Source: Oscillospiraceae bacterium (lineage in GTDB: Bacteria; Bacillota; Clostridia; Oscillospirales; Oscillospiraceae). Taken from it: a stretch of DNA of 51,570 nt. A program made the position numbers and the translations under genes. Positions 1-51,570 of this stretch are shown here, one piece after another. Location: contig JAFQCV010000062.1 of assembly GCA_017416325.1 (NCBI GenBank), positions 1-51,570 on the forward strand, given 5' to 3'. The notes under the pieces are model-generated. The model was not told where the DNA came from. It ran no database searches and saw nothing but the letters and a program-made list of their open reading frames with translations. Each line of letters opens with the position of its first letter. Position 1 is the first letter of the stretch.

Positions 1-40
1 CTCTTCTTTGGTCTTCCACAGTTCTACACTCCCACGGCAT
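1..40 (-). CDS. Transposase N-terminus, IS481-like (partial)
   Basis: Thirteen codons starting MPWECRTVEDQRR follow AGGAG with a 9-base spacer. Helix-turn-helix/integrase transposases of the IS481 type commonly begin with MPW followed by a charged stretch, which is the only basis for the call. The gene runs off the window. It differs from the copy at the right end by one residue in the visible part (D instead of N), so the two are separate or slightly diverged copies. Confidence 0.6.
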   Translation of the reverse strand, partial: MPWECRTVEDQRR

Positions 41-141
41 CTTAAAACACTCCTTTGTGTCTTTTTCTAATGCCTTTATTCTACTATAAAACTGTGTACC
101 ATGTCTTTACACACCTGTGGACTATGTTACTACACTATACA
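1..141 (-). mobile_element. Left-end fragment of an IS481-like insertion sequence
   Basis: This is the inverted, nearly identical counterpart of the last 141 bases of the window. Read on the minus strand it runs from an IS end beginning TGTATAGTGTAGTAACATAG, through an AT-rich leader, to a ribosome binding site AGGAG and the start of a transposase. The IS boundary is placed at 141, where similarity to the other copy stops. The rest of the element lies outside the window. The IS481 assignment rests on the transposase N-terminus and the TGT end, so the family is inferred. Confidence 0.75.
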
Positions 142-338
142 GCTTGCTCCCGCCGTCTTTTTAGCGCTGACACCCCAGTTCTTTCTGCGGACATAGTTGT
201 GGTTGCGATTGCCGTGACTGCGACCACTGTATACACCACAAACAGCAAAAGAAAAGCCAACCAATAGATTACTTTATCAAGAAACGAAAGTGGCGGCATC
301 TTCTGTTTATTTTTTCGCCTTTTCGAAGACTTTCCCAT
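135..338 (-). CDS. Small basic membrane protein, 3' end cut by the IS
   Basis: A 67-codon frame with a lysine/arginine-rich N-terminus (about residues 2-13) and one strong hydrophobic segment (about residues 24-47). A GGAG ribosome binding site lies 7 bases before the ATG. The last two sense codons and the stop codon come from or abut the IS end, so the original C-terminus was probably replaced by the insertion. The preceding residues are encoded by a REP-like repeat arm. I do not recognise the family. Membrane insertion is predicted from hydrophobicity only. Confidence 0.45.
   Translation of the reverse strand: MGKSSKRRKNKQKMPPLSFLDKVIYWLAFLLLFVVYTVVAVTAIATTTMSAERTGVSALKRRREQAV
142..157. 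repeat. Truncated REP-like palindrome arm beside the IS
   Basis: GCTTGCTCCCGCC here is the inverse of GGCGGGAGCAAGC at 984-996. The IS border falls exactly where the repeat would continue, so the IS appears to have inserted into a REP-like unit. Confidence 0.5.
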
Positions 339-402
339 AAAACTACTCCATCTAACGAAAGTTTCATATCCGTATCATAAAAACGGCGGATAGTTCAAGA
401 AA

Positions 403-903
403 TTATTCTTTGGAATACAACTTATCTAACTCCCATTGTTTAGGATTATTTACAATATACTCTGCTGTTTCGTCATAATCCTCACGCCCCCGAATTACAT
501 GCTCATAAAAAGAAGTTTGAAACAGCTTGTCTATTGGTTTTATCTTTTTGCATTCTCTTGTCGTCAGGGACTTATACGCACAAATAATTTCCGGGATTGT
601 AGGGCAGGAATCAGTGTCTGTCGGTTTTTTTAGTATAAAAATGGCGTGGATATGATTGGGCATGATTACATATTGATCCATTTTCAAAGATGGAAATCTC
701 TTCTCCAACAGAAACAGCTGCTCCTCTGCAATTCGACCGTATGCCGTATATTGCGTTTCGGCGGAAGACAGCCCGTGCCCTACGATGTGAGATAACAGAC
801 ATCGTCTATTGTGTGTGCAGATTGTAATGTAATACGCACCGACGGTGCTGTAGTCATAATTCTTAAGGCGAGGATGTTTTCTTTTTGGTAAACCATTCTC
901 CAT
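403..903 (-). CDS. REP-associated tyrosine transposase (Y1/IS200-like, RAYT)
   Basis: The 166-residue protein is a single-domain HUH nuclease of the Y1 transposase superfamily. The HUH motif is HIH at residues 84-86 in MPNHIHAIF, and the C-terminal EYIVNNP carries the probable catalytic Tyr149. RAYTs cut single-stranded DNA at REP palindromes. The ATG at 903 was chosen over an upstream in-frame start at 954 because it fits family length and has GAGG upstream. The gene lies between two inverted copies of a GCGGGAGCAAGC repeat (142-157 and 981-1009), the arrangement expected of a RAYT and its recognition sites. All key residues are present, so it may be active. Confidence 0.85.
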   Translation of the reverse strand: MENGLPKRKHPRLKNYDYSTVGAYYITICTHNRRCLLSHIVGHGLSSAETQYTAYGRIAEEQLFLLEKRFPSLKMDQYVIMPNHIHAIFILKKPTDTDSCPTIPEIICAYKSLTTRECKKIKPIDKLFQTSFYEHVIRGREDYDETAEYIVNNPKQWELDKLYSKE

Positions 904-927
904 ATTTATCACCAACCTCATTATATA

Positions 928-975
928 GCAGAATCCGCAGACAGGCAATACCATCTGCGGATTCTGCTGTTTTTT
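928..975 (+). terminator. Long perfect hairpin with T run upstream of the RAYT gene
   Basis: AGCAGAATCCGCAGA pairs perfectly with its inverse at 954-968 and is followed on the plus strand by GTTTTTT. No plus-strand gene precedes it, so it may instead be part of the transposase unit. On the minus strand it lies about 25 bases before the RAYT start codon. Confidence 0.4.
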
Positions 976-980
976 AGATT

Positions 981-1009
981 GTCGGCGGGAGCAAGCCCCC
1001 GCCCTACGA
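981..1009. repeat. REP-like palindrome
   Basis: CGGCGGGAGCAAGC followed by CCCCGCCCTACG forms an imperfect palindrome of the GTAGGGCGG family found throughout the window. It lies 78 bases upstream of the RAYT start. Confidence 0.65.
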
Positions 1010-1017
1010 TAACATTT

Positions 1018-1536
1018 TTAGAGATTGAATTTTTTGATTACCCTCGTTAAGGGGTGGAAACAGACGGAAACTGTTACCACGGTGCAGACGGTTTGGGGAA
1101 TTACCGCATACAAAGACTGCAGGAAATAAACCATAGCCGCCTTCCGGTGAAAGCCATAAAGCAGCGGGGTGATGATATCGTCCAGTAATGTGAAGCAAAC
1201 GGTAAACGCAGCCGCAGATGCCACCACAAGAATCGTTTTGGAAAGAGACACTTTCCCAGCAAAGCGCGCTCCCAACCAACCAAAGAAGATGGCAAACAGG
1301 TTATAGTAGATCAAGTACAAAACAATAACATTGATCTGAAATCCAAACACGAAGCACCGGAGCAAGGAAAAGGTGGTAGCGATGGCGACCCCATGACGAA
1401 CCCCATAGGAAAAGCAAAAGAGAAGCATCATCACCGTCACGATCTCAATGCCGGATATGCCGGTAAGCGCCAGCTGACCGCCAATGAGCAGCGCGACGCA
1501 CATGGCAACGCGGACAATAAATTTTGTCTTATTCAT
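1018..1536 (-). CDS. ECF transporter S component, probable cobalamin or precursor uptake
   Basis: A 172-residue very hydrophobic protein with about five to six membrane segments and the alternating small-residue helices of ECF-type S components, which bind a vitamin and dock on the shared EcfAAT energy module. The start ATG overlaps the TGA of the upstream lipoprotein gene (TGATG), so the two are translationally coupled. Both genes lie under a cobalamin riboswitch, so vitamin B12 or a corrinoid is the inferred substrate, as for CbrT. The energy-coupling genes are not in this window. The family call is firm from topology and length; the substrate comes from context. Confidence 0.7.
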   Translation of the reverse strand: MNKTKFIVRVAMCVALLIGGQLALTGISGIEIVTVMMLLFCFSYGVRHGVAIATTFSLLRCFVFGFQINVIVLYLIYYNLFAIFFGWLGARFAGKVSLSKTILVVASAAAFTVCFTLLDDIITPLLYGFHRKAAMVYFLQSLYAVIPQTVCTVVTVSVCFHPLTRVIKKFNL

Positions 1537-1985
1537 CAACTAAAAGATTTGAAAACCCAAATATACAGCTGGTCGGGCTTGATCTTCAAGGTTTCAGCGC
1601 CCGAAATTGCAGAACCGTACTCTTTCCCTTCATACTCTGCCACACCCCAGGCGGCATTGGAATTTTCTTCATCGCTGGTATAGAGCATCCAGCAGCTGCT
1701 GTAATCCGCAGGATTTTCTATGCCATTAATGGATGTGATCATGCCGTCACTCACCGAAAATTCCAGCTCGCCCTTTTCCTTCAGCTGCTGCATATAGTCG
1801 ATCAGAAGCATATCGTCTTTTCCGCCGATGGCTTCCTGGGTAGTCTTGACTACGATATAGGTATCGGAATCCTTGATGACCAGCGGTTCGCTGCGGCAGG
1901 CGGTCAAAAGCATCGTGCCGGCAAGGAGCATGATTGCCAACAGGAAGGACAGGGACTTTTTCAAAGTGTTTTTTGTTTTTTTCAT
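1536..1985 (-). CDS. DUF4430 (transcobalamin-like) lipoprotein
   Basis: The 149-residue protein has a lipoprotein signal peptide with lipobox LTAC (lipidated Cys30). A compact C-terminal domain resembles DUF4430, also found at the C-terminus of transcobalamin/intrinsic factor and in bacterial surface proteins. Seen features include the SSCWMLYTSDEE stretch and a YIWVFKSF ending. AGGAGG precedes the ATG at 1985. Being the first gene after a cobalamin riboswitch and coupled to an ECF S component, it is inferred to capture a corrinoid outside the membrane and hand it to the transporter. Binding itself is not shown by the sequence. Confidence 0.75.
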   Translation of the reverse strand: MKKTKNTLKKSLSFLLAIMLLAGTMLLTACRSEPLVIKDSDTYIVVKTTQEAIGGKDDMLLIDYMQQLKEKGELEFSVSDGMITSINGIENPADYSSCWMLYTSDEENSNAAWGVAEYEGKEYGSAISGAETLKIKPDQLYIWVFKSFS

Positions 1986-2010
1986 AATGTTTCCTCCTAA
2001 AAACAATAAG

Positions 2011-2040
2011 CTGCGGCACCAAATACTGGTGCCGCAGCCG
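2011..2040 (-). terminator. Expression-platform terminator of the cobalamin riboswitch
   Basis: GCTGCGGCACCA pairs with TGGTGCCGCAGC around a short loop, followed on the minus strand by TTATTGTTTTT. It lies between the aptamer and the lipoprotein gene, as expected for transcriptional control. Confidence 0.7.
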
Positions 2041-2091
2041 TTTTTCTGCGACAAACGCAACTTCCCATAAACACGCAGGAAGTGGGAGAAT

Positions 2092-2282
2092 CCAATGCGT
2101 AGGTCTTCTGACTCATGCTTGCAGCTCTGGGATGCTGCGATACTCTTTGCCTTCCCGGAAGATTCCAGTGACTGACTTTCATCATACAAGAGTACCATAG
2201 GCACATACAGCGGCGGTACCGTCCGGGATTCGCACCCGGTTATCTTGTTCAGCAGAATGAGCCTGACGCCCCCTCTGCCACG
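2092..2282 (-). promoter_or_regulatory. Cobalamin riboswitch aptamer
   Basis: On the minus strand the conserved blocks occur in order: GGTGCGAATCCCGGACGG, then ACCGCCGCTGTA, then CACTGG with CGGGAAGGC, and finally the B12 box AGTCAGAAGACCT. This order is diagnostic for adenosyl- or aquo-cobalamin aptamers. A terminator hairpin follows about 50 bases later. It should switch off the lipoprotein and ECF genes when cobalamin is plentiful. Confidence 0.93.
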
Positions 2283-2334
2283 CAATGGGTTATCAAATTG
2301 TCGGGATTATTGTAACAGGGTTGTTTGGGTTTGT

Positions 2335-2610
2335 CAAGCAATTTGCCATTTCTCGTGCAGTTGCAAATTATGTGTTCGTAGGGCGGGCTCATAAGAATCA
2401 AGGTGCGATTGCCACAGGCAATCGATTTATTTTGATTCGCTGCGCGGAGCACCACCCGCCGACCAGGTTGCAATATTTCGATCAGTTTCGTCCATTTTTT
2501 CCATAGTCTTTTGCAAAATACAAACTTTTCAGAATCCGGGAAGTGATCGGCGGACTCATGAGTCCGCCCTACGAATTCTAACGAGACAGAGCGATAAACG
2601 GAAATTGGAC
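2335..2610. repeat. Two REP-type palindromes, one expanded, with family outer ends
   Basis: This gene-free stretch holds a long unit (about 2376-2463, GTAGGGCGG to CCGCCGACC) with an internal module that recurs at 22.35 and 51.27 kb (GCGATTGCCA, then TTGATTCGCTGCG, then GAGCACCAC). A short palindrome follows (2545-2574, CGGCGGACTCATGAGTCCGCC with CTACG). The borders carry AATTTGCCATTTC and GATAAACGGAAATTGG, matching outer ends of the larger composites. Confidence 0.6.
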
Positions 2611-2616
2611 TGTCGC

Positions 2617-3240
2617 TCAGCAGCAAATGATGCCACGGCAGCAAAACAGCTGCAGAAAATAGAACATACACAATCCCGCGCAGGGCGATCCTGCCATTCG
2701 GAAGCCACGGAACTGTCCTGCCCGCTGCCGGTATGCCGCGCCGCCGTTCTGGATCTGCTCCAGGGTCTGCAAATAGATCATATTGTTCGGCTCCATGGAT
2801 ACCGCCCGGCGGATATGTTCCAACGCGGTCACCTGGTTGCCCAGACCGTCATTGGCAAGGGCGCTGAGATAATACCACCGGGCATCCCGGTTTTGAGAAT
2901 TTTCCAGAACATTCAGCGCAGCCCGGTAATCTCCGTAGCGGATGTATTGATAGGCAGATCTTTGATAGGGGTCTTGGTCAGGATCCTCGGTATACTGCCG
3001 GTAGCCGCCAAAGGGATCGTAACCGCCATAGCTGCCGTAGCCGTTTTGACCGCCGGAAGCTGCTTTTTCGGGGTTCTTGATTCGCTCATAGGCGGCGTTC
3101 ACTTCCTGCATTTTCTTTGCCGCCGTTTCGTCCCCGGGGTTTAAGTCCGGGTGGTATTTCTTCGCCAGGCGCCGGTACGCCTGCTTGATCTCCTCATCTG
3201 TGGCATTGGGACTGACCCCAAGTACCTTATACGGATCCAT
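2617..3240 (-). CDS. J-domain protein with tetratricopeptide-like C-terminus
   Basis: The 207-residue protein begins with a J domain (residues 1-63) carrying the HPD tripeptide at 30-32, which stimulates the ATPase of a DnaK partner. A Gly/Tyr-rich linker follows (about 65-95), then paired helices resembling one or two TPR repeats (about 100-170) and an unusual Cys-rich hydrophobic tail. It lacks the zinc domain of true DnaJ. GAGGAGG precedes the ATG, which overlaps the end of the upstream DUF5685 gene by 14 bases. The tail reads into repeat-rich DNA, so its natural end is uncertain. A specialised co-chaperone is inferred. Confidence 0.85.
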   Translation of the reverse strand: MDPYKVLGVSPNATDEEIKQAYRRLAKKYHPDLNPGDETAAKKMQEVNAAYERIKNPEKAASGGQNGYGSYGGYDPFGGYRQYTEDPDQDPYQRSAYQYIRYGDYRAALNVLENSQNRDARWYYLSALANDGLGNQVTALEHIRRAVSMEPNNMIYLQTLEQIQNGGAAYRQRAGQFRGFRMAGSPCAGLCMFYFLQLFCCRGIICC

Positions 3241-4063
3241 TTTGTCCCGCCTCCTCTTTCCTTTTTGCCCGGAAGCTGCTCCAGACACCGCTATAGAGAA
3301 TGTTATCCAAAAGCTTCTTGTCCTGCACCAGGGGCAGCCGCTCAAAAGCGTCGGTACACCGACCCATAGCCAGCACCAAATACTGCTGCCAGACTTCCCA
3401 ATCTTCTTCCCCACCTTGGGCAAGGAAAGGGTTGTATTTCTTCTTCCGCCGGTCCCGGCGATAGTCCAGAACCGCGTCCCCCAAGTAGATGAATCTGCCC
3501 AGCGCCATACCCATCTGTCTTAGGGTAGGTGCCCAGAGATCCTCCCGGTACACCAAAAGCTCCGCCATCAACTGCCCGAAAGCGTTGGCTGACAGGTCGG
3601 GATTTTCGCAGTTTTCCCCCTCCAGCTCCGCCAGTCGGGCGATACAGGTCTCGATGGCAGCACATTGCCGGGGATATTGACTTCGGATCCGGGGATAGCT
3701 GCCGGCAAACACCGCCCCCCGAAGCCGGGCCGCTGCGCTCTTATCATCCTGCCAGTCATCCGCCGCCTTGTGGTATGCCAACGCCACATTCATATCCGCC
3801 GCGTAGCGGATATATTCGTTATCCAACCAGGGCCGGGGTTTTAGGGGATGGAGCATACAGGCACGGGCGCCGGATTCCTCCTCCGGCTCATATAGGCTCA
3901 TCAAAAGGAGGGCTAAAAATGCCATGTCGTAGCTCAGACCCAGCCGGGAAAGCTGGGAAGAACGCTTCCGGATCTGCCGGCAAATGCCGCAGTACACACC
4001 GCTGTAGCGGTTCTTCTGCTCTTTTGTCAGTTCTGAAAGATTGGCAGTTACCAGACCGAACAC
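3227..4063 (-). CDS. DUF5685 family protein
   Basis: A 278-residue protein starting MFGLVTANLSELT with an early CGIC motif (residues 26-29), mostly helical and without a signal peptide. These features match the uncharacterised DUF5685 family of clostridia. Its 3' end overlaps the J-domain gene by 14 bases, indicating co-translation, so it may be a client or partner of that co-chaperone. Function is unknown. Confidence 0.75.
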   Translation of the reverse strand: MFGLVTANLSELTKEQKNRYSGVYCGICRQIRKRSSQLSRLGLSYDMAFLALLLMSLYEPEEESGARACMLHPLKPRPWLDNEYIRYAADMNVALAYHKAADDWQDDKSAAARLRGAVFAGSYPRIRSQYPRQCAAIETCIARLAELEGENCENPDLSANAFGQLMAELLVYREDLWAPTLRQMGMALGRFIYLGDAVLDYRRDRRKKKYNPFLAQGGEEDWEVWQQYLVLAMGRCTDAFERLPLVQDKKLLDNILYSGVWSSFRAKRKEEAGQNGSV

Positions 4064-4137
4064 AGCGCTCTCCTCCTTGGCAGATTTTTCTTTATTTTAA
4101 CAAACGGTTGTGAACAAGTCGTAAACACCGGTAAAAT

Positions 4138-4953
4138 TTACATTTTTTCCATATCATCCGCCTCCATCAGCAGGCGGTTCAGCGCGCCGCCGTAGAACAT
4201 AATGGACAGGCAGAAATACAACCAAAGCATACTCAGCGCCACGGCGTACACCGAACCATATACATTGGAATAGCCGGAAAAATACTCCACATATCCGGAA
4301 AAAAGCACCGTAAACCCTAACCATCCCAAGCTTGCCAGCACCGCCCCGGGAAAGCTCTCCTGAAACCGGTTCTTTCGGTTGGGAAGCGCCATAAACATGG
4401 CGGTAAACAGGCTGGTCTGGAGCAGCAGCATCAGCAAAAACCGCAGATTGACCACTTCCGTCAAAAACCGCCCCACAGGGGTGGTGGCAGGTGGCAGCAT
4501 CTGCAAAATCGATTCTCCAAACACATTGAGCACCAACGTCAGCACCAGCACGATCACAAACAAGAATGTATAAAACACACTCATTAGCCTTGTATACAGG
4601 TATCCGCGGCTTTCCTTGACGCCGTAAATGCTGTTAAGCCCCATGAGCAAGCCGTAAATCCCCCGGCTGGCAGACCACAGGGCACTGACCGCGGAGACAG
4701 ACACCACCGCCGTGGAGGTGTGGGCATAGGTGCTGATGAGCAATCTCTCTGCCGCCGGAAGGAGCGGACTGGGCAAAAAGCCTGCCAAAAGGTCTAATAG
4801 ATCCCGGGCATCCAAATGGGTATAGCGCAGGATGCTCAGTATCAGCACCAGCGCCGGAAACACCGACAGCACCATAAAATACCCGGCGTTTGCCGCGTGC
4901 TCGGATATCCGCATATCCCGGATCCTTTGCAGAAGCTGCCGCAGCTGGTTCAC
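4138..4953 (-). CDS. YihY/BrkB family inner-membrane protein
   Basis: The 271-residue protein has about six hydrophobic segments and the family hallmarks: an N-terminal amphipathic stretch, ANAGYFMVLSVFPALVL, SASRGIYGLLMGLNSIYG and a C-terminal YGSVYAVALSMLWLYFC. It was once named ribonuclease BN, but members are now regarded as membrane proteins of uncertain, possibly transport, function. The GTG at 4953 is used because GGGGG lies 8 bases upstream and homologues begin there. The open frame continues upstream only through a repeat element. Confidence 0.85.
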   Translation of the reverse strand: MNQLRQLLQRIRDMRISEHAANAGYFMVLSVFPALVLILSILRYTHLDARDLLDLLAGFLPSPLLPAAERLLISTYAHTSTAVVSVSAVSALWSASRGIYGLLMGLNSIYGVKESRGYLYTRLMSVFYTFLFVIVLVLTLVLNVFGESILQMLPPATTPVGRFLTEVVNLRFLLMLLLQTSLFTAMFMALPNRKNRFQESFPGAVLASLGWLGFTVLFSGYVEYFSGYSNVYGSVYAVALSMLWLYFCLSIMFYGGALNRLLMEADDMEKM

Positions 4954-5074
4954 AGAATCGCCCCCTTTCCCCAATAGCCTATGCCAAAAAGGGGGAAACA
5001 ATCCCGGATTTCCAAAAGGGAGGGGTCTGTTACAAAGCCAAACATCTATCGGTGATCTTTGTATGGCTTCTTTG

Positions 5075-5298
5075 AACGCCTGCCAATTTCCGTTTGTCGG
5101 GGAGATTGTAGGGGGCGGCGCCCTCGACGCCCCGGTGCTGTTGTTGCACAAAAGCACATCGCCGTAAGGCGATAATAAAATTTCCCCTACGGAAACAAAG
5201 CAAATTGCATGCAATTTGTTTGCGGGGCGTCGAGGGCGCCGCCCCCTACAGTAATGAATCAACCCCCCGAGAAACGGCAATTTATCGGGCAATTTCTA
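5075..5298. repeat. Composite palindromic repeat element, copy A
   Basis: Outer ends CCAATTTCCGTTTGTCGGGG and CCGAGAAACGGCAATTTATC flank inner arms TGTAGGGGGCGGCGCCCTCG and its inverse ending CCGCCCCCTACA. The core contains AAAAGCACATCGCCG-TAAGGCGATAAT and AAATTGCATGCAATTTG. The second copy is at 21.2 kb, and a rearranged third at 51.2 kb. It has no coding potential of its own; its translation extends the BrkB frame spuriously. Confidence 0.75.
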
Positions 5299-5341
5299 CT
5301 GTCCCAAGATCCGTAAAAATGTTGGCTTTTTTATAACGATA

Positions 5342-5373
5342 GGGGCTGTTGCTTTTATTTTGCAACAGCCCCA
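5342..5373 (-). terminator. Hairpin after the fakA gene
   Basis: GGGGCTGTTGC pairs with GCAACAGCCCC across a 9-base loop, 8 bases beyond the fakA stop codon. The following T run is poor, but the same stem sequence is reused as a terminator at 35.2 kb. Confidence 0.55.
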
Positions 5374-5380
5374 TTAAGAT

Positions 5381-7006
5381 TTATTCCGCAGAGATCAGAT
5401 AGTAATATACAGGCTGGCCGCCGGCAAGCAGGTTGACATCCGCGTCCGGGCAAATCTCAGAAAACACCGCCGCAGCGGACTGGGCATCTGCTTCCGTAAC
5501 ATCCGCGCCGTAATAGACGGTGATATATTCCTTGCCGGTAGAGTGGACCTTTTCTGCCAGACCCTTGAGCAGCGTCTCAATATTCTTGTCGGTACCGAAC
5601 AGCGCGCTGCCGTAGAGCGCCAGGTAGTCACCCTCCTGGATCTCGAAACCGTCAAAGTCCGAATTCCGGGCGGCATAAGTGATCTGCATGGTATCCACAC
5701 CCGCCATAGCTTCGGTCATGGCTTCTACATTTTCCTCATTGGTTCCCTCGGGGTTGAAGCTGAGCATAGCGGTCACGCCCTGGGGAATGGTCTTACTGGG
5801 CAGCACGATCACATTCTTGGGCGTCAGCGCGTCTACCTGCTCTGCCGCCATGATGATGTTCTTATTGTTAGGCAGCACGTACACGGTTTCTGCCGGCACG
5901 GTATTGACCACCTCCAGAATATCCTGGGTGCTGGGGTTCATAGTCTGACCGCCGGAGACCAGGCCGTCTACGCCCAGATCCCGGAACACATCGGCAATAC
6001 CGTCGCCAACGCAAACGGAAACCACACCGATGGGCTTCTCCGGCTCGGCGATCTTGGGTGCCACATCCGCTTCGGACATGACCTTTTCCGTATGCTGCAG
6101 ACGCATATTCTCGATCTTTACCGTGACAAAAGAGCCGTAATCTATGGCCTCATGGAGGGCCTTGCCGGGGTCATTGGTATGCACATGGACCTTGATGATC
6201 TCCTCATCGTCCACCAGAACCAGGCTGTCACCCAGGCTGGACAGGAAATCTCTCAGCTTTTCCGGGTCATTGTCATTCTCCCGGGAGATGATAAACTCCG
6301 TACAGTAGGTGAAGGTGATATCCTCGGTATTGAAATCCGCAAAATCCGCCTGCTCTTTCACCTGGGTATCGCCGCTCTCGGGAGCCACGATATCTTCGCC
6401 CCGGGCAGCGCAGAGCATTGCCTCCAGGATCACCAGCCAGCCCTTACCGCCGGCATCCACCACGCCCGCCTTTTTCAGCACGGGGTTCTGGTTGACGGTG
6501 TTGGCCAAAGCCACCTTCGCCTCTTCGATCGCTGCCACATGGACAGCTTCAAAATCCTTGCTGTTCTTGGCAGCTTCCGTTGCCTTAGCGGCTGCCAGGC
6601 GGGCAACCGTCAGGATCGTGCCCTCCGCAGGCTTCATAACTGCCTTATAAGCAGCATCCACGCCCTCCTGCAGAGCCGCTGCCCAAAGCGCGCCGTCACA
6701 TTCGGTACAGCCCTTGAGTTTTTTGGAAATGCCCCGGACCAGCAGGGACAAAATCACGCCGGAGTTGCCCCGGGCGCCACGCAGCATGGCAGAAGCCGCG
6801 GCAGCAGAAGCCTTTTCCAGGGTGGGCGCTTCCAGCTTGCGCAGGTCAGCAGCCGCCGCCTGAATGGTCATGGACATATTGGTTCCCGTATCGCCATCCG
6901 GCACAGGGAACACATTCAGTTCATTCAGTCCCTGCTTGTTTAATTCTACAGAGGCTGCCGCGCTGATCATCAGCCGCCGGAAATCCGCCCCGTTCATTAT
7001 TTGCAT
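5381..7006 (-). CDS. fakA: DAK2-domain fatty acid kinase catalytic subunit (YloV/FakA)
   Basis: FakA phosphorylates fatty acids presented by a DegV-type FakB protein, making acyl-phosphate for phospholipid synthesis. The roughly 541-residue protein has the N-terminal DhaL/DAK2 kinase domain with the Mg-ATP motif DGDTGTN at residues 37-43. A middle domain and a C-terminal DegV-like/DAK1-like region follow, the full three-part architecture. It lies 22 bases after an Asp23-family gene, the usual partner. GGAGG lies 12 bases before the ATG at 7006; a TTG at 7009 or the ATG at 6997 are alternatives. No FakB is visible here. Confidence 0.92.
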   Translation of the reverse strand: MQIMNGADFRRLMISAAASVELNKQGLNELNVFPVPDGDTGTNMSMTIQAAAADLRKLEAPTLEKASAAAASAMLRGARGNSGVILSLLVRGISKKLKGCTECDGALWAAALQEGVDAAYKAVMKPAEGTILTVARLAAAKATEAAKNSKDFEAVHVAAIEEAKVALANTVNQNPVLKKAGVVDAGGKGWLVILEAMLCAARGEDIVAPESGDTQVKEQADFADFNTEDITFTYCTEFIISRENDNDPEKLRDFLSSLGDSLVLVDDEEIIKVHVHTNDPGKALHEAIDYGSFVTVKIENMRLQHTEKVMSEADVAPKIAEPEKPIGVVSVCVGDGIADVFRDLGVDGLVSGGQTMNPSTQDILEVVNTVPAETVYVLPNNKNIIMAAEQVDALTPKNVIVLPSKTIPQGVTAMLSFNPEGTNEENVEAMTEAMAGVDTMQITYAARNSDFDGFEIQEGDYLALYGSALFGTDKNIETLLKGLAEKVHSTGKEYITVYYGADVTEADAQSAAAVFSEICPDADVNLLAGGQPVYYYLISAE

Positions 7007-7028
7007 CAATTCTCTATACCTCCGGTTA

Positions 7029-7382
7029 TCAGTCGATCATCATAGAATCGATATACACATTGACACTGTTTACCTTTGTGCCGGTGTATTTGGTGACCTC
7101 ATAGCTGACCCGGGAGATAATGGCTTCTCCAACGGCATTGAGGTTTACCCCGTTGTCCACGATAATGTGCAAGTCAATGGAGATAGATTTGTCTTCCTGG
7201 AACGTCACATTGACGCCCTTGGACATGGATTCTTTCCGCAGCAGGTGATACACGCCATCCTTGACGTTCCGGGCAGCCATGCCCTTGACGCCAAAGCAGT
7301 TGCTGGCGGCAGTTCCGGCAATATCGTGATAAACACCGGCGCTGACGCTGACGCTGCCGTTTGCATTTTCCTGACGAATCAT
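7029..7382 (-). CDS. Asp23/Gls24 family envelope stress protein
   Basis: The 117-residue protein carries the Asp23 fold: an N-terminal GSVSVSAGVYHDIAGTAA strand-helix, the GVKGMAARN turn, and alternating strands ending VNSVNVYIDSM. Family members are small envelope-associated or cytosolic proteins and are almost always coded next to fakA (YloU-YloV pair). AAGGAGGT lies 8 bases before the ATG. It follows gpmI by 20 bases, so the three genes are probably one operon. The molecular role is unknown. Confidence 0.92.
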   Translation of the reverse strand: MIRQENANGSVSVSAGVYHDIAGTAASNCFGVKGMAARNVKDGVYHLLRKESMSKGVNVTFQEDKSISIDLHIIVDNGVNLNAVGEAIISRVSYEVTKYTGTKVNSVNVYIDSMMID

Positions 7383-7402
7383 AATTCAGTACCTCCTTTA
7401 AA

Positions 7403-8962
7403 TTATACCATGCTCTTTTCCCAGCAATCGGGGGCAGTCAGGCCCATCATCTTTACAACAGTGGGCGCCACATTGGCAAGGCCGTATTCCCCATCAAGAA
7501 CCTTCCAATCGTTGTCCTTATCATAGATGATGAAGGGAACGGGATTCAGCGAGTGGGCAGTACGAACAGAGGTCTTGCCCTTCTTGGTCTCGGTCATCTG
7601 GTCGGCATTGCCGTGGTCGGCGGTGATCAGTACGGTATAACCGTACTTGTCTGCTGCCTCGAGAATAGCCTTCAGGCCGTTATCCACGCACTCCATGGCA
7701 TAGACCACCGCGTCCATAACGCCGGTATGGCCCACCATGTCACCGTTGGGGAAGTTGCAGCGCAGGAAGTCGAACTTCCCCGATGCCATATTCTCCACCA
7801 TCTTTTCGGTGATCTCCCTGGACTTCATGGCAGGCGCCTGCTCGAAGGGGATCACATCGGAGGGGATCTCCTCGTAAACCTCCAGCTCTTCACAGACCTT
7901 GCCGGAGCGGTTGCCGTTCCAGAAATAGGTCACATGGCCGTACTTCTGAGTCTCAGACACCGCGTACTCCCGGATGCCCGCCTCGCACAGCACTTCTGTC
8001 AGCGTATTCTTGATGACAGGAGGCTGCAGCAGGTAGTTTTCAGGAATGTTCAGGTCTGCATCGTACTGGAGCATACCGGCAAACATGACACCGGTATAAT
8101 CGCCCCGGTCGAACTTATCAAAGTCTTTCCGGTCAAAGGCAAGAGAGATCTCCTGCGCCCGGTCGCCGCGGAAGTTAAACAAAATCACGCTGTCGCCGTT
8201 GGCGATCTTGGCAACAGGCTCGCCGCCCCGGGCAATGACAAAGGCAGGCAGGTCCTGGTCGATGCAGCCGGTCTCGGCGCGGTAGGCTTCGATGGCTTCC
8301 TTGGCGGAAGCAAAGCAGCGGCCCTGACCCTGCACATGGGTGCACCAGCCCTTTTCCACCATACCCCAGTTGGCTTCGTAGCGGTCCATGGTCACCTGCA
8401 TACGGCCGCCGCCGGAAGCGATGGCGTAGTCACAGCCTTGGGTATTCAGCGCAGCCAAGACATTTTCCAGCTGCTCCACATACTCCAGTGCGGAGGTGGC
8501 AGGCACATCACGGCCATCCAGCAGGATATGGACATAGGCTTTCTTGACGCCCTCGGCATGAGCCTGTTTCAGCAAGGCGATCAGGTGATGGATGTTGGAG
8601 TGGACGTTGCCGTCAGACAGCAGACCCAGGAAATGCAGCGCCTTACCCTCTGCGTTGGCAACCAGCGCCTTCCAAGTAGCGGAGGCGTACAGCGCGCCGT
8701 TTTCGATGGACTCCCCTACCAGCTTCGCGCCCTGGGAGTAGACCTGACCGCAGCCAAGGGCATTGTGACCTACCTCAGAGTTACCCATATCCTCATCAGA
8801 GGGCAGACCAACGGCAGTGCCGTGGGCCTTCAGGTAAGTATGGGGGCAGGTAGCCAGCAAACGGTCTAAGGTGGGGGTCTTGGCCACTACAACCGCGTCG
8901 CCGCTGCCGCCGTCACCCTTGCCCACACCGTCCATGATCACAAGAACAATGGGTTTTTTCAT
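7403..8962 (-). CDS. gpmI: 2,3-bisphosphoglycerate-independent phosphoglycerate mutase
   Basis: It interconverts 3- and 2-phosphoglycerate in glycolysis and gluconeogenesis through a phosphoserine intermediate, using Mn ions. The 519 residues match the family. Visible are the metal site VIMDGVG near the N-terminus, the catalytic Ser62 in GNSEVGH, the inserted transferase domain with LLDGRDVPATS, and the C-terminal TADHGNADQM metal motif. GGAGG precedes the ATG. It heads the operon gpmI-asp23-fakA and has its own promoter at 9019-9047. Confidence 0.96.
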   Translation of the reverse strand: MKKPIVLVIMDGVGKGDGGSGDAVVVAKTPTLDRLLATCPHTYLKAHGTAVGLPSDEDMGNSEVGHNALGCGQVYSQGAKLVGESIENGALYASATWKALVANAEGKALHFLGLLSDGNVHSNIHHLIALLKQAHAEGVKKAYVHILLDGRDVPATSALEYVEQLENVLAALNTQGCDYAIASGGGRMQVTMDRYEANWGMVEKGWCTHVQGQGRCFASAKEAIEAYRAETGCIDQDLPAFVIARGGEPVAKIANGDSVILFNFRGDRAQEISLAFDRKDFDKFDRGDYTGVMFAGMLQYDADLNIPENYLLQPPVIKNTLTEVLCEAGIREYAVSETQKYGHVTYFWNGNRSGKVCEELEVYEEIPSDVIPFEQAPAMKSREITEKMVENMASGKFDFLRCNFPNGDMVGHTGVMDAVVYAMECVDNGLKAILEAADKYGYTVLITADHGNADQMTETKKGKTSVRTAHSLNPVPFIIYDKDNDWKVLDGEYGLANVAPTVVKMMGLTAPDCWEKSMV

Positions 8963-9018
8963 AAGTATATACCTCCAAAAAGGGAAATAGTCAAAATTCG
9001 CACAATACGAGCTATACT

Positions 9019-9047
9019 ATTTTACTACATTTTTTGGAAAGTTACAA
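9019..9047 (-). promoter_or_regulatory. Sigma-A promoter of gpmI
   Basis: On the minus strand TTGTAA is followed after exactly 17 bases by TAAAAT, about 57 bases before the gpmI start codon. Confidence 0.6.
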
Positions 9048-9082
9048 GATAAAATTTCATTTTTTCCGGAATCACAGAAAAA

Positions 9083-9125
9083 ACCTCCGGGAAACGCCTG
9101 GCTTTCGGCAGTTCTCCCGGAGGTT
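9083..9125 (-). terminator. Rho-independent terminator downstream of recG
   Basis: CCTCCGGGA and its inverse form a stem around a 25-base loop, followed on the minus strand by TTTTTTC. It separates recG from gpmI. Confidence 0.75.
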
Positions 9126-9182
9126 GTTAAAATAGTTTTAAGGGGATTTCAAGTTTTCGTTTATCCGGCAAGCTACGCCTGC

Positions 9183-9296
9183 CAATTGATAATTGAAAAT
9201 TGACAATGGACAATGAAGGTGTCGCCTTTGGCGACGATTTCAAATTCATTTCCGAAGGAAATACCATAATTGTCAATTATCCATTGTCCATTCATG
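9183..9296. repeat. AT-rich inverted repeat element (MITE-like)
   Basis: AATTGACAATGGACAATGAA near the left end is inverted as TCAATTATCCATTGTCCATT at the right end. The interior holds a GTCGCC-TTTG-GGCGAC hairpin. There is no coding frame. It accounts for most of the gap between recG and its terminator. Confidence 0.65.
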
Positions 9297-9323
9297 CGTT
9301 AGCAGGTCAACTGACCATCCCCC

Positions 9324-11372
9324 TCAGTTTATCGTTCCCTCTGCCCGGGTGAACAGTTCCCCGATCCGATCCCTCAGGGCGATGCCCTCGGGGGTATCGG
9401 CAGTACCCTCGGCATCGATCCAGGCTGCGGAGGCTGCCTGCGCCTCCTGCAAGGTACTTAGATCCATGCTCAGATTCGCAACCCGGAACACCGGCAGTCC
9501 TGACTGCCGGGAACCGAAGAAGTCACCGGGTCCCCGCATTTTCAGATCCTCCTCGGCAATTTTGAAGCCGTCGGTGGTGCTGCAGAAGGCTTTCATCCGC
9601 TGCCGGGTCTCTGCATTTTTACTGTGAGAAGTGAGGATGCAGTAGCTTTTGCTGCCGCCCCGGCCAACCCGTCCACGAAGCTGGTGGAGCTGGGAAAGGC
9701 CAAACCGGTCCGCGTCCTCAATGACCATCAAGGTGGCGTTGGGCACATCCACGCCCACCTCGATGACGGTGGTAGCAACCATCACATCCGCTTCTCCCCG
9801 GGCAAAGGCAGCCATAGCCGCCTCCTTTTCTGCCCCACGCATCTGACCGTGGAGCAATGCAACCCGCAGGTCGGGAAAAACGGTTTTTTGCAAGGTCTCC
9901 GCCCAAACCGTAGCAGATTTGATCCCCAGCTCTTCATTTTCCTCTACCGCGGGACACACCACAAAGCATTGATGTCCTTCCGCCACCTGCTTACGGATAA
10001 AGGCGTTGATCCTTGCCCGGTAGGACTCATCCACCAGGAAGGTATCCACCGGCTCCCGTCCCGGAGGCAGTTCCTTAATAATGGAGACTTCCAAGTCTCC
10101 GTACATCAGAAGCGCCAGGGTCCTGGGAATAGGGGTTGCGGACATGACCATCAAATGGGGGTCAGTCCCCTTGGCAGAAAGCCGGGAACGCTGGGCAACG
10201 CCAAACCGGTGCTGCTCATCCGTAACCACCAAGCCTAAGTTCTGAAACCGGGTAGCCTCGGACAGCAGGGCATGGGTGCCCACAGCAAACTGCACCTTGC
10301 CATCTGCGATGTCTTGCCGCACCAGTTGCTTTTGCTTGGGCGTCATAGAGCCGGTGAGCAGCGCCATGGAAATTCCCAGAGGGGCGAACAGTTTCGAAAG
10401 CGACTGACAGTGCTGCTCCGCAAGGATCTCCGTAGGCGCCATCAAAGCAGCCTGGTGGCCGTTTTGTACCGCGCAGTAGATGGCGGCGGCGGCCACCATG
10501 GTCTTGCCGCTGCCCACATCCCCCTGAACCAGACGGTTCATAGGCGCGCCCCGGCTCAGATCTCCCAAAACATCCTGCACCGCTTTGCGCTGTCCGGCGG
10601 TGAGGGTAAAGGGAAGCGCTTTGTAAAATGCGGTCATGTCTAGGTTTACATAACTTTCCGTTTTCTTTTGGGCCCGGGATGCGCGCATCAGGGCAAGGCC
10701 TGCGGAAAACACGAAAAATTCTTCAAAAATCAGCCGTTTTTTCGCCAGCTCCGCCTCTGCCATAGAGCCCGGCTCGTGGATGGCATAGTAGGCCCGCTCT
10801 GCCGGCAAGATCCCATACTGCTGCCGGACGGACTCCGGCAGGATCTCCCGAGGGACATCGCAGATGCTGAGCGCCTGCCGGACAGCTTTGAGCATCGCGG
10901 CATTGGTAAGGCCGGCAGTCAGGGGATAGATGGGCAGCACCCGGCGGGTGGTAATGGGCTGGGAATCCAGGGCTTCAAACACAGGGTTCGTCATATTATA
11001 GCCAATGAAATCCCCGGATACCGCACCGTAGAAAATATATTCGCATCCGTACTGCAGCTGCTCCGCGGCGTACTTATTATTAAAGAAGGTCAGATTCAGC
11101 CGGGCAGTATGGTCCGCCACCTGCACCTTGGTCAGATCCAGACCCTTGCGGATATGGGTGGTTCTGGGCGTGTTCATGACCATGGCCTTAAAACAGGCGG
11201 GAACATCCACCTCCAGCTTCTCGATGGGCACCAGCTTGGTTCTGTCCTCATAGCCCCGGGGGAAATGGCAGATCAGATCCTGCAAGGTGAAAATATTCAA
11301 ATTGGCAAACTGCTTGGCCTTGGTAGGGCCGACGCCTTTTAATATGGTAATGGGATCGGTAAGCTTTGCCAC
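9324..11372 (-). CDS. recG: ATP-dependent DNA helicase RecG
   Basis: RecG reverses stalled replication forks and branch-migrates recombination intermediates. The protein (about 682 residues, usual length) has the N-terminal wedge/OB domain (LTDPITILKGVGPTKAKQ), Walker A GDVGSGKT near 284-291, the DEQH box near 385-388, later helicase motifs (MSATPIPRT, VATTVIEVGVDVPNA, QLRGRVGRG) and the RecG C-terminal domain. A GTG at 11372 has the best spacing (8 bases) to GGGAGG. The ATG at 11378 and GTG at 11381 lie too close to it, though annotation programs may choose them. Confidence 0.96.
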   Translation of the reverse strand: MAKLTDPITILKGVGPTKAKQFANLNIFTLQDLICHFPRGYEDRTKLVPIEKLEVDVPACFKAMVMNTPRTTHIRKGLDLTKVQVADHTARLNLTFFNNKYAAEQLQYGCEYIFYGAVSGDFIGYNMTNPVFEALDSQPITTRRVLPIYPLTAGLTNAAMLKAVRQALSICDVPREILPESVRQQYGILPAERAYYAIHEPGSMAEAELAKKRLIFEEFFVFSAGLALMRASRAQKKTESYVNLDMTAFYKALPFTLTAGQRKAVQDVLGDLSRGAPMNRLVQGDVGSGKTMVAAAAIYCAVQNGHQAALMAPTEILAEQHCQSLSKLFAPLGISMALLTGSMTPKQKQLVRQDIADGKVQFAVGTHALLSEATRFQNLGLVVTDEQHRFGVAQRSRLSAKGTDPHLMVMSATPIPRTLALLMYGDLEVSIIKELPPGREPVDTFLVDESYRARINAFIRKQVAEGHQCFVVCPAVEENEELGIKSATVWAETLQKTVFPDLRVALLHGQMRGAEKEAAMAAFARGEADVMVATTVIEVGVDVPNATLMVIEDADRFGLSQLHQLRGRVGRGGSKSYCILTSHSKNAETRQRMKAFCSTTDGFKIAEEDLKMRGPGDFFGSRQSGLPVFRVANLSMDLSTLQEAQAASAAWIDAEGTADTPEGIALRDRIGELFTRAEGTIN

Positions 11373-11461
11373 ATCCATCACCTCCCAAACCAGTATAGCA
11401 CAGAAGATTTAAAAATTCAAATCTCTCTGCCTTTTTCTGAAATTTCATCCCCCAGGGGGGC

Positions 11462-11490
11462 TTCAAAATCCCAAAAGGCAGCGATATAAT
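11462..11490 (+). promoter_or_regulatory. Sigma-A promoter of the ECF-methyltransferase operon
   Basis: TTCAAA and a perfect TATAAT are separated by 17 bases, giving a leader of about 25 bases, too short for a riboswitch. Confidence 0.6.
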
Positions 11491-11521
11491 AGCGGCATCA
11501 AACATATTGGAGGTAAAGATC

Positions 11522-12061
11522 ATGAAAATTACTCCTGTGAAAAAGCTGGTATTCACCGCCGTGTGCGCTGCTCTGTGTCTGGTGCTTCCCATGGCGTTTC
11601 ATTCCATTCCCAACGGCGGTTCTGTCTTCCTGCCTATGCATATCCCCGTGCTGCTGTGCGGCTTGATTTGTGGCTGGCCCTACGGTCTGGTGTGCGGCCT
11701 GCTGGGACCTTTTATCTCCAGCTTTACCGGTATGCCCCCGGCAGCGGTGCTGCCCTCCATGATGGTAGAATGTGGTACATACGGCGCAGTGGCAGGTCTT
11801 CTGATGCGTTATGTCCGTACCGGCTCGGCTACCGGCGACTTATACATCAGTATGTTTTCCGCTATGGTTCTGGGCCGGGTCGTGGCAGGTCTTGCCAAGG
11901 CCTGGATCTTCACCCCCGGCACTGCCCCCTTCGCCTGGGTCACCACTTCCCTGGTCACCGGAATCCCCGGGATCATCATCCAACTGGTGATCATGCCCGC
12001 CATCCTTTTCGCCCTGAGCCGGGCAAAGCTGATCCCCACTCGCTATCCCAAGGGAGACTAA
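11522..12061 (+). CDS. ECF transporter S component, substrate unknown
   Basis: A 179-residue hydrophobic protein with about six membrane segments. It shows the ECF S signature region: an N-terminal TAVCAALCLVLPMAFH helix, HIPVLLCGLICGWPYGLVCGL, and GMPPAAVLPSMMVE. GGAGG lies upstream of the ATG at 11522; an earlier in-frame TTG lacks a ribosome binding site. It sits one base upstream of a methyltransferase gene in an apparent two-gene operon. The leader is too short for a riboswitch, so nothing here names the vitamin. No EcfA/EcfT genes are nearby. Confidence 0.8.
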   Translation: MKITPVKKLVFTAVCAALCLVLPMAFHSIPNGGSVFLPMHIPVLLCGLICGWPYGLVCGLLGPFISSFTGMPPAAVLPSMMVECGTYGAVAGLLMRYVRTGSATGDLYISMFSAMVLGRVVAGLAKAWIFTPGTAPFAWVTTSLVTGIPGIIIQLVIMPAILFALSRAKLIPTRYPKGD

Positions 12062-12062
12062 T

Positions 12063-12647
12063 ATGTTAAACCAAAAAGCTGTGATCTCTTTCTTTGACCG
12101 TCTCGCCCCTCACTGGGACGCGGATATGATCCGCAGCGACGAGATCATCGACACCATTTTAAACAACGCCGGTGTCACCGCCGGAAAGCATGTTCTGGAT
12201 GTGGCCTGCGGCACAGGGGTTTTGTTTCCGGATTATTTCAGCCGGAATGTAGCTTCCCTCACCGCCATCGATATTTCTCCGGAGATGGCAAAGATCGCCC
12301 AAAGCAAATACCCGGAAAACCAGGTAAAGGTCTTCTGCGGCGACGTGGAGACGGCGGTTTTTGACCGGAATTTCGACTGCATTGTGGTCTACAACGCCTT
12401 CCCCCATTTCCCGGAGCCTGTGCGGCTGATCCGGCGGCTGGCTTCCCTGCTGAATCCCGGCGGCACGCTGACCGTCGCCCACGGTATGAGCCGGGCAGCC
12501 ATCGACGACCATCATAGGGGCGCTGCCAGCGAGGTTTCCCAAGGTCTCATCCATGAGGATGCCCTGGCTGCCATTTTCCGGCAGCATATGACCCTCACCA
12601 CCAAGGTCTCCAACGACCGGATGTATCAGTTGGTTGGACAAAAGTAA
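12063..12647 (+). CDS. Class I SAM-dependent methyltransferase
   Basis: The 194-residue protein has the Rossmann methyltransferase core: motif I VLDVACGTGVLFP, the acidic loop TAIDISPEMAKIA, motif II VFCGDVETA, and NPGGTLTVAHG. It resembles UbiE/small-molecule methyltransferases, but no substrate-specific feature is evident. It begins directly after the ECF S component stop codon, so it may modify the imported compound or a derivative. That link is inference. The gene ends at a bidirectional terminator. Confidence 0.85.
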   Translation: MLNQKAVISFFDRLAPHWDADMIRSDEIIDTILNNAGVTAGKHVLDVACGTGVLFPDYFSRNVASLTAIDISPEMAKIAQSKYPENQVKVFCGDVETAVFDRNFDCIVVYNAFPHFPEPVRLIRRLASLLNPGGTLTVAHGMSRAAIDDHHRGAASEVSQGLIHEDALAAIFRQHMTLTTKVSNDRMYQLVGQK

Positions 12648-12654
12648 ATCAAAA

Positions 12655-12682
12655 AACCTCCGGTTAAACCGGAGGTTTTTTT
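12655..12682. terminator. Bidirectional terminator between convergent genes
   Basis: AACCTCCGGTT pairs with AACCGGAGGTT and is flanked by A and T runs. It serves the methyltransferase gene on the plus strand and rpiB on the minus strand. Confidence 0.88.
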
Positions 12683-12684
12683 AT

Positions 12685-13125
12685 TTACTTCTCTAACGCC
12701 ATGACCTTATCGATCCGGCGCTGATGCCGCTCATCCCCGGAAAAGGGTGTTCCCAGCCAGGTATCGGCGATCTTCAGCGCCAGCATTTCGCCCACTACCC
12801 CGGCACCCATGGCCATCATGTTGGTATCGTTATGCTCACGGGTCATCCGGGCGGTCATCAGGTCGCTGAGCAAGGCGCAGCGGATGCCCTTGATCTTATT
12901 CGCGGCAATGGACACACCAATGCCTGTGGTACACAGGACGATACCCTTTTCACATTCGCCGGATGCCACCGCCCGTGCCGCAGCCGCGGCAAAGTCGGGA
13001 TAGTCACAGGAATCCAGGGTGTATGTGCCAAAATCCTTGACCTCGTATCCCTGTTCCTGAAGATGCTGCACCAGCTTATTTTTCAGCGCCAGAGCGCCAT
13101 GATCGCAGCCGATCGCAATTTTCAT
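12685..13125 (-). CDS. rpiB: Ribose 5-phosphate isomerase B
   Basis: It interconverts ribose 5-phosphate and ribulose 5-phosphate in the pentose phosphate pathway; some RpiB/LacAB proteins act on other sugar phosphates. The 146 residues match the family, with the N-terminal IGCDHGALALK and the catalytic Cys65 in LCTTGIGVSIAANK. HNDTNMMAMGA is also present. AGGAGG precedes the ATG. It follows an SDR gene by 12 bases in the same operon, so a dedicated sugar-acid or polyol pathway is conceivable, but the general isomerase role is more likely. Confidence 0.92.
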   Translation of the reverse strand: MKIAIGCDHGALALKNKLVQHLQEQGYEVKDFGTYTLDSCDYPDFAAAAARAVASGECEKGIVLCTTGIGVSIAANKIKGIRCALLSDLMTARMTREHNDTNMMAMGAGVVGEMLALKIADTWLGTPFSGDERHQRRIDKVMALEK

Positions 13126-13137
13126 GATCCTTTCCTC

Positions 13138-13836
13138 CTATATGACATAGCCACCGTTCACACTGAGTATGTGGCCGGTGATAAATTCCGCATCTGCCAG
13201 ATACGCCATGGCTTTCGCCACATCCCGGGGCGTACCGTTGCGTCCCACAGGCGCGTCCTGCGCCATTTCTGCCAAAACTTCGGGATCTACATTGGCGCAC
13301 ATATCTGTCAAGATCACGCCGGGCGCTACGCAGTTGACCCGGACACCGCTGGGACCCAGCTCCTTGGCAAGTGCCTTGGTCAAGGCGATCACCGCCCCCT
13401 TGGTGGCAGAGTACGCCGCCTCACAGGAAGCCCCCACCTGTCCCCACATGGAAGATACGGTGATGACGCAGCCTTTCTGCTTTTTCAAAAAGCCGGGCAT
13501 GGCGGCATTGACGCAGTGATAAATGCCTTTGACATTCACAGCAAAGATCCGATCCCACTGATCTTCCGCCATCATGCTCATCAGTCCGTAGTGAACGGTG
13601 CCTGCGTTGCAGATGAGAATATCCACATCGCCGACTTCCCGGAAAGCTTTCGCCACCGCCGCTCCATCTGCCACATCACAGCAGATGCCCACCGCGCCGG
13701 TACGGTCCATTACTTCCCGGGCCGCTTCGTGATTTTTTTCATAAAGAAAATATACCCGGTCTCCCCGGCCGGAAAACAGCTCCACCGCGGCAGCGCCGAT
13801 CCCCCGGGAACCGCCGGTAATCAATACCGTTGCCAT
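13138..13836 (-). CDS. SDR family oxidoreductase (FabG-like)
   Basis: The 232-residue classical short-chain dehydrogenase binds NAD(P) through TGGSRGIG at residues 7-14. It has the structural NAG motif (77-79) and the catalytic set Ser129, Tyr142 and Lys146 (YSATK). The ending GHILSVNGGYVI resembles FabG. It is not in a fatty acid gene cluster and shares an operon with rpiB, so a sugar or polyol substrate is as likely as 3-oxoacyl-ACP. The ATG at 13836 is 12 bases from AGGAGG; an ATG at 13845 lies only 3 bases from it. Confidence 0.85.
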   Translation of the reverse strand: MATVLITGGSRGIGAAAVELFSGRGDRVYFLYEKNHEAAREVMDRTGAVGICCDVADGAAVAKAFREVGDVDILICNAGTVHYGLMSMMAEDQWDRIFAVNVKGIYHCVNAAMPGFLKKQKGCVITVSSMWGQVGASCEAAYSATKGAVIALTKALAKELGPSGVRVNCVAPGVILTDMCANVDPEVLAEMAQDAPVGRNGTPRDVAKAMAYLADAEFITGHILSVNGGYVI

Positions 13837-13876
13837 ATTCCGCATCCCCCTCCTTTGCAGGATTATCTTTAGTTTG

Positions 13877-13905
13877 AGTATAGAATAATCTAAAACCAAA
13901 GTCAA
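13877..13905 (-). promoter_or_regulatory. Sigma-A promoter of the SDR-rpiB operon
   Basis: On the minus strand TTGACT is followed after 17 bases by TATACT, about 40 bases before the SDR start. Confidence 0.7.
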
Positions 13906-13923
13906 CGCAAAATTTCCGGCAAA

Positions 13924-13953
13924 AAACCTCTGCACCTATGGGTACAGAGGTTT
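13924..13953 (-). terminator. Terminator of the yabP-yabQ-divIC-S1 operon
   Basis: AAACCTCTG and CAGAGGTTT form a stem with inner ACC/GGT pairs, followed by TTTTTT on the minus strand just after the S1-domain gene. Confidence 0.85.
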
Positions 13954-13957
13954 GGGA

Positions 13958-14428
13958 TTATCTTCTGCGGCTCTTGGTCCGGTGGTCAGAATACTGCTTG
14001 ATGGCGGAAAGCTTGCTGTCAGACTCAGACATAAAGGCTTTCAGCTTTTCTTCAAACAGCTGATCTGCGGTTTTGGGGGCCGGGGGCGGTGTGGGCGCAG
14101 ACCGGAAAGAGGTATGCTGGGCTTGGGCAGGACGGCTCATGCCGGCAGCCCGGGGCGCGTTTTCCCGCTGGGGCTTGGGCTCCAGCCGCTTGATGGACAG
14201 GTTGATCTTTCCGTTTTCCGTTCCGATGACCACGACCTTCACATCCTGACCCTCTGTCAGATGCTGCCGGATATCGCTGACATAAGCATTGGCAACCTCG
14301 GAGATATGTACCATGCCTGTCTTATTCTCCGGCAGAGATACAAACGCACCGAAATTGGTGATGGATTTAATTTTTCCTTCCAGAATCGCGCCGACGGTTA
14401 ACTCCATAGTTTTCTTCGTTTCCTCCAT
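13958..14428 (-). CDS. S1-domain RNA-binding protein (YabR/CvfD-like)
   Basis: The 156-residue protein has an S1 OB-fold at about residues 8-80 with the typical VGAILEGKIKSITNFGAFV and GMVHISEVANAYV. A Pro/Ala/Arg-rich linker and a basic C-terminal tail follow. Homologues such as B. subtilis YabR and pneumococcal CvfD bind RNA and affect stress or translation. It lies after divIC as in Bacillus (yabP-yabQ-divIC-yabR). The start is either 14428 or the ATG at 14407, since neither has a well-placed ribosome binding site. Confidence 0.88.
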   Translation of the reverse strand: MEETKKTMELTVGAILEGKIKSITNFGAFVSLPENKTGMVHISEVANAYVSDIRQHLTEGQDVKVVVIGTENGKINLSIKRLEPKPQRENAPRAAGMSRPAQAQHTSFRSAPTPPPAPKTADQLFEEKLKAFMSESDSKLSAIKQYSDHRTKSRRR

Positions 14429-14444
14429 TTGCTATATCCGTATA

Positions 14445-14756
14445 TTAAGGCTGGGGTGTCAAAATCACGGTATCCGGATCTTCCAGGCCAAGCTCATCCT
14501 TGGCGATCTGGATCACGCCGTCCAGTGTCCCGAGAGAATCAATGTTCTGCTCCAGCTTTGCGTTTTCTTGTTCCTTTTGGGCGGCCTGAGACAGAACCGC
14601 GGCGTTTTGTGCTTCGGTCTCCAGAATCAGACCCCGAAGGCACAACAGAGTCACCGTAGACAACAACACGGCGGACAGCACCAGCACCTTGGCCAGCGTG
14701 CTGCTGCGCTTGTAAACCAACCGGATCCGGCTGTATTGACTGAGCGGCTGCTTCAT
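14445..14756 (-). CDS. divIC: DivIC/FtsB-type septum formation initiator
   Basis: The 103-residue bitopic membrane protein has a short basic N-terminus, one membrane segment (about 23-42), a coiled coil (about 45-75) and a C-terminal globular stub with AKDELGLEDPDTVIL. DivIC, with DivIB and FtsL, scaffolds the divisome. AGGAGG lies 7 bases before the ATG. Its position between yabQ and the S1 gene matches Bacillus. The yabQ frame overlaps its first two thirds. Confidence 0.88.
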   Translation of the reverse strand: MKQPLSQYSRIRLVYKRSSTLAKVLVLSAVLLSTVTLLCLRGLILETEAQNAAVLSQAAQKEQENAKLEQNIDSLGTLDGVIQIAKDELGLEDPDTVILTPQP

Positions 14757-15189
14757 GTTCGGTTCCTCCTGTGTGTGATGTCTGAAACTTGCCCATATTC
14801 TGTTTTATTGTAAACCATTTTTTTACGGATGCCAATAGTTTTTTTCCGATTTTTTTCATTTTTTTGAAAAATTTTTTCCAAAGCCGCCAGGGGAAACCGA
14901 TGATCTGCCAAAACAGGTGAAAGACCGGCCGCAAAAACCGCCCTAAGGTGGCTGCCCCCACCCCTGTCCCCAGAAAAAGACCCAGGGCATAGCCCAGGCG
15001 CAGATCCCCCCGGCAGATCCCAAAGCCCAGATAGACCCATGCCGGAAACAGCACAAGCAAAAACAAGCTGTCCGCCAGATGGGGATGCCGCTTCCGGAGG
15101 GGGTAGAAAAAGCCGTACACCACCCCCAGCGCCACCCCCAGCAGGCAGGCGGCAGCAAACCGTCCGGCGGCCGCCCCCGGGGCGCTCAT
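14539..15189 (-). CDS. yabQ: Spore cortex protein YabQ, 3' end overlapping divIC
   Basis: YabQ is a mother-cell membrane protein needed for spore cortex formation. The N-terminal part has the family's hydrophobic segments with GVVYGFFYPLRKR and LGYALGLFLGTG, and a basic tail KKLLASVKKWFTIK. The start overlaps the yabP stop (ATGA). The frame does not stop near the divIC start but continues 218 bases into divIC. Another frame does stop there, as TGA overlapping the divIC ATG. The region before the overlap has several runs of six or seven T. A one-base indel in those runs, real or from sequencing, would explain the overlap. Confidence 0.75.
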   Translation of the reverse strand: MSAPGAAAGRFAAACLLGVALGVVYGFFYPLRKRHPHLADSLFLLVLFPAWVYLGFGICRGDLRLGYALGLFLGTGVGAATLGRFLRPVFHLFWQIIGFPWRLWKKFFKKMKKIGKKLLASVKKWFTIKQNMGKFQTSHTGGTEHEAAAQSIQPDPVGLQAQQHAGQGAGAVRRVVVYGDSVVPSGSDSGDRSTKRRGSVSGRPKGTRKRKAGAEH

Positions 15190-15458
15190 CCAAATAACCG
15201 GTGGAGCCAATTCCCGGCCTGTCTGGGCTCCTCATAGCTCATGGCGGATATTTTCCCTTCCACCGCTACCTGTCCACCTTCTGTTGACAGGTTTTTCAGC
15301 TGTAACTGGCTGCCCGCCACCAAAAGCGTTCCCATATCCGTGGTAAGCACCACGGTATTTTCATCAAAGCTGACCACCTCTGCCACCCCGGTGACCAGCA
15401 GCTGCTGCCGTTCATCCAGGGTCAGTCTGTGAGGCAGCCGGATCCGCTGCTCCGCCAT
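15186..15458 (-). CDS. yabP: Sporulation protein YabP
   Basis: The 90-residue soluble protein starts MAEQRIRLPHRLTLDERQQL and has the strand-rich YabP/YqfC fold, with EVVSFDENTVVLTTDMG and a C-terminal MSYEEP. YabP is required for sporulation in Bacillus and is made in the mother cell. The ATG at 15458 has GGAGG at 7 bases; the ATG two codons earlier is too close to it. It heads the conserved yabP-yabQ-divIC-S1 gene order. Confidence 0.9.
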   Translation of the reverse strand: MAEQRIRLPHRLTLDERQQLLVTGVAEVVSFDENTVVLTTDMGTLLVAGSQLQLKNLSTEGGQVAVEGKISAMSYEEPRQAGNWLHRLFG

Positions 15459-15522
15459 ACCCATCCCTCCTCGCAGCAGTGTATGCTGGTGCTGTGGGGG
15501 AAAGAACTGAAACAGAACTGAT

Positions 15523-15619
15523 ACGTAGGGTGGCTCATCAGCCCACCGAACAGATTCCAAATTTTTAACCGGGAAAGAATCTGCAACCAAGTCGGCGGAC
15601 TCATGGATCCGCCCTACGG
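15523..15619. repeat. Pair of REP-like palindromes
   Basis: CGTAGGGTGGCTCATCAGCCCACCG at the left and CGGCGGACTCATGGATCCGCC with CTACG at the right face each other, about 40 bases apart. Similar pairing is seen at 45.25-45.35 kb. Confidence 0.65.
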
Positions 15620-15648
15620 AGGCAATGACATAAACTTTGCAGCATTAC

Positions 15649-15755
15649 CCGGCAGCAGGAGATTTTTGCGCAGAAGAAAGAACCGGGAACGAAGACGTAC
15701 ATCGATACTTCGAGTTCCCGGTTCTGCACTTATGCGCAAAAAGATCCGCTGCCGG
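15649..15755. repeat. 107-base multi-segment hairpin, possible structured RNA or MITE
   Basis: Five arms pair in order: CCGGCAGC/GCTGCCGG, GAT/ATC, TTGCGCA/TGCGCAA, GAACCGGGAAC/GTTCCCGGTTC and CGAAG/CTTCG around a 13-base loop. It lies between rpsT and yabP. No ORF runs through it, and the strand cannot be decided. Confidence 0.6.
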
Positions 15756-15764
15756 AAAATGAAA

Positions 15765-15800
15765 AAACTCCCTCCGGCCTAAAAGCTCGTGAGGGAGATA
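15765..15800 (-). terminator. Terminator of rpsT
   Basis: On the minus strand CTCCCTC pairs with GAGGGAG around a 16-base loop and is followed by TTTTTTC, 13 bases past the rpsT stop codon. Confidence 0.8.
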
Positions 15801-15812
15801 TTTTCAGAGAGA

Positions 15813-16076
15813 TCAAGCCAGCTTGTTCAGCTTCAGGGTCATGCTGCTCTTCTTCCGGGCAGCATTGTTCTTGTGCAGAAGACCCTTGATGACAGCCTGG
15901 TCAACAGACTTAACCGCAACCTTGTAAGCGGCTTCCGCAGCGGTCTTGTCACCGGCGGTCAGCGCAGCATCGAACTTCTTCAGGTTGGTCTTCAGTTCGG
16001 ACTTGTTGGCCTTGTTCTTCTCATAAGCAATCTTGGAAGCAATGACATCCTTCTTAGAGGACTTAATGTTAGGCAT
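15813..16076 (-). CDS. rpsT: 30S ribosomal protein S20
   Basis: The 87-residue basic helical protein starts MPNIKSSKKDV and binds 16S rRNA early in small-subunit assembly. Lys/Arg/Ala-rich helices span its whole length, as in the family. The ATG at 16076 lies 8 bases after GGAGG; an earlier in-frame start at 16085 overlaps the ribosome binding site. It is a single-gene unit with its own promoter and terminator. Confidence 0.97.
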   Translation of the reverse strand: MPNIKSSKKDVIASKIAYEKNKANKSELKTNLKKFDAALTAGDKTAAEAAYKVAVKSVDQAVIKGLLHKNNAARKKSSMTLKLNKLA

Positions 16077-16117
16077 ACCTGGCACCTCCTGTTCTCGTTA
16101 TTTTCATACAGTTTCAC

Positions 16118-16146
16118 ATTATAGCGAGTTTGTCCAGTAAAATCAA
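16118..16146 (-). promoter_or_regulatory. Sigma-A promoter of rpsT
   Basis: On the minus strand TTGATT is followed after 17 bases by a perfect TATAAT. The leader is about 40 bases. Confidence 0.75.
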
Positions 16147-16689
16147 TCCCTTTTTTAAATTTTTTTCAAAATATAAAAAGCCGCTGTGAAAAAACTGCTT
16201 GTCAAGTCCTTTTCTTGGCGGCTTTTTTCCCCTATTGTGAAAACAACGGCACGGGAAAAAGTGCTGAATTTGTCGAAATGTGTAGAAATTTATTATGTTA
16301 ACTAAAATGTATGTGCCCACATATCCATGCAGCACCCCTTTCCTGTTGAAAACTCTGTTGAAAGTGTGGAAAACTCAAGAATAACCCCTGTTTTTTTCCC
16401 ATTTTTCGAATTTGTGCCATTTTGTAACTATTGGATAAAGGTATGCATAAAAACAAAATCCATGCAGGAAAAAATATGTTACGGTAACATAGCTTGGAAA
16501 GGAATTCCAGTCAATTTTCTTCGAAAAAGTTGTGTTTTTAGGGAAGCTTCACACTTTTTCGCTCTAATATCCAAAGTTTGGAAATGAAAATTTGTGAAAA
16601 ACATCCAAAACACTTTTTGGGTATCTTTCCCACCGAAATGGAAATACTGCTCCTAAGGCCCATCCCAAAAGATAATACAGGAGGAACAC
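16147..16689. other. AT-rich gene-free region upstream of sigG
   Basis: No credible gene is present. A hairpin at 16175-16229 (AAAAGCCGC paired with GCGGCTTTTTT) could end plus-strand transcription. GTTGAAAACTCTGTTGAAAG and GTGGAAAACTC near 16345-16375 repeat a short motif of unknown meaning. A possible sporulation promoter is noted separately. Confidence 0.5.
16445..16475 (+). promoter_or_regulatory. Candidate sigma-F type promoter for sigG
   Basis: GCATA, then 17 bases, then GGAAAAAAT resembles the forespore sigma-F consensus that drives sigG in Bacillus. The spacing is slightly long and the leader would be about 210 bases, so this is tentative. Confidence 0.3.
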
Positions 16690-17469
16690 ATGCAGGGAAA
16701 AGTAGAGATCTGCGGTGTCAACACCGCCCGTCTGAAGACCCTGACCCCCAAGCAAATGGACGCGCTGCTGCTGCGTGTCCAGGAAGGGGACGAGGAAGCC
16801 CGAACTGCCCTTATTGAAGGAAATCTGCGTCTGGTCCTGAGCGTGATCCAACGGTTTGACAAACGGGGAGAAAGTCCCGACGATCTGTTCCAGGTAGGGT
16901 GCATCGGGCTGATCAAGGCTATCTCCAATTTTGACCCTTCCAAAAATGTCCGGTTTTCCACCTACGGCGTGCCCATGATCGCCGGCGAAGTGCGCCGGTA
17001 TCTGCGGGACAACAGCGTGATCCGGGTCAGCCGCTCCATCCGGGATGTGGCTTACCGGGTGCTGCAATGCAAGGAGGCGCTGCTCTTGAAGCTGGGCCGG
17101 GAGCCCACCATGGAGGAGATCTCCGGCGAGCTTTCCTTAAGCATAGAGGAAATCAGTCAGGCGCTGGATGCGGTCTGCGCCCCGGTGAGCCTGTATGACC
17201 CGGTATATGCCGACGGTTCGGATCCTTTGACGGTGATGGATCAGGTACGGGATCACAAAAACACCGACGAAAACTGGATGGAGCATATCACCTTACAAAA
17301 TGCCTTCCGCAGCTTAGGGCCGCGGGAAAAGCAGATCCTCAGTTTGCGTTTTTACGACGGAAAGACCCAGATGGAGGTGGCGCAGCTGGTGGGGATCTCC
17401 CAGGCCCAGGTGTCCCGGCTGGAGAAGGGTGCCATCAACGCCATGCGAAAAAGCATCAGTGTATCATGA
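16690..17469 (+). CDS. sigG: Late forespore sigma factor SigG
   Basis: Sigma-G directs RNA polymerase in the engulfed forespore, switching on genes for spore DNA protection and germination. The 259-residue protein begins MQGKVEICGVNTARLKTL, the SigG-specific N-terminus. It contains region 2 (DLFQVGCIGLIKAISNFD, VRFSTYGVPMIAGEVRR), region 3 (EPTMEEISGEL) and region 4 with the helix-turn-helix MEVAQLVGISQAQVSRLE. AGGAGG precedes the ATG. spoIIGA and sigE, its usual neighbours, are not present; a YlmC-like gene follows. Confidence 0.96.
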   Translation: MQGKVEICGVNTARLKTLTPKQMDALLLRVQEGDEEARTALIEGNLRLVLSVIQRFDKRGESPDDLFQVGCIGLIKAISNFDPSKNVRFSTYGVPMIAGEVRRYLRDNSVIRVSRSIRDVAYRVLQCKEALLLKLGREPTMEEISGELSLSIEEISQALDAVCAPVSLYDPVYADGSDPLTVMDQVRDHKNTDENWMEHITLQNAFRSLGPREKQILSLRFYDGKTQMEVAQLVGISQAQVSRLEKGAINAMRKSISVS

Positions 17470-17502
17470 AATCACCATTTTTTGAGTATTGAAAAAACAT
17501 GC

Positions 17503-17565
17503 GTGCGTAGGGCTTCTCACAATTCTGGGAGATATCGGCGGGGTCATGACCCCGCCCTACGAACC
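17503..17565. repeat. REP-like palindrome between sigG and the ylmC-like gene
   Basis: GTAGGGC at the left is followed by a GGCGGGGTCATGACCCCGCC palindrome ending CTACG. AACAAACGGAAATTG just after it (17580-17594) matches the outer end of the composite repeats. Confidence 0.65.
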
Positions 17566-17656
17566 CTAACAACACTAGTCAACAAACGGAAATTGTTCGG
17601 TCTATTCCGGGCTGCCCCGGCATAGACTGAACAAAAACCGTATGGGAGGGCTGGGT

Positions 17657-17938
17657 ATGTCCCTGAGAATCACGGATCTGCAATGTAAAGAAGTTATCTG
17701 CGTCGCCGACGGCCGGCGGTTGGGGTTTATCAGCGATGTGCAGGTGGAGGTGCCCGAGGGGCAGATCTGCGCCATCGTCGTCCCCTGCCCCTGCAAGCTC
17801 ATCAGCTTTCCGGGCCGGAGGGACGAATTCGTCATCCCCTGGAAGTACATAAAAAAGATCGGTCCGGACATTGTGCTGGTGGATATTCGCCCGGATGAAT
17901 GTCGCTTTCCCAAGATCAAGCACCCCTGGCTTTTCTAA
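17657..17938 (+). CDS. YlmC/YmxH family sporulation-linked PRC-barrel protein
   Basis: The 93-residue protein is a single PRC-barrel-like domain. It shows MSLRITDLQCKEVICV, the GRRLGFISDVQVEV turn, and an FVIPWKYIKKIGPDIVLVDI ending in line with YlmC/YmxH proteins of spore formers. Its position behind sigG is common in clostridia. GGAGGG lies 6 bases before the ATG at 17657; an ATG at 17642 overlaps that site. The molecular function is unknown. Confidence 0.85.
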   Translation: MSLRITDLQCKEVICVADGRRLGFISDVQVEVPEGQICAIVVPCPCKLISFPGRRDEFVIPWKYIKKIGPDIVLVDIRPDECRFPKIKHPWLF

Positions 17939-17998
17939 TAGCGGCACCGCTAAATAGGAAAAACCAGGAATATTTCTGAATTTTTTTGGAAAAACTAC

Positions 17999-18027
17999 TT
18001 GCAAAATGCAATCACTTCCGCTATAAT
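17999..18027 (+). promoter_or_regulatory. Strong sigma-A promoter of rpsB-tsf
   Basis: TTGCAA and perfect TATAAT are spaced by 17 bases, about 130 bases upstream of rpsB. Confidence 0.8.
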
Positions 18028-18069
18028 GATTCGGCATGGGCTTTTCCCATGACATTATTACACCACACA

Positions 18070-18130
18070 CCCGGTGATCGCGCACCCAAGTGTCCGAAAG
18101 GACGGGCAGCGTGAAATGATCGGGGTGGAG
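18070..18130 (+). promoter_or_regulatory. Structured rpsB leader, possible S2 autoregulatory RNA
   Basis: The leader folds around a GTCC-GAAA-GGAC hairpin with flanking ACCC/GGG and CGC/GCG pairings and closing GATC repeats. Ribosomal protein S2 represses its own operon in other bacteria through the leader. That this structure does so is inference. Confidence 0.4.
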
Positions 18131-18155
18131 GAAAAACAAAAGGAGAATATCAAAA

Positions 18156-18905
18156 ATGGCTGTCGTATCTATGAAGCAACTGCTGGAGGCCGGCGTACAC
18201 TTCGGTCACCAGACCCGCCGCTGGAACCCCAAAATGGCTCCCTACATCTACACCGAGCGTAACGGTATCTACATCATCGACCTGCAGAAGACCGTTAAGA
18301 AGCTGGAGGAAGCCTACAATTTCGTCCGTGAGATCTCTGCCAATGGCGGCAACGTCCTGTTTGTCGGCACCAAGAAGCAGGCTCAGGATGCCATCAAGGA
18401 AGAAGCTGCCCGCTGCGGCGGTTACTATGTCAACTCCCGCTGGCTGGGCGGTATGCTGACCAACTTCAAGACCATGCGTTCCCGTATCGACCGTCTGGCT
18501 CAGCTGAGAAAGATGGAAGAGGACGGCACTTTCGCAATGCTGCCCAAGAAGGAAGTCATCAAGCACCAGGGCGAGATCGAGAAGCTGGAGAAGTACCTGG
18601 GCGGCGTGAAGGAAATGAAGAAGATCCCCGCCGCTATGTTCATCGTTGACCCCCGCAAGGAGCGCAACGCCATCGCTGAGGCCAAGAAGCTGAATATCCC
18701 CGTTGTGGCTATCGTTGACACCAACTGTGATCCCGATGAGATCGATTACGTGATCCCCGGCAACGATGACGCGATCCGCGCCATCCGCCTGATCGCAGCC
18801 GCTATGGCTTCCGCTGCCATCGAAGGCCGTCAGGGCGAGGATGCTGTGGCTGAGGCCGCTGAGGCTGTTGAGGCTGTGGCTGTGGAAGCTCCCGCTGCAG
18901 AATAA
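18156..18905 (+). CDS. rpsB: 30S ribosomal protein S2
   Basis: The 249-residue protein starts [19 protein letters not shown] and includes the S2 signatures [22 protein letters not shown] and [24 protein letters not shown] in shortened form, plus an Ala/Glu-rich C-terminal tail. S2 joins the small subunit last and bridges head and body. AGGAG precedes the ATG. It forms the standard operon with tsf, 19 bases downstream. Confidence 0.98.
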
Positions 18906-18924
18906 TACACAGGAGGATATTACA

Positions 18925-19854
18925 ATGGCTTTTACCGCACTGGATGTTAAGAAGCTCCGTGAAATGACCAACGTTGGTATGATGGACTGCAAGGCTGCTC
19001 TGGCTGCCACCGACGGTGATATGGACAAGGCTGTGGACTGGCTCCGTGAAAAGGGCCTGGCCAAGGCTGCCAAGAAGGCTGACCGCATCGCCGCTGAGGG
19101 CGTTGCTTACGCTACCGTCGTAAACGGCATCGGCGTTGTCATCGAGGTCAACTCCGAGACCGACTTTGCCGCTAAGACCGATGCTTTCCTGGATCTGGTT
19201 AAGAACCTGGCTACCGTAGTCGCTACCGAGAACCCCGCTGATGTGGAGGCTCTGAAGGCTTGCAAGTACCCCAATTCCAACCTGACCGTCACCGAGATCA
19301 TGCAGGAGAAGGTCATGTCCATCGGCGAAAACATGCAGATCCGCCGTTTCGACCGTTTTGCTGAGAACACCTCCGTCGCTTACGTACACGCAGGCGGCAG
19401 CCACGGTGTTCTGGTCAACCTGGCTGTGGAAGGCGGCATCGACGCCACCGAGGTCGGTAAGAACGTGGCTATGCAGATCGCCGCTATGAAGGCTGAGTAC
19501 TGGGATAAGGCTCAGGTTCCTCAGGCTGATGTAGATAAGGAAATGGCTGTGCAGCTGTCCATCATGGACAACGATCCCAAGATGGCCAATAAGCCTGCTC
19601 AGGTCAAGGAGAAGATCGCTCAGGGCAAGCTGGCTGCTTTCTTCAAGGAGAAGTGCCTGCTGCAGCAGGAGTTCGTCCGTTCCGACCTCTACAAGGGCGA
19701 TGTGGAAGGCTACATTGCTGACGCTGCCAAGAAGCTGGGCGGCAAGATCACCTTCGTCAATGCTATCCACTACACCAAGGGTGAAGGCATCGAAAAGAAG
19801 GTCGACGACTTCGCTGCTGAGGTTGCCGCACAGGTTGCCGGCGCTCAGAAGTAA
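18925..19854 (+). CDS. tsf: Elongation factor Ts
   Basis: EF-Ts recycles EF-Tu by GDP release. The 309-residue protein has the N-terminal UBA-like domain (VKKLREMTNVGMMDCKAAL), the conserved SETDFAAKTD contact region, two core subdomains and a C-terminal LLQQEFVRSD. AGGAGG precedes the ATG; an upstream in-frame start at 18841 lies inside rpsB and is ignored. Codon use is strongly biased (GCT, GTT, AAG), as for a highly expressed gene. Confidence 0.98.
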   Translation: MAFTALDVKKLREMTNVGMMDCKAALAATDGDMDKAVDWLREKGLAKAAKKADRIAAEGVAYATVVNGIGVVIEVNSETDFAAKTDAFLDLVKNLATVVATENPADVEALKACKYPNSNLTVTEIMQEKVMSIGENMQIRRFDRFAENTSVAYVHAGGSHGVLVNLAVEGGIDATEVGKNVAMQIAAMKAEYWDKAQVPQADVDKEMAVQLSIMDNDPKMANKPAQVKEKIAQGKLAAFFKEKCLLQQEFVRSDLYKGDVEGYIADAAKKLGGKITFVNAIHYTKGEGIEKKVDDFAAEVAAQVAGAQK

Positions 19855-19868
19855 TTTTAAAACAACAA

Positions 19869-19905
19869 ATGCTCTCCGGCAGTTGCCGGAGAGCATTTCT
19901 CTTTA
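19869..19905. terminator. Bidirectional terminator between tsf and galK
   Basis: ATGCTCTCCGGCA pairs perfectly with TGCCGGAGAGCAT across two bases and is followed by TTTCTCTTT. Confidence 0.85.
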
Positions 19906-21120
19906 TTCTGTTGCGGTGATTTCTACACCGCCCTGGGGACGGATGGACAGGACATGGCAGGCGCCCTGGCCGAGGACCGCATCGATTTTCATTCGAAAGT
20001 CCTCTAAAATGTCCAAAGGCACAAATGCCTGCACAGTTCCGGCAAAGCCGCCGCCGTGGACCCGGTAAGCGCCCCGCCCCTGGAGATACCGTTCACAAAG
20101 GGCAAGGCTGACTGCCACCTCCTGATGCTCCGCAGCGCCGGAGGGGATCACATTCTGCAAATACATATAAGAGCAGTAGCCGCTTTCCTTGACCAGGCGC
20201 AGAAATTCCGGGAAATCACCCCGTTCCAAAGCCGCTACCTGCTTCGGCACCCGGGCATTTTCCTGATAAAAATGGATGCAGCGCATCACCGCCCGGTCAC
20301 CGCAAAGCCGGCGCAGCCGGGGAAGCTGGGCATAAAACTCCGCTTCCGGGATCTGGGTCAGCACTTCCCTGCCCATGGCTTCCGCCACCGCCCGGATCTC
20401 CCCGGGAATGGCGGCGTACTCGTCGGTCAGGTCCGCATGGCTGGCCCGGGTATCGATGATACACAGCGCATGGCCGCAGGCGAAAAAATCAAAGTCCACA
20501 GACCGGATCTCAGGCTTTGCCTTATCGAAGAAGTCAATGGTCACCAAGCCGCCTACCGCAGAGGCAGTCTGATCCATCCGTCCGCAGGGCTTGCCGAAAA
20601 AGACATTTTCCGCGTATTGGCCGATTTGGGCGATCTCCGGCTGGGTTGCCCTTCCGTCCCAGAACAGGTGGTTGATGACAGTTCCCACCAGTACCTCAAA
20701 GGCCGCCGAGGAGCTGAGGCCGGAGCCGGGCAGCACCGTAGACTCCACATAGGCATCCAAGCCGCCAATCTCGCAGCCCAGCTGGCGGAATCGGGCGGCA
20801 ACGCCCCGGATCAGCGCCGGGGTAGTATTGATCTCCTCCGGCTGCGGCGTCAGCCGGGTCAGATCCACGATACTCATAGGATAGCCTTGGGACTGGATAC
20901 GGATCACATTGCTGCCGTTGGGCCGAACCGCCGCCACCGTGTCCAGATCCACCGCCGCCGCCAGCACCCGGCCCCGCTGGTGATCCGTATGGTTTCCGCC
21001 GATCTCCGTACGGCCGGGGGCAGAAAAATAACGGGTGGGTATACCACCGAAAGCCGCGGCAAAGCCGGCATCCAGCCGTTGCCGCTGCCCAGGCGCAAAG
21101 TTCAGTTTTGGGGTATGCAT
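19903..21120 (-). CDS. galK: Galactokinase (GHMP kinase)
   Basis: It phosphorylates galactose at C1 in the Leloir pathway. The 405-residue protein has the galactokinase signature region GRTEIGGNHTDHQRG (residues 36-50), the GHMP ATP loop PGSGLSSSAA, the catalytic Asp in PCGRMDQTAS and the C-terminal VHGGGFAGTVQAF. The first motif varies from the usual GR-NLIGEHTDY form, as in a clostridial subgroup. GGGAGGG precedes the ATG at 21120. galT and galE are not in the window, so the gene stands alone. Confidence 0.92.
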   Translation of the reverse strand: MHTPKLNFAPGQRQRLDAGFAAAFGGIPTRYFSAPGRTEIGGNHTDHQRGRVLAAAVDLDTVAAVRPNGSNVIRIQSQGYPMSIVDLTRLTPQPEEINTTPALIRGVAARFRQLGCEIGGLDAYVESTVLPGSGLSSSAAFEVLVGTVINHLFWDGRATQPEIAQIGQYAENVFFGKPCGRMDQTASAVGGLVTIDFFDKAKPEIRSVDFDFFACGHALCIIDTRASHADLTDEYAAIPGEIRAVAEAMGREVLTQIPEAEFYAQLPRLRRLCGDRAVMRCIHFYQENARVPKQVAALERGDFPEFLRLVKESGYCSYMYLQNVIPSGAAEHQEVAVSLALCERYLQGRGAYRVHGGGFAGTVQAFVPLDILEDFRMKIDAVLGQGACHVLSIRPQGGVEITATE

Positions 21121-21209
21121 CCAGATCCCTCCCAAAGTGTTTTTCTACAATTATACAGGATATTTTCCAAAAGGAAAGTCCCCTGCCGCATTTTTCTTCC
21201 ATGCAGGGA

Positions 21210-21415
21210 AATTGCCATTTATCGTGCGGTTGGTTAATAATTGTAGGGGGCGGCGCCCTCGACGCCCCGGTGCTTTTGAGAAACAAAAGCACATCGCCGC
21301 AAGGCGATAATCGTTAATCTCCCTTTGAAAATCGAACAAAATATAGGGAATTTGTTTGCGGGGCGTCGAGGGCGCCGCCCCCTACAATCTCCCCGATAAA
21401 CGGGAATTGGAGAAT
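21210..21415. repeat. Composite palindromic repeat element, copy B
   Basis: Same organisation as copy A at 5.1-5.3 kb. The outer ends are AAATTGCCATTTATCG and CCCCGATAAACGGGAATTGG. The inner arms are TTGTAGGGGGCGGCGCCCTC and its inverse. The core has AAAAGCACATCGCCG-CAAGGCGATAAT, but the AAATTGCATGCAATTTG segment is altered. It fills the gap between galK and the DUF6809 gene. Confidence 0.75.
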
Positions 21416-21444
21416 GTAAATCCGGGAGAGTGCAAGTCCGTCAT

Positions 21445-21708
21445 TCACGCCAGAACCTCGATCATCAGCCGACTTCCCAGGGCAAAACCGTCAGCAAACG
21501 CCAGCTCCAACATTCGAAGCAAATACTCATCGGAACAATCCGTATACTTTTGAAAAATCTCTCTTTGTGCTTCTGTCAGTTTTTCGCCTAATGCCTCCCG
21601 GTTCCGTTCCAGCAAGGTGTTCAGTTTATTAGCCTCCGAATCGTGGGCCCCGCAGTGCTCACAGGGAGCTACATTCCCGTTCCATAAGTCTTGGATCGTT
21701 TGGGACAT
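21445..21708 (-). CDS. DUF6809-like small protein
   Basis: The 87-residue helical protein starts MSQTIQDLWNGNVAPCEHCG and ends GFALGSRLMIEVLA, resembling the uncharacterised DUF6809 family of clostridia. AAAGGAA precedes the ATG. It is divergent from an XRE regulator, with palindromic operator-like sites between them. Similar pairs occur on mobile elements; a role here cannot be named. Confidence 0.65.
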   Translation of the reverse strand: MSQTIQDLWNGNVAPCEHCGAHDSEANKLNTLLERNREALGEKLTEAQREIFQKYTDCSDEYLLRMLELAFADGFALGSRLMIEVLA

Positions 21709-21758
21709 ATTACCATTCCTTTCATTGTATATTTTCACAACGTATTTTATCACATTTT

Positions 21759-21790
21759 GAGATAATTGTCAATATCTCATTCCGAGATAT
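21759..21790. promoter_or_regulatory. Three-half-site operator between DUF6809 and XRE genes
   Basis: GAGATA at 21759, TATCTC at 21773 and GAGATA at 21784 form two overlapping inverted repeats (spacers of 8 and 5 bases). They cover the likely divergent promoter region and are the natural binding site of the adjacent XRE protein. Confidence 0.6.
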
Positions 21791-21816
21791 GTTATCCTAT
21801 TTGCAGGAGGTGTAAT

Positions 21817-22050
21817 ATGCATATTAGAGATTTACGGGAAGACAATGACTTAACCCAAAAACAGGTTGCAGACTATTTGAATATCCGACAGAACACCTAT
21901 TCTCAATATGAAACAGGATGCAGACAAATACCAATAGAGGTATTGACCGCATTGGCTACTCTTTACAAAACATCCACAGATTATTTACTGGGTCTTACAG
22001 ATTGCAAAACTCCTTATCCCCAAAAGAAGAAACCTGAAAGACACCCATAA
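21817..22050 (+). CDS. XRE/Cro-type transcriptional regulator
   Basis: The 77-residue protein is almost entirely a helix-turn-helix domain: LREDNDLTQKQVADYLNI, RQNTYSQYETGCRQIP, and LATLYKTSTDYLLGLTD, followed by a short basic tail. GGAGG lies 7 bases before the ATG. It probably represses itself and the divergent DUF6809 gene via the sites at 21759-21790. Its base composition is more AT-rich than that of neighbouring core genes, which suggests acquisition. Confidence 0.88.
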   Translation: MHIRDLREDNDLTQKQVADYLNIRQNTYSQYETGCRQIPIEVLTALATLYKTSTDYLLGLTDCKTPYPQKKKPERHP

Positions 22051-22059
22051 GAACCAATG

Positions 22060-22090
22060 GGGCTTGTTGCAACATTTTGCAACAAGCCCT
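22060..22090 (+). terminator. Hairpin after the XRE gene
   Basis: GGGCTTGTTGC pairs with GCAACAAGCCC. The T run is weak. Confidence 0.5.
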
Positions 22091-22124
22091 AAAACTATGC
22101 AAATATCTTTGTCTTACAGAAGTA

Positions 22125-22480
22125 GGAGCAATTCAAATCGCCCGACAAATTGCCATTTCTTGGGCAGTTGCGATAGAGTGCAAAGGCTTCTCCTTGAGGA
22201 GAAGCTGTCACACACCGGCACTTCGGAACCGGGGTGTGACTGATGTGGTGTAGCCGCGTAGCGGCGTAAAAAACGCAAAACATATCACAATGCTGCTTCG
22301 CAGACCACCACATCCGTCAAAAATCAGAGATTTTTGCCACCTATTAGTAGTGGTGCGATTGCCACCGGCAATCGTTTTATTTAGATTCGCTGCGGGTCGC
22401 ACCACTCCTCAAGGAGAAGGCTTTGCGGCTACGCCGCTAGGTCCTAACGCAACTCCCCGACAAGTGGGAATTGGCTGGTG
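22125..22480. repeat. Large nested composite repeat
   Basis: The borders are GACAAATTGCCATTTCTTGG and CCGACAAGTGGGAATTGG. Inside lie inverted AAAGGCTTCTCCTTGAGG/CCTCAAGGAGAAGGCTTT arms, a CACACCGG/CCGGGGTGTG hairpin, CATCCGTCAAAAATCAGAGA (also near 42.02 kb) and the GGTGCGATTGCCACCGGCA module shared with 2.4 and 51.3 kb. No coding frame is credible. It fills the gap before lexA. Confidence 0.65.
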
Positions 22481-22544
22481 CTTGCGGTTTTCCTCTGCAT
22501 ATATTGCAAAATGAAAATTTACTCTTTTCTTTTTCGTTCATATG

Positions 22545-22553
22545 TGCTATAAT
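22545..22553 (+). promoter_or_regulatory. Extended -10 promoter of lexA
   Basis: TGC directly before TATAAT forms an extended -10 box, 33 bases before the lexA start. The -35 box is poor. No clear LexA operator was identified. Confidence 0.5.
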
Positions 22554-22586
22554 GATGCCATAAGATATTCTGCAGGAGGGGTAACC

Positions 22587-23165
22587 ATGGCCAGAACCAG
22601 CGACAAAGCCGAGCAGATCCTGAATTATGTTAACCAATTTATCCAAGAGAACGGCTATTCTCCCTCTGTGCGGGAAATCGGCGCTGCTGTGGGCCTGCGC
22701 TCCACCGCCTCGGTCAGCTACCACATTCAGGCGCTGCAGGACAAGGGCCTTTTGCAGTCTCCCGGCGCCAAGGGCCGGAAGCGCTCCATTGTCACCGGTG
22801 TCCGTCCCGGTCAGATCCCCGTGGTGGGCGTTGTCACCGCCGGCGTCCCCATTCTTGCCGTAGAGAATCAGGAGGGAACCCTGTGCTGGGACGGGGATCC
22901 CAGCTGCTTTGCCCTGCGGGTAAGAGGCGACAGTATGATAAATGCCGGTATCCTCAGCGGCGACAAGGTAGTGGTTCGTCCCCAGCAGACTGCTGATGAC
23001 GGGCAGATCGTGGTAGCCATGATCGGTGACGAAGCGACTGTCAAGCGGCTGTGCCGCCGGAACGGGCAAGTTTGGCTGCTGCCGGAAAACGATAATTACG
23101 ACCCCATTGACGGCACAAACGCCCAGTTGATCGGTCTTGTGAAGGCCGTTGTGCGGGAATATTGA
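22587..23165 (+). CDS. lexA: LexA repressor
   Basis: LexA represses SOS genes and cleaves itself when RecA filaments form. The 192-residue protein has the winged-helix DNA-binding domain (residues 1-65: GYSPSVREIGAAVGLRSTASVSYHI). The peptidase S24 domain has cleavage site Ala85-Gly86 in VTAGVPILA, catalytic Ser116 in GDSMINAG and Lys153 in EATVKRL. GGAGG lies upstream of the ATG at 22587. All catalytic residues are in place. Confidence 0.96.
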   Translation: MARTSDKAEQILNYVNQFIQENGYSPSVREIGAAVGLRSTASVSYHIQALQDKGLLQSPGAKGRKRSIVTGVRPGQIPVVGVVTAGVPILAVENQEGTLCWDGDPSCFALRVRGDSMINAGILSGDKVVVRPQQTADDGQIVVAMIGDEATVKRLCRRNGQVWLLPENDNYDPIDGTNAQLIGLVKAVVREY

Positions 23166-23172
23166 CGCAAAG

Positions 23173-23200
23173 GCGTGGCGAAAGAGCCACGCTTTTCCTT
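23173..23200 (+). terminator. Terminator of lexA
   Basis: GCGTGGC pairs with GCCACGC and is followed by TTTTCCTTT. Confidence 0.75.
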
Positions 23201-23278
23201 TGCCCGAATCATTTTCCCGAAATTTCCGTGCTTTCCCGAAAAATTGCAGGGGAAAGTAAAAATAGTAGCGAAAAAGGT

Positions 23279-23307
23279 TTGCTTTTTTTGGTATCTTATG
23301 GTATACT
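23279..23307 (+). promoter_or_regulatory. Sigma-A promoter of the ywaF-ppdK operon
   Basis: TTGCTT and TATACT are separated by 17 bases, 65 bases before the start codon. Confidence 0.65.
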
Positions 23308-23371
23308 GTAACGGCTAAAACGGCTAATTGCTTAGGTAGAAAGAAATTAAGGCAAATAGAGGTTGTTTTTT

Positions 23372-24211
23372 ATGAATTTTTTCGTAAAATTCCTGCTGTT
23401 TTTGCAGACGGAAATGACCAGACCGGAGCCTTATGGCTGGTATCACCTACTGTGGATCGGTTTGACGGTCTTGACCATCGCGCTTCTTTTCCTTTTGCGA
23501 AAGCATTGGGGCGAAAAGCAGCTGAAATGGGTGCTGGGGATCTTTGGCATCATTGCCGCGCTGACCGAGCTTTTGAAACAGATCTCCTGGTCCTTCCAAT
23601 GGGATGCGGCGACCCAAACCGCGATCTGGGATTACCAGTGGTATGCTGCGCCCTTCCAGCTTTGCAGCACCCCCATTTATCTGACGCTGCTGTGTCTTTT
23701 CCTGAAAAAAGGAAAATTCCGCAACGCTTGTCTTTCCTATCTTGCCTTTGTTACCGTTCTTGGCGGACTGATGACCATTCTCATTCCCGACAGCTGTTTC
23801 TGCAGAGATACCCTGGTAAACATCCATACCATGTGGCTGCACTGCGGTAGCTTTGTTCTGGCGGTGTATCTGCTGATGAGCGGGGCAGTGAAGCCGGAAA
23901 GACGCAGCTGGATGCGCGGCGTTACCGTATTTTTCATAATGGCAGCCATTGCTCTTGCGCTAAATATTGGCGTTTACCACAGCGGTGTGCTGGGAGATGA
24001 GAGCTTCAATATGTTCTACATCAGCCCCTATTTCATCAGCGTTTTACCGGTTTTTGATGCCATTCAGCAAGCGGTTCCCTACCCGGTATTTTTGGGCCTT
24101 TATCTTGTGGCTCTCACACTGGGCAGCTTGGTGGTCTTCCTCATCGCCAAGGCCTTTGCTTACGGCGTGAAAAAATATAAACAACGGGTCTACGTGCCCG
24201 CTAACAAATGA
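23372..24211 (+). CDS. YwaF/TIGR02206-type membrane protein
   Basis: The 279-residue protein has about seven hydrophobic segments. It shows features of the YwaF (TMEM164-like) family: an early GWYHLLWIG, QWYAAPFQLCSTPIYLTLL, and the conserved histidine region NIHTMWLHCGSF. Function is unknown. A GAGG 9 bases before the ATG at 23372 sets the start. It ends 13 bases before ppdK and so is probably co-transcribed with it. A related protein is coded at 32846-33598. Confidence 0.75.
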   Translation: MNFFVKFLLFLQTEMTRPEPYGWYHLLWIGLTVLTIALLFLLRKHWGEKQLKWVLGIFGIIAALTELLKQISWSFQWDAATQTAIWDYQWYAAPFQLCSTPIYLTLLCLFLKKGKFRNACLSYLAFVTVLGGLMTILIPDSCFCRDTLVNIHTMWLHCGSFVLAVYLLMSGAVKPERRSWMRGVTVFFIMAAIALALNIGVYHSGVLGDESFNMFYISPYFISVLPVFDAIQQAVPYPVFLGLYLVALTLGSLVVFLIAKAFAYGVKKYKQRVYVPANK

Positions 24212-24224
24212 AGGGAGTTATTTT

Positions 24225-26855
24225 ATGTCTCACAAGTATGTTTACCTGTTTACCGAGGGTAACGGCTCTATGCGTGAGCTGCTCGGCGGTAAGGGTGCTA
24301 ACCTGGCTGAAATGACCAACATCGGTCTGCCTGTTCCCCAGGGTTTCACCATCTCTACCGAAGCCTGTACCAAGTACTACGAAGATGGCCGTCAGATCAA
24401 CCCTGACATTCAGGCCGAAATCATGCAATACGTTGATAAGCTGGAAGCTATCACCGGCAAGAAGTTCGGTGACAAGGAGAATCCTCTGCTGGTCTCCGTC
24501 CGTTCCGGCGCCCGCGCCTCCATGCCCGGTATGATGGATACCATCCTGAACCTGGGCCTAAACGAAGAGGTGGTGGAGGTTCTGGCTGCCAAGTCCGGCA
24601 ACCCCCGTTGGGCTTATGACTGCTACCGCCGCTTTATCCAGATGTACTCCGATGTCGTTATGGAAGTGGGCAAGAAGTACTTCGAGGTCCTCATCGACGA
24701 GATGAAGGAGAAGAAGGGCGTCAAGCTGGACGTGGAGTTGACTGCGGAAGATCTGAAGGAGCTGGCTACCCAGTTCAAGGCTGAGTACAAGGCCAAGATC
24801 GGCGCCGAGTTCCCCACCGACCCCAAGGAGCAGCTGATGGGCGCTGTCAAGGCTGTTTTCCGCTCCTGGGACAACCCCCGCGCGAATGTCTACCGCCGCG
24901 AGAACGATATCCCCTACTCCTGGGGTACTGCTGTTAACGTCCAGTCCATGGCCTTCGGCAACATGGGTGACGATTGCGGCACCGGCGTTGCTTTCACCCG
25001 TAACCCCGCCACCGGCGAGAAGAAGCTGTTCGGCGAGTTCCTGACCAACGCCCAGGGCGAAGACGTTGTCGCCGGCGTTCGTACTCCCATGCCCATCTCT
25101 GAGATGGCTGAGAAGTTCCCCGAGGCTTTCCAGCAGTTCGTAAAGGTCTGCCAGATCCTGGAGGACCACTACCGCGACATGCAGGATATGGAGTTCACCG
25201 TAGAAAACGGCAAGCTGTATATGCTGCAGACCCGTAACGGCAAGCGTACCGCTCCCGCCGCTCTGAAGATCGCCTGCGATCTTGTAGACGAGGGCATGAT
25301 CGACGAGAAGAAGGCTGTTGCCATGATCGAGCCCAGAACGCTGGATACCCTGCTGCATCCCCAGTTCGACGCCAAGGCACTGAAGGCTGCTACCCCCATT
25401 GGCAAGGCTTTGGCTGCTTCTCCCGGAGCTGCTGCCGGTAAGATCGTTTTCACCGCTGAGGATGCCAAGGAATGGGCTGCCCGTGGTGAGAAGGTGGTTC
25501 TGGTTCGTCTGGAAACTTCCCCCGAGGATATCGAAGGCATGATGGCCGCTCAGGGTATTCTGACCGTTCGCGGCGGCATGACCTCTCACGCAGCCGTTGT
25601 TGCCCGCGGCATGGGTACCTGCTGCGTTTCCGGCTGCACCGAGATCGCCATGGACGAGGAGAACAAGGTGTTCACTCTGGCTGGCAAGACCTTCCGTGAG
25701 GGCGACGAGCTGTCCCTGGACGGCTCCACCGGTAACATCTACGACGGCCTGATCCCCACCAAGGAAGCGGAGATCGCCGGCGAGTTCGGCCGCATCATGG
25801 CTTGGGCTGACCAGTACCGCACACTGAAGGTTCGCACCAATGCTGACTCCCCCCGTGACGCCAAGAAGGCTCGCGAGCTGGGCGCGGAAGGTATCGGTCT
25901 GTGCCGTACCGAGCATATGTTCTTCGAGGAAGGCCGTATCGGACCCTTCCGTGAAATGATCTGCTCCGACACCGTGGAAGAGCGGGAAGCCGCTCTGGCT
26001 AAGATCCTGCCCATGCAGCAGGCTGACTTCGAGGGCCTGTACGAGGTCATGGAAGGCAACCCCGTTTGCATCCGCTTCCTGGATCCCCCTCTGCACGAGT
26101 TCGTTCCCACCACTGAGGAAGACATCGCCGCACTGGCTGCTACCCAGGGCAAGAGTGTGGAGCGCATCAAGGAGATCATCTCCTCCCTGCACGAGTTCAA
26201 CCCCATGATGGGTCACCGTGGCTGCCGTCTGAGCGTCACCTATCCCGAGATTGCTGCTATGCAGACCAAGGCTGTCATCCGGGCTGCCATCGCTGTTGCC
26301 AAGCGTCATCCCGACTGGAACAACGTTCCTGAGATCATGATCCCCCTGGTTGGCGACGTGAAGGAACTGAAGTACGTCAAGGAAGTTGTCGTTAAGACTG
26401 CTGACGCTGAGATCAAAGCGGCCGGCATTGACCTGAAGTACGAGGTCGGCACCATGATCGAGATCCCCAGAGCTTGCCTGACTGCCGATGAGATCGCGCA
26501 GGAAGCTGAGTTCTTCTGCTTCGGCACCAACGACCTGACTCAGATGACCTTCGGCTTCAGCCGTGACGATGCCGGCAAGTTCCTGAATGCTTACTATGAG
26601 CGCAAGATCTTCGAGAACGATCCCTTCGCCAAGCTGGACCAGAACGGTGTCGGCCTGCTGATGGAGATGGCTGTCTCCAAGGGCAAGGCCAGCGGCAACA
26701 AGCTGCACTACGGTATCTGCGGCGAGCACGGCGGCGATCCCATGTCCGTTGAGTTCTGCCACAAGATCGGTCTGGACTACGTGTCCTGCAGCCCCTTCCG
26801 CGTGCCCATCGCAAGACTGGCTGCCGCTCAGGCTGCTATCAAAGAAAGCAAGTAA
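24225..26855 (+). CDS. ppdK: Pyruvate, phosphate dikinase
   Basis: PPDK interconverts pyruvate, ATP and phosphate with phosphoenolpyruvate, AMP and pyrophosphate, central to PPi-linked glycolysis in anaerobic clostridia. The 876 residues match the Clostridium symbiosum enzyme. They form an N-terminal ATP-grasp domain, the swivelling phosphohistidine domain with His455 in GGMTSHAAVVARGMG, and a C-terminal PEP/pyruvate barrel ending GICGEHGGDP. GGGAG precedes the ATG. Codon bias indicates high expression. Its last 45 bases resemble short sequences repeated downstream at 27.4, 28.35 and 30.05 kb. Confidence 0.98.
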   Translation: MSHKYVYLFTEGNGSMRELLGGKGANLAEMTNIGLPVPQGFTISTEACTKYYEDGRQINPDIQAEIMQYVDKLEAITGKKFGDKENPLLVSVRSGARASMPGMMDTILNLGLNEEVVEVLAAKSGNPRWAYDCYRRFIQMYSDVVMEVGKKYFEVLIDEMKEKKGVKLDVELTAEDLKELATQFKAEYKAKIGAEFPTDPKEQLMGAVKAVFRSWDNPRANVYRRENDIPYSWGTAVNVQSMAFGNMGDDCGTGVAFTRNPATGEKKLFGEFLTNAQGEDVVAGVRTPMPISEMAEKFPEAFQQFVKVCQILEDHYRDMQDMEFTVENGKLYMLQTRNGKRTAPAALKIACDLVDEGMIDEKKAVAMIEPRTLDTLLHPQFDAKALKAATPIGKALAASPGAAAGKIVFTAEDAKEWAARGEKVVLVRLETSPEDIEGMMAAQGILTVRGGMTSHAAVVARGMGTCCVSGCTEIAMDEENKVFTLAGKTFREGDELSLDGSTGNIYDGLIPTKEAEIAGEFGRIMAWADQYRTLKVRTNADSPRDAKKARELGAEGIGLCRTEHMFFEEGRIGPFREMICSDTVEEREAALAKILPMQQADFEGLYEVMEGNPVCIRFLDPPLHEFVPTTEEDIAALAATQGKSVERIKEIISSLHEFNPMMGHRGCRLSVTYPEIAAMQTKAVIRAAIAVAKRHPDWNNVPEIMIPLVGDVKELKYVKEVVVKTADAEIKAAGIDLKYEVGTMIEIPRACLTADEIAQEAEFFCFGTNDLTQMTFGFSRDDAGKFLNAYYERKIFENDPFAKLDQNGVGLLMEMAVSKGKASGNKLHYGICGEHGGDPMSVEFCHKIGLDYVSCSPFRVPIARLAAAQAAIKESK

Positions 26856-26880
26856 TTGCTGACTTTATAAAGCAAAACTA

Positions 26881-26914
26881 TCCCCTTGCCGAGTGTTCGG
26901 CAGGGGGATTTTTC
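26881..26914 (+). terminator. Terminator of ppdK
   Basis: TCCCCTTGCCGA pairs with TCGGCAGGGGGA and is followed by TTTTTC. Confidence 0.85.
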
Positions 26915-26922
26915 TATATCTA

Positions 26923-26950
26923 TTGAAATTTTTCTACAAATCTCTATAAT
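26923..26950 (+). promoter_or_regulatory. Sigma-A promoter of the AT-rich lipoprotein gene
   Basis: TTGAAA and perfect TATAAT are spaced by 16 bases, 21 bases before the start codon. Confidence 0.65.
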
Positions 26951-26971
26951 GAAAATAGGAGGTGTTATCAA

Positions 26972-27400
26972 ATGAAACGAATTTTAGCATTTGTGCTGGT
27001 TGTTGTATTTGTTTTTGTTTTATCTGGTTGTGGTGCAAAGCAATCTAAAAAAGATATTTTTAATGTAGTCGAGAGAAATTACGATGCAATCGTAACTGCT
27101 TGTGAGAACAAAGACAAGGAAGCGCTTCTTGCTATTGACGGAGTCACTCAGGTTAATATTGTTGATGGATATGTATTGGTCTATTGCAAGGGGGCAGGTA
27201 TTGCGCCATCTTCCCAAGACTATGGATTTTATTACTCCGAAGATAATTCACCTGTAACAGTAGATTGTAATTTAGGTATTGTGTGTTATGCTGCAGACCT
27301 TTCACCAGAGGGTGACGGCTATCAATGTATAGTGAGCGGCAACACTTTTTATACCGAACACATAACGGGCAATATCTACTTTTACAGTAACGCATACTAA
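26972..27400 (+). CDS. AT-rich small lipoprotein of unknown function
   Basis: The 142-residue protein has a lipoprotein signal with lipobox LSGC (Cys20). A soluble domain follows, rich in Tyr, Asp and Val (VDGYVLVYCKGAGIAPSS, DYGFYYSEDNSPV). I do not recognise the domain. The codons are much more A/T-ending than in flanking core genes, suggesting horizontal acquisition. It has its own promoter, GGAGG site and terminator, so it is a single-gene unit placed directly behind ppdK. Confidence 0.8.
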   Translation: MKRILAFVLVVVFVFVLSGCGAKQSKKDIFNVVERNYDAIVTACENKDKEALLAIDGVTQVNIVDGYVLVYCKGAGIAPSSQDYGFYYSEDNSPVTVDCNLGIVCYAADLSPEGDGYQCIVSGNTFYTEHITGNIYFYSNAY

Positions 27401-27407
27401 TTTCCCA

Positions 27408-27449
27408 CTTTTGCTAATAGCAGCACAGGCTGCTATTAAGGGCTAATTA
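27408..27449 (+). repeat. ppdK 3'-end-like sequence, copy 1
   Basis: Eight bases beyond the lipoprotein stop, CTTTTGCTAATAGCAGCACA-GGCTGCTATTAAGGGCTAA reads as LLLIAAQAAIKG-stop. The ppdK C-terminus is RLAAAQAAIKESK-stop. No start codon or ribosome binding site precedes it. Confidence 0.6.
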
Positions 27450-27455
27450 AGCAAC

Positions 27456-27487
27456 AAAAACCTCCCGAGAAATCGGGAGGATTTTTG
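27456..27487 (+). terminator. Terminator of the AT-rich lipoprotein gene
   Basis: CCTCCCGA pairs with TCGGGAGG around GAAA and is followed by ATTTTTG; flanking A and T runs extend the stem. Confidence 0.8.
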
Positions 27488-27493
27488 CGTTGT

Positions 27494-27552
27494 AGGGTGG
27501 ATTGAGGCACATCCGCCCGTGGGACGATGTAGGCATCGTCCCCTACGAATTT
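27494..27552. repeat. REP-like unit, divergent
   Basis: GTAGGGTGG is followed by CCGCCC and by GGGACGATG-TAGG-CATCGTCCC ending CTACGAA. It is a variant of the GTAGGG...CCCTAC family. Confidence 0.5.
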
Positions 27553-27585
27553 CTTTACAAAGACCTTTCTTTTGGACAAATCCTG

Positions 27586-27594
27586 TGCTATACT
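27586..27594 (+). promoter_or_regulatory. Extended -10 promoter of the AT-rich membrane protein gene
   Basis: TGC precedes TATACT, 72 bases before the start codon. TTTCTT lies 16 bases upstream as a weak -35 box. Confidence 0.45.
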
Positions 27595-27665
27595 GCAATT
27601 AAGCGGTGAGGAAAAATGACTGATTTTTTCAAAGCAATTACAAACAATTAGAATGGAGGAAAGTT

Positions 27666-28334
27666 ATGAAACTTCCCTATGTGGACAACAAGCGGCTATT
27701 TGCAATTTCATTAACACTTAGCCTCGGGGGCTTACTGTCGATCATAAGCTATTTGCTGTTTCTTTCTTCAACCAAATGGGAAATATCTACCGTCGACGAC
27801 TGGCTAAATCTCGGTGTAACGTTGATTGAAAATATCGCAATCTGCTATATATTATTTAATGCAAGAACAATAACGCAAAGCACGTCGTATAGTCAACATC
27901 TTGTTGCACCGATTGTACTCGTTCTCATTTGTGATGTTGTTTCTCTTTGCGCAAAAACAGAAAGTCTGAAATGGTATCGTGAAAACCCGTTTCTATACCA
28001 AGGAACTGCGGTCCAATGGGCTTTGTTTTACATAATAAATTTAGGACCATATATATCGCCTATTGTCTCATTCTTCTTGGTAGGCTTGTTTGCAATCTTA
28101 AAAAAGAAGAAGAGTATTATTTTGTTGGTTTTGATATGTGTTGCAGCAATTGCATCGGTGACCAGTACAATTTCGTTAATAATTCGTAGCACAGAAACTT
28201 ATCTGCAGCACTTCGGGATAGAATATGTATTACAGCTAATCCTCGGTGGAGCTGCGGGAACTGCAACATGGGCAGGCTGGATTATGATATTACTACCATT
28301 ACCTTCTGTAACAATTCCTGAAAACAAAGAATAA
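27666..28334 (+). CDS. AT-rich integral membrane protein of unknown function
   Basis: The 222-residue protein has about six membrane segments (near 13-32, 50-67, 80-96, 110-140, 148-170 and 190-215) and a poly-lysine loop KKKK. I do not recognise the family. GGAGG precedes the ATG. Base composition is AT-rich like the lipoprotein upstream, unlike the core genes. It is a single-gene unit between two ppdK-end-like sequences. Confidence 0.75.
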   Translation: MKLPYVDNKRLFAISLTLSLGGLLSIISYLLFLSSTKWEISTVDDWLNLGVTLIENIAICYILFNARTITQSTSYSQHLVAPIVLVLICDVVSLCAKTESLKWYRENPFLYQGTAVQWALFYIINLGPYISPIVSFFLVGLFAILKKKKSIILLVLICVAAIASVTSTISLIIRSTETYLQHFGIEYVLQLILGGAAGTATWAGWIMILLPLPSVTIPENKE

Positions 28335-28341
28335 TTCCCCT

Positions 28342-28388
28342 CTTTTGCGCACTGCGGCTCAGGCTGCCATCAAGGGCTAATAGCTAAC
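28342..28388 (+). repeat. ppdK 3'-end-like sequence, copy 2
   Basis: CTTTTGCGCACTGCGGCTC-AGGCTGCCATCAAGGGCTAA reads LLRTAAQAAIKG-stop, followed by TAGCTAAC. This is the copy closest to the ppdK end (CGCTCAGGCTGCTATCAAAG). Confidence 0.65.
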
Positions 28389-28428
28389 AATAAAACTGCC
28401 TCCTACGGGAGGCAGTTTTATTGTTAGC
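28383..28428 (+). terminator. 21-bp perfect terminator stem with GCTAAC/GTTAGC ends
   Basis: GCTAACAATAAAACTGCC continues to a four-base loop and returns as its exact inverse ending GTTAGC. The equivalent at 30090-30134 keeps the outer six pairs while inner pairs differ on both sides. Confidence 0.85.
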
Positions 28429-28430
28429 AG

Positions 28431-28600
28431 CGATATAAATCCCGTTGGGATTTTCGATATTCCCCTTTGGGGATCGATATGTGCTTAAGGCACTCGATAT
28501 GTTTGCTCCGCAAACGAGGATTTATATCATATCGACTGGCGAAGCCATATATCGATTTTGCGAAGCAAAAATATCGAGCCGCAGGCATATCGACAACCCC
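28431..28600. repeat. Array of small hairpins separated by ATATCGA, copy 1
   Basis: CGATATAAATCC opens and GGATTTATATCATATCGA closes the first part. The embedded hairpins are TCCCC-TTT-GGGGA, GTGC-TTAAG-GCAC and GTTTGC-TCC-GCAAAC. Then come TGGC-GAA-GCCA, TTTTGC-GAA-GCAAAA and GCC-GCA-GGC, each spaced by ATATCGA. A second copy at 30.14-30.25 kb has different stems and the same spacers. Confidence 0.75.
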
Positions 28601-28653
28601 GCCGAGCAATTCGGGTGGATTTTTGTATTGCTCCGTGGGGATTTTTGTGTCTA

Positions 28654-28682
28654 TTGCAAAATTTTAGAAACCGTGCTATACT
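28654..28682 (+). promoter_or_regulatory. Sigma-A promoter of the MFS gene
   Basis: TTGCAA and TATACT are 17 bases apart, with TGC before the -10 box, 74 bases before the start codon. Confidence 0.75.
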
Positions 28683-28756
28683 GAGCAACAGCAGTTTCTA
28701 CCCGCGGGACTCGCTGCCCGAAATGTACTTATTGGAATATCCATAGGAGTTATGAT

Positions 28757-30010
28757 ATGAAGCAACTGTTCACCCAGTACGCCGGATTAAAAAAGGAGAT
28801 CTATATTCTGTTTATCGGCAAGCTGGTTACGGCAATGGGCTCTTTTGTATGGCCCATGCTTACCTTTTTCCTGACTACCAAGCTGGGGCTGTCTGACGGC
28901 ACATCCACCTTGCTGATCGCCACTGCCTCCGTTCTTTCCTTTCCTGCTGCCCTATTGGGCGGCAAGCTGGCTGACCGGTTTGACCGAAAAACCATCATCA
29001 TTATATTTGATTTCCTGACGATCAGCCTGTATCTGCTGGCTGCGATTTTGCCCCTTACCATCGTTACCGCGGCGATCCTGTTTCTTGCGGGCCTGTTTCA
29101 AACGATCGAATCCCCGGCATACGACGCGCTGAACGCCGACTATTCCACCTCCGAACAGCGGGTGAAGGCCTATTCTCTTTCCTATTTGGGTTTCAATTTG
29201 GGCTTCATTGTCGGCGCCAGTGTCTCTGGTATTTTGTTTGAAAACTTCCTGCGTCTGGCTTTCTGCATCAACGGTCTGGTGATTCTCGTTTCCACGGTAT
29301 TGATCATCTTCTTCGTGCATCCCAAAAATGCGGTTTCGCAGGATGCCGCTACCATGAAAGAGAATTACAGCGCGTATGAGCTTCCGGTGGATGAGAAGAT
29401 CTCTGTGATGACGGTCCTCCGGCAGCGGCCTGTGCTGATCTATATGCTGCTGCTCGGATGCTTTGCCTCCATGCCCTCCAATCTGGTGGGCATCCTGCTC
29501 CCCCTGCAGCTGAAAGACGCGATGGGAGAGGCCGGCGCTACCATATACGGATATCTCAACTCCCTTAACGGCTTTGTGGTCATTCTGTTTACGCCCATTT
29601 TTACTGTCCTGCTGAGAAGATTCACCGAGATCCCCAAGACTATCCTTGGCCTTTTGCTGTTTGTTGCCGGTATCGCCTTCTTCTCCATCAATACCGCCAC
29701 AGCCGTTCTTTTTGTCGGCATGTTCATCTTTACCCTGGGCGAGGTGATCACCGTGCTGGGCAACAACCCCTACACCTCCCGCCGTGTCCCCGCTTCTCAC
29801 AGAGGCCGGGTAGGCGGCATCTCTACGGTGGTCCACTCGGTATTCTCGTCCTTAACCCAATACCTGATCAGTTTTATGCTGATCGTGACCCAAAGCAATT
29901 ACAAGCTGCTGTGGACGGTCTTTATCGTCTGCGGTCTTGTGTCTGCAGGGCTGTACGGGTTTCTGTACGCACCGGATAAACGGACCTTTCCGAAGCTGTA
30001 CCAAAAGTAA
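28757..30010 (+). CDS. Major facilitator superfamily transporter
   Basis: The 417-residue protein has twelve predicted membrane segments and MFS motif A between helices 2 and 3 (GGKLADRFDRKTI). It resembles drug/metabolite exporters of the DHA type, but no substrate-defining motif was seen. AGGAG lies upstream of the ATG. It is a single-gene unit with its own promoter, followed by a ppdK-end-like copy, a GCTAAC terminator and a hairpin array. Composition is close to the core genome, unlike the two genes before it. Confidence 0.88.
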   Translation: MKQLFTQYAGLKKEIYILFIGKLVTAMGSFVWPMLTFFLTTKLGLSDGTSTLLIATASVLSFPAALLGGKLADRFDRKTIIIIFDFLTISLYLLAAILPLTIVTAAILFLAGLFQTIESPAYDALNADYSTSEQRVKAYSLSYLGFNLGFIVGASVSGILFENFLRLAFCINGLVILVSTVLIIFFVHPKNAVSQDAATMKENYSAYELPVDEKISVMTVLRQRPVLIYMLLLGCFASMPSNLVGILLPLQLKDAMGEAGATIYGYLNSLNGFVVILFTPIFTVLLRRFTEIPKTILGLLLFVAGIAFFSINTATAVLFVGMFIFTLGEVITVLGNNPYTSRRVPASHRGRVGGISTVVHSVFSSLTQYLISFMLIVTQSNYKLLWTVFIVCGLVSAGLYGFLYAPDKRTFPKLYQK

Positions 30011-30048
30011 CTGTATAAAAACGATCCCTTCAGGTTTGTATACGACCC

Positions 30049-30095
30049 CTTTTGCGTACTGCTGTGCAGGCTGCCATTAAGGGCTAATTGCTAAC
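30049..30095 (+). repeat. ppdK 3'-end-like sequence, copy 3
   Basis: CTTTTGCGTACTGCTGTGC-AGGCTGCCATTAAGGGCTAA reads LLRTAVQAAIKG-stop, followed by TTGCTAAC. The ppdK end likewise continues TAATTGCTGAC. Confidence 0.65.
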
Positions 30096-30134
30096 GAAAA
30101 AAGCCACCCTACGGGGTGGCTTTTTTTCGTTAGC
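30090..30134 (+). terminator. Terminator with conserved GCTAAC/GTTAGC ends
   Basis: GCTAACGAAAAAAGCCACCC pairs with its inverse ending TTCGTTAGC around a short loop. It directly precedes the second hairpin array. Confidence 0.85.
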
Positions 30135-30136
30135 AT

Positions 30137-30255
30137 CGATATAAATCCCTTGCAGGGCGAGGGAGATTTATATCATATCGAATGGGCTTCCGCCCATATA
30201 TCGAATTTGCCGTCAGGCAAATATATCGAGCTTTGCAACGCAAAACATATCGACA
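30137..30255. repeat. Array of small hairpins separated by ATATCGA, copy 2
   Basis: CGATATAAATC and GATTTATATCATATCGA enclose CCCT-TGC-AGGG. Then come ATGGGC-TTCC-GCCCAT, ATTTGCC-GTC-AGGCAAAT and TTTGC-AAC-GCAAA, each separated by ATATCGA. The framework equals copy 1 while most stem sequences differ. Confidence 0.75.
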
Positions 30256-30422
30256 ATAAAAATGGGGCAACTCTTTCGAGCCGCCCCAACAGATTTATCA
30301 TATCACACCATTATAGGGCAAGTCAATGATAATTCGCTTTAGAAAGACAGTTTCTACCTATTGCATGATTTCCGGCTCTCCGGCAGCTCTTTTTACCCTG
30401 AAATCTTGTGGAACATCCCATC

Positions 30423-30451
30423 TTGCAAAACCGGTGATCTTCCGCTATTAT
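30423..30451 (+). promoter_or_regulatory. Sigma-A promoter of a decayed small gene
   Basis: TTGCAA and TATTAT are spaced by 17 bases and lie 26 bases before the ATG of the pseudogene, which also has GGGGTGAT as a ribosome binding site. Confidence 0.6.
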
Positions 30452-30476
30452 AAAAGTACAAAAAGGGGTGATACCA

Positions 30477-30673
30477 ATGATCTGATACACCTTAGATCCT
30501 CATGAAAAACAGGATCGAAAGACGGGCTTCCCCTTTTCTCCCGATGACATACATTCCCCAGAAACTACACCAAAAGAATTGAACCGGGAGCAATTCAAAT
30601 CTATCAGGAGGTCGCGTCTATTCCAAGAAAGCGAGGTTACCCAATGATCGAACCCAAGAACTCTATGGAATAA
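30477..30673 (+). pseudogene. Small decayed gene: UGA at codon 3 and a frameshift
   Basis: ATG-ATC-TGA is followed in frame by YTLDPHEKQDRKTGFPFS, PDDIHSPETTPKELNREQFK, then a frame change. After it, IYQEVASIPRKRGYPMIEPK-NSME-stop follows if one base is restored. Together they would encode about 64 residues. Promoter, ribosome binding site and terminator remain intact. I do not recognise the family. The alternative, recoding of UGA, is unlikely because the frame is also shifted. Confidence 0.5.
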
Positions 30674-30722
30674 CCCTCAACCGTTACAGTGATGTAGGTA
30701 ACGCGTTGAGGGTTATTTCATT
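30669..30722 (+). terminator. Terminator of the decayed small gene
   Basis: AATAACCCTCAAC and GTTGAGGGTTATT pair around an inner CGTTAC/GTAACG stem and are followed by TCATTTT. Confidence 0.75.
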
Positions 30723-30863
30723 TTATGGACGCGCCGGAAGGGGCGTTTTTTCTTTGCCCCTTAACATTTCGGGAATTTTTCACTTGTCCATCCTTTCTAA
30801 TTACCCCACAGGGACAACAGACCGCAAACAAGCTCTAAATTTCTACAAAATAAGAAAAGTTAC

Positions 30864-30891
30864 TTGTAATTGCCGGAAAATATGGTATTAT
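30864..30891 (+). promoter_or_regulatory. Sigma-A promoter of the lactate permease gene
   Basis: TTGTAA and TATTAT are 16 bases apart, 32 bases before the start codon. Confidence 0.6.
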
Positions 30892-30923
30892 CTATTGGTA
30901 AACTTTTCCTTGAAGGTGATCTT

Positions 30924-32576
30924 ATGTATGCATTGCTGGCCTTTATCCCCATTGTGTTCTGCGTGGTGGTTATGGCGGTCTTTAACTGGCCCGCAAAAAT
31001 CGCTATGCCCATTTCCTGGTTGATTACAGCAATTCTCGGCTTTTTTGCCTGGAACATGGAATTGCTGACCCTGGCGGCCTATTCGGTTTCCGGTTTATTT
31101 AGTTCCATTGAAGTGCTGATCATTATTTTCGGTGCTATCCTGGTGATGAACACGCTGAAAATGTCCGGCGGTATGGTTGCCATTAACAACGGCTTCCGTT
31201 CCATCAGCCCCGATGCCCGTGTGCAGGCAGTCATCATAGGCTTCCTGTTCGTCTCCTTTATTGAGGCGGCGGCAGGCTTTGGCACTCCCGCCGCGCTGGC
31301 TGCGCCCCTGATGATCAGTCTCGGCTTCCCCCCTGTTGCGGCAGTGGTCGTGGCTTTGATCTGCGACAGCGCCTGCGTGGCCTTTGGTGCCATCGGCACA
31401 CCGGTACAGCAGGCCATCGCCTGTCTGGGCGGCGCAGAGGCGCTGGATGCAGCTTACATCGGCCAGATGTCCCTGTGGACAGCCATTCCCCATGCTGTGG
31501 TAATGATTATCCTTCCTTTTATCGCCATTGCCGTGATGTGCAAATTTTTCAGCAAGGAAAAATCTATCAAGCCTGCTTTACAGGCCCTTCCCTTCTGTTT
31601 GTTTGCGGGAGCTTCCTTCGCGATACCCTATGTCCTTGTGAACATTTTTGTGGGACACGAATTTCCTTCCTTGTTTGGTGCGCTGATCGCTCTGGTGATC
31701 ACCGTGCTGGCAGCAAAAATTAAGTTCCTTACTCCCAAAAATGTGTGGCATTTTGGTCCGGAATCGGAATGGGAGGACAGCTGGAAGGCATCCCATCCCC
31801 CTGCACCCCCCAAGGAAGCCAAAATGTCTCTCGTTAAGGCTTGGATCCCCTATATCCTCATCGCTTTGTTGCTGGTTGCCACCCGCATCCCGGCTTTGGG
31901 GATCAAAGGCTTGCTGAACGATGCGAAAAGCATTTTTGTCATCAAAAGCGGCAACCTGTTCGGCGTGGAGAATACCGCCTTTACCCTCAAATGGGCGTAT
32001 GTGCCCGGCACCGTTTTCATTCTGGTGGCGCTGATCACCGTGGCATTGCACAAAATGAAGGGCAGCGATGTGGGTGCAGCCTGGGTCGCATCCTTCAAGC
32101 AGGTCAGCGGCGCCGCAGTGGCATTGGTTTTCGGTCTTGCCATGGTGCAGATCCTGCGTTTCTCCGGCTCCAACGACGTGACGGCAACCGAGGAAATGAA
32201 GAGTATGATCTACTATATGGCTGAGGCGCTTTCCAAGGTGGGCAAGGAGCTTTACATCGTGATTTCTCCCGTCATTGGCATATTGGGTTCCTTCATCTCC
32301 GGCTCTAACACCGTCGCGGTGACGCTGTTTGCCAACCTGCAGGAGCAGGCGGCTACCAACTTGGGACTGAATACCGCCATTATCGTTGCCGCCAATACCA
32401 TCGGCGGTTCCATCGGTAATATGATCTGCGTAAACAATGTGGTGGCAGCTTGCGCCACCGCCGGTACCGCCGGCCGTGAGGGCAAGATCATCCGCATTAA
32501 TGCCATCCCCGCCGTCATTTACACCGTCATTGTGATTTTGGTGCTGCTCGTTGCTTTTTATCTGTTGGGGCTGTAA
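30924..32576 (+). CDS. lctP: L-lactate permease
   Basis: The 550-residue protein has about thirteen membrane segments and the LctP family hallmarks: [35 protein letters not shown], and near the C-terminus [17 protein letters not shown] and [20 protein letters not shown]. It is a secondary lactate:proton symporter. The ATG at 30924 with AAGGTGAT upstream is used; an earlier start at 30870 overlaps the promoter. No lactate dehydrogenase genes adjoin it, so its direction (uptake or export) is open. Confidence 0.93.
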
Positions 32577-32582
32577 CTTCCT

Positions 32583-32630
32583 CTTTTGCAGGCTTCTGCC
32601 AGACGATTATTAGGGGCTAATTTCTAATAA
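32583..32630 (+). repeat. Weak fourth copy of the post-gene sequence
   Basis: CTTTTGCAGGCTTCTGCC followed by GATTATTAGGGGCTAATTTC keeps the start and the GGGCTAATT end of the ppdK-end-like units, but the middle differs. Confidence 0.35.
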
Positions 32631-32700
32631 CAAGGGCGTGTTGCAAAATACCGAATGTGCCCGTTAGAATCCGTAGGACATAGATATTTGCATAGTTTTT

Positions 32701-32816
32701 TAGGGACACTGCTCCTGCGGTGTCCGATAAAAATATGAATACCATAAAAAAATCGGCACGATCGTGCCGATTTTTCTGTTTCGGACACCCCAGAGGGGAG
32801 TCCCTACGGTCTAAAA
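32701..32816. repeat. Nested palindrome with central terminator
   Basis: AGGGAC and TGTCCGA at the left pair with TCGGACA and GTCCCT at the right. At the centre, AAAATCGGCACGATCGTGCCGATTTTT is a perfect hairpin (32746-32776, written here as the whole stem) that can end transcription in both directions. Confidence 0.7.
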
Positions 32817-32845
32817 CGGGATTAGGGAGACAATCCCTTTTCTTG

Positions 32846-33598
32846 TTATGCAGGCAGTTTCGCTTTCTTTTTACCAAAAGCTTTCAGGGCGAAATAGATG
32901 CCGTAAAGCACAAGGCAGACACCAAACACCGAGAGCACCACCATGAGGGGCATGATCTCATCGGAGAGGAAGGGGAAAATGCTGGTCTCGATAAAAAACC
33001 AGTTATAGCCCCGGTCATAGACCGCATTGCCGAAGGCTGCCCACACAAGGATCATGAGGATCCCCACAAACTCTTTCCAGATCTTGCGAATGTCGTAGAC
33101 CACATCTCCGTAGGCAAGGTTCAGAACGCCCCAGCAGAACAAGAAGCCGTGGTACATAAAGGTTTGGAAAATGATGTAGCAAAAGGGTGGCTGACCGCCC
33201 AAGGCTGTGCCGGGATAGCACATCCACATGAGGCTGGAGGCGATGGAAAGGGTGACCACCGGCTGACGGAGCTTGGCAAATTTGGGATTGAACTGGACGA
33301 AAGGCACCAACACCGCCATGATGGTGCAGATATTAAAGGGCAGCTTGTAGGCGCTGATGCCGTCATAGCTGTCAGACAGGGGCATGATGAAAAAGTCGAT
33401 GACATATAGGCCCACAGTCAAGTATGCCATGATATTCTGCAGCCGGGTCTTTTGCCTGGGGAATTTGCGGCCGATCAGCGACAGCGCCAGCGTGCCGCCA
33501 AAGACGATAAATAAGTAAAGAAAATGCCATCCGTCAAACAAGCCGATCTTCAGATCAGAATTATTTTGGCTGAACAGCCACGCAAAAAATTCTTTCAT
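32846..33598 (-). CDS. YwaF/TIGR02206-type membrane protein, second copy
   Basis: The 250-residue protein has about seven membrane segments and the same plan as the protein at 23372-24211: an aromatic DGWHFLYLF near the N-terminus, KLPFNICTIMAVLVPFVQF, and YIIFQTFMYHGFLF in place of the histidine helix. Function is unknown. The ATG at 33598 fits the family start; its ribosome binding site is weak. It stands alone, divergent from the purine permease gene. Confidence 0.7.
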   Translation of the reverse strand: MKEFFAWLFSQNNSDLKIGLFDGWHFLYLFIVFGGTLALSLIGRKFPRQKTRLQNIMAYLTVGLYVIDFFIMPLSDSYDGISAYKLPFNICTIMAVLVPFVQFNPKFAKLRQPVVTLSIASSLMWMCYPGTALGGQPPFCYIIFQTFMYHGFLFCWGVLNLAYGDVVYDIRKIWKEFVGILMILVWAAFGNAVYDRGYNWFFIETSIFPFLSDEIMPLMVVLSVFGVCLVLYGIYFALKAFGKKKAKLPA

Positions 33599-33734
33599 AG
33601 GTTCTCTCTGTCCTTCCCGGGCAAATCGCCCGATCATCGTCCTTATCTTAGCATAGTTTTCCGGCACTGTGTTTTAAGGTTTCCTTAAAACGCAATTTTG
33701 GGGCAGGTCGCTTGATGAAATTTTCAAATAACCC

Positions 33735-33762
33735 TTGCAAATCATTCGCTTTTTGGTAAAAT
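33735..33762 (+). promoter_or_regulatory. Sigma-A promoter of the NCS2 permease gene
   Basis: TTGCAA and TAAAAT are 16 bases apart and 41 bases before the start codon. There is no room for a purine riboswitch. Confidence 0.55.
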
Positions 33763-33802
33763 AATAAGGTAGTTCCCCAAATCAATATAAAGGAGAGAAA
33801 GT

Positions 33803-35203
33803 ATGGATAAGTTTTTCAAGATCTCGGAACGCGGTTCCAATGTAAAAACGGAAATCATCGCCGGTCTTACAACCTTCTTTGCTATGGCATACATTATTGT
33901 TGTAAACCCCAATCAGCTGATCGGTTTCAGTTTTGACGTTCCCGGCGCGGGTACTATCTGGAATTCTGTTTATATCGCTTCCATTGTTGCGGCGGTCATC
34001 GGCACACTGCTGTATGCCCTCTACGCAAAGATGCCCTTTGCCCAGGCCTGCGGCATGGGTCTGAACTCCTTTTTCTTCACCTCTTTTGTGCTGCCTCAGG
34101 TTATCAGCGGCGGTGATGTGATTAAGGGTTATCAGGCCGGCCTGGTGGTGATCCTGGTCTCCGGTCTTATCTTCCTGGTTCTTTCCCTCACCGGTGTTCG
34201 CAGCTACATTGCCAAAGCAATGCCCGACTGCATAAAAAAAGCCATCCCTGCCGGTATCGGTCTGTTTATCGCCTTCATCGGCTTCCAGAATGTTGGAATC
34301 ATTCAGCCTAACCAGTACACCCTGGTGCAGTTTGTAAAGATCAACGGCGCTGCCTGGGCTGACATTGCTCCGGCGATCATCGCTCTGGTAGGCTTCCTGA
34401 TCATTGCCATTCTTTCCAAGCTGAAGGTCAAGGGCGCTGTGCTTATCGGTATTCTGGCTACCACCGCGATCTACTATCTGGCAACCTGGCAGCTGCCCGC
34501 TTTCAAGATGGACTCTGTTGTCCAGCCCTTTAAGGATTTCGCGCAAATCGGCATTACCGGCGTATTCCGGGCTGAGTCCTGGAAGAATGTTTTCTCCGGT
34601 GAGATGCTTGGCAGCATTTTCTCTGTGATCATGCTGATCGTCACCTTCTGCCTGGTGGATATGTTTGACACCATCGGCACGCTCTACGGCGCGGCTTCCG
34701 AAGCGAACATGCTGGACGAAAACGGCGACCCCGTGGACATCGACAAGTCCATGGCTTGCGACTCCATCGCTACCGTTGCCGGCGCAGTTTGCGGCACTTC
34801 CACCGTTACCACCTTCGTAGAATGTGCTTCCGGCGTTGCTGCCGGCGGCAGGACCGGTCTTGCCAGCCTGGTGACCTCCCTGTGCTTCGCTGTGTGCCTG
34901 TTCCTGTCTCCCTTGGCCAGCATCATCCCCCCTGCCGCTACCGCGCCTGCGCTGATCTTCGTTGGCGTTTTGATGCTTAAGAACTTCTCCAAGGTGGATA
35001 TGGAAGATTTGAGAAGCGCTGTCCCTGCTTTCCTGACTCTGGTGATGATGCCCCTGACCTACTCCATCGCCAACGGCATCGGCATCGGCGCCATCTCTTA
35101 CGTTCTCATTACCCTGTTCACCGGCAAGTTTAAGAAGAGCGACATTGCTGTGACCGTCATCGCAATCCTCTTTGCTTGCAAGTTTGTGTTCGGCACTATG
35201 TAA
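33803..35203 (+). CDS. NCS2 family purine permease (AzgA/PbuG type)
   Basis: The 466-residue protein has about fourteen membrane segments and the AzgA-subfamily signatures AGLTTFFAMAYIIVVNP, ACGMGLNSFF, LVDMFDTIGTLYG and AGAVCGTSTVTTFVECASG. Members carry adenine, guanine or hypoxanthine with protons. Which purine is used cannot be read here. AGGAG precedes the ATG and a strong terminator follows. Confidence 0.93.
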   Translation: MDKFFKISERGSNVKTEIIAGLTTFFAMAYIIVVNPNQLIGFSFDVPGAGTIWNSVYIASIVAAVIGTLLYALYAKMPFAQACGMGLNSFFFTSFVLPQVISGGDVIKGYQAGLVVILVSGLIFLVLSLTGVRSYIAKAMPDCIKKAIPAGIGLFIAFIGFQNVGIIQPNQYTLVQFVKINGAAWADIAPAIIALVGFLIIAILSKLKVKGAVLIGILATTAIYYLATWQLPAFKMDSVVQPFKDFAQIGITGVFRAESWKNVFSGEMLGSIFSVIMLIVTFCLVDMFDTIGTLYGAASEANMLDENGDPVDIDKSMACDSIATVAGAVCGTSTVTTFVECASGVAAGGRTGLASLVTSLCFAVCLFLSPLASIIPPAATAPALIFVGVLMLKNFSKVDMEDLRSAVPAFLTLVMMPLTYSIANGIGIGAISYVLITLFTGKFKKSDIAVTVIAILFACKFVFGTM

Positions 35204-35212
35204 GCCATCCCC

Positions 35213-35251
35213 AATGGGGCTGTTGCTTTATTGGCAACAGCCCCATTTTTG
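35213..35251 (+). terminator. Terminator of the NCS2 permease gene
   Basis: AATGGGGCTGTTGC pairs with GCAACAGCCCCATT and is followed by TTTTG. The stem is almost the same as at 5342-5373. Confidence 0.85.
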
Positions 35252-35348
35252 TTGGGAGTTATCTGTCGTATAGCAGTTTTTCCTTGTGCTTTTTGTCGAT
35301 TTGTTATATAATGGGTTTTAGTTAACACGCAGCACAGGAGGTGAGATC

Positions 35349-37256
35349 ATGCCAAAGTTAAAAAGCAAGGGCAAAGATGGGCTGTATATCGCCTTTGGGT
35401 TGGTTATTTTCGTCACATTGCTGTCGCTGTTTATCTTTTCTGAGGACAATCTCGCTTTGATAAAGGGTGTTTTTTTCGAGGATCTCTCTCAGGATGAGCT
35501 GCGGGAAAAATTCGACATCTTCGACTGGCACGATTATGTAACGGTCATCGCCCTTGCTGCTTTGCAGGTGATCTGCACCTTCTTGCCCGCCGAGCCGGTG
35601 CAGGTATTGTCCGGATTGTCCTTCGGCTTTGGCGTCGGTCTTTTGTGCTGCCTGGCAGGTGTTCTGATCGGAAGCTCCGTGATCTTTCTGCTGCAAAAAA
35701 GCTTCAGCCACCGGCTGCGCAGCTTCTTTGTTAAAAAGCTGGGGCTGGATCTGGAAAAGATCGCCCGATCCCCAAACTGCATTTTCCTGATCTTTCTTCT
35801 TTACTTCCTGCCGGCCATTCCCTACGGTATGATCTGCTTTTTGGCCGCCAGCACCGGGATGCGCTACCGCCGCTACATCACGGTAACTTTGCTGGGGGCG
35901 CTTCCCTCGGTTTGTATCGGCGTGGGGCTTGGCTATATGACCATTGTATCCAGCCGCACGGTTTCCCTCTGTGTATTCGCGGTGCTGATGGTGCTGCTTA
36001 TCATTCTCGTCAGCAAACGGGAGGTTTTGTTCGCCAAGCTCAACCGCTATGCCGAAACACATCCCGGAGTAAACAAAGCACCTAAGGTCAACCGCTTTGT
36101 GCTGGGCATCGTGTACTTTTGTCTGCGGATCTATTACCGCCTCTGCGGTGTCCGGGTAAAAGCCGTAAACAAAGTCGGCGCGCCGGAACGGCCGGCGGTG
36201 ATCCTGTGCAACCACGGCTCGTTTATCGATTTTATTTTTGCCGCCACCTTGTTGCGCAAATACAGTCCCAACTTTGTGGTTGCGCGGCTTTATTTTTACG
36301 ATCAGCTTTTGTGCCGGCTGCTGAAAACCATTGGCGCGTTCCCAAAAAGCATGTTCGCTCTGGATACGGAAAGCACCAAAAACTGTCTTAGGGTCCTCAA
36401 GGGAAACGGCATCCTTGCCATGATGCCCGAAGCGCGGCTTTCTACCACCGGGCGGTTTGAAGACATTCAGCCGGGAACCTACTCTTTCCTGAAAAAAGCC
36501 GGTGTCAGCGTTTACACCGTGAAATTTGGCGGAGATTACTTTGCTGATCCCAAATGGGGCAAAGGCTTCCGCCGGGGCGCGGTGGTAGAAGCGGAATTGG
36601 ACATTCTGTTCACAGGAGAAGAAATTCAGCAGCTTTCTGTGGAAGCCATCAAAGCCGGTGTGGAAGCCAGACTGCGGTATAACGAGTTTGACTGGCTGAA
36701 AGCGCGTCCTCACCTTCGGTATCGCTCCCCCCGTATGGCGGAGGGCCTGGAAAACATTTTGACGGTCTGCCCTGTTTGCCGCCAAAAGCATACCATTACC
36801 ACAAAAAAAGACAAGATTTCCTGCGAAAAATGCGGTTATCTCACATCCTTAGACCAACGGTATTTGTTTACCGGGGATTTTGTATTCCAGGATCTCACCC
36901 AATGGTATGACTGGCAGCTGGGCCTTTTGCGGGAGGAGATCGCCTCGGACCCGGATTTTGCCCTTAGCTCCCCTGTAGAGCTGCGGCTGCCCAGCAACGG
37001 TCGGGGTCTGACCCGGCATGCCGGTCACGGCACCTGCACCTTGAATCGGGAGGGTCTTACCTACCGGGGCACAAAAGACGGAGAATCGGTAGCGCTTTCC
37101 TTTTCTCTGAGGCAGATCTACAGACTTTTGTTTGGCGCTGGTGTAAATTTTGAACTTTACAACGGTACCGAGATCCTGTTCTTCGTACCCAAAGAAAAAC
37201 GGTCCGCCGTAGATTGGTATATGGCATCCATACTCTTACATGACGAATCTGTTTAA
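35349..37256 (+). CDS. VTT (DedA-like) - PlsC acyltransferase - zinc ribbon fusion
   Basis: The 635-residue protein combines three parts. Residues about 10-225 form a VTT/SNARE-associated membrane domain (PAEPVQVLSGLSFGFGVG, FLPAIPYGMICFLAAS), related to lipid scramblases. Residues about 250-430 form a PlsC-type glycerolipid acyltransferase with the HX4D motif His289-Asp294 and PEARLS at 360-365. A zinc ribbon (CPVC 474-477, CEKC 492-495) and an unassigned C-terminal domain follow. It may both move and acylate a lipid at the membrane, which is inference. A YfcC-type carrier gene follows within 20 bases. Confidence 0.85.
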   Translation: MPKLKSKGKDGLYIAFGLVIFVTLLSLFIFSEDNLALIKGVFFEDLSQDELREKFDIFDWHDYVTVIALAALQVICTFLPAEPVQVLSGLSFGFGVGLLCCLAGVLIGSSVIFLLQKSFSHRLRSFFVKKLGLDLEKIARSPNCIFLIFLLYFLPAIPYGMICFLAASTGMRYRRYITVTLLGALPSVCIGVGLGYMTIVSSRTVSLCVFAVLMVLLIILVSKREVLFAKLNRYAETHPGVNKAPKVNRFVLGIVYFCLRIYYRLCGVRVKAVNKVGAPERPAVILCNHGSFIDFIFAATLLRKYSPNFVVARLYFYDQLLCRLLKTIGAFPKSMFALDTESTKNCLRVLKGNGILAMMPEARLSTTGRFEDIQPGTYSFLKKAGVSVYTVKFGGDYFADPKWGKGFRRGAVVEAELDILFTGEEIQQLSVEAIKAGVEARLRYNEFDWLKARPHLRYRSPRMAEGLENILTVCPVCRQKHTITTKKDKISCEKCGYLTSLDQRYLFTGDFVFQDLTQWYDWQLGLLREEIASDPDFALSSPVELRLPSNGRGLTRHAGHGTCTLNREGLTYRGTKDGESVALSFSLRQIYRLLFGAGVNFELYNGTEILFFVPKEKRSAVDWYMASILLHDESV

Positions 37257-37275
37257 GTGATAAGGAGGGATTTCT

Positions 37276-38709
37276 ATCCAACCGGAATCTAAATCACAAG
37301 CATCCTCCGGCATCAGCGTCCGGGCGTTTATCCTGGTAGCCGCTGTGCTGCTGGTGATCCTGCTGCTGTGCGGCTGCCTTTCCTATTTCATTCCCCAAGG
37401 CGCGTTTTTACGGGACGCGGCAGGAAACATCGTTCCCGGTACTTATGAGCCAGGTCAAATTGCGGGCATTTCCTTCTGGCGGGTGCTCAGTGCGCCGGTT
37501 CGGGTGTTCGGCTCGGAGGATGCCCTGTCCATCATCATGATCAGCATTTTTCTGCTGGTGATGAGCGGTGTTTTCAATCTTCTGGAGGAAACCGGCGGCA
37601 CAAAAACCTTTGTGGTCAGCATTATGAAGCGGCTCCGGGATCGGGGCGGCCCGGTGGTTTGCGTCACTGTTCTCCTGTTTATGCTCTTTGGCAGCCTGTT
37701 TGGTATGTTTGAGGAGCTGGTGACACTGCTGCCGCTGATCATCGTATTTATGCTGTCTATGAAGATGGACACCATGATGGGTCTTGGTGCCTGTTTACTG
37801 GCTGCCTGCTTCGGCTTTTCCACCGCCATTACCAACCCCTTTTCCGTTGGTACAGCGGCGCAGTTCGCCGGAATCCCCGCATCCTCCGGCGGATGGCTGC
37901 GAATTTTGTTCTTTGGAATCGTCTACTTGGTTCTGTGCGGATTTTTGATGCAATACTTAAAGAAGATCCAGCAAAACCCCCAGGTTTCCCCCACCTATGC
38001 CGCGGACCAAGCCCGGCGGGAAGCTTTGGAGGACAATTTAGGAGCGTCCGTAGAGAATCCCCAAAAAGTTTTTCGGGTCTACTGCGTCTTCTTTGCCATT
38101 CAGGGCGTGCTGCTCATCGCCGTTGCCTGCATCCGGGAAATTTCCGGCTTTGCCATTCCCATTTTGGCGGCAAGCTTCTTGATTTCGGGGCTCATCTCCG
38201 GCTTCCTGGTTGCCCGAAGCTGGCGGCGTGTTCTTGGCAGCTTCCTGAAAGGCGCCGGGGCGATGCTCCCGGCTGTGGTGATGATCGCCATGGCCTCTTC
38301 GGTGAAGCTGGTGATGGTGGAAAGCAACATTTTAGACACGGTGATGGATTTTGTACTGAAGCTGCTGATGGGAAAAGGGAAATTCGTCACCATCCTGCTG
38401 ATCTATTTTCTGATCCTGTTTTTGCAGCTGTTCATTGGCTCGGCTTCCGCCAAGATCTTCCTGGTGATGCCCATTGTGCTGCCGATTACCAACGCTTTGG
38501 GTATCTCTGCCCAGCTGGTGATCCTGACCTACTGCATGGCAGACGGCTTCACCGATGTGATCCTGCCCACCAATCCGGTACTTCTCATCGGGCTTTCCAT
38601 GGCGAAGGTTTCTTACTGGAAATGGCTGAAATGGACCTGGAAATTGCAGTTTAGTCTGTTTTTGATTTCGGTACTTGTGCTGTTTTTCGGCACATTGATT
38701 GGTTATTAA
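37276..38709 (+). CDS. YfcC-type carboxylate/amino acid carrier with non-standard start
   Basis: The protein (about 477 residues) belongs to the YfcC/C4-dicarboxylate anaerobic carrier-like family, with LLCGCLSYFIPQGAF, an ITNPFSVGTAAQFAGIP loop and a C-terminal ADGFTDVILPTNPVLL. The only standard in-frame start, GTG at 37345, lies inside the first membrane helix and has no ribosome binding site. A perfect AAGGAGG sits upstream of an in-frame ATC at 37276 (7-base spacer; an ATT lies two codons earlier). The residues in between, QPESKSQASSGISVRAFIL, look like a natural N-terminus. Either ATC is used or the start codon is mutated. Confidence 0.75.
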   Translation: MQPESKSQASSGISVRAFILVAAVLLVILLLCGCLSYFIPQGAFLRDAAGNIVPGTYEPGQIAGISFWRVLSAPVRVFGSEDALSIIMISIFLLVMSGVFNLLEETGGTKTFVVSIMKRLRDRGGPVVCVTVLLFMLFGSLFGMFEELVTLLPLIIVFMLSMKMDTMMGLGACLLAACFGFSTAITNPFSVGTAAQFAGIPASSGGWLRILFFGIVYLVLCGFLMQYLKKIQQNPQVSPTYAADQARREALEDNLGASVENPQKVFRVYCVFFAIQGVLLIAVACIREISGFAIPILAASFLISGLISGFLVARSWRRVLGSFLKGAGAMLPAVVMIAMASSVKLVMVESNILDTVMDFVLKLLMGKGKFVTILLIYFLILFLQLFIGSASAKIFLVMPIVLPITNALGISAQLVILTYCMADGFTDVILPTNPVLLIGLSMAKVSYWKWLKWTWKLQFSLFLISVLVLFFGTLIGY

Positions 38710-38743
38710 TTGATATTCTATTAACTGAAAGGTGGTACTTATT

Positions 38744-39478
38744 ATGAAGAAGTTATTCTGTCTGCTCCTTAGCGCACTCCTGCTCATCAGTCTTTGCGGC
38801 TGCGTACCTAACACCGGAAACCTCCGGGGAGAAATTGAAACGCCGTCCTCCTCTGAGGATCTTCGGGGAGACGTTCAAACACCGTCCTCCTCCGAGAACA
38901 TTTCCGATGACGACGAAACACTGCCAACCACCTCCGAACCGGTGCTTTCCTTAGGTAAAACCGAAAACAACCGTTATCATAACGATTATTTCGGCGTCTC
39001 CTGCACCTTGCCCAGCGATTGGTTCTTTTACACCGATGAAGAGATCCGGGAGCTCAACAACTTTACTATGGATTCTCTTGATGAGGATTTTGCAGAAAAT
39101 CTTAAAAACGCCACGATTATTTATGATATGTTTGCTAAAACGTCCAATGGTTTTAACTTTACAAACATTACCATGGAGAAGCTTACCCCTCTGCAGGTGC
39201 TGACATCGGACTTAAAAACGGCTTTAGAGTCGCAGTTCCCTGCCCTGGAGTCTTCTTATGCCAATATGGGCTACACCAATATTCAGACAGCCTACCAAAA
39301 GGTGACTGTAGATGGGAAAGAATATGACGGTATGAAGCTTACTGCCCAGCTTCAGGGAATCGATTTTTATGTCGTTTCTATCTGCTATCTCAAGAAGTCT
39401 TATCTTGTAAGTGTTAGTGTCGCTTCCCTTGTAACCGACGACACCGACACCCTTTTGAGTTATTACACCATTTCCTGA
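38744..39478 (+). CDS. Lipoprotein with tandem-repeat linker
   Basis: The 244-residue protein has a lipoprotein signal (probable lipidated Cys20 in SLCGC). A low-complexity acidic linker follows, with two near-identical units (GEIETPSSSEDL, GDVQTPSSSENI), and then a domain of about 175 residues starting YHNDYFGVSCTLPSDWFF. The latter resembles small surface domains often found in clostridial lipoproteins, but I cannot name it. AAAGGTGG lies before the ATG. It follows the YfcC-type gene by 34 bases and may share its transcript. Confidence 0.8.
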   Translation: MKKLFCLLLSALLLISLCGCVPNTGNLRGEIETPSSSEDLRGDVQTPSSSENISDDDETLPTTSEPVLSLGKTENNRYHNDYFGVSCTLPSDWFFYTDEEIRELNNFTMDSLDEDFAENLKNATIIYDMFAKTSNGFNFTNITMEKLTPLQVLTSDLKTALESQFPALESSYANMGYTNIQTAYQKVTVDGKEYDGMKLTAQLQGIDFYVVSICYLKKSYLVSVSVASLVTDDTDTLLSYYTIS

Positions 39479-39494
39479 CCCTTTTAGATACAAC

Positions 39495-39526
39495 AAGGCG
39501 CGGCAGATGCCGCGCCTTACTTTTTC
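39495..39526. terminator. Bidirectional terminator between the lipoprotein gene and trpB
   Basis: AAGGCGCGGCA pairs with TGCCGCGCCTT and is followed by ACTTTTTCG. The two genes converge here. Confidence 0.8.
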
Positions 39527-39529
39527 GTT

Positions 39530-40750
<1,221 letters not shown>

Positions 40751-40771
40751 AGTTTTCCCTCCTGAAAATAA

Positions 40772-41038
40772 AAAGCGTCCCGGGCAGAATCTACCTGCCA
40801 AGGACGAATAAACAGCTTATCCGCGGTACCACCTTGCTTGCCGTAAAACGGCCACTCATGCCTGTGCCAACACACAGTCTGCCCGGTAACGGGGGCAATG
40901 CGTCAGAAAATACTAAGGTCTAAACCCGTTCCTTCTGCCCTCTGCGGTCCATTTGCTGCTCCGCTTTTCGCCCCATTCTCAGCACCTGGGACTCTCTGTG
41001 GATGCTAAAAGCAACGTTATCTCCGCTTCAACGGTTTG
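40772..41038 (-). promoter_or_regulatory. T-box riboswitch, tryptophan type
   Basis: On the minus strand a stem I region with AGAGAG and GGTGCTGAGAATGGG is followed by a probable specifier TGG in AAATGGACCGCAGAGG. The T-box AAGGTGGTACCGCGG and a terminator (GCGTCC with GGACG and CTTTTTATTT, 40772-40806) complete it. Uncharged tRNA-Trp should allow read-through into trpB. Confidence 0.93.
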
Positions 41039-41054
41039 TTATTAGGTTACGCCT

Positions 41055-41083
41055 ATTGAACCACATTTATGTCCGTTTGTCAA
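41055..41083 (-). promoter_or_regulatory. Promoter of the T-box-trpB unit
   Basis: Perfect TTGACA on the minus strand is followed after 17 bases by TTCAAT, a weak -10 box, just upstream of the T-box stem I. Confidence 0.5.
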
Positions 41084-41120
41084 GAGCTTTTTTGCGTATG
41101 GGGCGGACATTTCACTTTCC

Positions 41121-41149
41121 TTGACAATTCCCTCAAAATGCCCTACTAT
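41121..41149 (+). promoter_or_regulatory. Sigma-A promoter of the HAD gene
   Basis: Perfect TTGACA and TACTAT are 17 bases apart, 33 bases before the start codon. Confidence 0.7.
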
Positions 41150-41182
41150 ATCCTCAGAAACAGGCGAAAGGAACGGGTATCC

Positions 41183-41992
41183 ATGGAGAAAATCGTCCAG
41201 AAAACCAAGCTGTATCTGTTTGATATGGATGGCACTTTATATTTGGGCAGCCGGCTGTATGACTTTACCAAGGAGCTGCTGCAGCAGATCCGCGCCACCG
41301 GCAGCCGGTATCTGTTTATGACCAACAACTCCTCCAAAAGTGTGGAGGACTATGTAAAAAAGCTGCAAGGTTTGGGAATCTCCGCCACCCGGGAAGACTT
41401 TATGACCTCTTCCCAGGCAACTGCCTATTATCTGAAGCAGAATCATCCGGGGAAAAAGCTGTATGTTTGCGGCACGCAATCTCTCATCCGGGAACTGGAA
41501 AGCGAAGGCTTTACCGTTACCACGGACTTGGAGCAGGTAGAGTGCGTGGTCATGGGATTTGACACGGAGCTGACCTTCCGGAAGCTGCACGATGTCAGCT
41601 ATCTGCTGCTGACCAAGAAGGACCTGCCCTACATCGCTACCAACCCGGATCTGGTGTGCCCCACCGAGTTCGGCAGTGTACCGGACTGCGGCAGTGTATG
41701 CTATGGCATCAAAAACGCCACCGGCAGAGAACCTGTGGTCATCGGCAAGCCCAGTCCTCTGATGCCTCAGCTTGCCATGGAAAAGCTGGGCTGCACACCG
41801 GAGGAGACTGCGGTAATCGGTGACCGGATCTACACGGACATCAAGTCCGGTCTCAACGCAGGCTGTACCGGTATTTTGGTATTGTCCGGCGAGTCCACCT
41901 TGCAGACTTTGGAAGAATCCCCGGACAAGCCTCATTTGGTGCTCCAGGACGCAGGGGAATTGCTGCCCTATTTGCGGCAGCTGCCTCACTAA
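41183..41992 (+). CDS. HAD-IIA family phosphatase (NagD/AraL-like)
   Basis: The 269-residue protein has the HAD nucleophile motif FDMDGTLYLG (Asp14, Asp16), motif II MTNNSSKS, the C2A cap between, Lys in VIGKPSPLM and motif IV GDRIYTDI. NagD-type enzymes hydrolyse sugar phosphates, nucleotides or 2-phosphoglycolate, and the preferred substrate cannot be read from sequence. AAAGGA before the ATG at 41183 sets the start; a longer frame from 41069 overlaps the promoter. Confidence 0.9.
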   Translation: MEKIVQKTKLYLFDMDGTLYLGSRLYDFTKELLQQIRATGSRYLFMTNNSSKSVEDYVKKLQGLGISATREDFMTSSQATAYYLKQNHPGKKLYVCGTQSLIRELESEGFTVTTDLEQVECVVMGFDTELTFRKLHDVSYLLLTKKDLPYIATNPDLVCPTEFGSVPDCGSVCYGIKNATGREPVVIGKPSPLMPQLAMEKLGCTPEETAVIGDRIYTDIKSGLNAGCTGILVLSGESTLQTLEESPDKPHLVLQDAGELLPYLRQLPH

Positions 41993-42004
41993 TTCGCAAC
42001 CCCG

Positions 42005-42060
42005 AATCCCCTCATCAGTCAAAATCAAAGATTTTTGCCAGCTTCCCCCTGGGGGGAAGC
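42005..42060. repeat. Short repeat shared with the 22.3 kb composite
   Basis: CATCAGTCAAAATCAAAGATTTTTGCC with CTTCCCCCTGGGGGGAAGCC resembles CATCCGTCAAAAATCAGAGATTTTTGCC at 22.31 kb (given here as aligned segments). Confidence 0.5.
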
Positions 42061-42064
42061 CTTA

Positions 42065-42096
42065 AGAAAAACGGCTGCGTTCGCAGCCGTTTTCTT
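42065..42096. terminator. Bidirectional terminator between the HAD and iron genes
   Basis: AAAACGGCTGCG pairs with CGCAGCCGTTTT around two bases; T and A runs lie on both sides. Confidence 0.85.
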
Positions 42097-42274
42097 ATTG
42101 GTTTTTGGAGCTGCAGCCGCTGCAGCCGCCGGAGCAGTTTCCGGAGGCGCAGGCGCAGCTATCGGGGCAGCCGATACACTTTTTGCCGCTTTTTTTGGAC
42201 TTATATATGTACCAGCCGGCGGCGGCTAAGATTCCCGCAATCAGGACTATGATGACAATATCCACAATTCCCAT
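42095..42274 (-). CDS. FeoB-associated Cys-rich membrane protein
   Basis: The 59-residue protein has one membrane segment (about residues 3-23), a basic stretch and a Cys/Gly-rich tail with nine cysteines (CIGCPDSCACASGNC, GGCSGC). This matches the small proteins coded next to feoB in clostridia and thought to help ferrous iron transport. The start at 42274 was chosen because it begins MGIVDIVIIV; longer starts overlap feoB. It lies 4 bases after the feoB stop codon. Confidence 0.88.
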   Translation of the reverse strand: MGIVDIVIIVLIAGILAAAGWYIYKSKKSGKKCIGCPDSCACASGNCSGGCSGCSSKNQ

Positions 42275-42278
42275 AAGC

Positions 42279-44312
42279 TTACTTCTTTCCGCTGAGGGCA
42301 TACTCTGCCTTCAGCTTTTTATTGGAACGCAGACACTGCCAGATCAGCACCGCCGCAAAGGCCAGGACAAAGATCAGTCCGCCCAGGAAGCCTGCGCCCA
42401 AGCTACCGGTGGTGATCAGCGTACCGATCTGGTAGACCAAAAAGCCTACGCTGTAGCCGGTTGCCAGCTGCAGGGCGATACCGCCCCAGAACCATTTGCG
42501 GCTCTTGATCTCGGAATTCATAGCGCCCAATGCCGCAAAGCAGGGAGGGCTGAACAGGTTGAACATCAGATATGCCAGAGCAGCCACTTTTGTCAGACCC
42601 ACCATAGTCGCAGCAACTTCGTTGCCGCTTTCGATCTGCAGGTCTTCGTTGATGGCGAAGCCATAGCAGACAGCCAGAGTTCCCACCACATTCTCCTTGG
42701 CGATAAAGCCGGTGACCGCTGCGGCAGCCAGCTGCCACGCCGTAATGCCCACAACAGGCACCAAAACTACTGCAATGGGATTTGCGATGGAAGCCAGAAT
42801 AGAAGTCTGCTCCATCCCCTCTTCCACCAGCCGGAAGCTCCAGTCGAAGGACTGCATGATATAGACCACCGCGTTACACAGCAAAATGATGGTACCGGCT
42901 TTGACGATGTACGCCCAGCCCCGGCTGAGCATGCTCATAGTCGCCCGCTTCAGACTGGGCAGCTTATACTCCGGCAGCTCCATAATGAAGAAAGATTTAC
43001 GGTTTTTATAGCCGGCGATTTTATTCACCAGCAGTGCCCCCAGCAGGATCAGCACAATGCCCACAAAGTACATCAGCGTACCCACCCAGCTCGCTTCGTC
43101 AAAGAACGCGCCGGCAAACAGAGCGATCACCGGCAGCTTGGCGCCGCAGGGCATGAAGGGCGCCAGCATGGCGGTAGCGTTGCGCTCCCGCTCGTTACGG
43201 ATGGTACGGGCAGCCATCACGCCGGGAATGGCGCAGCCCGTGCCGATGACGAAAGGAATTACAGACTTGCCGGAAAGTCCCACCTTCTTGAAAATGGGGT
43301 CCAGAACCACGGTGGCGCGGGCCATATAGCCGCAGTCTTCCAGCAGGGCGATGAGAAAATACATGACCATGACCAAGGGCAGGAAGCCAACCACTGCGCT
43401 GACACCGCCGATAATGCCCTCGGTGAGCAAAGCGGCAAGGAAGTCATTGGCGTTGGCGCTTTCCAAAACGCCTGCCACCCAGGTCTTAAAGGCATCGATC
43501 AAGGTCACCAGGCCCGGGATCGTAAAGCCGTTTTCGAATTCATACCCCTCTGCGATCCACACGCCCAGCCACGCCTGAGAGATCTGGAACACCAGGAACA
43601 TCACCACTGCAAAGATCGGCAGACCTGCCAGAGGATGGGTCAGCACAGCATCGATCTTGTCCTGGAAGTTTTTATCCTTGGTAAAGACCTTACGGGTCTC
43701 CACCTCTTTGACAAGCTGGTTGACAAAGGTAAACCGCTTCCGGTCTGCCGCCTCCACCGCGGCTTTACTGGTCAGATCGATAACACCCTGCTCATAGGGT
43801 GCGGTCTGACCCTTGCCCACAGCGGCTACAGCGGCCTTGACCACCGCGCCCAAATCGCTGTGATGGCTGTCGGTGGAAACCGTTTCCACCACGGTGCAGC
43901 CCAGCTTCATAGACAAGGCGTTCACATCAATGACCGTTTTTTTCTTCTCGTTGATATCCGCCTTATTCAGCGCCACCACCACAGGGATCCCCAGCTCCAG
44001 CAGCTGGGTGGTAAAAAACAGGCTGCGGCTTAAGTTGGTGGCATCCACGATGTTGATGATGGCATCGGGATGCTCATTGCGTATATAGGCACTTGTAACG
44101 CTCTCCTCCGAAGTGAAAGGAGACATGGAGTAAGCGCCGGGAAGATCCACCGCCACCAGCTCCGCATCCGCGGCATAGGCCTTCTTGATGGGCGCTTCCT
44201 TTCTGTCCACAGTAACGCCTGCCCAGTTGCCCACCTTCTCATTGCGGCCGGTAAGGGCATTATACATGGTGGTTTTGCCGCTGTTGGGATTGCCTGCAAA
44301 AGCAATTCTCAT
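42279..44312 (-). CDS. feoB: Ferrous iron transporter FeoB
   Basis: FeoB moves Fe(II) across the membrane, driven or gated by its GTPase domain. The 677-residue protein has an N-terminal G domain (G1 GNPNSGKT at 7-14, G3 DLPGAYS, G4 NKAD), a GDI-like helical linker and a polytopic domain with two Gate motifs (GCAIPGVMAAR and the later FSPPCFAALGAMN). AGGAGG precedes the ATG. A palindromic box at 44343-44362 lies just upstream, so it is probably iron-repressed independently of feoA. Confidence 0.97.
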   Translation of the reverse strand: MRIAFAGNPNSGKTTMYNALTGRNEKVGNWAGVTVDRKEAPIKKAYAADAELVAVDLPGAYSMSPFTSEESVTSAYIRNEHPDAIINIVDATNLSRSLFFTTQLLELGIPVVVALNKADINEKKKTVIDVNALSMKLGCTVVETVSTDSHHSDLGAVVKAAVAAVGKGQTAPYEQGVIDLTSKAAVEAADRKRFTFVNQLVKEVETRKVFTKDKNFQDKIDAVLTHPLAGLPIFAVVMFLVFQISQAWLGVWIAEGYEFENGFTIPGLVTLIDAFKTWVAGVLESANANDFLAALLTEGIIGGVSAVVGFLPLVMVMYFLIALLEDCGYMARATVVLDPIFKKVGLSGKSVIPFVIGTGCAIPGVMAARTIRNERERNATAMLAPFMPCGAKLPVIALFAGAFFDEASWVGTLMYFVGIVLILLGALLVNKIAGYKNRKSFFIMELPEYKLPSLKRATMSMLSRGWAYIVKAGTIILLCNAVVYIMQSFDWSFRLVEEGMEQTSILASIANPIAVVLVPVVGITAWQLAAAAVTGFIAKENVVGTLAVCYGFAINEDLQIESGNEVAATMVGLTKVAALAYLMFNLFSPPCFAALGAMNSEIKSRKWFWGGIALQLATGYSVGFLVYQIGTLITTGSLGAGFLGGLIFVLAFAAVLIWQCLRSNKKLKAEYALSGKK

Positions 44313-44342
44313 AAATTTCCTCCTGTTCTGATATATCGCGAC

Positions 44343-44362
44343 TAGTTAGCGATAGCTAACTA
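44343..44362. promoter_or_regulatory. Iron-regulator box upstream of feoB
   Basis: TAGTTAGC-GATA-GCTAACTA is a perfect palindrome 30 bases before feoB. It shares GTTAGC/GCTAAC half-sites with two boxes upstream of feoA and resembles DtxR/IdeR operators. Confidence 0.75.
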
Positions 44363-44401
44363 TCGAGCAAAAACAAAATCTGACCTATTTTCTCCCAAAA
44401 A

Positions 44402-44620
44402 TCAACCAAAGATCTCGATGGCTTCGGCAAGCAGATTATCGATACTGTATCTGCCGTCTTTGATGGAAACTGTGCAGCTGCCTCTTCTGCGGGAAACTAC
44501 CGTAATAGGCTCTCCGCTATAGCAGCCAAGGGAGAAAAGAAAGGACACAAGATCCTCATCGTCAGTCCGGATGGCTTGAATGATATATTCTTTTCCTTCC
44601 TGTGCCTGTGCCAGTGTCAT
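44402..44620 (-). CDS. feoA: FeoA family protein
   Basis: The 72-residue SH3-like protein starts MTLAQAQEGKEYIIQAIRTD and contains the FeoA pattern FLFSLGCYSGEPITVVSRRRGSCTVSI in segments, ending IDNLLAEAIEIF. FeoA assists FeoB. The ATG at 44620 fits the family start, with GGGTGAT upstream; an open frame from 44671 runs through the regulator boxes and is ignored. It precedes feoB by 89 bases. Confidence 0.92.
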   Translation of the reverse strand: MTLAQAQEGKEYIIQAIRTDDEDLVSFLFSLGCYSGEPITVVSRRRGSCTVSIKDGRYSIDNLLAEAIEIFG

Positions 44621-44642
44621 AGAAATCACCCGATTTTCTCCG

Positions 44643-44662
44643 CAGTTAGGGGAAGCTAACTG
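44643..44662. promoter_or_regulatory. Iron-regulator box 1 upstream of feoA
   Basis: CAGTTAG-GGGAAG-CTAACTG is a palindrome 22 bases before feoA. Confidence 0.7.
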
Positions 44663-44677
44663 ACGGCACATTTTTTT

Positions 44678-44695
44678 GATTAGCCTAAGCTAACC
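44678..44695. promoter_or_regulatory. Iron-regulator box 2 upstream of feoA
   Basis: GATTAGCCTAAGCTAACC is an imperfect palindrome with the same TTAGC/GCTAA half-sites, in the gap between feoA and the divergent DtxR-family gene. Confidence 0.65.
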
Positions 44696-44778
44696 GCACA
44701 CACATCATACTACCCACCCTCGGGTTTGTCAAGTAGTTTCTTGGAAAATATATGAAAATTCCTGCTTCCCTTTGCCCC

Positions 44779-44807
44779 TTGCAAAACCCTTGGAATTATG
44801 ATATATT
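44779..44807 (+). promoter_or_regulatory. Sigma-A promoter of the DtxR-family gene
   Basis: TTGCAA and TATATT are spaced by 17 bases, 29 bases before the start codon. Confidence 0.65.
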
Positions 44808-44836
44808 GAATATAATCAGTAAACGGAGGAAATGAC

Positions 44837-45199
44837 ATGGCATTGCACGAATCCGCAGAAATGTATTTGGAAACCATCTATCTGCTTTCTCAGCAGCGAC
44901 AAGGTGTTCGCAGCATCGATGTAGCGGAGCATATGGGCTATTCCAAGCCCAGCATCAGCCGTGCCATGGGGCTACTTAAGCAGGGCGGCTATGTGGTTGC
45001 AGACGAAGACGGCTTTTTGAAGCTTACGGATTCCGGCCTGGAGGCGGCGCAGAAGGTATTTGAACGGCACACCACCGTATCCCGGTTTCTCATTAGTCTG
45101 GGTGTAGAGGAAGAAACCGCGGTAGAAGATGCCTGCAAGATCGAGCATGTGATCAGCGACGCATCGCTAGCTGCCATCAAGGCGTATTTGGAAAAGTAA
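44837..45199 (+). CDS. DtxR/MntR-family metal-dependent repressor
   Basis: The 120-residue protein has the winged-helix domain (LHESAEMYLETIYLLSQQ, DVAEHMGYSKPSISRAMGLL) and the metal-binding dimer domain (RHTTVSRFLISLGV, DACKIEHVISD). It lacks the C-terminal SH3 domain, as in MntR. Adjacency to feoA/feoB and three shared palindromes argue for iron rather than manganese, by inference. GGAGG precedes the ATG. Confidence 0.92.
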   Translation: MALHESAEMYLETIYLLSQQRQGVRSIDVAEHMGYSKPSISRAMGLLKQGGYVVADEDGFLKLTDSGLEAAQKVFERHTTVSRFLISLGVEEETAVEDACKIEHVISDASLAAIKAYLEK

Positions 45200-45209
45200 G
45201 ATATACAAA

Positions 45210-45245
45210 ACGGGTGAGCTGCCATTGGCGGCTCACCCGTTCTTA
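45210..45245 (+). terminator. Terminator of the DtxR-family gene
   Basis: ACGGGTGAGC pairs with GCTCACCCGT around a GCCattGGC loop region and is followed by TCTTAAT. Confidence 0.75.
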
Positions 45246-45249
45246 ATGT

Positions 45250-45350
45250 ATGCGTAGGGCGGACTCATGAGTCCGCCGACCAGATTTAATTTTTCGACCG
45301 GTGCGAAAGATTCGAACCGGTCGGCGGGGTCATGACCCCGCCCTACGAAT
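45250..45350. repeat. Pair of facing REP-like palindromes
   Basis: CGTAGGGCGGACTCATGAGT-CCGCCGACC and GTCGGCGGGGTCATGACC-CCGCCCTACG lie 40 bases apart in inverted orientation. Between them GACCGG and CCGGTC also pair, so the whole element can fold back. Confidence 0.75.
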
Positions 45351-45362
45351 GTCTAAAAAAGC

Positions 45363-45393
45363 AAAAGGCGTGCTGCGATGCAGCACTCCTTTT
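45363..45393 (-). terminator. Terminator of the hisS operon
   Basis: AAAAGGAGTGCTGC pairs with GCAGCACGCCTTTT on the minus strand, just after the small gene that follows hisS. Confidence 0.75.
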
Positions 45394-45398
45394 ATCTT

Positions 45399-45668
45399 TT
45401 AAAATCGATAGCCCGCTTCTAACAGCCGGGACAAAGCTTCGTTGGCCTCCCGGTCGGTAAACAACGAGGTAAACCGCTGATCCACCGCCAAAGCCTCCAG
45501 GCTCAGCTTCAGCTGACCCTTATCTGCCAGCTCCTGAAAGCCGTCGCTGAGCCGGCTGCCGGAAAGAAGCCGCTTGGCGTCTTTGAGATCCAACGGACGC
45601 ATCCGCACACCGATAGCGGCTGCCTTTTCCCGGTTTGCTTCCCAGGCGGCAATAAACTTTTCTTCCAT
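45399..45668 (-). CDS. Small protein of unknown function downstream of hisS
   Basis: The 89-residue protein is predicted to be all-helical and soluble, starting MEEKFIAAWEANREKAAAIG and ending EALSRLLEAGYRF. I do not recognise the family. A GGAG site lies 10 bases before the ATG, and the gene begins 4 bases after hisS stops, so it is translated from the hisS transcript. The terminator directly after it supports a real gene. Confidence 0.7.
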   Translation of the reverse strand: MEEKFIAAWEANREKAAAIGVRMRPLDLKDAKRLLSGSRLSDGFQELADKGQLKLSLEALAVDQRFTSLFTDREANEALSRLLEAGYRF

Positions 45669-45672
45669 GGGA

Positions 45673-47028
45673 TCACTTCTCCAAAATCACCGGGCCGTTA
45701 TTCTCTGCCAGCTCCTTGCGGATATATTCCGCTGCCTGCTGGGGCGTCAGCTTAGACTGCTCGCCGGTTTTCATATTCTTCACGGAGCACACGCCCTCGG
45801 CGATCTCGTCCTCTCCCAGCAGCACCGCAAAGGGTACGCCCAGCTTATCGGCATATGCCATTTTCTGCTTGAACTTCTTCTGCTCGCCGTAAAGCTGTAC
45901 CCGCAGACCGGCGCTGCGAAGGCTTTCTGCCAAAGCGATGGCTGGACCGGGCTCGCCGCCCATGGGCAGCACCAGGGCATCACAGGGAGCGCTGGGAAGA
46001 TCTACATTCAGCAGGCCCTGCTCGTCCAGCACGTAGAACAGACGGGTAAGACCGATGGAGATACCCACGCCGGGCAGCTGCTTTTCAATATAATAGCCTG
46101 CCAGATTATCGTACCGGCCGCCGGAGCAGACAGAGCCGATCTCCGGGTGATCCAAAAGCGTGGTTTCGTACACGGTGCCGGTATAGTAGTCAAGACCTCT
46201 TGCGATGGTCAGATCCACAGCAAAGTTTGCTTCCGGCACACCAAAGGCTGCCAGGTTCGCGGTGACTGCCTTCAGCTCCGCAAGCCCCAGGTCGAAGATC
46301 TCATTTCTGCCTGCGTAGCCCTCCAAAGCAGCCAAAACTTCGCTGTTGGTGCCGGTGATGGCGATAAAGCGGAGGATCTCATCCGCCTGGGCCTGGGTCA
46401 GGGCGCAGTCGTCCATCAGGATAGCCTTCACTTTTTCCGCGCCGATCTTATCCAGCTTGTCCACAGTACGCATGATCTCGCCGGACTTTTCGCTCAGCTC
46501 CAGCATGGCATAGAAGCCGTTGAGGATCTTACGGTTATTCACCCGGATCTGGAACCGGGTCAAACCAAAGCCCTGAAACACTTTATAAATAATGGCGGGA
46601 ATTTCCGCTTCATTGAGCACATCCAGCTTACCGTCACCGATGATATCGATATCCGCCTGATAGAATTCCCGGAAGCGGCCACGCTGCGCCCGCTCGCCCC
46701 GGTAGACCTTGCTGATCTGGTAGCGGCGGAAGGGGAAGGCCAGATCGTTGCAGTGCAGCGCCACATACTTGGCAAGCGGCACTGTCAGGTCAAACCGCAA
46801 AGCCAAATCAGAATCGCCCTTTTGGAAGCGGTAGATCTGCTTTTCCGTTTCGCCGCCGCCCTTGGCAAGAAGGATCTGTGCATCCTCGATCACCGGGGTA
46901 TCCAGCGCGGCAAAGCCGTAGGATGCGTAGGTTTTCCGCAGAATCTCCAGCATCCGCTCAAACTGCGCCTGCTTGCCGGGCAGCAGTTCCATAAAACCGG
47001 ACAGTGTCCGGGGTTTGATAATATCCAT
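45673..47028 (-). CDS. hisS: Histidyl-tRNA synthetase (possibly HisZ-like)
   Basis: The 451-residue class II synthetase has motif 1 region (LDTPVIEDAQ), motif 2 VYRGERAQRGRFREFYQ, the histidine loop ARGLDYYTGTVYE, motif 3 near GISIGLTRLFYVL and a C-terminal anticodon-binding domain (CDALVLPMGGEP onwards). That domain and the intact histidine loop favour a true HisRS over the truncated HisZ. GGGAAG before the ATG is a modest ribosome binding site. It shares an operon with the small gene behind it. Confidence 0.92.
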   Translation of the reverse strand: MDIIKPRTLSGFMELLPGKQAQFERMLEILRKTYASYGFAALDTPVIEDAQILLAKGGGETEKQIYRFQKGDSDLALRFDLTVPLAKYVALHCNDLAFPFRRYQISKVYRGERAQRGRFREFYQADIDIIGDGKLDVLNEAEIPAIIYKVFQGFGLTRFQIRVNNRKILNGFYAMLELSEKSGEIMRTVDKLDKIGAEKVKAILMDDCALTQAQADEILRFIAITGTNSEVLAALEGYAGRNEIFDLGLAELKAVTANLAAFGVPEANFAVDLTIARGLDYYTGTVYETTLLDHPEIGSVCSGGRYDNLAGYYIEKQLPGVGISIGLTRLFYVLDEQGLLNVDLPSAPCDALVLPMGGEPGPAIALAESLRSAGLRVQLYGEQKKFKQKMAYADKLGVPFAVLLGEDEIAEGVCSVKNMKTGEQSKLTPQQAAEYIRKELAENNGPVILEK

Positions 47029-47049
47029 TTTTTATACTTCCCTTCTAAA

Positions 47050-47126
47050 TAATTAGGAATGAGGAATGAGAAATTAGGAATTAGGAATTGGCTAACTCCT
47101 AATTCCTAACTCCTAATTCCTAATTG
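47050..47126. repeat. AATTAGGAATT inverted repeat
   Basis: Tandem TTAGGAAT words on the left are mirrored by AATTCCTAACTCC-TAATTCC on the right around GGCTAAC. It fills the gap between hisS and the MGS-like gene. Confidence 0.7.
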
Positions 47127-47129
47127 TAA

Positions 47130-47543
47130 TCAGTAACGGGGTTTGCTATGGAGCATTTCCCGCCAGTCCAGATCGCCCCGCTGCAGGCCCATAATGGACA
47201 TTTCCGCAGATGCCAGGTTGGTAGCAATGGGAACATTATGCCTGTCGCAATGACGGATGGTTTCCATCATTTGGGCATCGTCCCAAGGATCAACAGTATT
47301 GGGATCGGTAAACAGGAGCACCAGATCGATCTCGTTATAAGCGATCCGGGCATTGATCTGCTGGTGCCCCCCCTGCTTATGGCTCAGGAGCAATGTGATA
47401 GGGAGCCCTGTATTATCCGCGATCAGACGCCCTGTGGTGGCAGTAGCAAACAAATTATGCTTGCACAGCACACTTTTGTAAGCGGTACAGAACTGGACCA
47501 TCAGTTCTTTCTTCTTGTCATGAGCCAGAAACGCAATATTCAC
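47130..47543 (-). CDS. Methylglyoxal synthase-like protein, catalytic residues replaced
   Basis: The 137-residue protein is clearly an MGS-domain homologue: MNIAFLAHDKKKELM, LFATATTGRLIADNTGLPI, AYNEIDLVLLFTDP and NVPIATNLASAEM. MgsA makes methylglyoxal from dihydroxyacetone phosphate. An ungapped alignment to E. coli MgsA puts His60 at the catalytic Asp71, Trp87 at His98 and Ala90 at Asp101; only His8 (His19) remains. The phosphate loop is partly kept. Synthase activity is therefore unlikely, and a binding or regulatory role is possible. It lies 15 bases after minD, so they form one operon. Confidence 0.8.
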   Translation of the reverse strand: MNIAFLAHDKKKELMVQFCTAYKSVLCKHNLFATATTGRLIADNTGLPITLLLSHKQGGHQQINARIAYNEIDLVLLFTDPNTVDPWDDAQMMETIRHCDRHNVPIATNLASAEMSIMGLQRGDLDWREMLHSKPRY

Positions 47544-47558
47544 GCAGATCTCTCCTTC

Positions 47559-48296
47559 TTACTTAATAGAAACGGGTATCGGTAACCCTTGAATTCTCTT
47601 TGCAATTCGCCGGCAGGCGGCAGCCGCGCCCTTTTTGGTGCAACCCAGCAGGCTTTTCCGGAAAGTAGCCGCCAGCACCACATTGGCATCCTCCGGCACG
47701 ATCCCCAGCAGCGGTAGTCCTGCCCGGTCCATAATATCATCCACAGTGATATCCAAAGTCTCAAACATCTTGGGATTGATCCGGTTGACCACCAGGCGGA
47801 CACTTTCTTTTCCCATCAGCTCCAGCAATTCTCCGGTTCGGGACGCGTCCCGGATGGAGGCCGGGTCTGAGCCGGTGACCAAGATCACCCGGTCAGCAAA
47901 GGAGGCGCAGATCCGGAAGCCTGTATCAACACCTGCAGGGGCATCCAGAAAAATGTAAGAAAATTGGCTTCTTGCCTGCCGCAGCAGCTGGGCGAACGCT
48001 TCCCTGTCGATCTCCTCCGGGGCGCAGTTCATAGGCGCGGTAAGAAACCGCAGCTTCGGATATTCCGGATGCACCGCAGCCTGCGAAAGGTCATAACCGC
48101 CCTCGTACACCTCCCGGAAGGACAACGCGCCGCTGTCCGCCATTCCCAGAGAAATATCCAGATTCCGCAGACCGATATCACAGTCGATACACAGCACATC
48201 TTCCCCAAGCTGCGCCAAGGCTGTAGCAACACCGGCGCAGATAGATGTCTTTCCCGTTCCTCCCTTACCGGAGAGGATGGCGATCAGTTCTCCCAA
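47559..48296 (-). CDS. minD: Septum site-determining ATPase MinD
   Basis: The 245-residue protein has the deviant Walker A KGGTGKT (residues 11-17), IDCDIGLRNLDISLG, the switch region FLDAPAGVDTGF and a C-terminal amphipathic segment (ACRRIAKRIQGL) like the MinD membrane-targeting helix. MinD positions division by recruiting MinC to the membrane. The start is TTG at 48296, 10 bases after AGGAGG. No minC or minE is adjacent. It is shorter than usual MinD (about 265), so an orphan or ParA-like relative cannot be excluded. Confidence 0.85.
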   Translation of the reverse strand: MGELIAILSGKGGTGKTSICAGVATALAQLGEDVLCIDCDIGLRNLDISLGMADSGALSFREVYEGGYDLSQAAVHPEYPKLRFLTAPMNCAPEEIDREAFAQLLRQARSQFSYIFLDAPAGVDTGFRICASFADRVILVTGSDPASIRDASRTGELLELMGKESVRLVVNRINPKMFETLDITVDDIMDRAGLPLLGIVPEDANVVLAATFRKSLLGCTKKGAAAACRRIAKRIQGLPIPVSIK

Positions 48297-48327
48297 GTGT
48301 TACCACCTCCTGTCAATCATGTTCCTT

Positions 48328-48356
48328 ATTATAAAGGAATATCGCACAAAAGGCAA
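48328..48356 (-). promoter_or_regulatory. Sigma-A promoter of minD-MGS-like operon
   Basis: On the minus strand TTGCCT and perfect TATAAT are 17 bases apart, about 30 bases before the minD start. Confidence 0.7.
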
Positions 48357-48502
48357 GAGGATTCTATGCTTTTTTTGAAGCTTTTTCATCACAATGCCCA
48401 AAAATCATACCATATGTTGCCATCCACGGTTGCGCTTTGCTTTGCTGAAACCCCCATTTTCCCGGGTTCATAAAATATTTACGCATTTTTCCAAATTCCC
48501 TC

Positions 48503-48531
48503 TTGCTTTTTTTTGCACTTTGGGTTATGAT
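48503..48531 (+). promoter_or_regulatory. Sigma-A promoter of groESL
   Basis: TTGCTT and TATGAT are 17 bases apart, directly before the CIRCE operator. Confidence 0.65.
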
Positions 48532-48534
48532 ATG

Positions 48535-48561
48535 TTAGCACTCGAAAGTAAAGAGTGCTAA
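48535..48561 (+). promoter_or_regulatory. CIRCE operator (HrcA site)
   Basis: TTAGCACTC, nine bases, then GAGTGCTAA is a perfect consensus CIRCE element. HrcA should repress groESL here until heat shock. Confidence 0.97.
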
Positions 48562-48624
48562 CCCAGTAGATAATAGCGAAGGCGTGCCTTCGCAGTCTAA
48601 ATAATCAGTATGGAGGCAATTACC

Positions 48625-48900
48625 ATGACACTTAAACCCCTGGCAGACAATGTTCTGCTGAAGCAGCATGAGGCTGCCGAGACCACCGTATCCGGTATCG
48701 TTCTGGCCAGCACCAGCAAGGAAAAGCCCGCCATCTACGAGGTCGTTTCCGCAGGCCCCGGCACCAAGGATGTGACCATGACCGTCAAGGCCGGCAACAA
48801 GGTCGTTGTGAACAAGTTCGCCGGCAGCGAGATCAAGCTGGACGGCGTGGAGTACAAGTTTGTAAAGCAGGACGACATTCTTGCCGTCGTGCAGGACTGA
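48625..48900 (+). CDS. groES: Co-chaperonin GroES
   Basis: The 91-residue protein starts MTLKPLADNVLLKQ. It contains the mobile loop (ETTVSGIVLAST), GPGTKDVTMTVKAGNKVVV and the C-terminal EYKFVKQDDILAVVQ. It caps the GroEL folding chamber. The ATG at 48625 follows GGAGG; an earlier frame start at 48610 lacks one. It forms an operon with groEL under CIRCE. Confidence 0.97.
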   Translation: MTLKPLADNVLLKQHEAAETTVSGIVLASTSKEKPAIYEVVSAGPGTKDVTMTVKAGNKVVVNKFAGSEIKLDGVEYKFVKQDDILAVVQD

Positions 48901-48911
48901 TTGGGAGGTAA

Positions 48912-50552
<1,641 letters not shown>

Positions 50553-50560
50553 GATATCCA

Positions 50561-50593
50561 AAAAGACGCGTTGCAATGCAACGCGTCTTTTTC
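50561..50593 (+). terminator. Terminator of groESL
   Basis: AAAAGACGCGTTGC pairs with GCAACGCGTCTTTT and ends TTTTTC. Confidence 0.9.
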
Positions 50594-50627
50594 TGTGGGT
50601 AAACGGCAATTTGTTGGGTTGCGGCAA

Positions 50628-50660
50628 AACCGCTCTGTGGAATTTCCCACAGAGCGGTTT
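50628..50660 (-). terminator. Terminator of the zinc-ribbon membrane gene
   Basis: AACCGCTCTGTGG pairs perfectly with CCACAGAGCGGTT; TTTTG follows on the minus strand. Confidence 0.7.
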
Positions 50661-50664
50661 ATGA

Positions 50665-51081
50665 TTAAGATTTACGGATAAATTTTTCGGCGCATTTGGG
50701 ACAGGTAATGGCGATCTTGCCCTTCCCCCGGGGGACCCGCACCGGCTGGCGGCACTTGGGGCAGTCAAAATACTTATGCTGCCTGTCCTTGACCCGGTCC
50801 AGCAGCATCAAAAACCGGCGGTTTTCCCGGTAGCGCTTGTAGGTATTCCGGGACAGCGCCCGGAAAATGGCCCAGAACATCAAGGCATAGGAAAGGGTGT
50901 TCAGCACCAGGTACACAAGAGGAAGTCCGGTGACAAACAGGGCAATGACACAGCAAATCACGGCAAAACCCAGAATCCACATATTCAGTTTATCGCTGCC
51001 GTAGCGGCCTGTCATAAAGCGGCGGAGTCCTTGGGATAGTTTTCCTCCCAGCTGCCGCAGCCAGCTTCCGATGCTATTCAT
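50665..51081 (-). CDS. Membrane protein with C-terminal zinc ribbon
   Basis: The 138-residue protein has a basic N-terminal stretch and two membrane segments (about 35-53 and 55-75). A basic linker and a C-terminal zinc ribbon with CPKC at both knuckles (near residues 106-109 and 127-130) follow. Such small proteins are common in clostridia and have no known function. AAGGTGAT lies before the ATG. It is a single-gene unit with its own terminator, divergent from the right-hand repeat region. Confidence 0.8.
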   Translation of the reverse strand: MNSIGSWLRQLGGKLSQGLRRFMTGRYGSDKLNMWILGFAVICCVIALFVTGLPLVYLVLNTLSYALMFWAIFRALSRNTYKRYRENRRFLMLLDRVKDRQHKYFDCPKCRQPVRVPRGKGKIAITCPKCAEKFIRKS

Positions 51082-51199
51082 GCCATCACCTTGCTTTTCA
51101 GAATACCTTTATTATAGGGATATTTACCGGGATTGCAACCACCCTTTTTCAATGTTTACGGATTGTTTAATATTGGCGTGGCAGATGCCTCTGCTTTTT

Positions 51200-51427
51200 T
51201 GGGCAAAGTTCCATTTATCGGGGAGTTTCGTTTGTGCTTGTAGGGGCGATCATCGATTAATCATGGTATAGTTGCCACCGGCAACTATACAGATTTTAGA
51301 TTCGCTGCGCGGAGCACTACGCCCGCCCCAACAAATTGCATGCAATTTGTTCGGTTTCCGCAGGAAAAATTTAATTATCGCCTTTCGGCGATGTGCTTTT
51401 GTTATACAAAAGCACGCGGGCGACCAA
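51200..51427. repeat. Composite palindromic repeat element, copy C, cut by the IS
   Basis: The left outer end CATTTATCGGGGAG is followed by GTAGGGGCG and the GGTATAGTTGCCACCGGCAA module with GATTCGCTGCGCGGAGCAC. AAATTGCATGCAATTTG and ATTATCGCC-TTTC-GGCGATGTGCTTTT are the inverse of the core in copies A and B. No right outer end is present; the IS begins at about 51430. Confidence 0.7.
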
Positions 51428-51429
51428 TG

Positions 51430-51570
51430 TGTATAGTGTAGTAACATAGTACACAGGTGTGTAAAGACATGGTACACAGTTTTATAGTACAATAAAGGCA
51501 TCAAAAACAGGCAAAGGAGTGCTGTAAGATGCCGTGGGAGTGTAGAACTGTGGAAAACCAAAGAAGAGAA
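51430..51570 (+). mobile_element. Right-end fragment of an IS481-like insertion sequence
   Basis: It is the inverted counterpart of positions 1-141, beginning TGTATAGTGTAGTAACATAG and reading through an AT-rich leader into the transposase start. The remainder lies beyond the window. Confidence 0.75.
51529..51570 (+). CDS. Transposase N-terminus, IS481-like (partial)
   Basis: Fourteen codons, MPWECRTVENQRRE, follow AGGAG with a 9-base spacer. It is the same protein start as at 1-40 on the minus strand. The gene runs out of the window and the family is inferred from this short stretch. Confidence 0.6.
   Translation, partial: MPWECRTVENQRRE

Follow-up and report, generated by a model that had tools for sequence, protein, structure and literature searches.

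The two hairpin arrays in the window (the whole 51,570-nt stretch of Oscillospiraceae DNA that was analyzed), here named copies A and B, are probably solo copies of a mobile element whose PF05635 protein would recognize the element's own heptamer, with the hairpins acting as single-stranded DNA, a reading given a probability of roughly 0.58. The element comprises two inverted half-arrays, each usually of four "perfect hairpin plus ATATCGA" units, in its complete form linked to a cognate PF05635/TIGR02436 gene starting just after one of the outer ATATCGA words. The four-helix protein would recognize the heptamers in single-stranded form, with the hairpins as rigid separators that present them, and recognition would mark the element ends for copying into new intergenic sites; cutting and joining may fall to host replication or recombination, or to a nuclease. 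A selfish element with a heptamer-reading protein would explain the linkage of arrays to PF05635 genes, the clade-associated spacers, the solo copies and the DNA-type hairpins.

Two hairpin arrays with fixed ATATCGA words, as the original prediction had them, were found at 28431-28596 (copy A) and 30136-30256 (copy B), and both indeed start two bases after a hairpin with GCTAAC/GTTAGC ends (Table 1). The fixed spacers of the predicted series of hairpins held, but not the single series, as the left half of copy A uses TCGATAT; because this is the reverse complement of the right-half spacer, copy A consists of two inverted half-arrays. Its outermost left spacer reads GCGATAT, retaining 6 of the 7 bases of the word. 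Three hairpins stand between spacers on each side, and the centre is made of a fourth hairpin and GGATTTATATC, which is a near copy of the h1 3' arm plus ATATC and complements GATATAAATCC at 28432-28442. The outer hairpin of copy A (h0) is terminator-like, with a 21-bp stem, and adjoins the first spacer on its left; outer hairpins were also seen by eye at several other array copies. In copy B the reduced left half continues after TCGATAT with AAATCCC..., followed by GATTTATATC (30165-30174). On both strands of the window, ATATCGA occurs 18 times against 3.7 expected, a count reached in 0 of 100 shuffles. Folding as single-stranded DNA gave z = -5.8 for copy A and -5.7 for copy B, with 0 of 200 shuffles equally stable; in the best fold of copy A, which makes up 0.5% of the ensemble, left words pair with right words and the hairpins stand at the joints.

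Table 1. Features of copies A and B and their surroundings (positions in the window).
Feature	Position	Strand	Description
Cobalamin riboswitch	2084..2297	-	Rfam match
Pyruvate phosphate dikinase (ppdK) gene, 3' end	26821..26855		Gene named by Pfam; both remnants match at 26821-26842
ppdK-like 3'-end remnant before copy A	28348..28380	+	57-nt repeat D1, 84%
Outer hairpin h0, copy A	28383..28428	.	Inverted repeat I1, 100% complementary
Copy A left half	28431..28515	.	Spacers at 28431 (CGATAT), 28454, 28474 and 28494 (last three TCGATAT); hairpins h1 28437-28453, h2 28461-28473, h3 28481-28493, h4 28501-28515
Copy A centre	28518..28528	+	Inverted repeat I9
Copy A right half	28529..28596	+	ATATCGA at 28529, 28549, 28571 and 28587; hairpins 28536-28548, 28556-28570, 28578-28586; end CAA
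Major-facilitator transporter gene	28757..30010	+	MFS_1, E 4.3e-41
Second ppdK-like remnant, before copy B	30055..30087	+	Repeat D1
Outer hairpin h0, copy B	30090..30134	.	GCTAAC/GTTAGC ends as in copy A, different stem
Copy B reduced left half and centre	30136..30174	.	Single TCGATAT at 30136-30142
Copy B right half	30175..30256	+	ATATCGA at 30175, 30198, 30223 and 30247; hairpins 30182-30197, 30205-30222, 30230-30246; end CAA

The transporter gene lies between the two direct copies, outside the array, as a passenger. The 3' end of ppdK is repeated twice downstream, each time with a terminator hairpin and an array. Further short stretches matching the end of ppdK turned up in genus genomes G011, G022, G033, G055, G072, G076, G084 and G098, a pattern that a site of integration or duplication might leave. 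No PF05635 ORF was seen in the window copies, and no ATATCGA-clade protein gene was among the matches listed for their own genome (86% complete), so that the copies are solo as far as seen. The same genome holds at least four PF05635 genes, with no more than 57% identity to either clade protein taken as a query (two in all), among the matches listed.

Read in the array direction, the arrays consist of an outer hairpin (often present), TCGATAT words with hairpins h1 to h4, the centre, ATATCGA words with hairpins and, usually, CAA. Full arrays usually carry up to four words per side, or five where the centre repeats the word, a reading that left 11 of 58 full arrays unoriented. Among 196 runs of at least three words, 124 have four, 66 three and 6 five. 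Four loci (L066, L076, L103 and L147) have the reversed order, an ATATCGA run, a short middle and a TCGATAT run, like two right halves facing each other.

Hairpins were counted as distinct sequences from the fetched loci, with pairing scored by script. The expectation that stems vary and stay paired was confirmed: among 339 distinct flush hairpins, 167 different sequences serve as the 5' arm, and stems that no longer covary, the outcome named as speaking against it, were not what further copies revealed: their stems keep pairing. Runs were kept only if at least two hairpins formed, which gave 398 distinct segments, 321 of them having four or more flush pairs, as the source of the 339 hairpins; when all runs are counted, a hairpin forms in 465 of the 634 segments that lie between spacers of like orientation, unrelated tandem repeats included. 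At least four flush pairs were present in 302 of the 339, against a shuffled mean of 7 and maximum of 17. In these selected hairpins 97.7% of pairs are Watson-Crick. In the count by half-array described below, G-T pairs are rare (45 among 2038 stem pairs); on the heptamer strand G-T exceeds A-C by 45 to 21 overall, with no such excess within the X or Y class alone.

In the same 339 hairpins, GNA accounts for 87 of 157 triloops and GNNA for 84 of 148 tetraloops, and C-G closes 161 of these 171 loops; GNYA (47) is more frequent than GNRA (37), and UUCG was met once in 148 tetraloops. According to the portion of PMC4686876 that was available, GNA/GNNA loops on G-C stems form extraordinarily stable DNA mini-hairpins. 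On the ATATCGA strand, GNA/GNNA loops occur in 44 of 88 X-half, 58 of 97 Y-half and 99 of 202 unclassed hairpins, against 1, 1 and 0 loops of the complementary types, in a classing in which 102 of 196 half-arrays fell in neither X nor Y. Template switching during replication inside tandem heptamers could make and repair perfect palindromes as a mutational by-product devoid of function. The almost perfect stems are consistent with this, as is one large PF05635 clade with bare heptamers and no hairpins (see below), but it would not lead one to expect GNA/GNNA loops, their preference for one strand or the prevalence of runs with four spacers (124 of 196), and it is regarded as very unlikely.

The centre repeats the 3' arm of a left-hand hairpin in 45 of 85 full arrays, in one orientation only and in 16 sequences, compared with 4 of 1700 for shuffled centres and 66 of 889 when the same centre was set against another array; the three-way match is absent from 40 of the 85. 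Where the arm is repeated, three segments therefore change together and two pairings compete.

Competing pairings, here between the outer left hairpin and a centre sharing a third copy of the stem, are a property of switches, and would suit a structured RNA, with the array as a 5'-UTR or small RNA that works, once transcribed, through its hairpins and spacers. Such an RNA would also agree with gene orientation around 60 oriented arrays, where by simple ORF calls the upstream gene points to the array in 37 cases versus 12 and the downstream gene points away in 27 versus 14, and with the pairing of left and right spacers in the best fold of copy A, though that fold is a small part of the ensemble. 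However, loop type tracks the ATATCGA strand in both halves, so that no single transcript shows GNA/GNNA loops in both, and this strand rule decides for DNA unless both strands are transcribed. The scarcity of UUCG, the excess of GNYA over GNRA and the high share of Watson-Crick pairs also argue against RNA. Under DNA and RNA parameters alike, folding is more favorable for the heptamer strand than for its complement, so folding energies alone do not decide. The original prediction had proposed a search of Rfam; no match was found over the window arrays or over five array loci (L001, L006, L080, L340 and L353). Its broader claim of a selected structure, either a noncoding RNA or a single-stranded DNA substrate, thus stands as to structure, and the DNA branch fits better; the strand rule and the missing Rfam match speak against the noncoding RNA branch. 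A reading of the arrays as RNA is not supported, and a structured RNA is considered quite improbable.

Inspection by eye of 132 distinct arrays revealed at least 12 that are followed, 11-24 nt after their end, by the start codon of a gene encoding a four-helix-bundle protein; most have no PF05635 gene directly behind them. In L475 the distance is 44 nt. The proteins of four gene-linked copies match PF05635, and both proteins compared with TIGR02436 match it. A pentamer is suggested by the PDB relative 2rld (5 chains, E 3.2e-22) and by the Xcc0516 structure described below. To our knowledge, no catalytic motif has been recognized in PF05635. The family, named "23S rRNA intervening sequence protein", was first met as ORFs in rRNA insertions and has no known function according to the available text of PMC4990558, and Xcc0516, a member from Xanthomonas with a solved structure, assembles from five identical four-helix bundles into a homopentamer (PMC4990558 and PMC3936711, both in part).

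Array and gene are associated at the level of genomes as well. Cognate genes (at least 70% identity) were present in 8 of 101 genus genomes, with an array upstream in 8 of 8, against 0 of 21 more distant PF05635 loci examined from the same search. Among the matches listed, a cognate gene accompanied 7 of 16 array-rich genus genomes and none was found in the other 9, including that of the window; arrays in these 9 may be relics, may be supplied from elsewhere, or their genes may have been missed in incomplete genomes. In the order sample, three words in a row were found, among the matches listed, in 32 of 394 genomes from 22 genera (control none), one of which (G443) is a chance match without hairpins. 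A PF05635-type homologue was listed for 31 of these 32 versus 141 of the 362 others, the odd one being G443; with G443 moved to the others (31/31 vs 141/363, among the matches listed) the Fisher test gave p 1.3e-12, which is a guide only because the genomes are related.

An array could also be the control site of its own PF05635 gene, in an autoregulated and perhaps addictive arrangement, with solo arrays spread by other means or serving as decoys. The short distance between 12 gene-linked arrays and the start codon and the tracking of protein clade by spacer class speak for such an operator; most arrays, however, lack an adjoining PF05635 gene, array and gene sit together in the carB-pyrK junction described below, and a PADLOC defence-system scan of two PF05635 proteins gave no match. 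This explanation is unlikely. A defence system was rejected on the same PADLOC result.

PF05635 also resembles Avd of diversity-generating retroelements, as stated in the consulted part of PMC10053308, and PF05635 ORFs occur in rRNA-gene insertions (PMC4990558 and PMC11270868, each in part) and close behind SRP RNA, so the protein might act like Avd, with a reverse transcriptase in trans and array RNA as the intermediate. One of five proteins scanned matched the Avd model at E 0.0085, below the model cut-off (best 16.4 bits vs 80), but the loop types favor hairpins formed by one strand in the left half and by the other strand in the right half, and retro-mobility of this kind is improbable. 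The loci behind the large SRP RNA gene (L365, L373 and L382) are PF05635 genes with heptamer-like repeats. On cyanobacterial plasmids, a PF05635 gene lies between cas2 and cas1 (L562, L564) or beside restriction-modification genes (L560, L565); IVP genes in cas loci were noted earlier (PMC3936711, in part). Behind arrays or a PF05635 gene, ORFs of ~100 aa that look alike by eye were seen in three genomes (L349 1233-1529, L322 and L351), and the two tested had no Pfam match.

The genome of the window (2.0 Mb in 90 contigs) contains two words 9 to 32 bases apart 32 times, 2 of them without hairpins, against 0 for the reversed-pattern control, and its arrays lie at eight or nine places, with contigs C26 and C75 possibly sharing one array. 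Counts in the genus sample of 101 genomes were patchy, with at least 5 matches in 16 genomes among the matches listed; as controls reach 0 to 2 per genome, single matches are background. The highest number was in G068, with 60 listed spacer-pair matches (control 2), including arrays that are almost the same at several places, each place flanked by different sequence, and that in some cases lie in tandem. A scan of named genomes yielded at least 120 stretches, and 49 of the 80 listed carry Clostridia names; the other rows include unrelated tandem repeats. A pattern scan of viral contigs yielded 86 stretches, which were fed into the hairpin counts by script, and one IMG/VR contig (L213) holds a full ATATCGA array by script. 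A gene resembling RNA m5U methyltransferases has an array at its 3' end in L080 (by Pfam) and, by eye, in L085, L349 and L322, where the last codons of the gene form one arm of the outer hairpin (likewise by eye in the latter three).

Occupied and empty sites were found at the carB-pyrK junction, which was resolved at 17 of 30 carB loci (carB named by Pfam), 13 being left out where pyrK was not located; pyrK is presumed from a motif plus an NAD-binding domain. Stop and start are separated by 9 nt in 7 of the 17, G055 and G057 carry an array plus a PF05635 gene within the junction, and the rest have 6 other inserts and 2 short spacers. In G066 an array plus PF05635 gene follows carB, then another ORF. 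The empty sites belong to other species with diverged flanks, in which target-site duplications are not readable. Judged from these genome comparisons, dispersed near-identical copies and the occupied versus empty junction indicate that the arrays are mobile. The original prediction had offered a known transposon end as a competing account of the structure; the mobile-element reading comes close to this, and the structural claim stands.

Other spacer words accompany other branches of the protein family. Among the 30 nearest protein relatives in the order sample, picked regardless of arrays, 5 have ATATCGA-type spacers upstream (including L471, with three left-type words only and no intact array), and others have hairpin arrays with ATATCGC, ATATCAC, ATTTCAC, TATAACT, GATGAAA and more. 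On a tree of 104 proteins, the 88 labelled in 12 spacer classes required 14 label changes, against a mean of 58.7 and minimum of 52 in 200 shuffles, and 25 (shuffled mean 72) with the 16 label-less proteins added back to give 104, for a tree of 119 columns in which 39 of 101 inner branches are open and for spacer classes drawn after seeing the data. Different PF05635 branches thus tend to be accompanied by different repeated words, an agreement that joint inheritance of linked DNA can also produce.

In another large clade the gene is preceded by tandem heptamers with no hairpins between them, in most cases four or five words when one mismatch is allowed; 20 of the 22 genes labelled so are also followed by at least two inverted heptamers (shuffled mean 0.28). 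The upstream heptamer count exceeded the best of five shuffles in 14 of these 22 and in 73 of all 104, a count that is partly circular for this "tandem7" class because the class is defined by period-7 regularity. In ATATCGA-labelled genes, at least two inverted heptamers lie within 180 nt after the stop in only 3 of 15. Period-7 repeats also flank PF05635 genes on plasmids of Bacteroidota, Cyanobacteriota, Spirochaetota, Chloroflexota and Clostridia (10 of 26 records, picked for taxonomic spread), scoring above all 200 shuffles on at least one side in 10 of 10 and on both sides in 7 of 10; there period 7 outscores every other period from 4 to 11. By eye, two human-gut phage contigs (L568 and L569) have PF05635 genes accompanied by hairpin arrays with different spacer words; their period-7 scores are not above shuffles, hairpins standing between the words.

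As a tentative proposal, rated somewhat below even odds, PF05635 proteins across bacteria may share a general mode of recognition in which each clade has heptamer arrays of its own, bare in one branch and separated by hairpins in another, forming selfish elements with no known transposase. Such a system would account for many heptanucleotide repeats in bacterial genomes that so far lack an explanation. The pairing of protein clade and heptamer gives PF05635 proteins a testable substrate and ties them to these repeats, and the arrays point to a mobile element that would work via single-stranded DNA hairpins with no recognized transposase.

In logic, the nearest analogue is the REP/BIME-RAYT system, in which intergenic palindromes are dispersed in both orientations and repeats and protein co-vary by clade (PMC2817692, in part). 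The arrays and PF05635 genes co-vary by clade in the same manner, and further parallels with the available text of that paper are a gene flanked by cognate repeats and a tied copy number, so the arrays might belong to the REP/BIME class, with mobility supplied by a Y1 tyrosine transposase (RAYT). Y1_Tnp was found in 15 of 26 array-bearing and 5 of 16 array-free genomes, but is absent from 11 of the 26, including the most array-rich, G068; these genomes are incomplete, although six of the 11 are at least 94% complete. The GT(A/G)G head of REP was not seen beside the palindromes, where the flanking word read is ATATCGA itself. A Y1 transposase, not always being present, was rejected as the partner, and a REP/RAYT origin is highly improbable. 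Unlike REP/RAYT, the arrays are partnered by a four-helix-bundle protein with no known catalysis, and their stems vary freely around a fixed heptamer linker in a layout usually of 4 + 4. MITEs are likewise short, gene-less, inverted-symmetric, intergenic and dispersed; the arrays differ in that no transposase-type partner was shown. Elhai 2008 is said to deal with small repeats of cyanobacteria.

The G-rich heptamers of Xanthomonas and Nostoc come mostly in four units and frequently form convergent pairs; they lie close to start and stop codons where neighboring genes run in the same direction, and unlike the arrays are head-to-tail with no hairpins between units (PMC4692102, in part); the terms "S23", "four helix" and "intervening" do not occur in the main text of that paper as available. 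In the literature covered, in which subscription journals are thinly represented, no link of PF05635 to dispersed hairpin or heptamer arrays was found, the heptamers of the Coxiella IVS aside. This 23S rRNA IVS, presumed selfish, has tandem heptamers GACAGAT before an S23p ORF (PMC4990558, in part) and is, by analogy, the nearest system in protein: arrays and IVS share the PF05635/TIGR02436 ORF and heptamers before it, with hairpins interposed in the ATATCGA clade. Unlike the IVS, the arrays examined are multicopy, occupy gaps between protein genes, have hairpins that separate the heptamers and include gene-less copies; no insertion inside 23S rRNA was seen among them, and the five array loci gave no rRNA match. 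Because one defining feature of each is lacking, the arrays were filed under neither REP/RAYT nor IVS, and we call them a variant of their own among the small dispersed palindromic elements.
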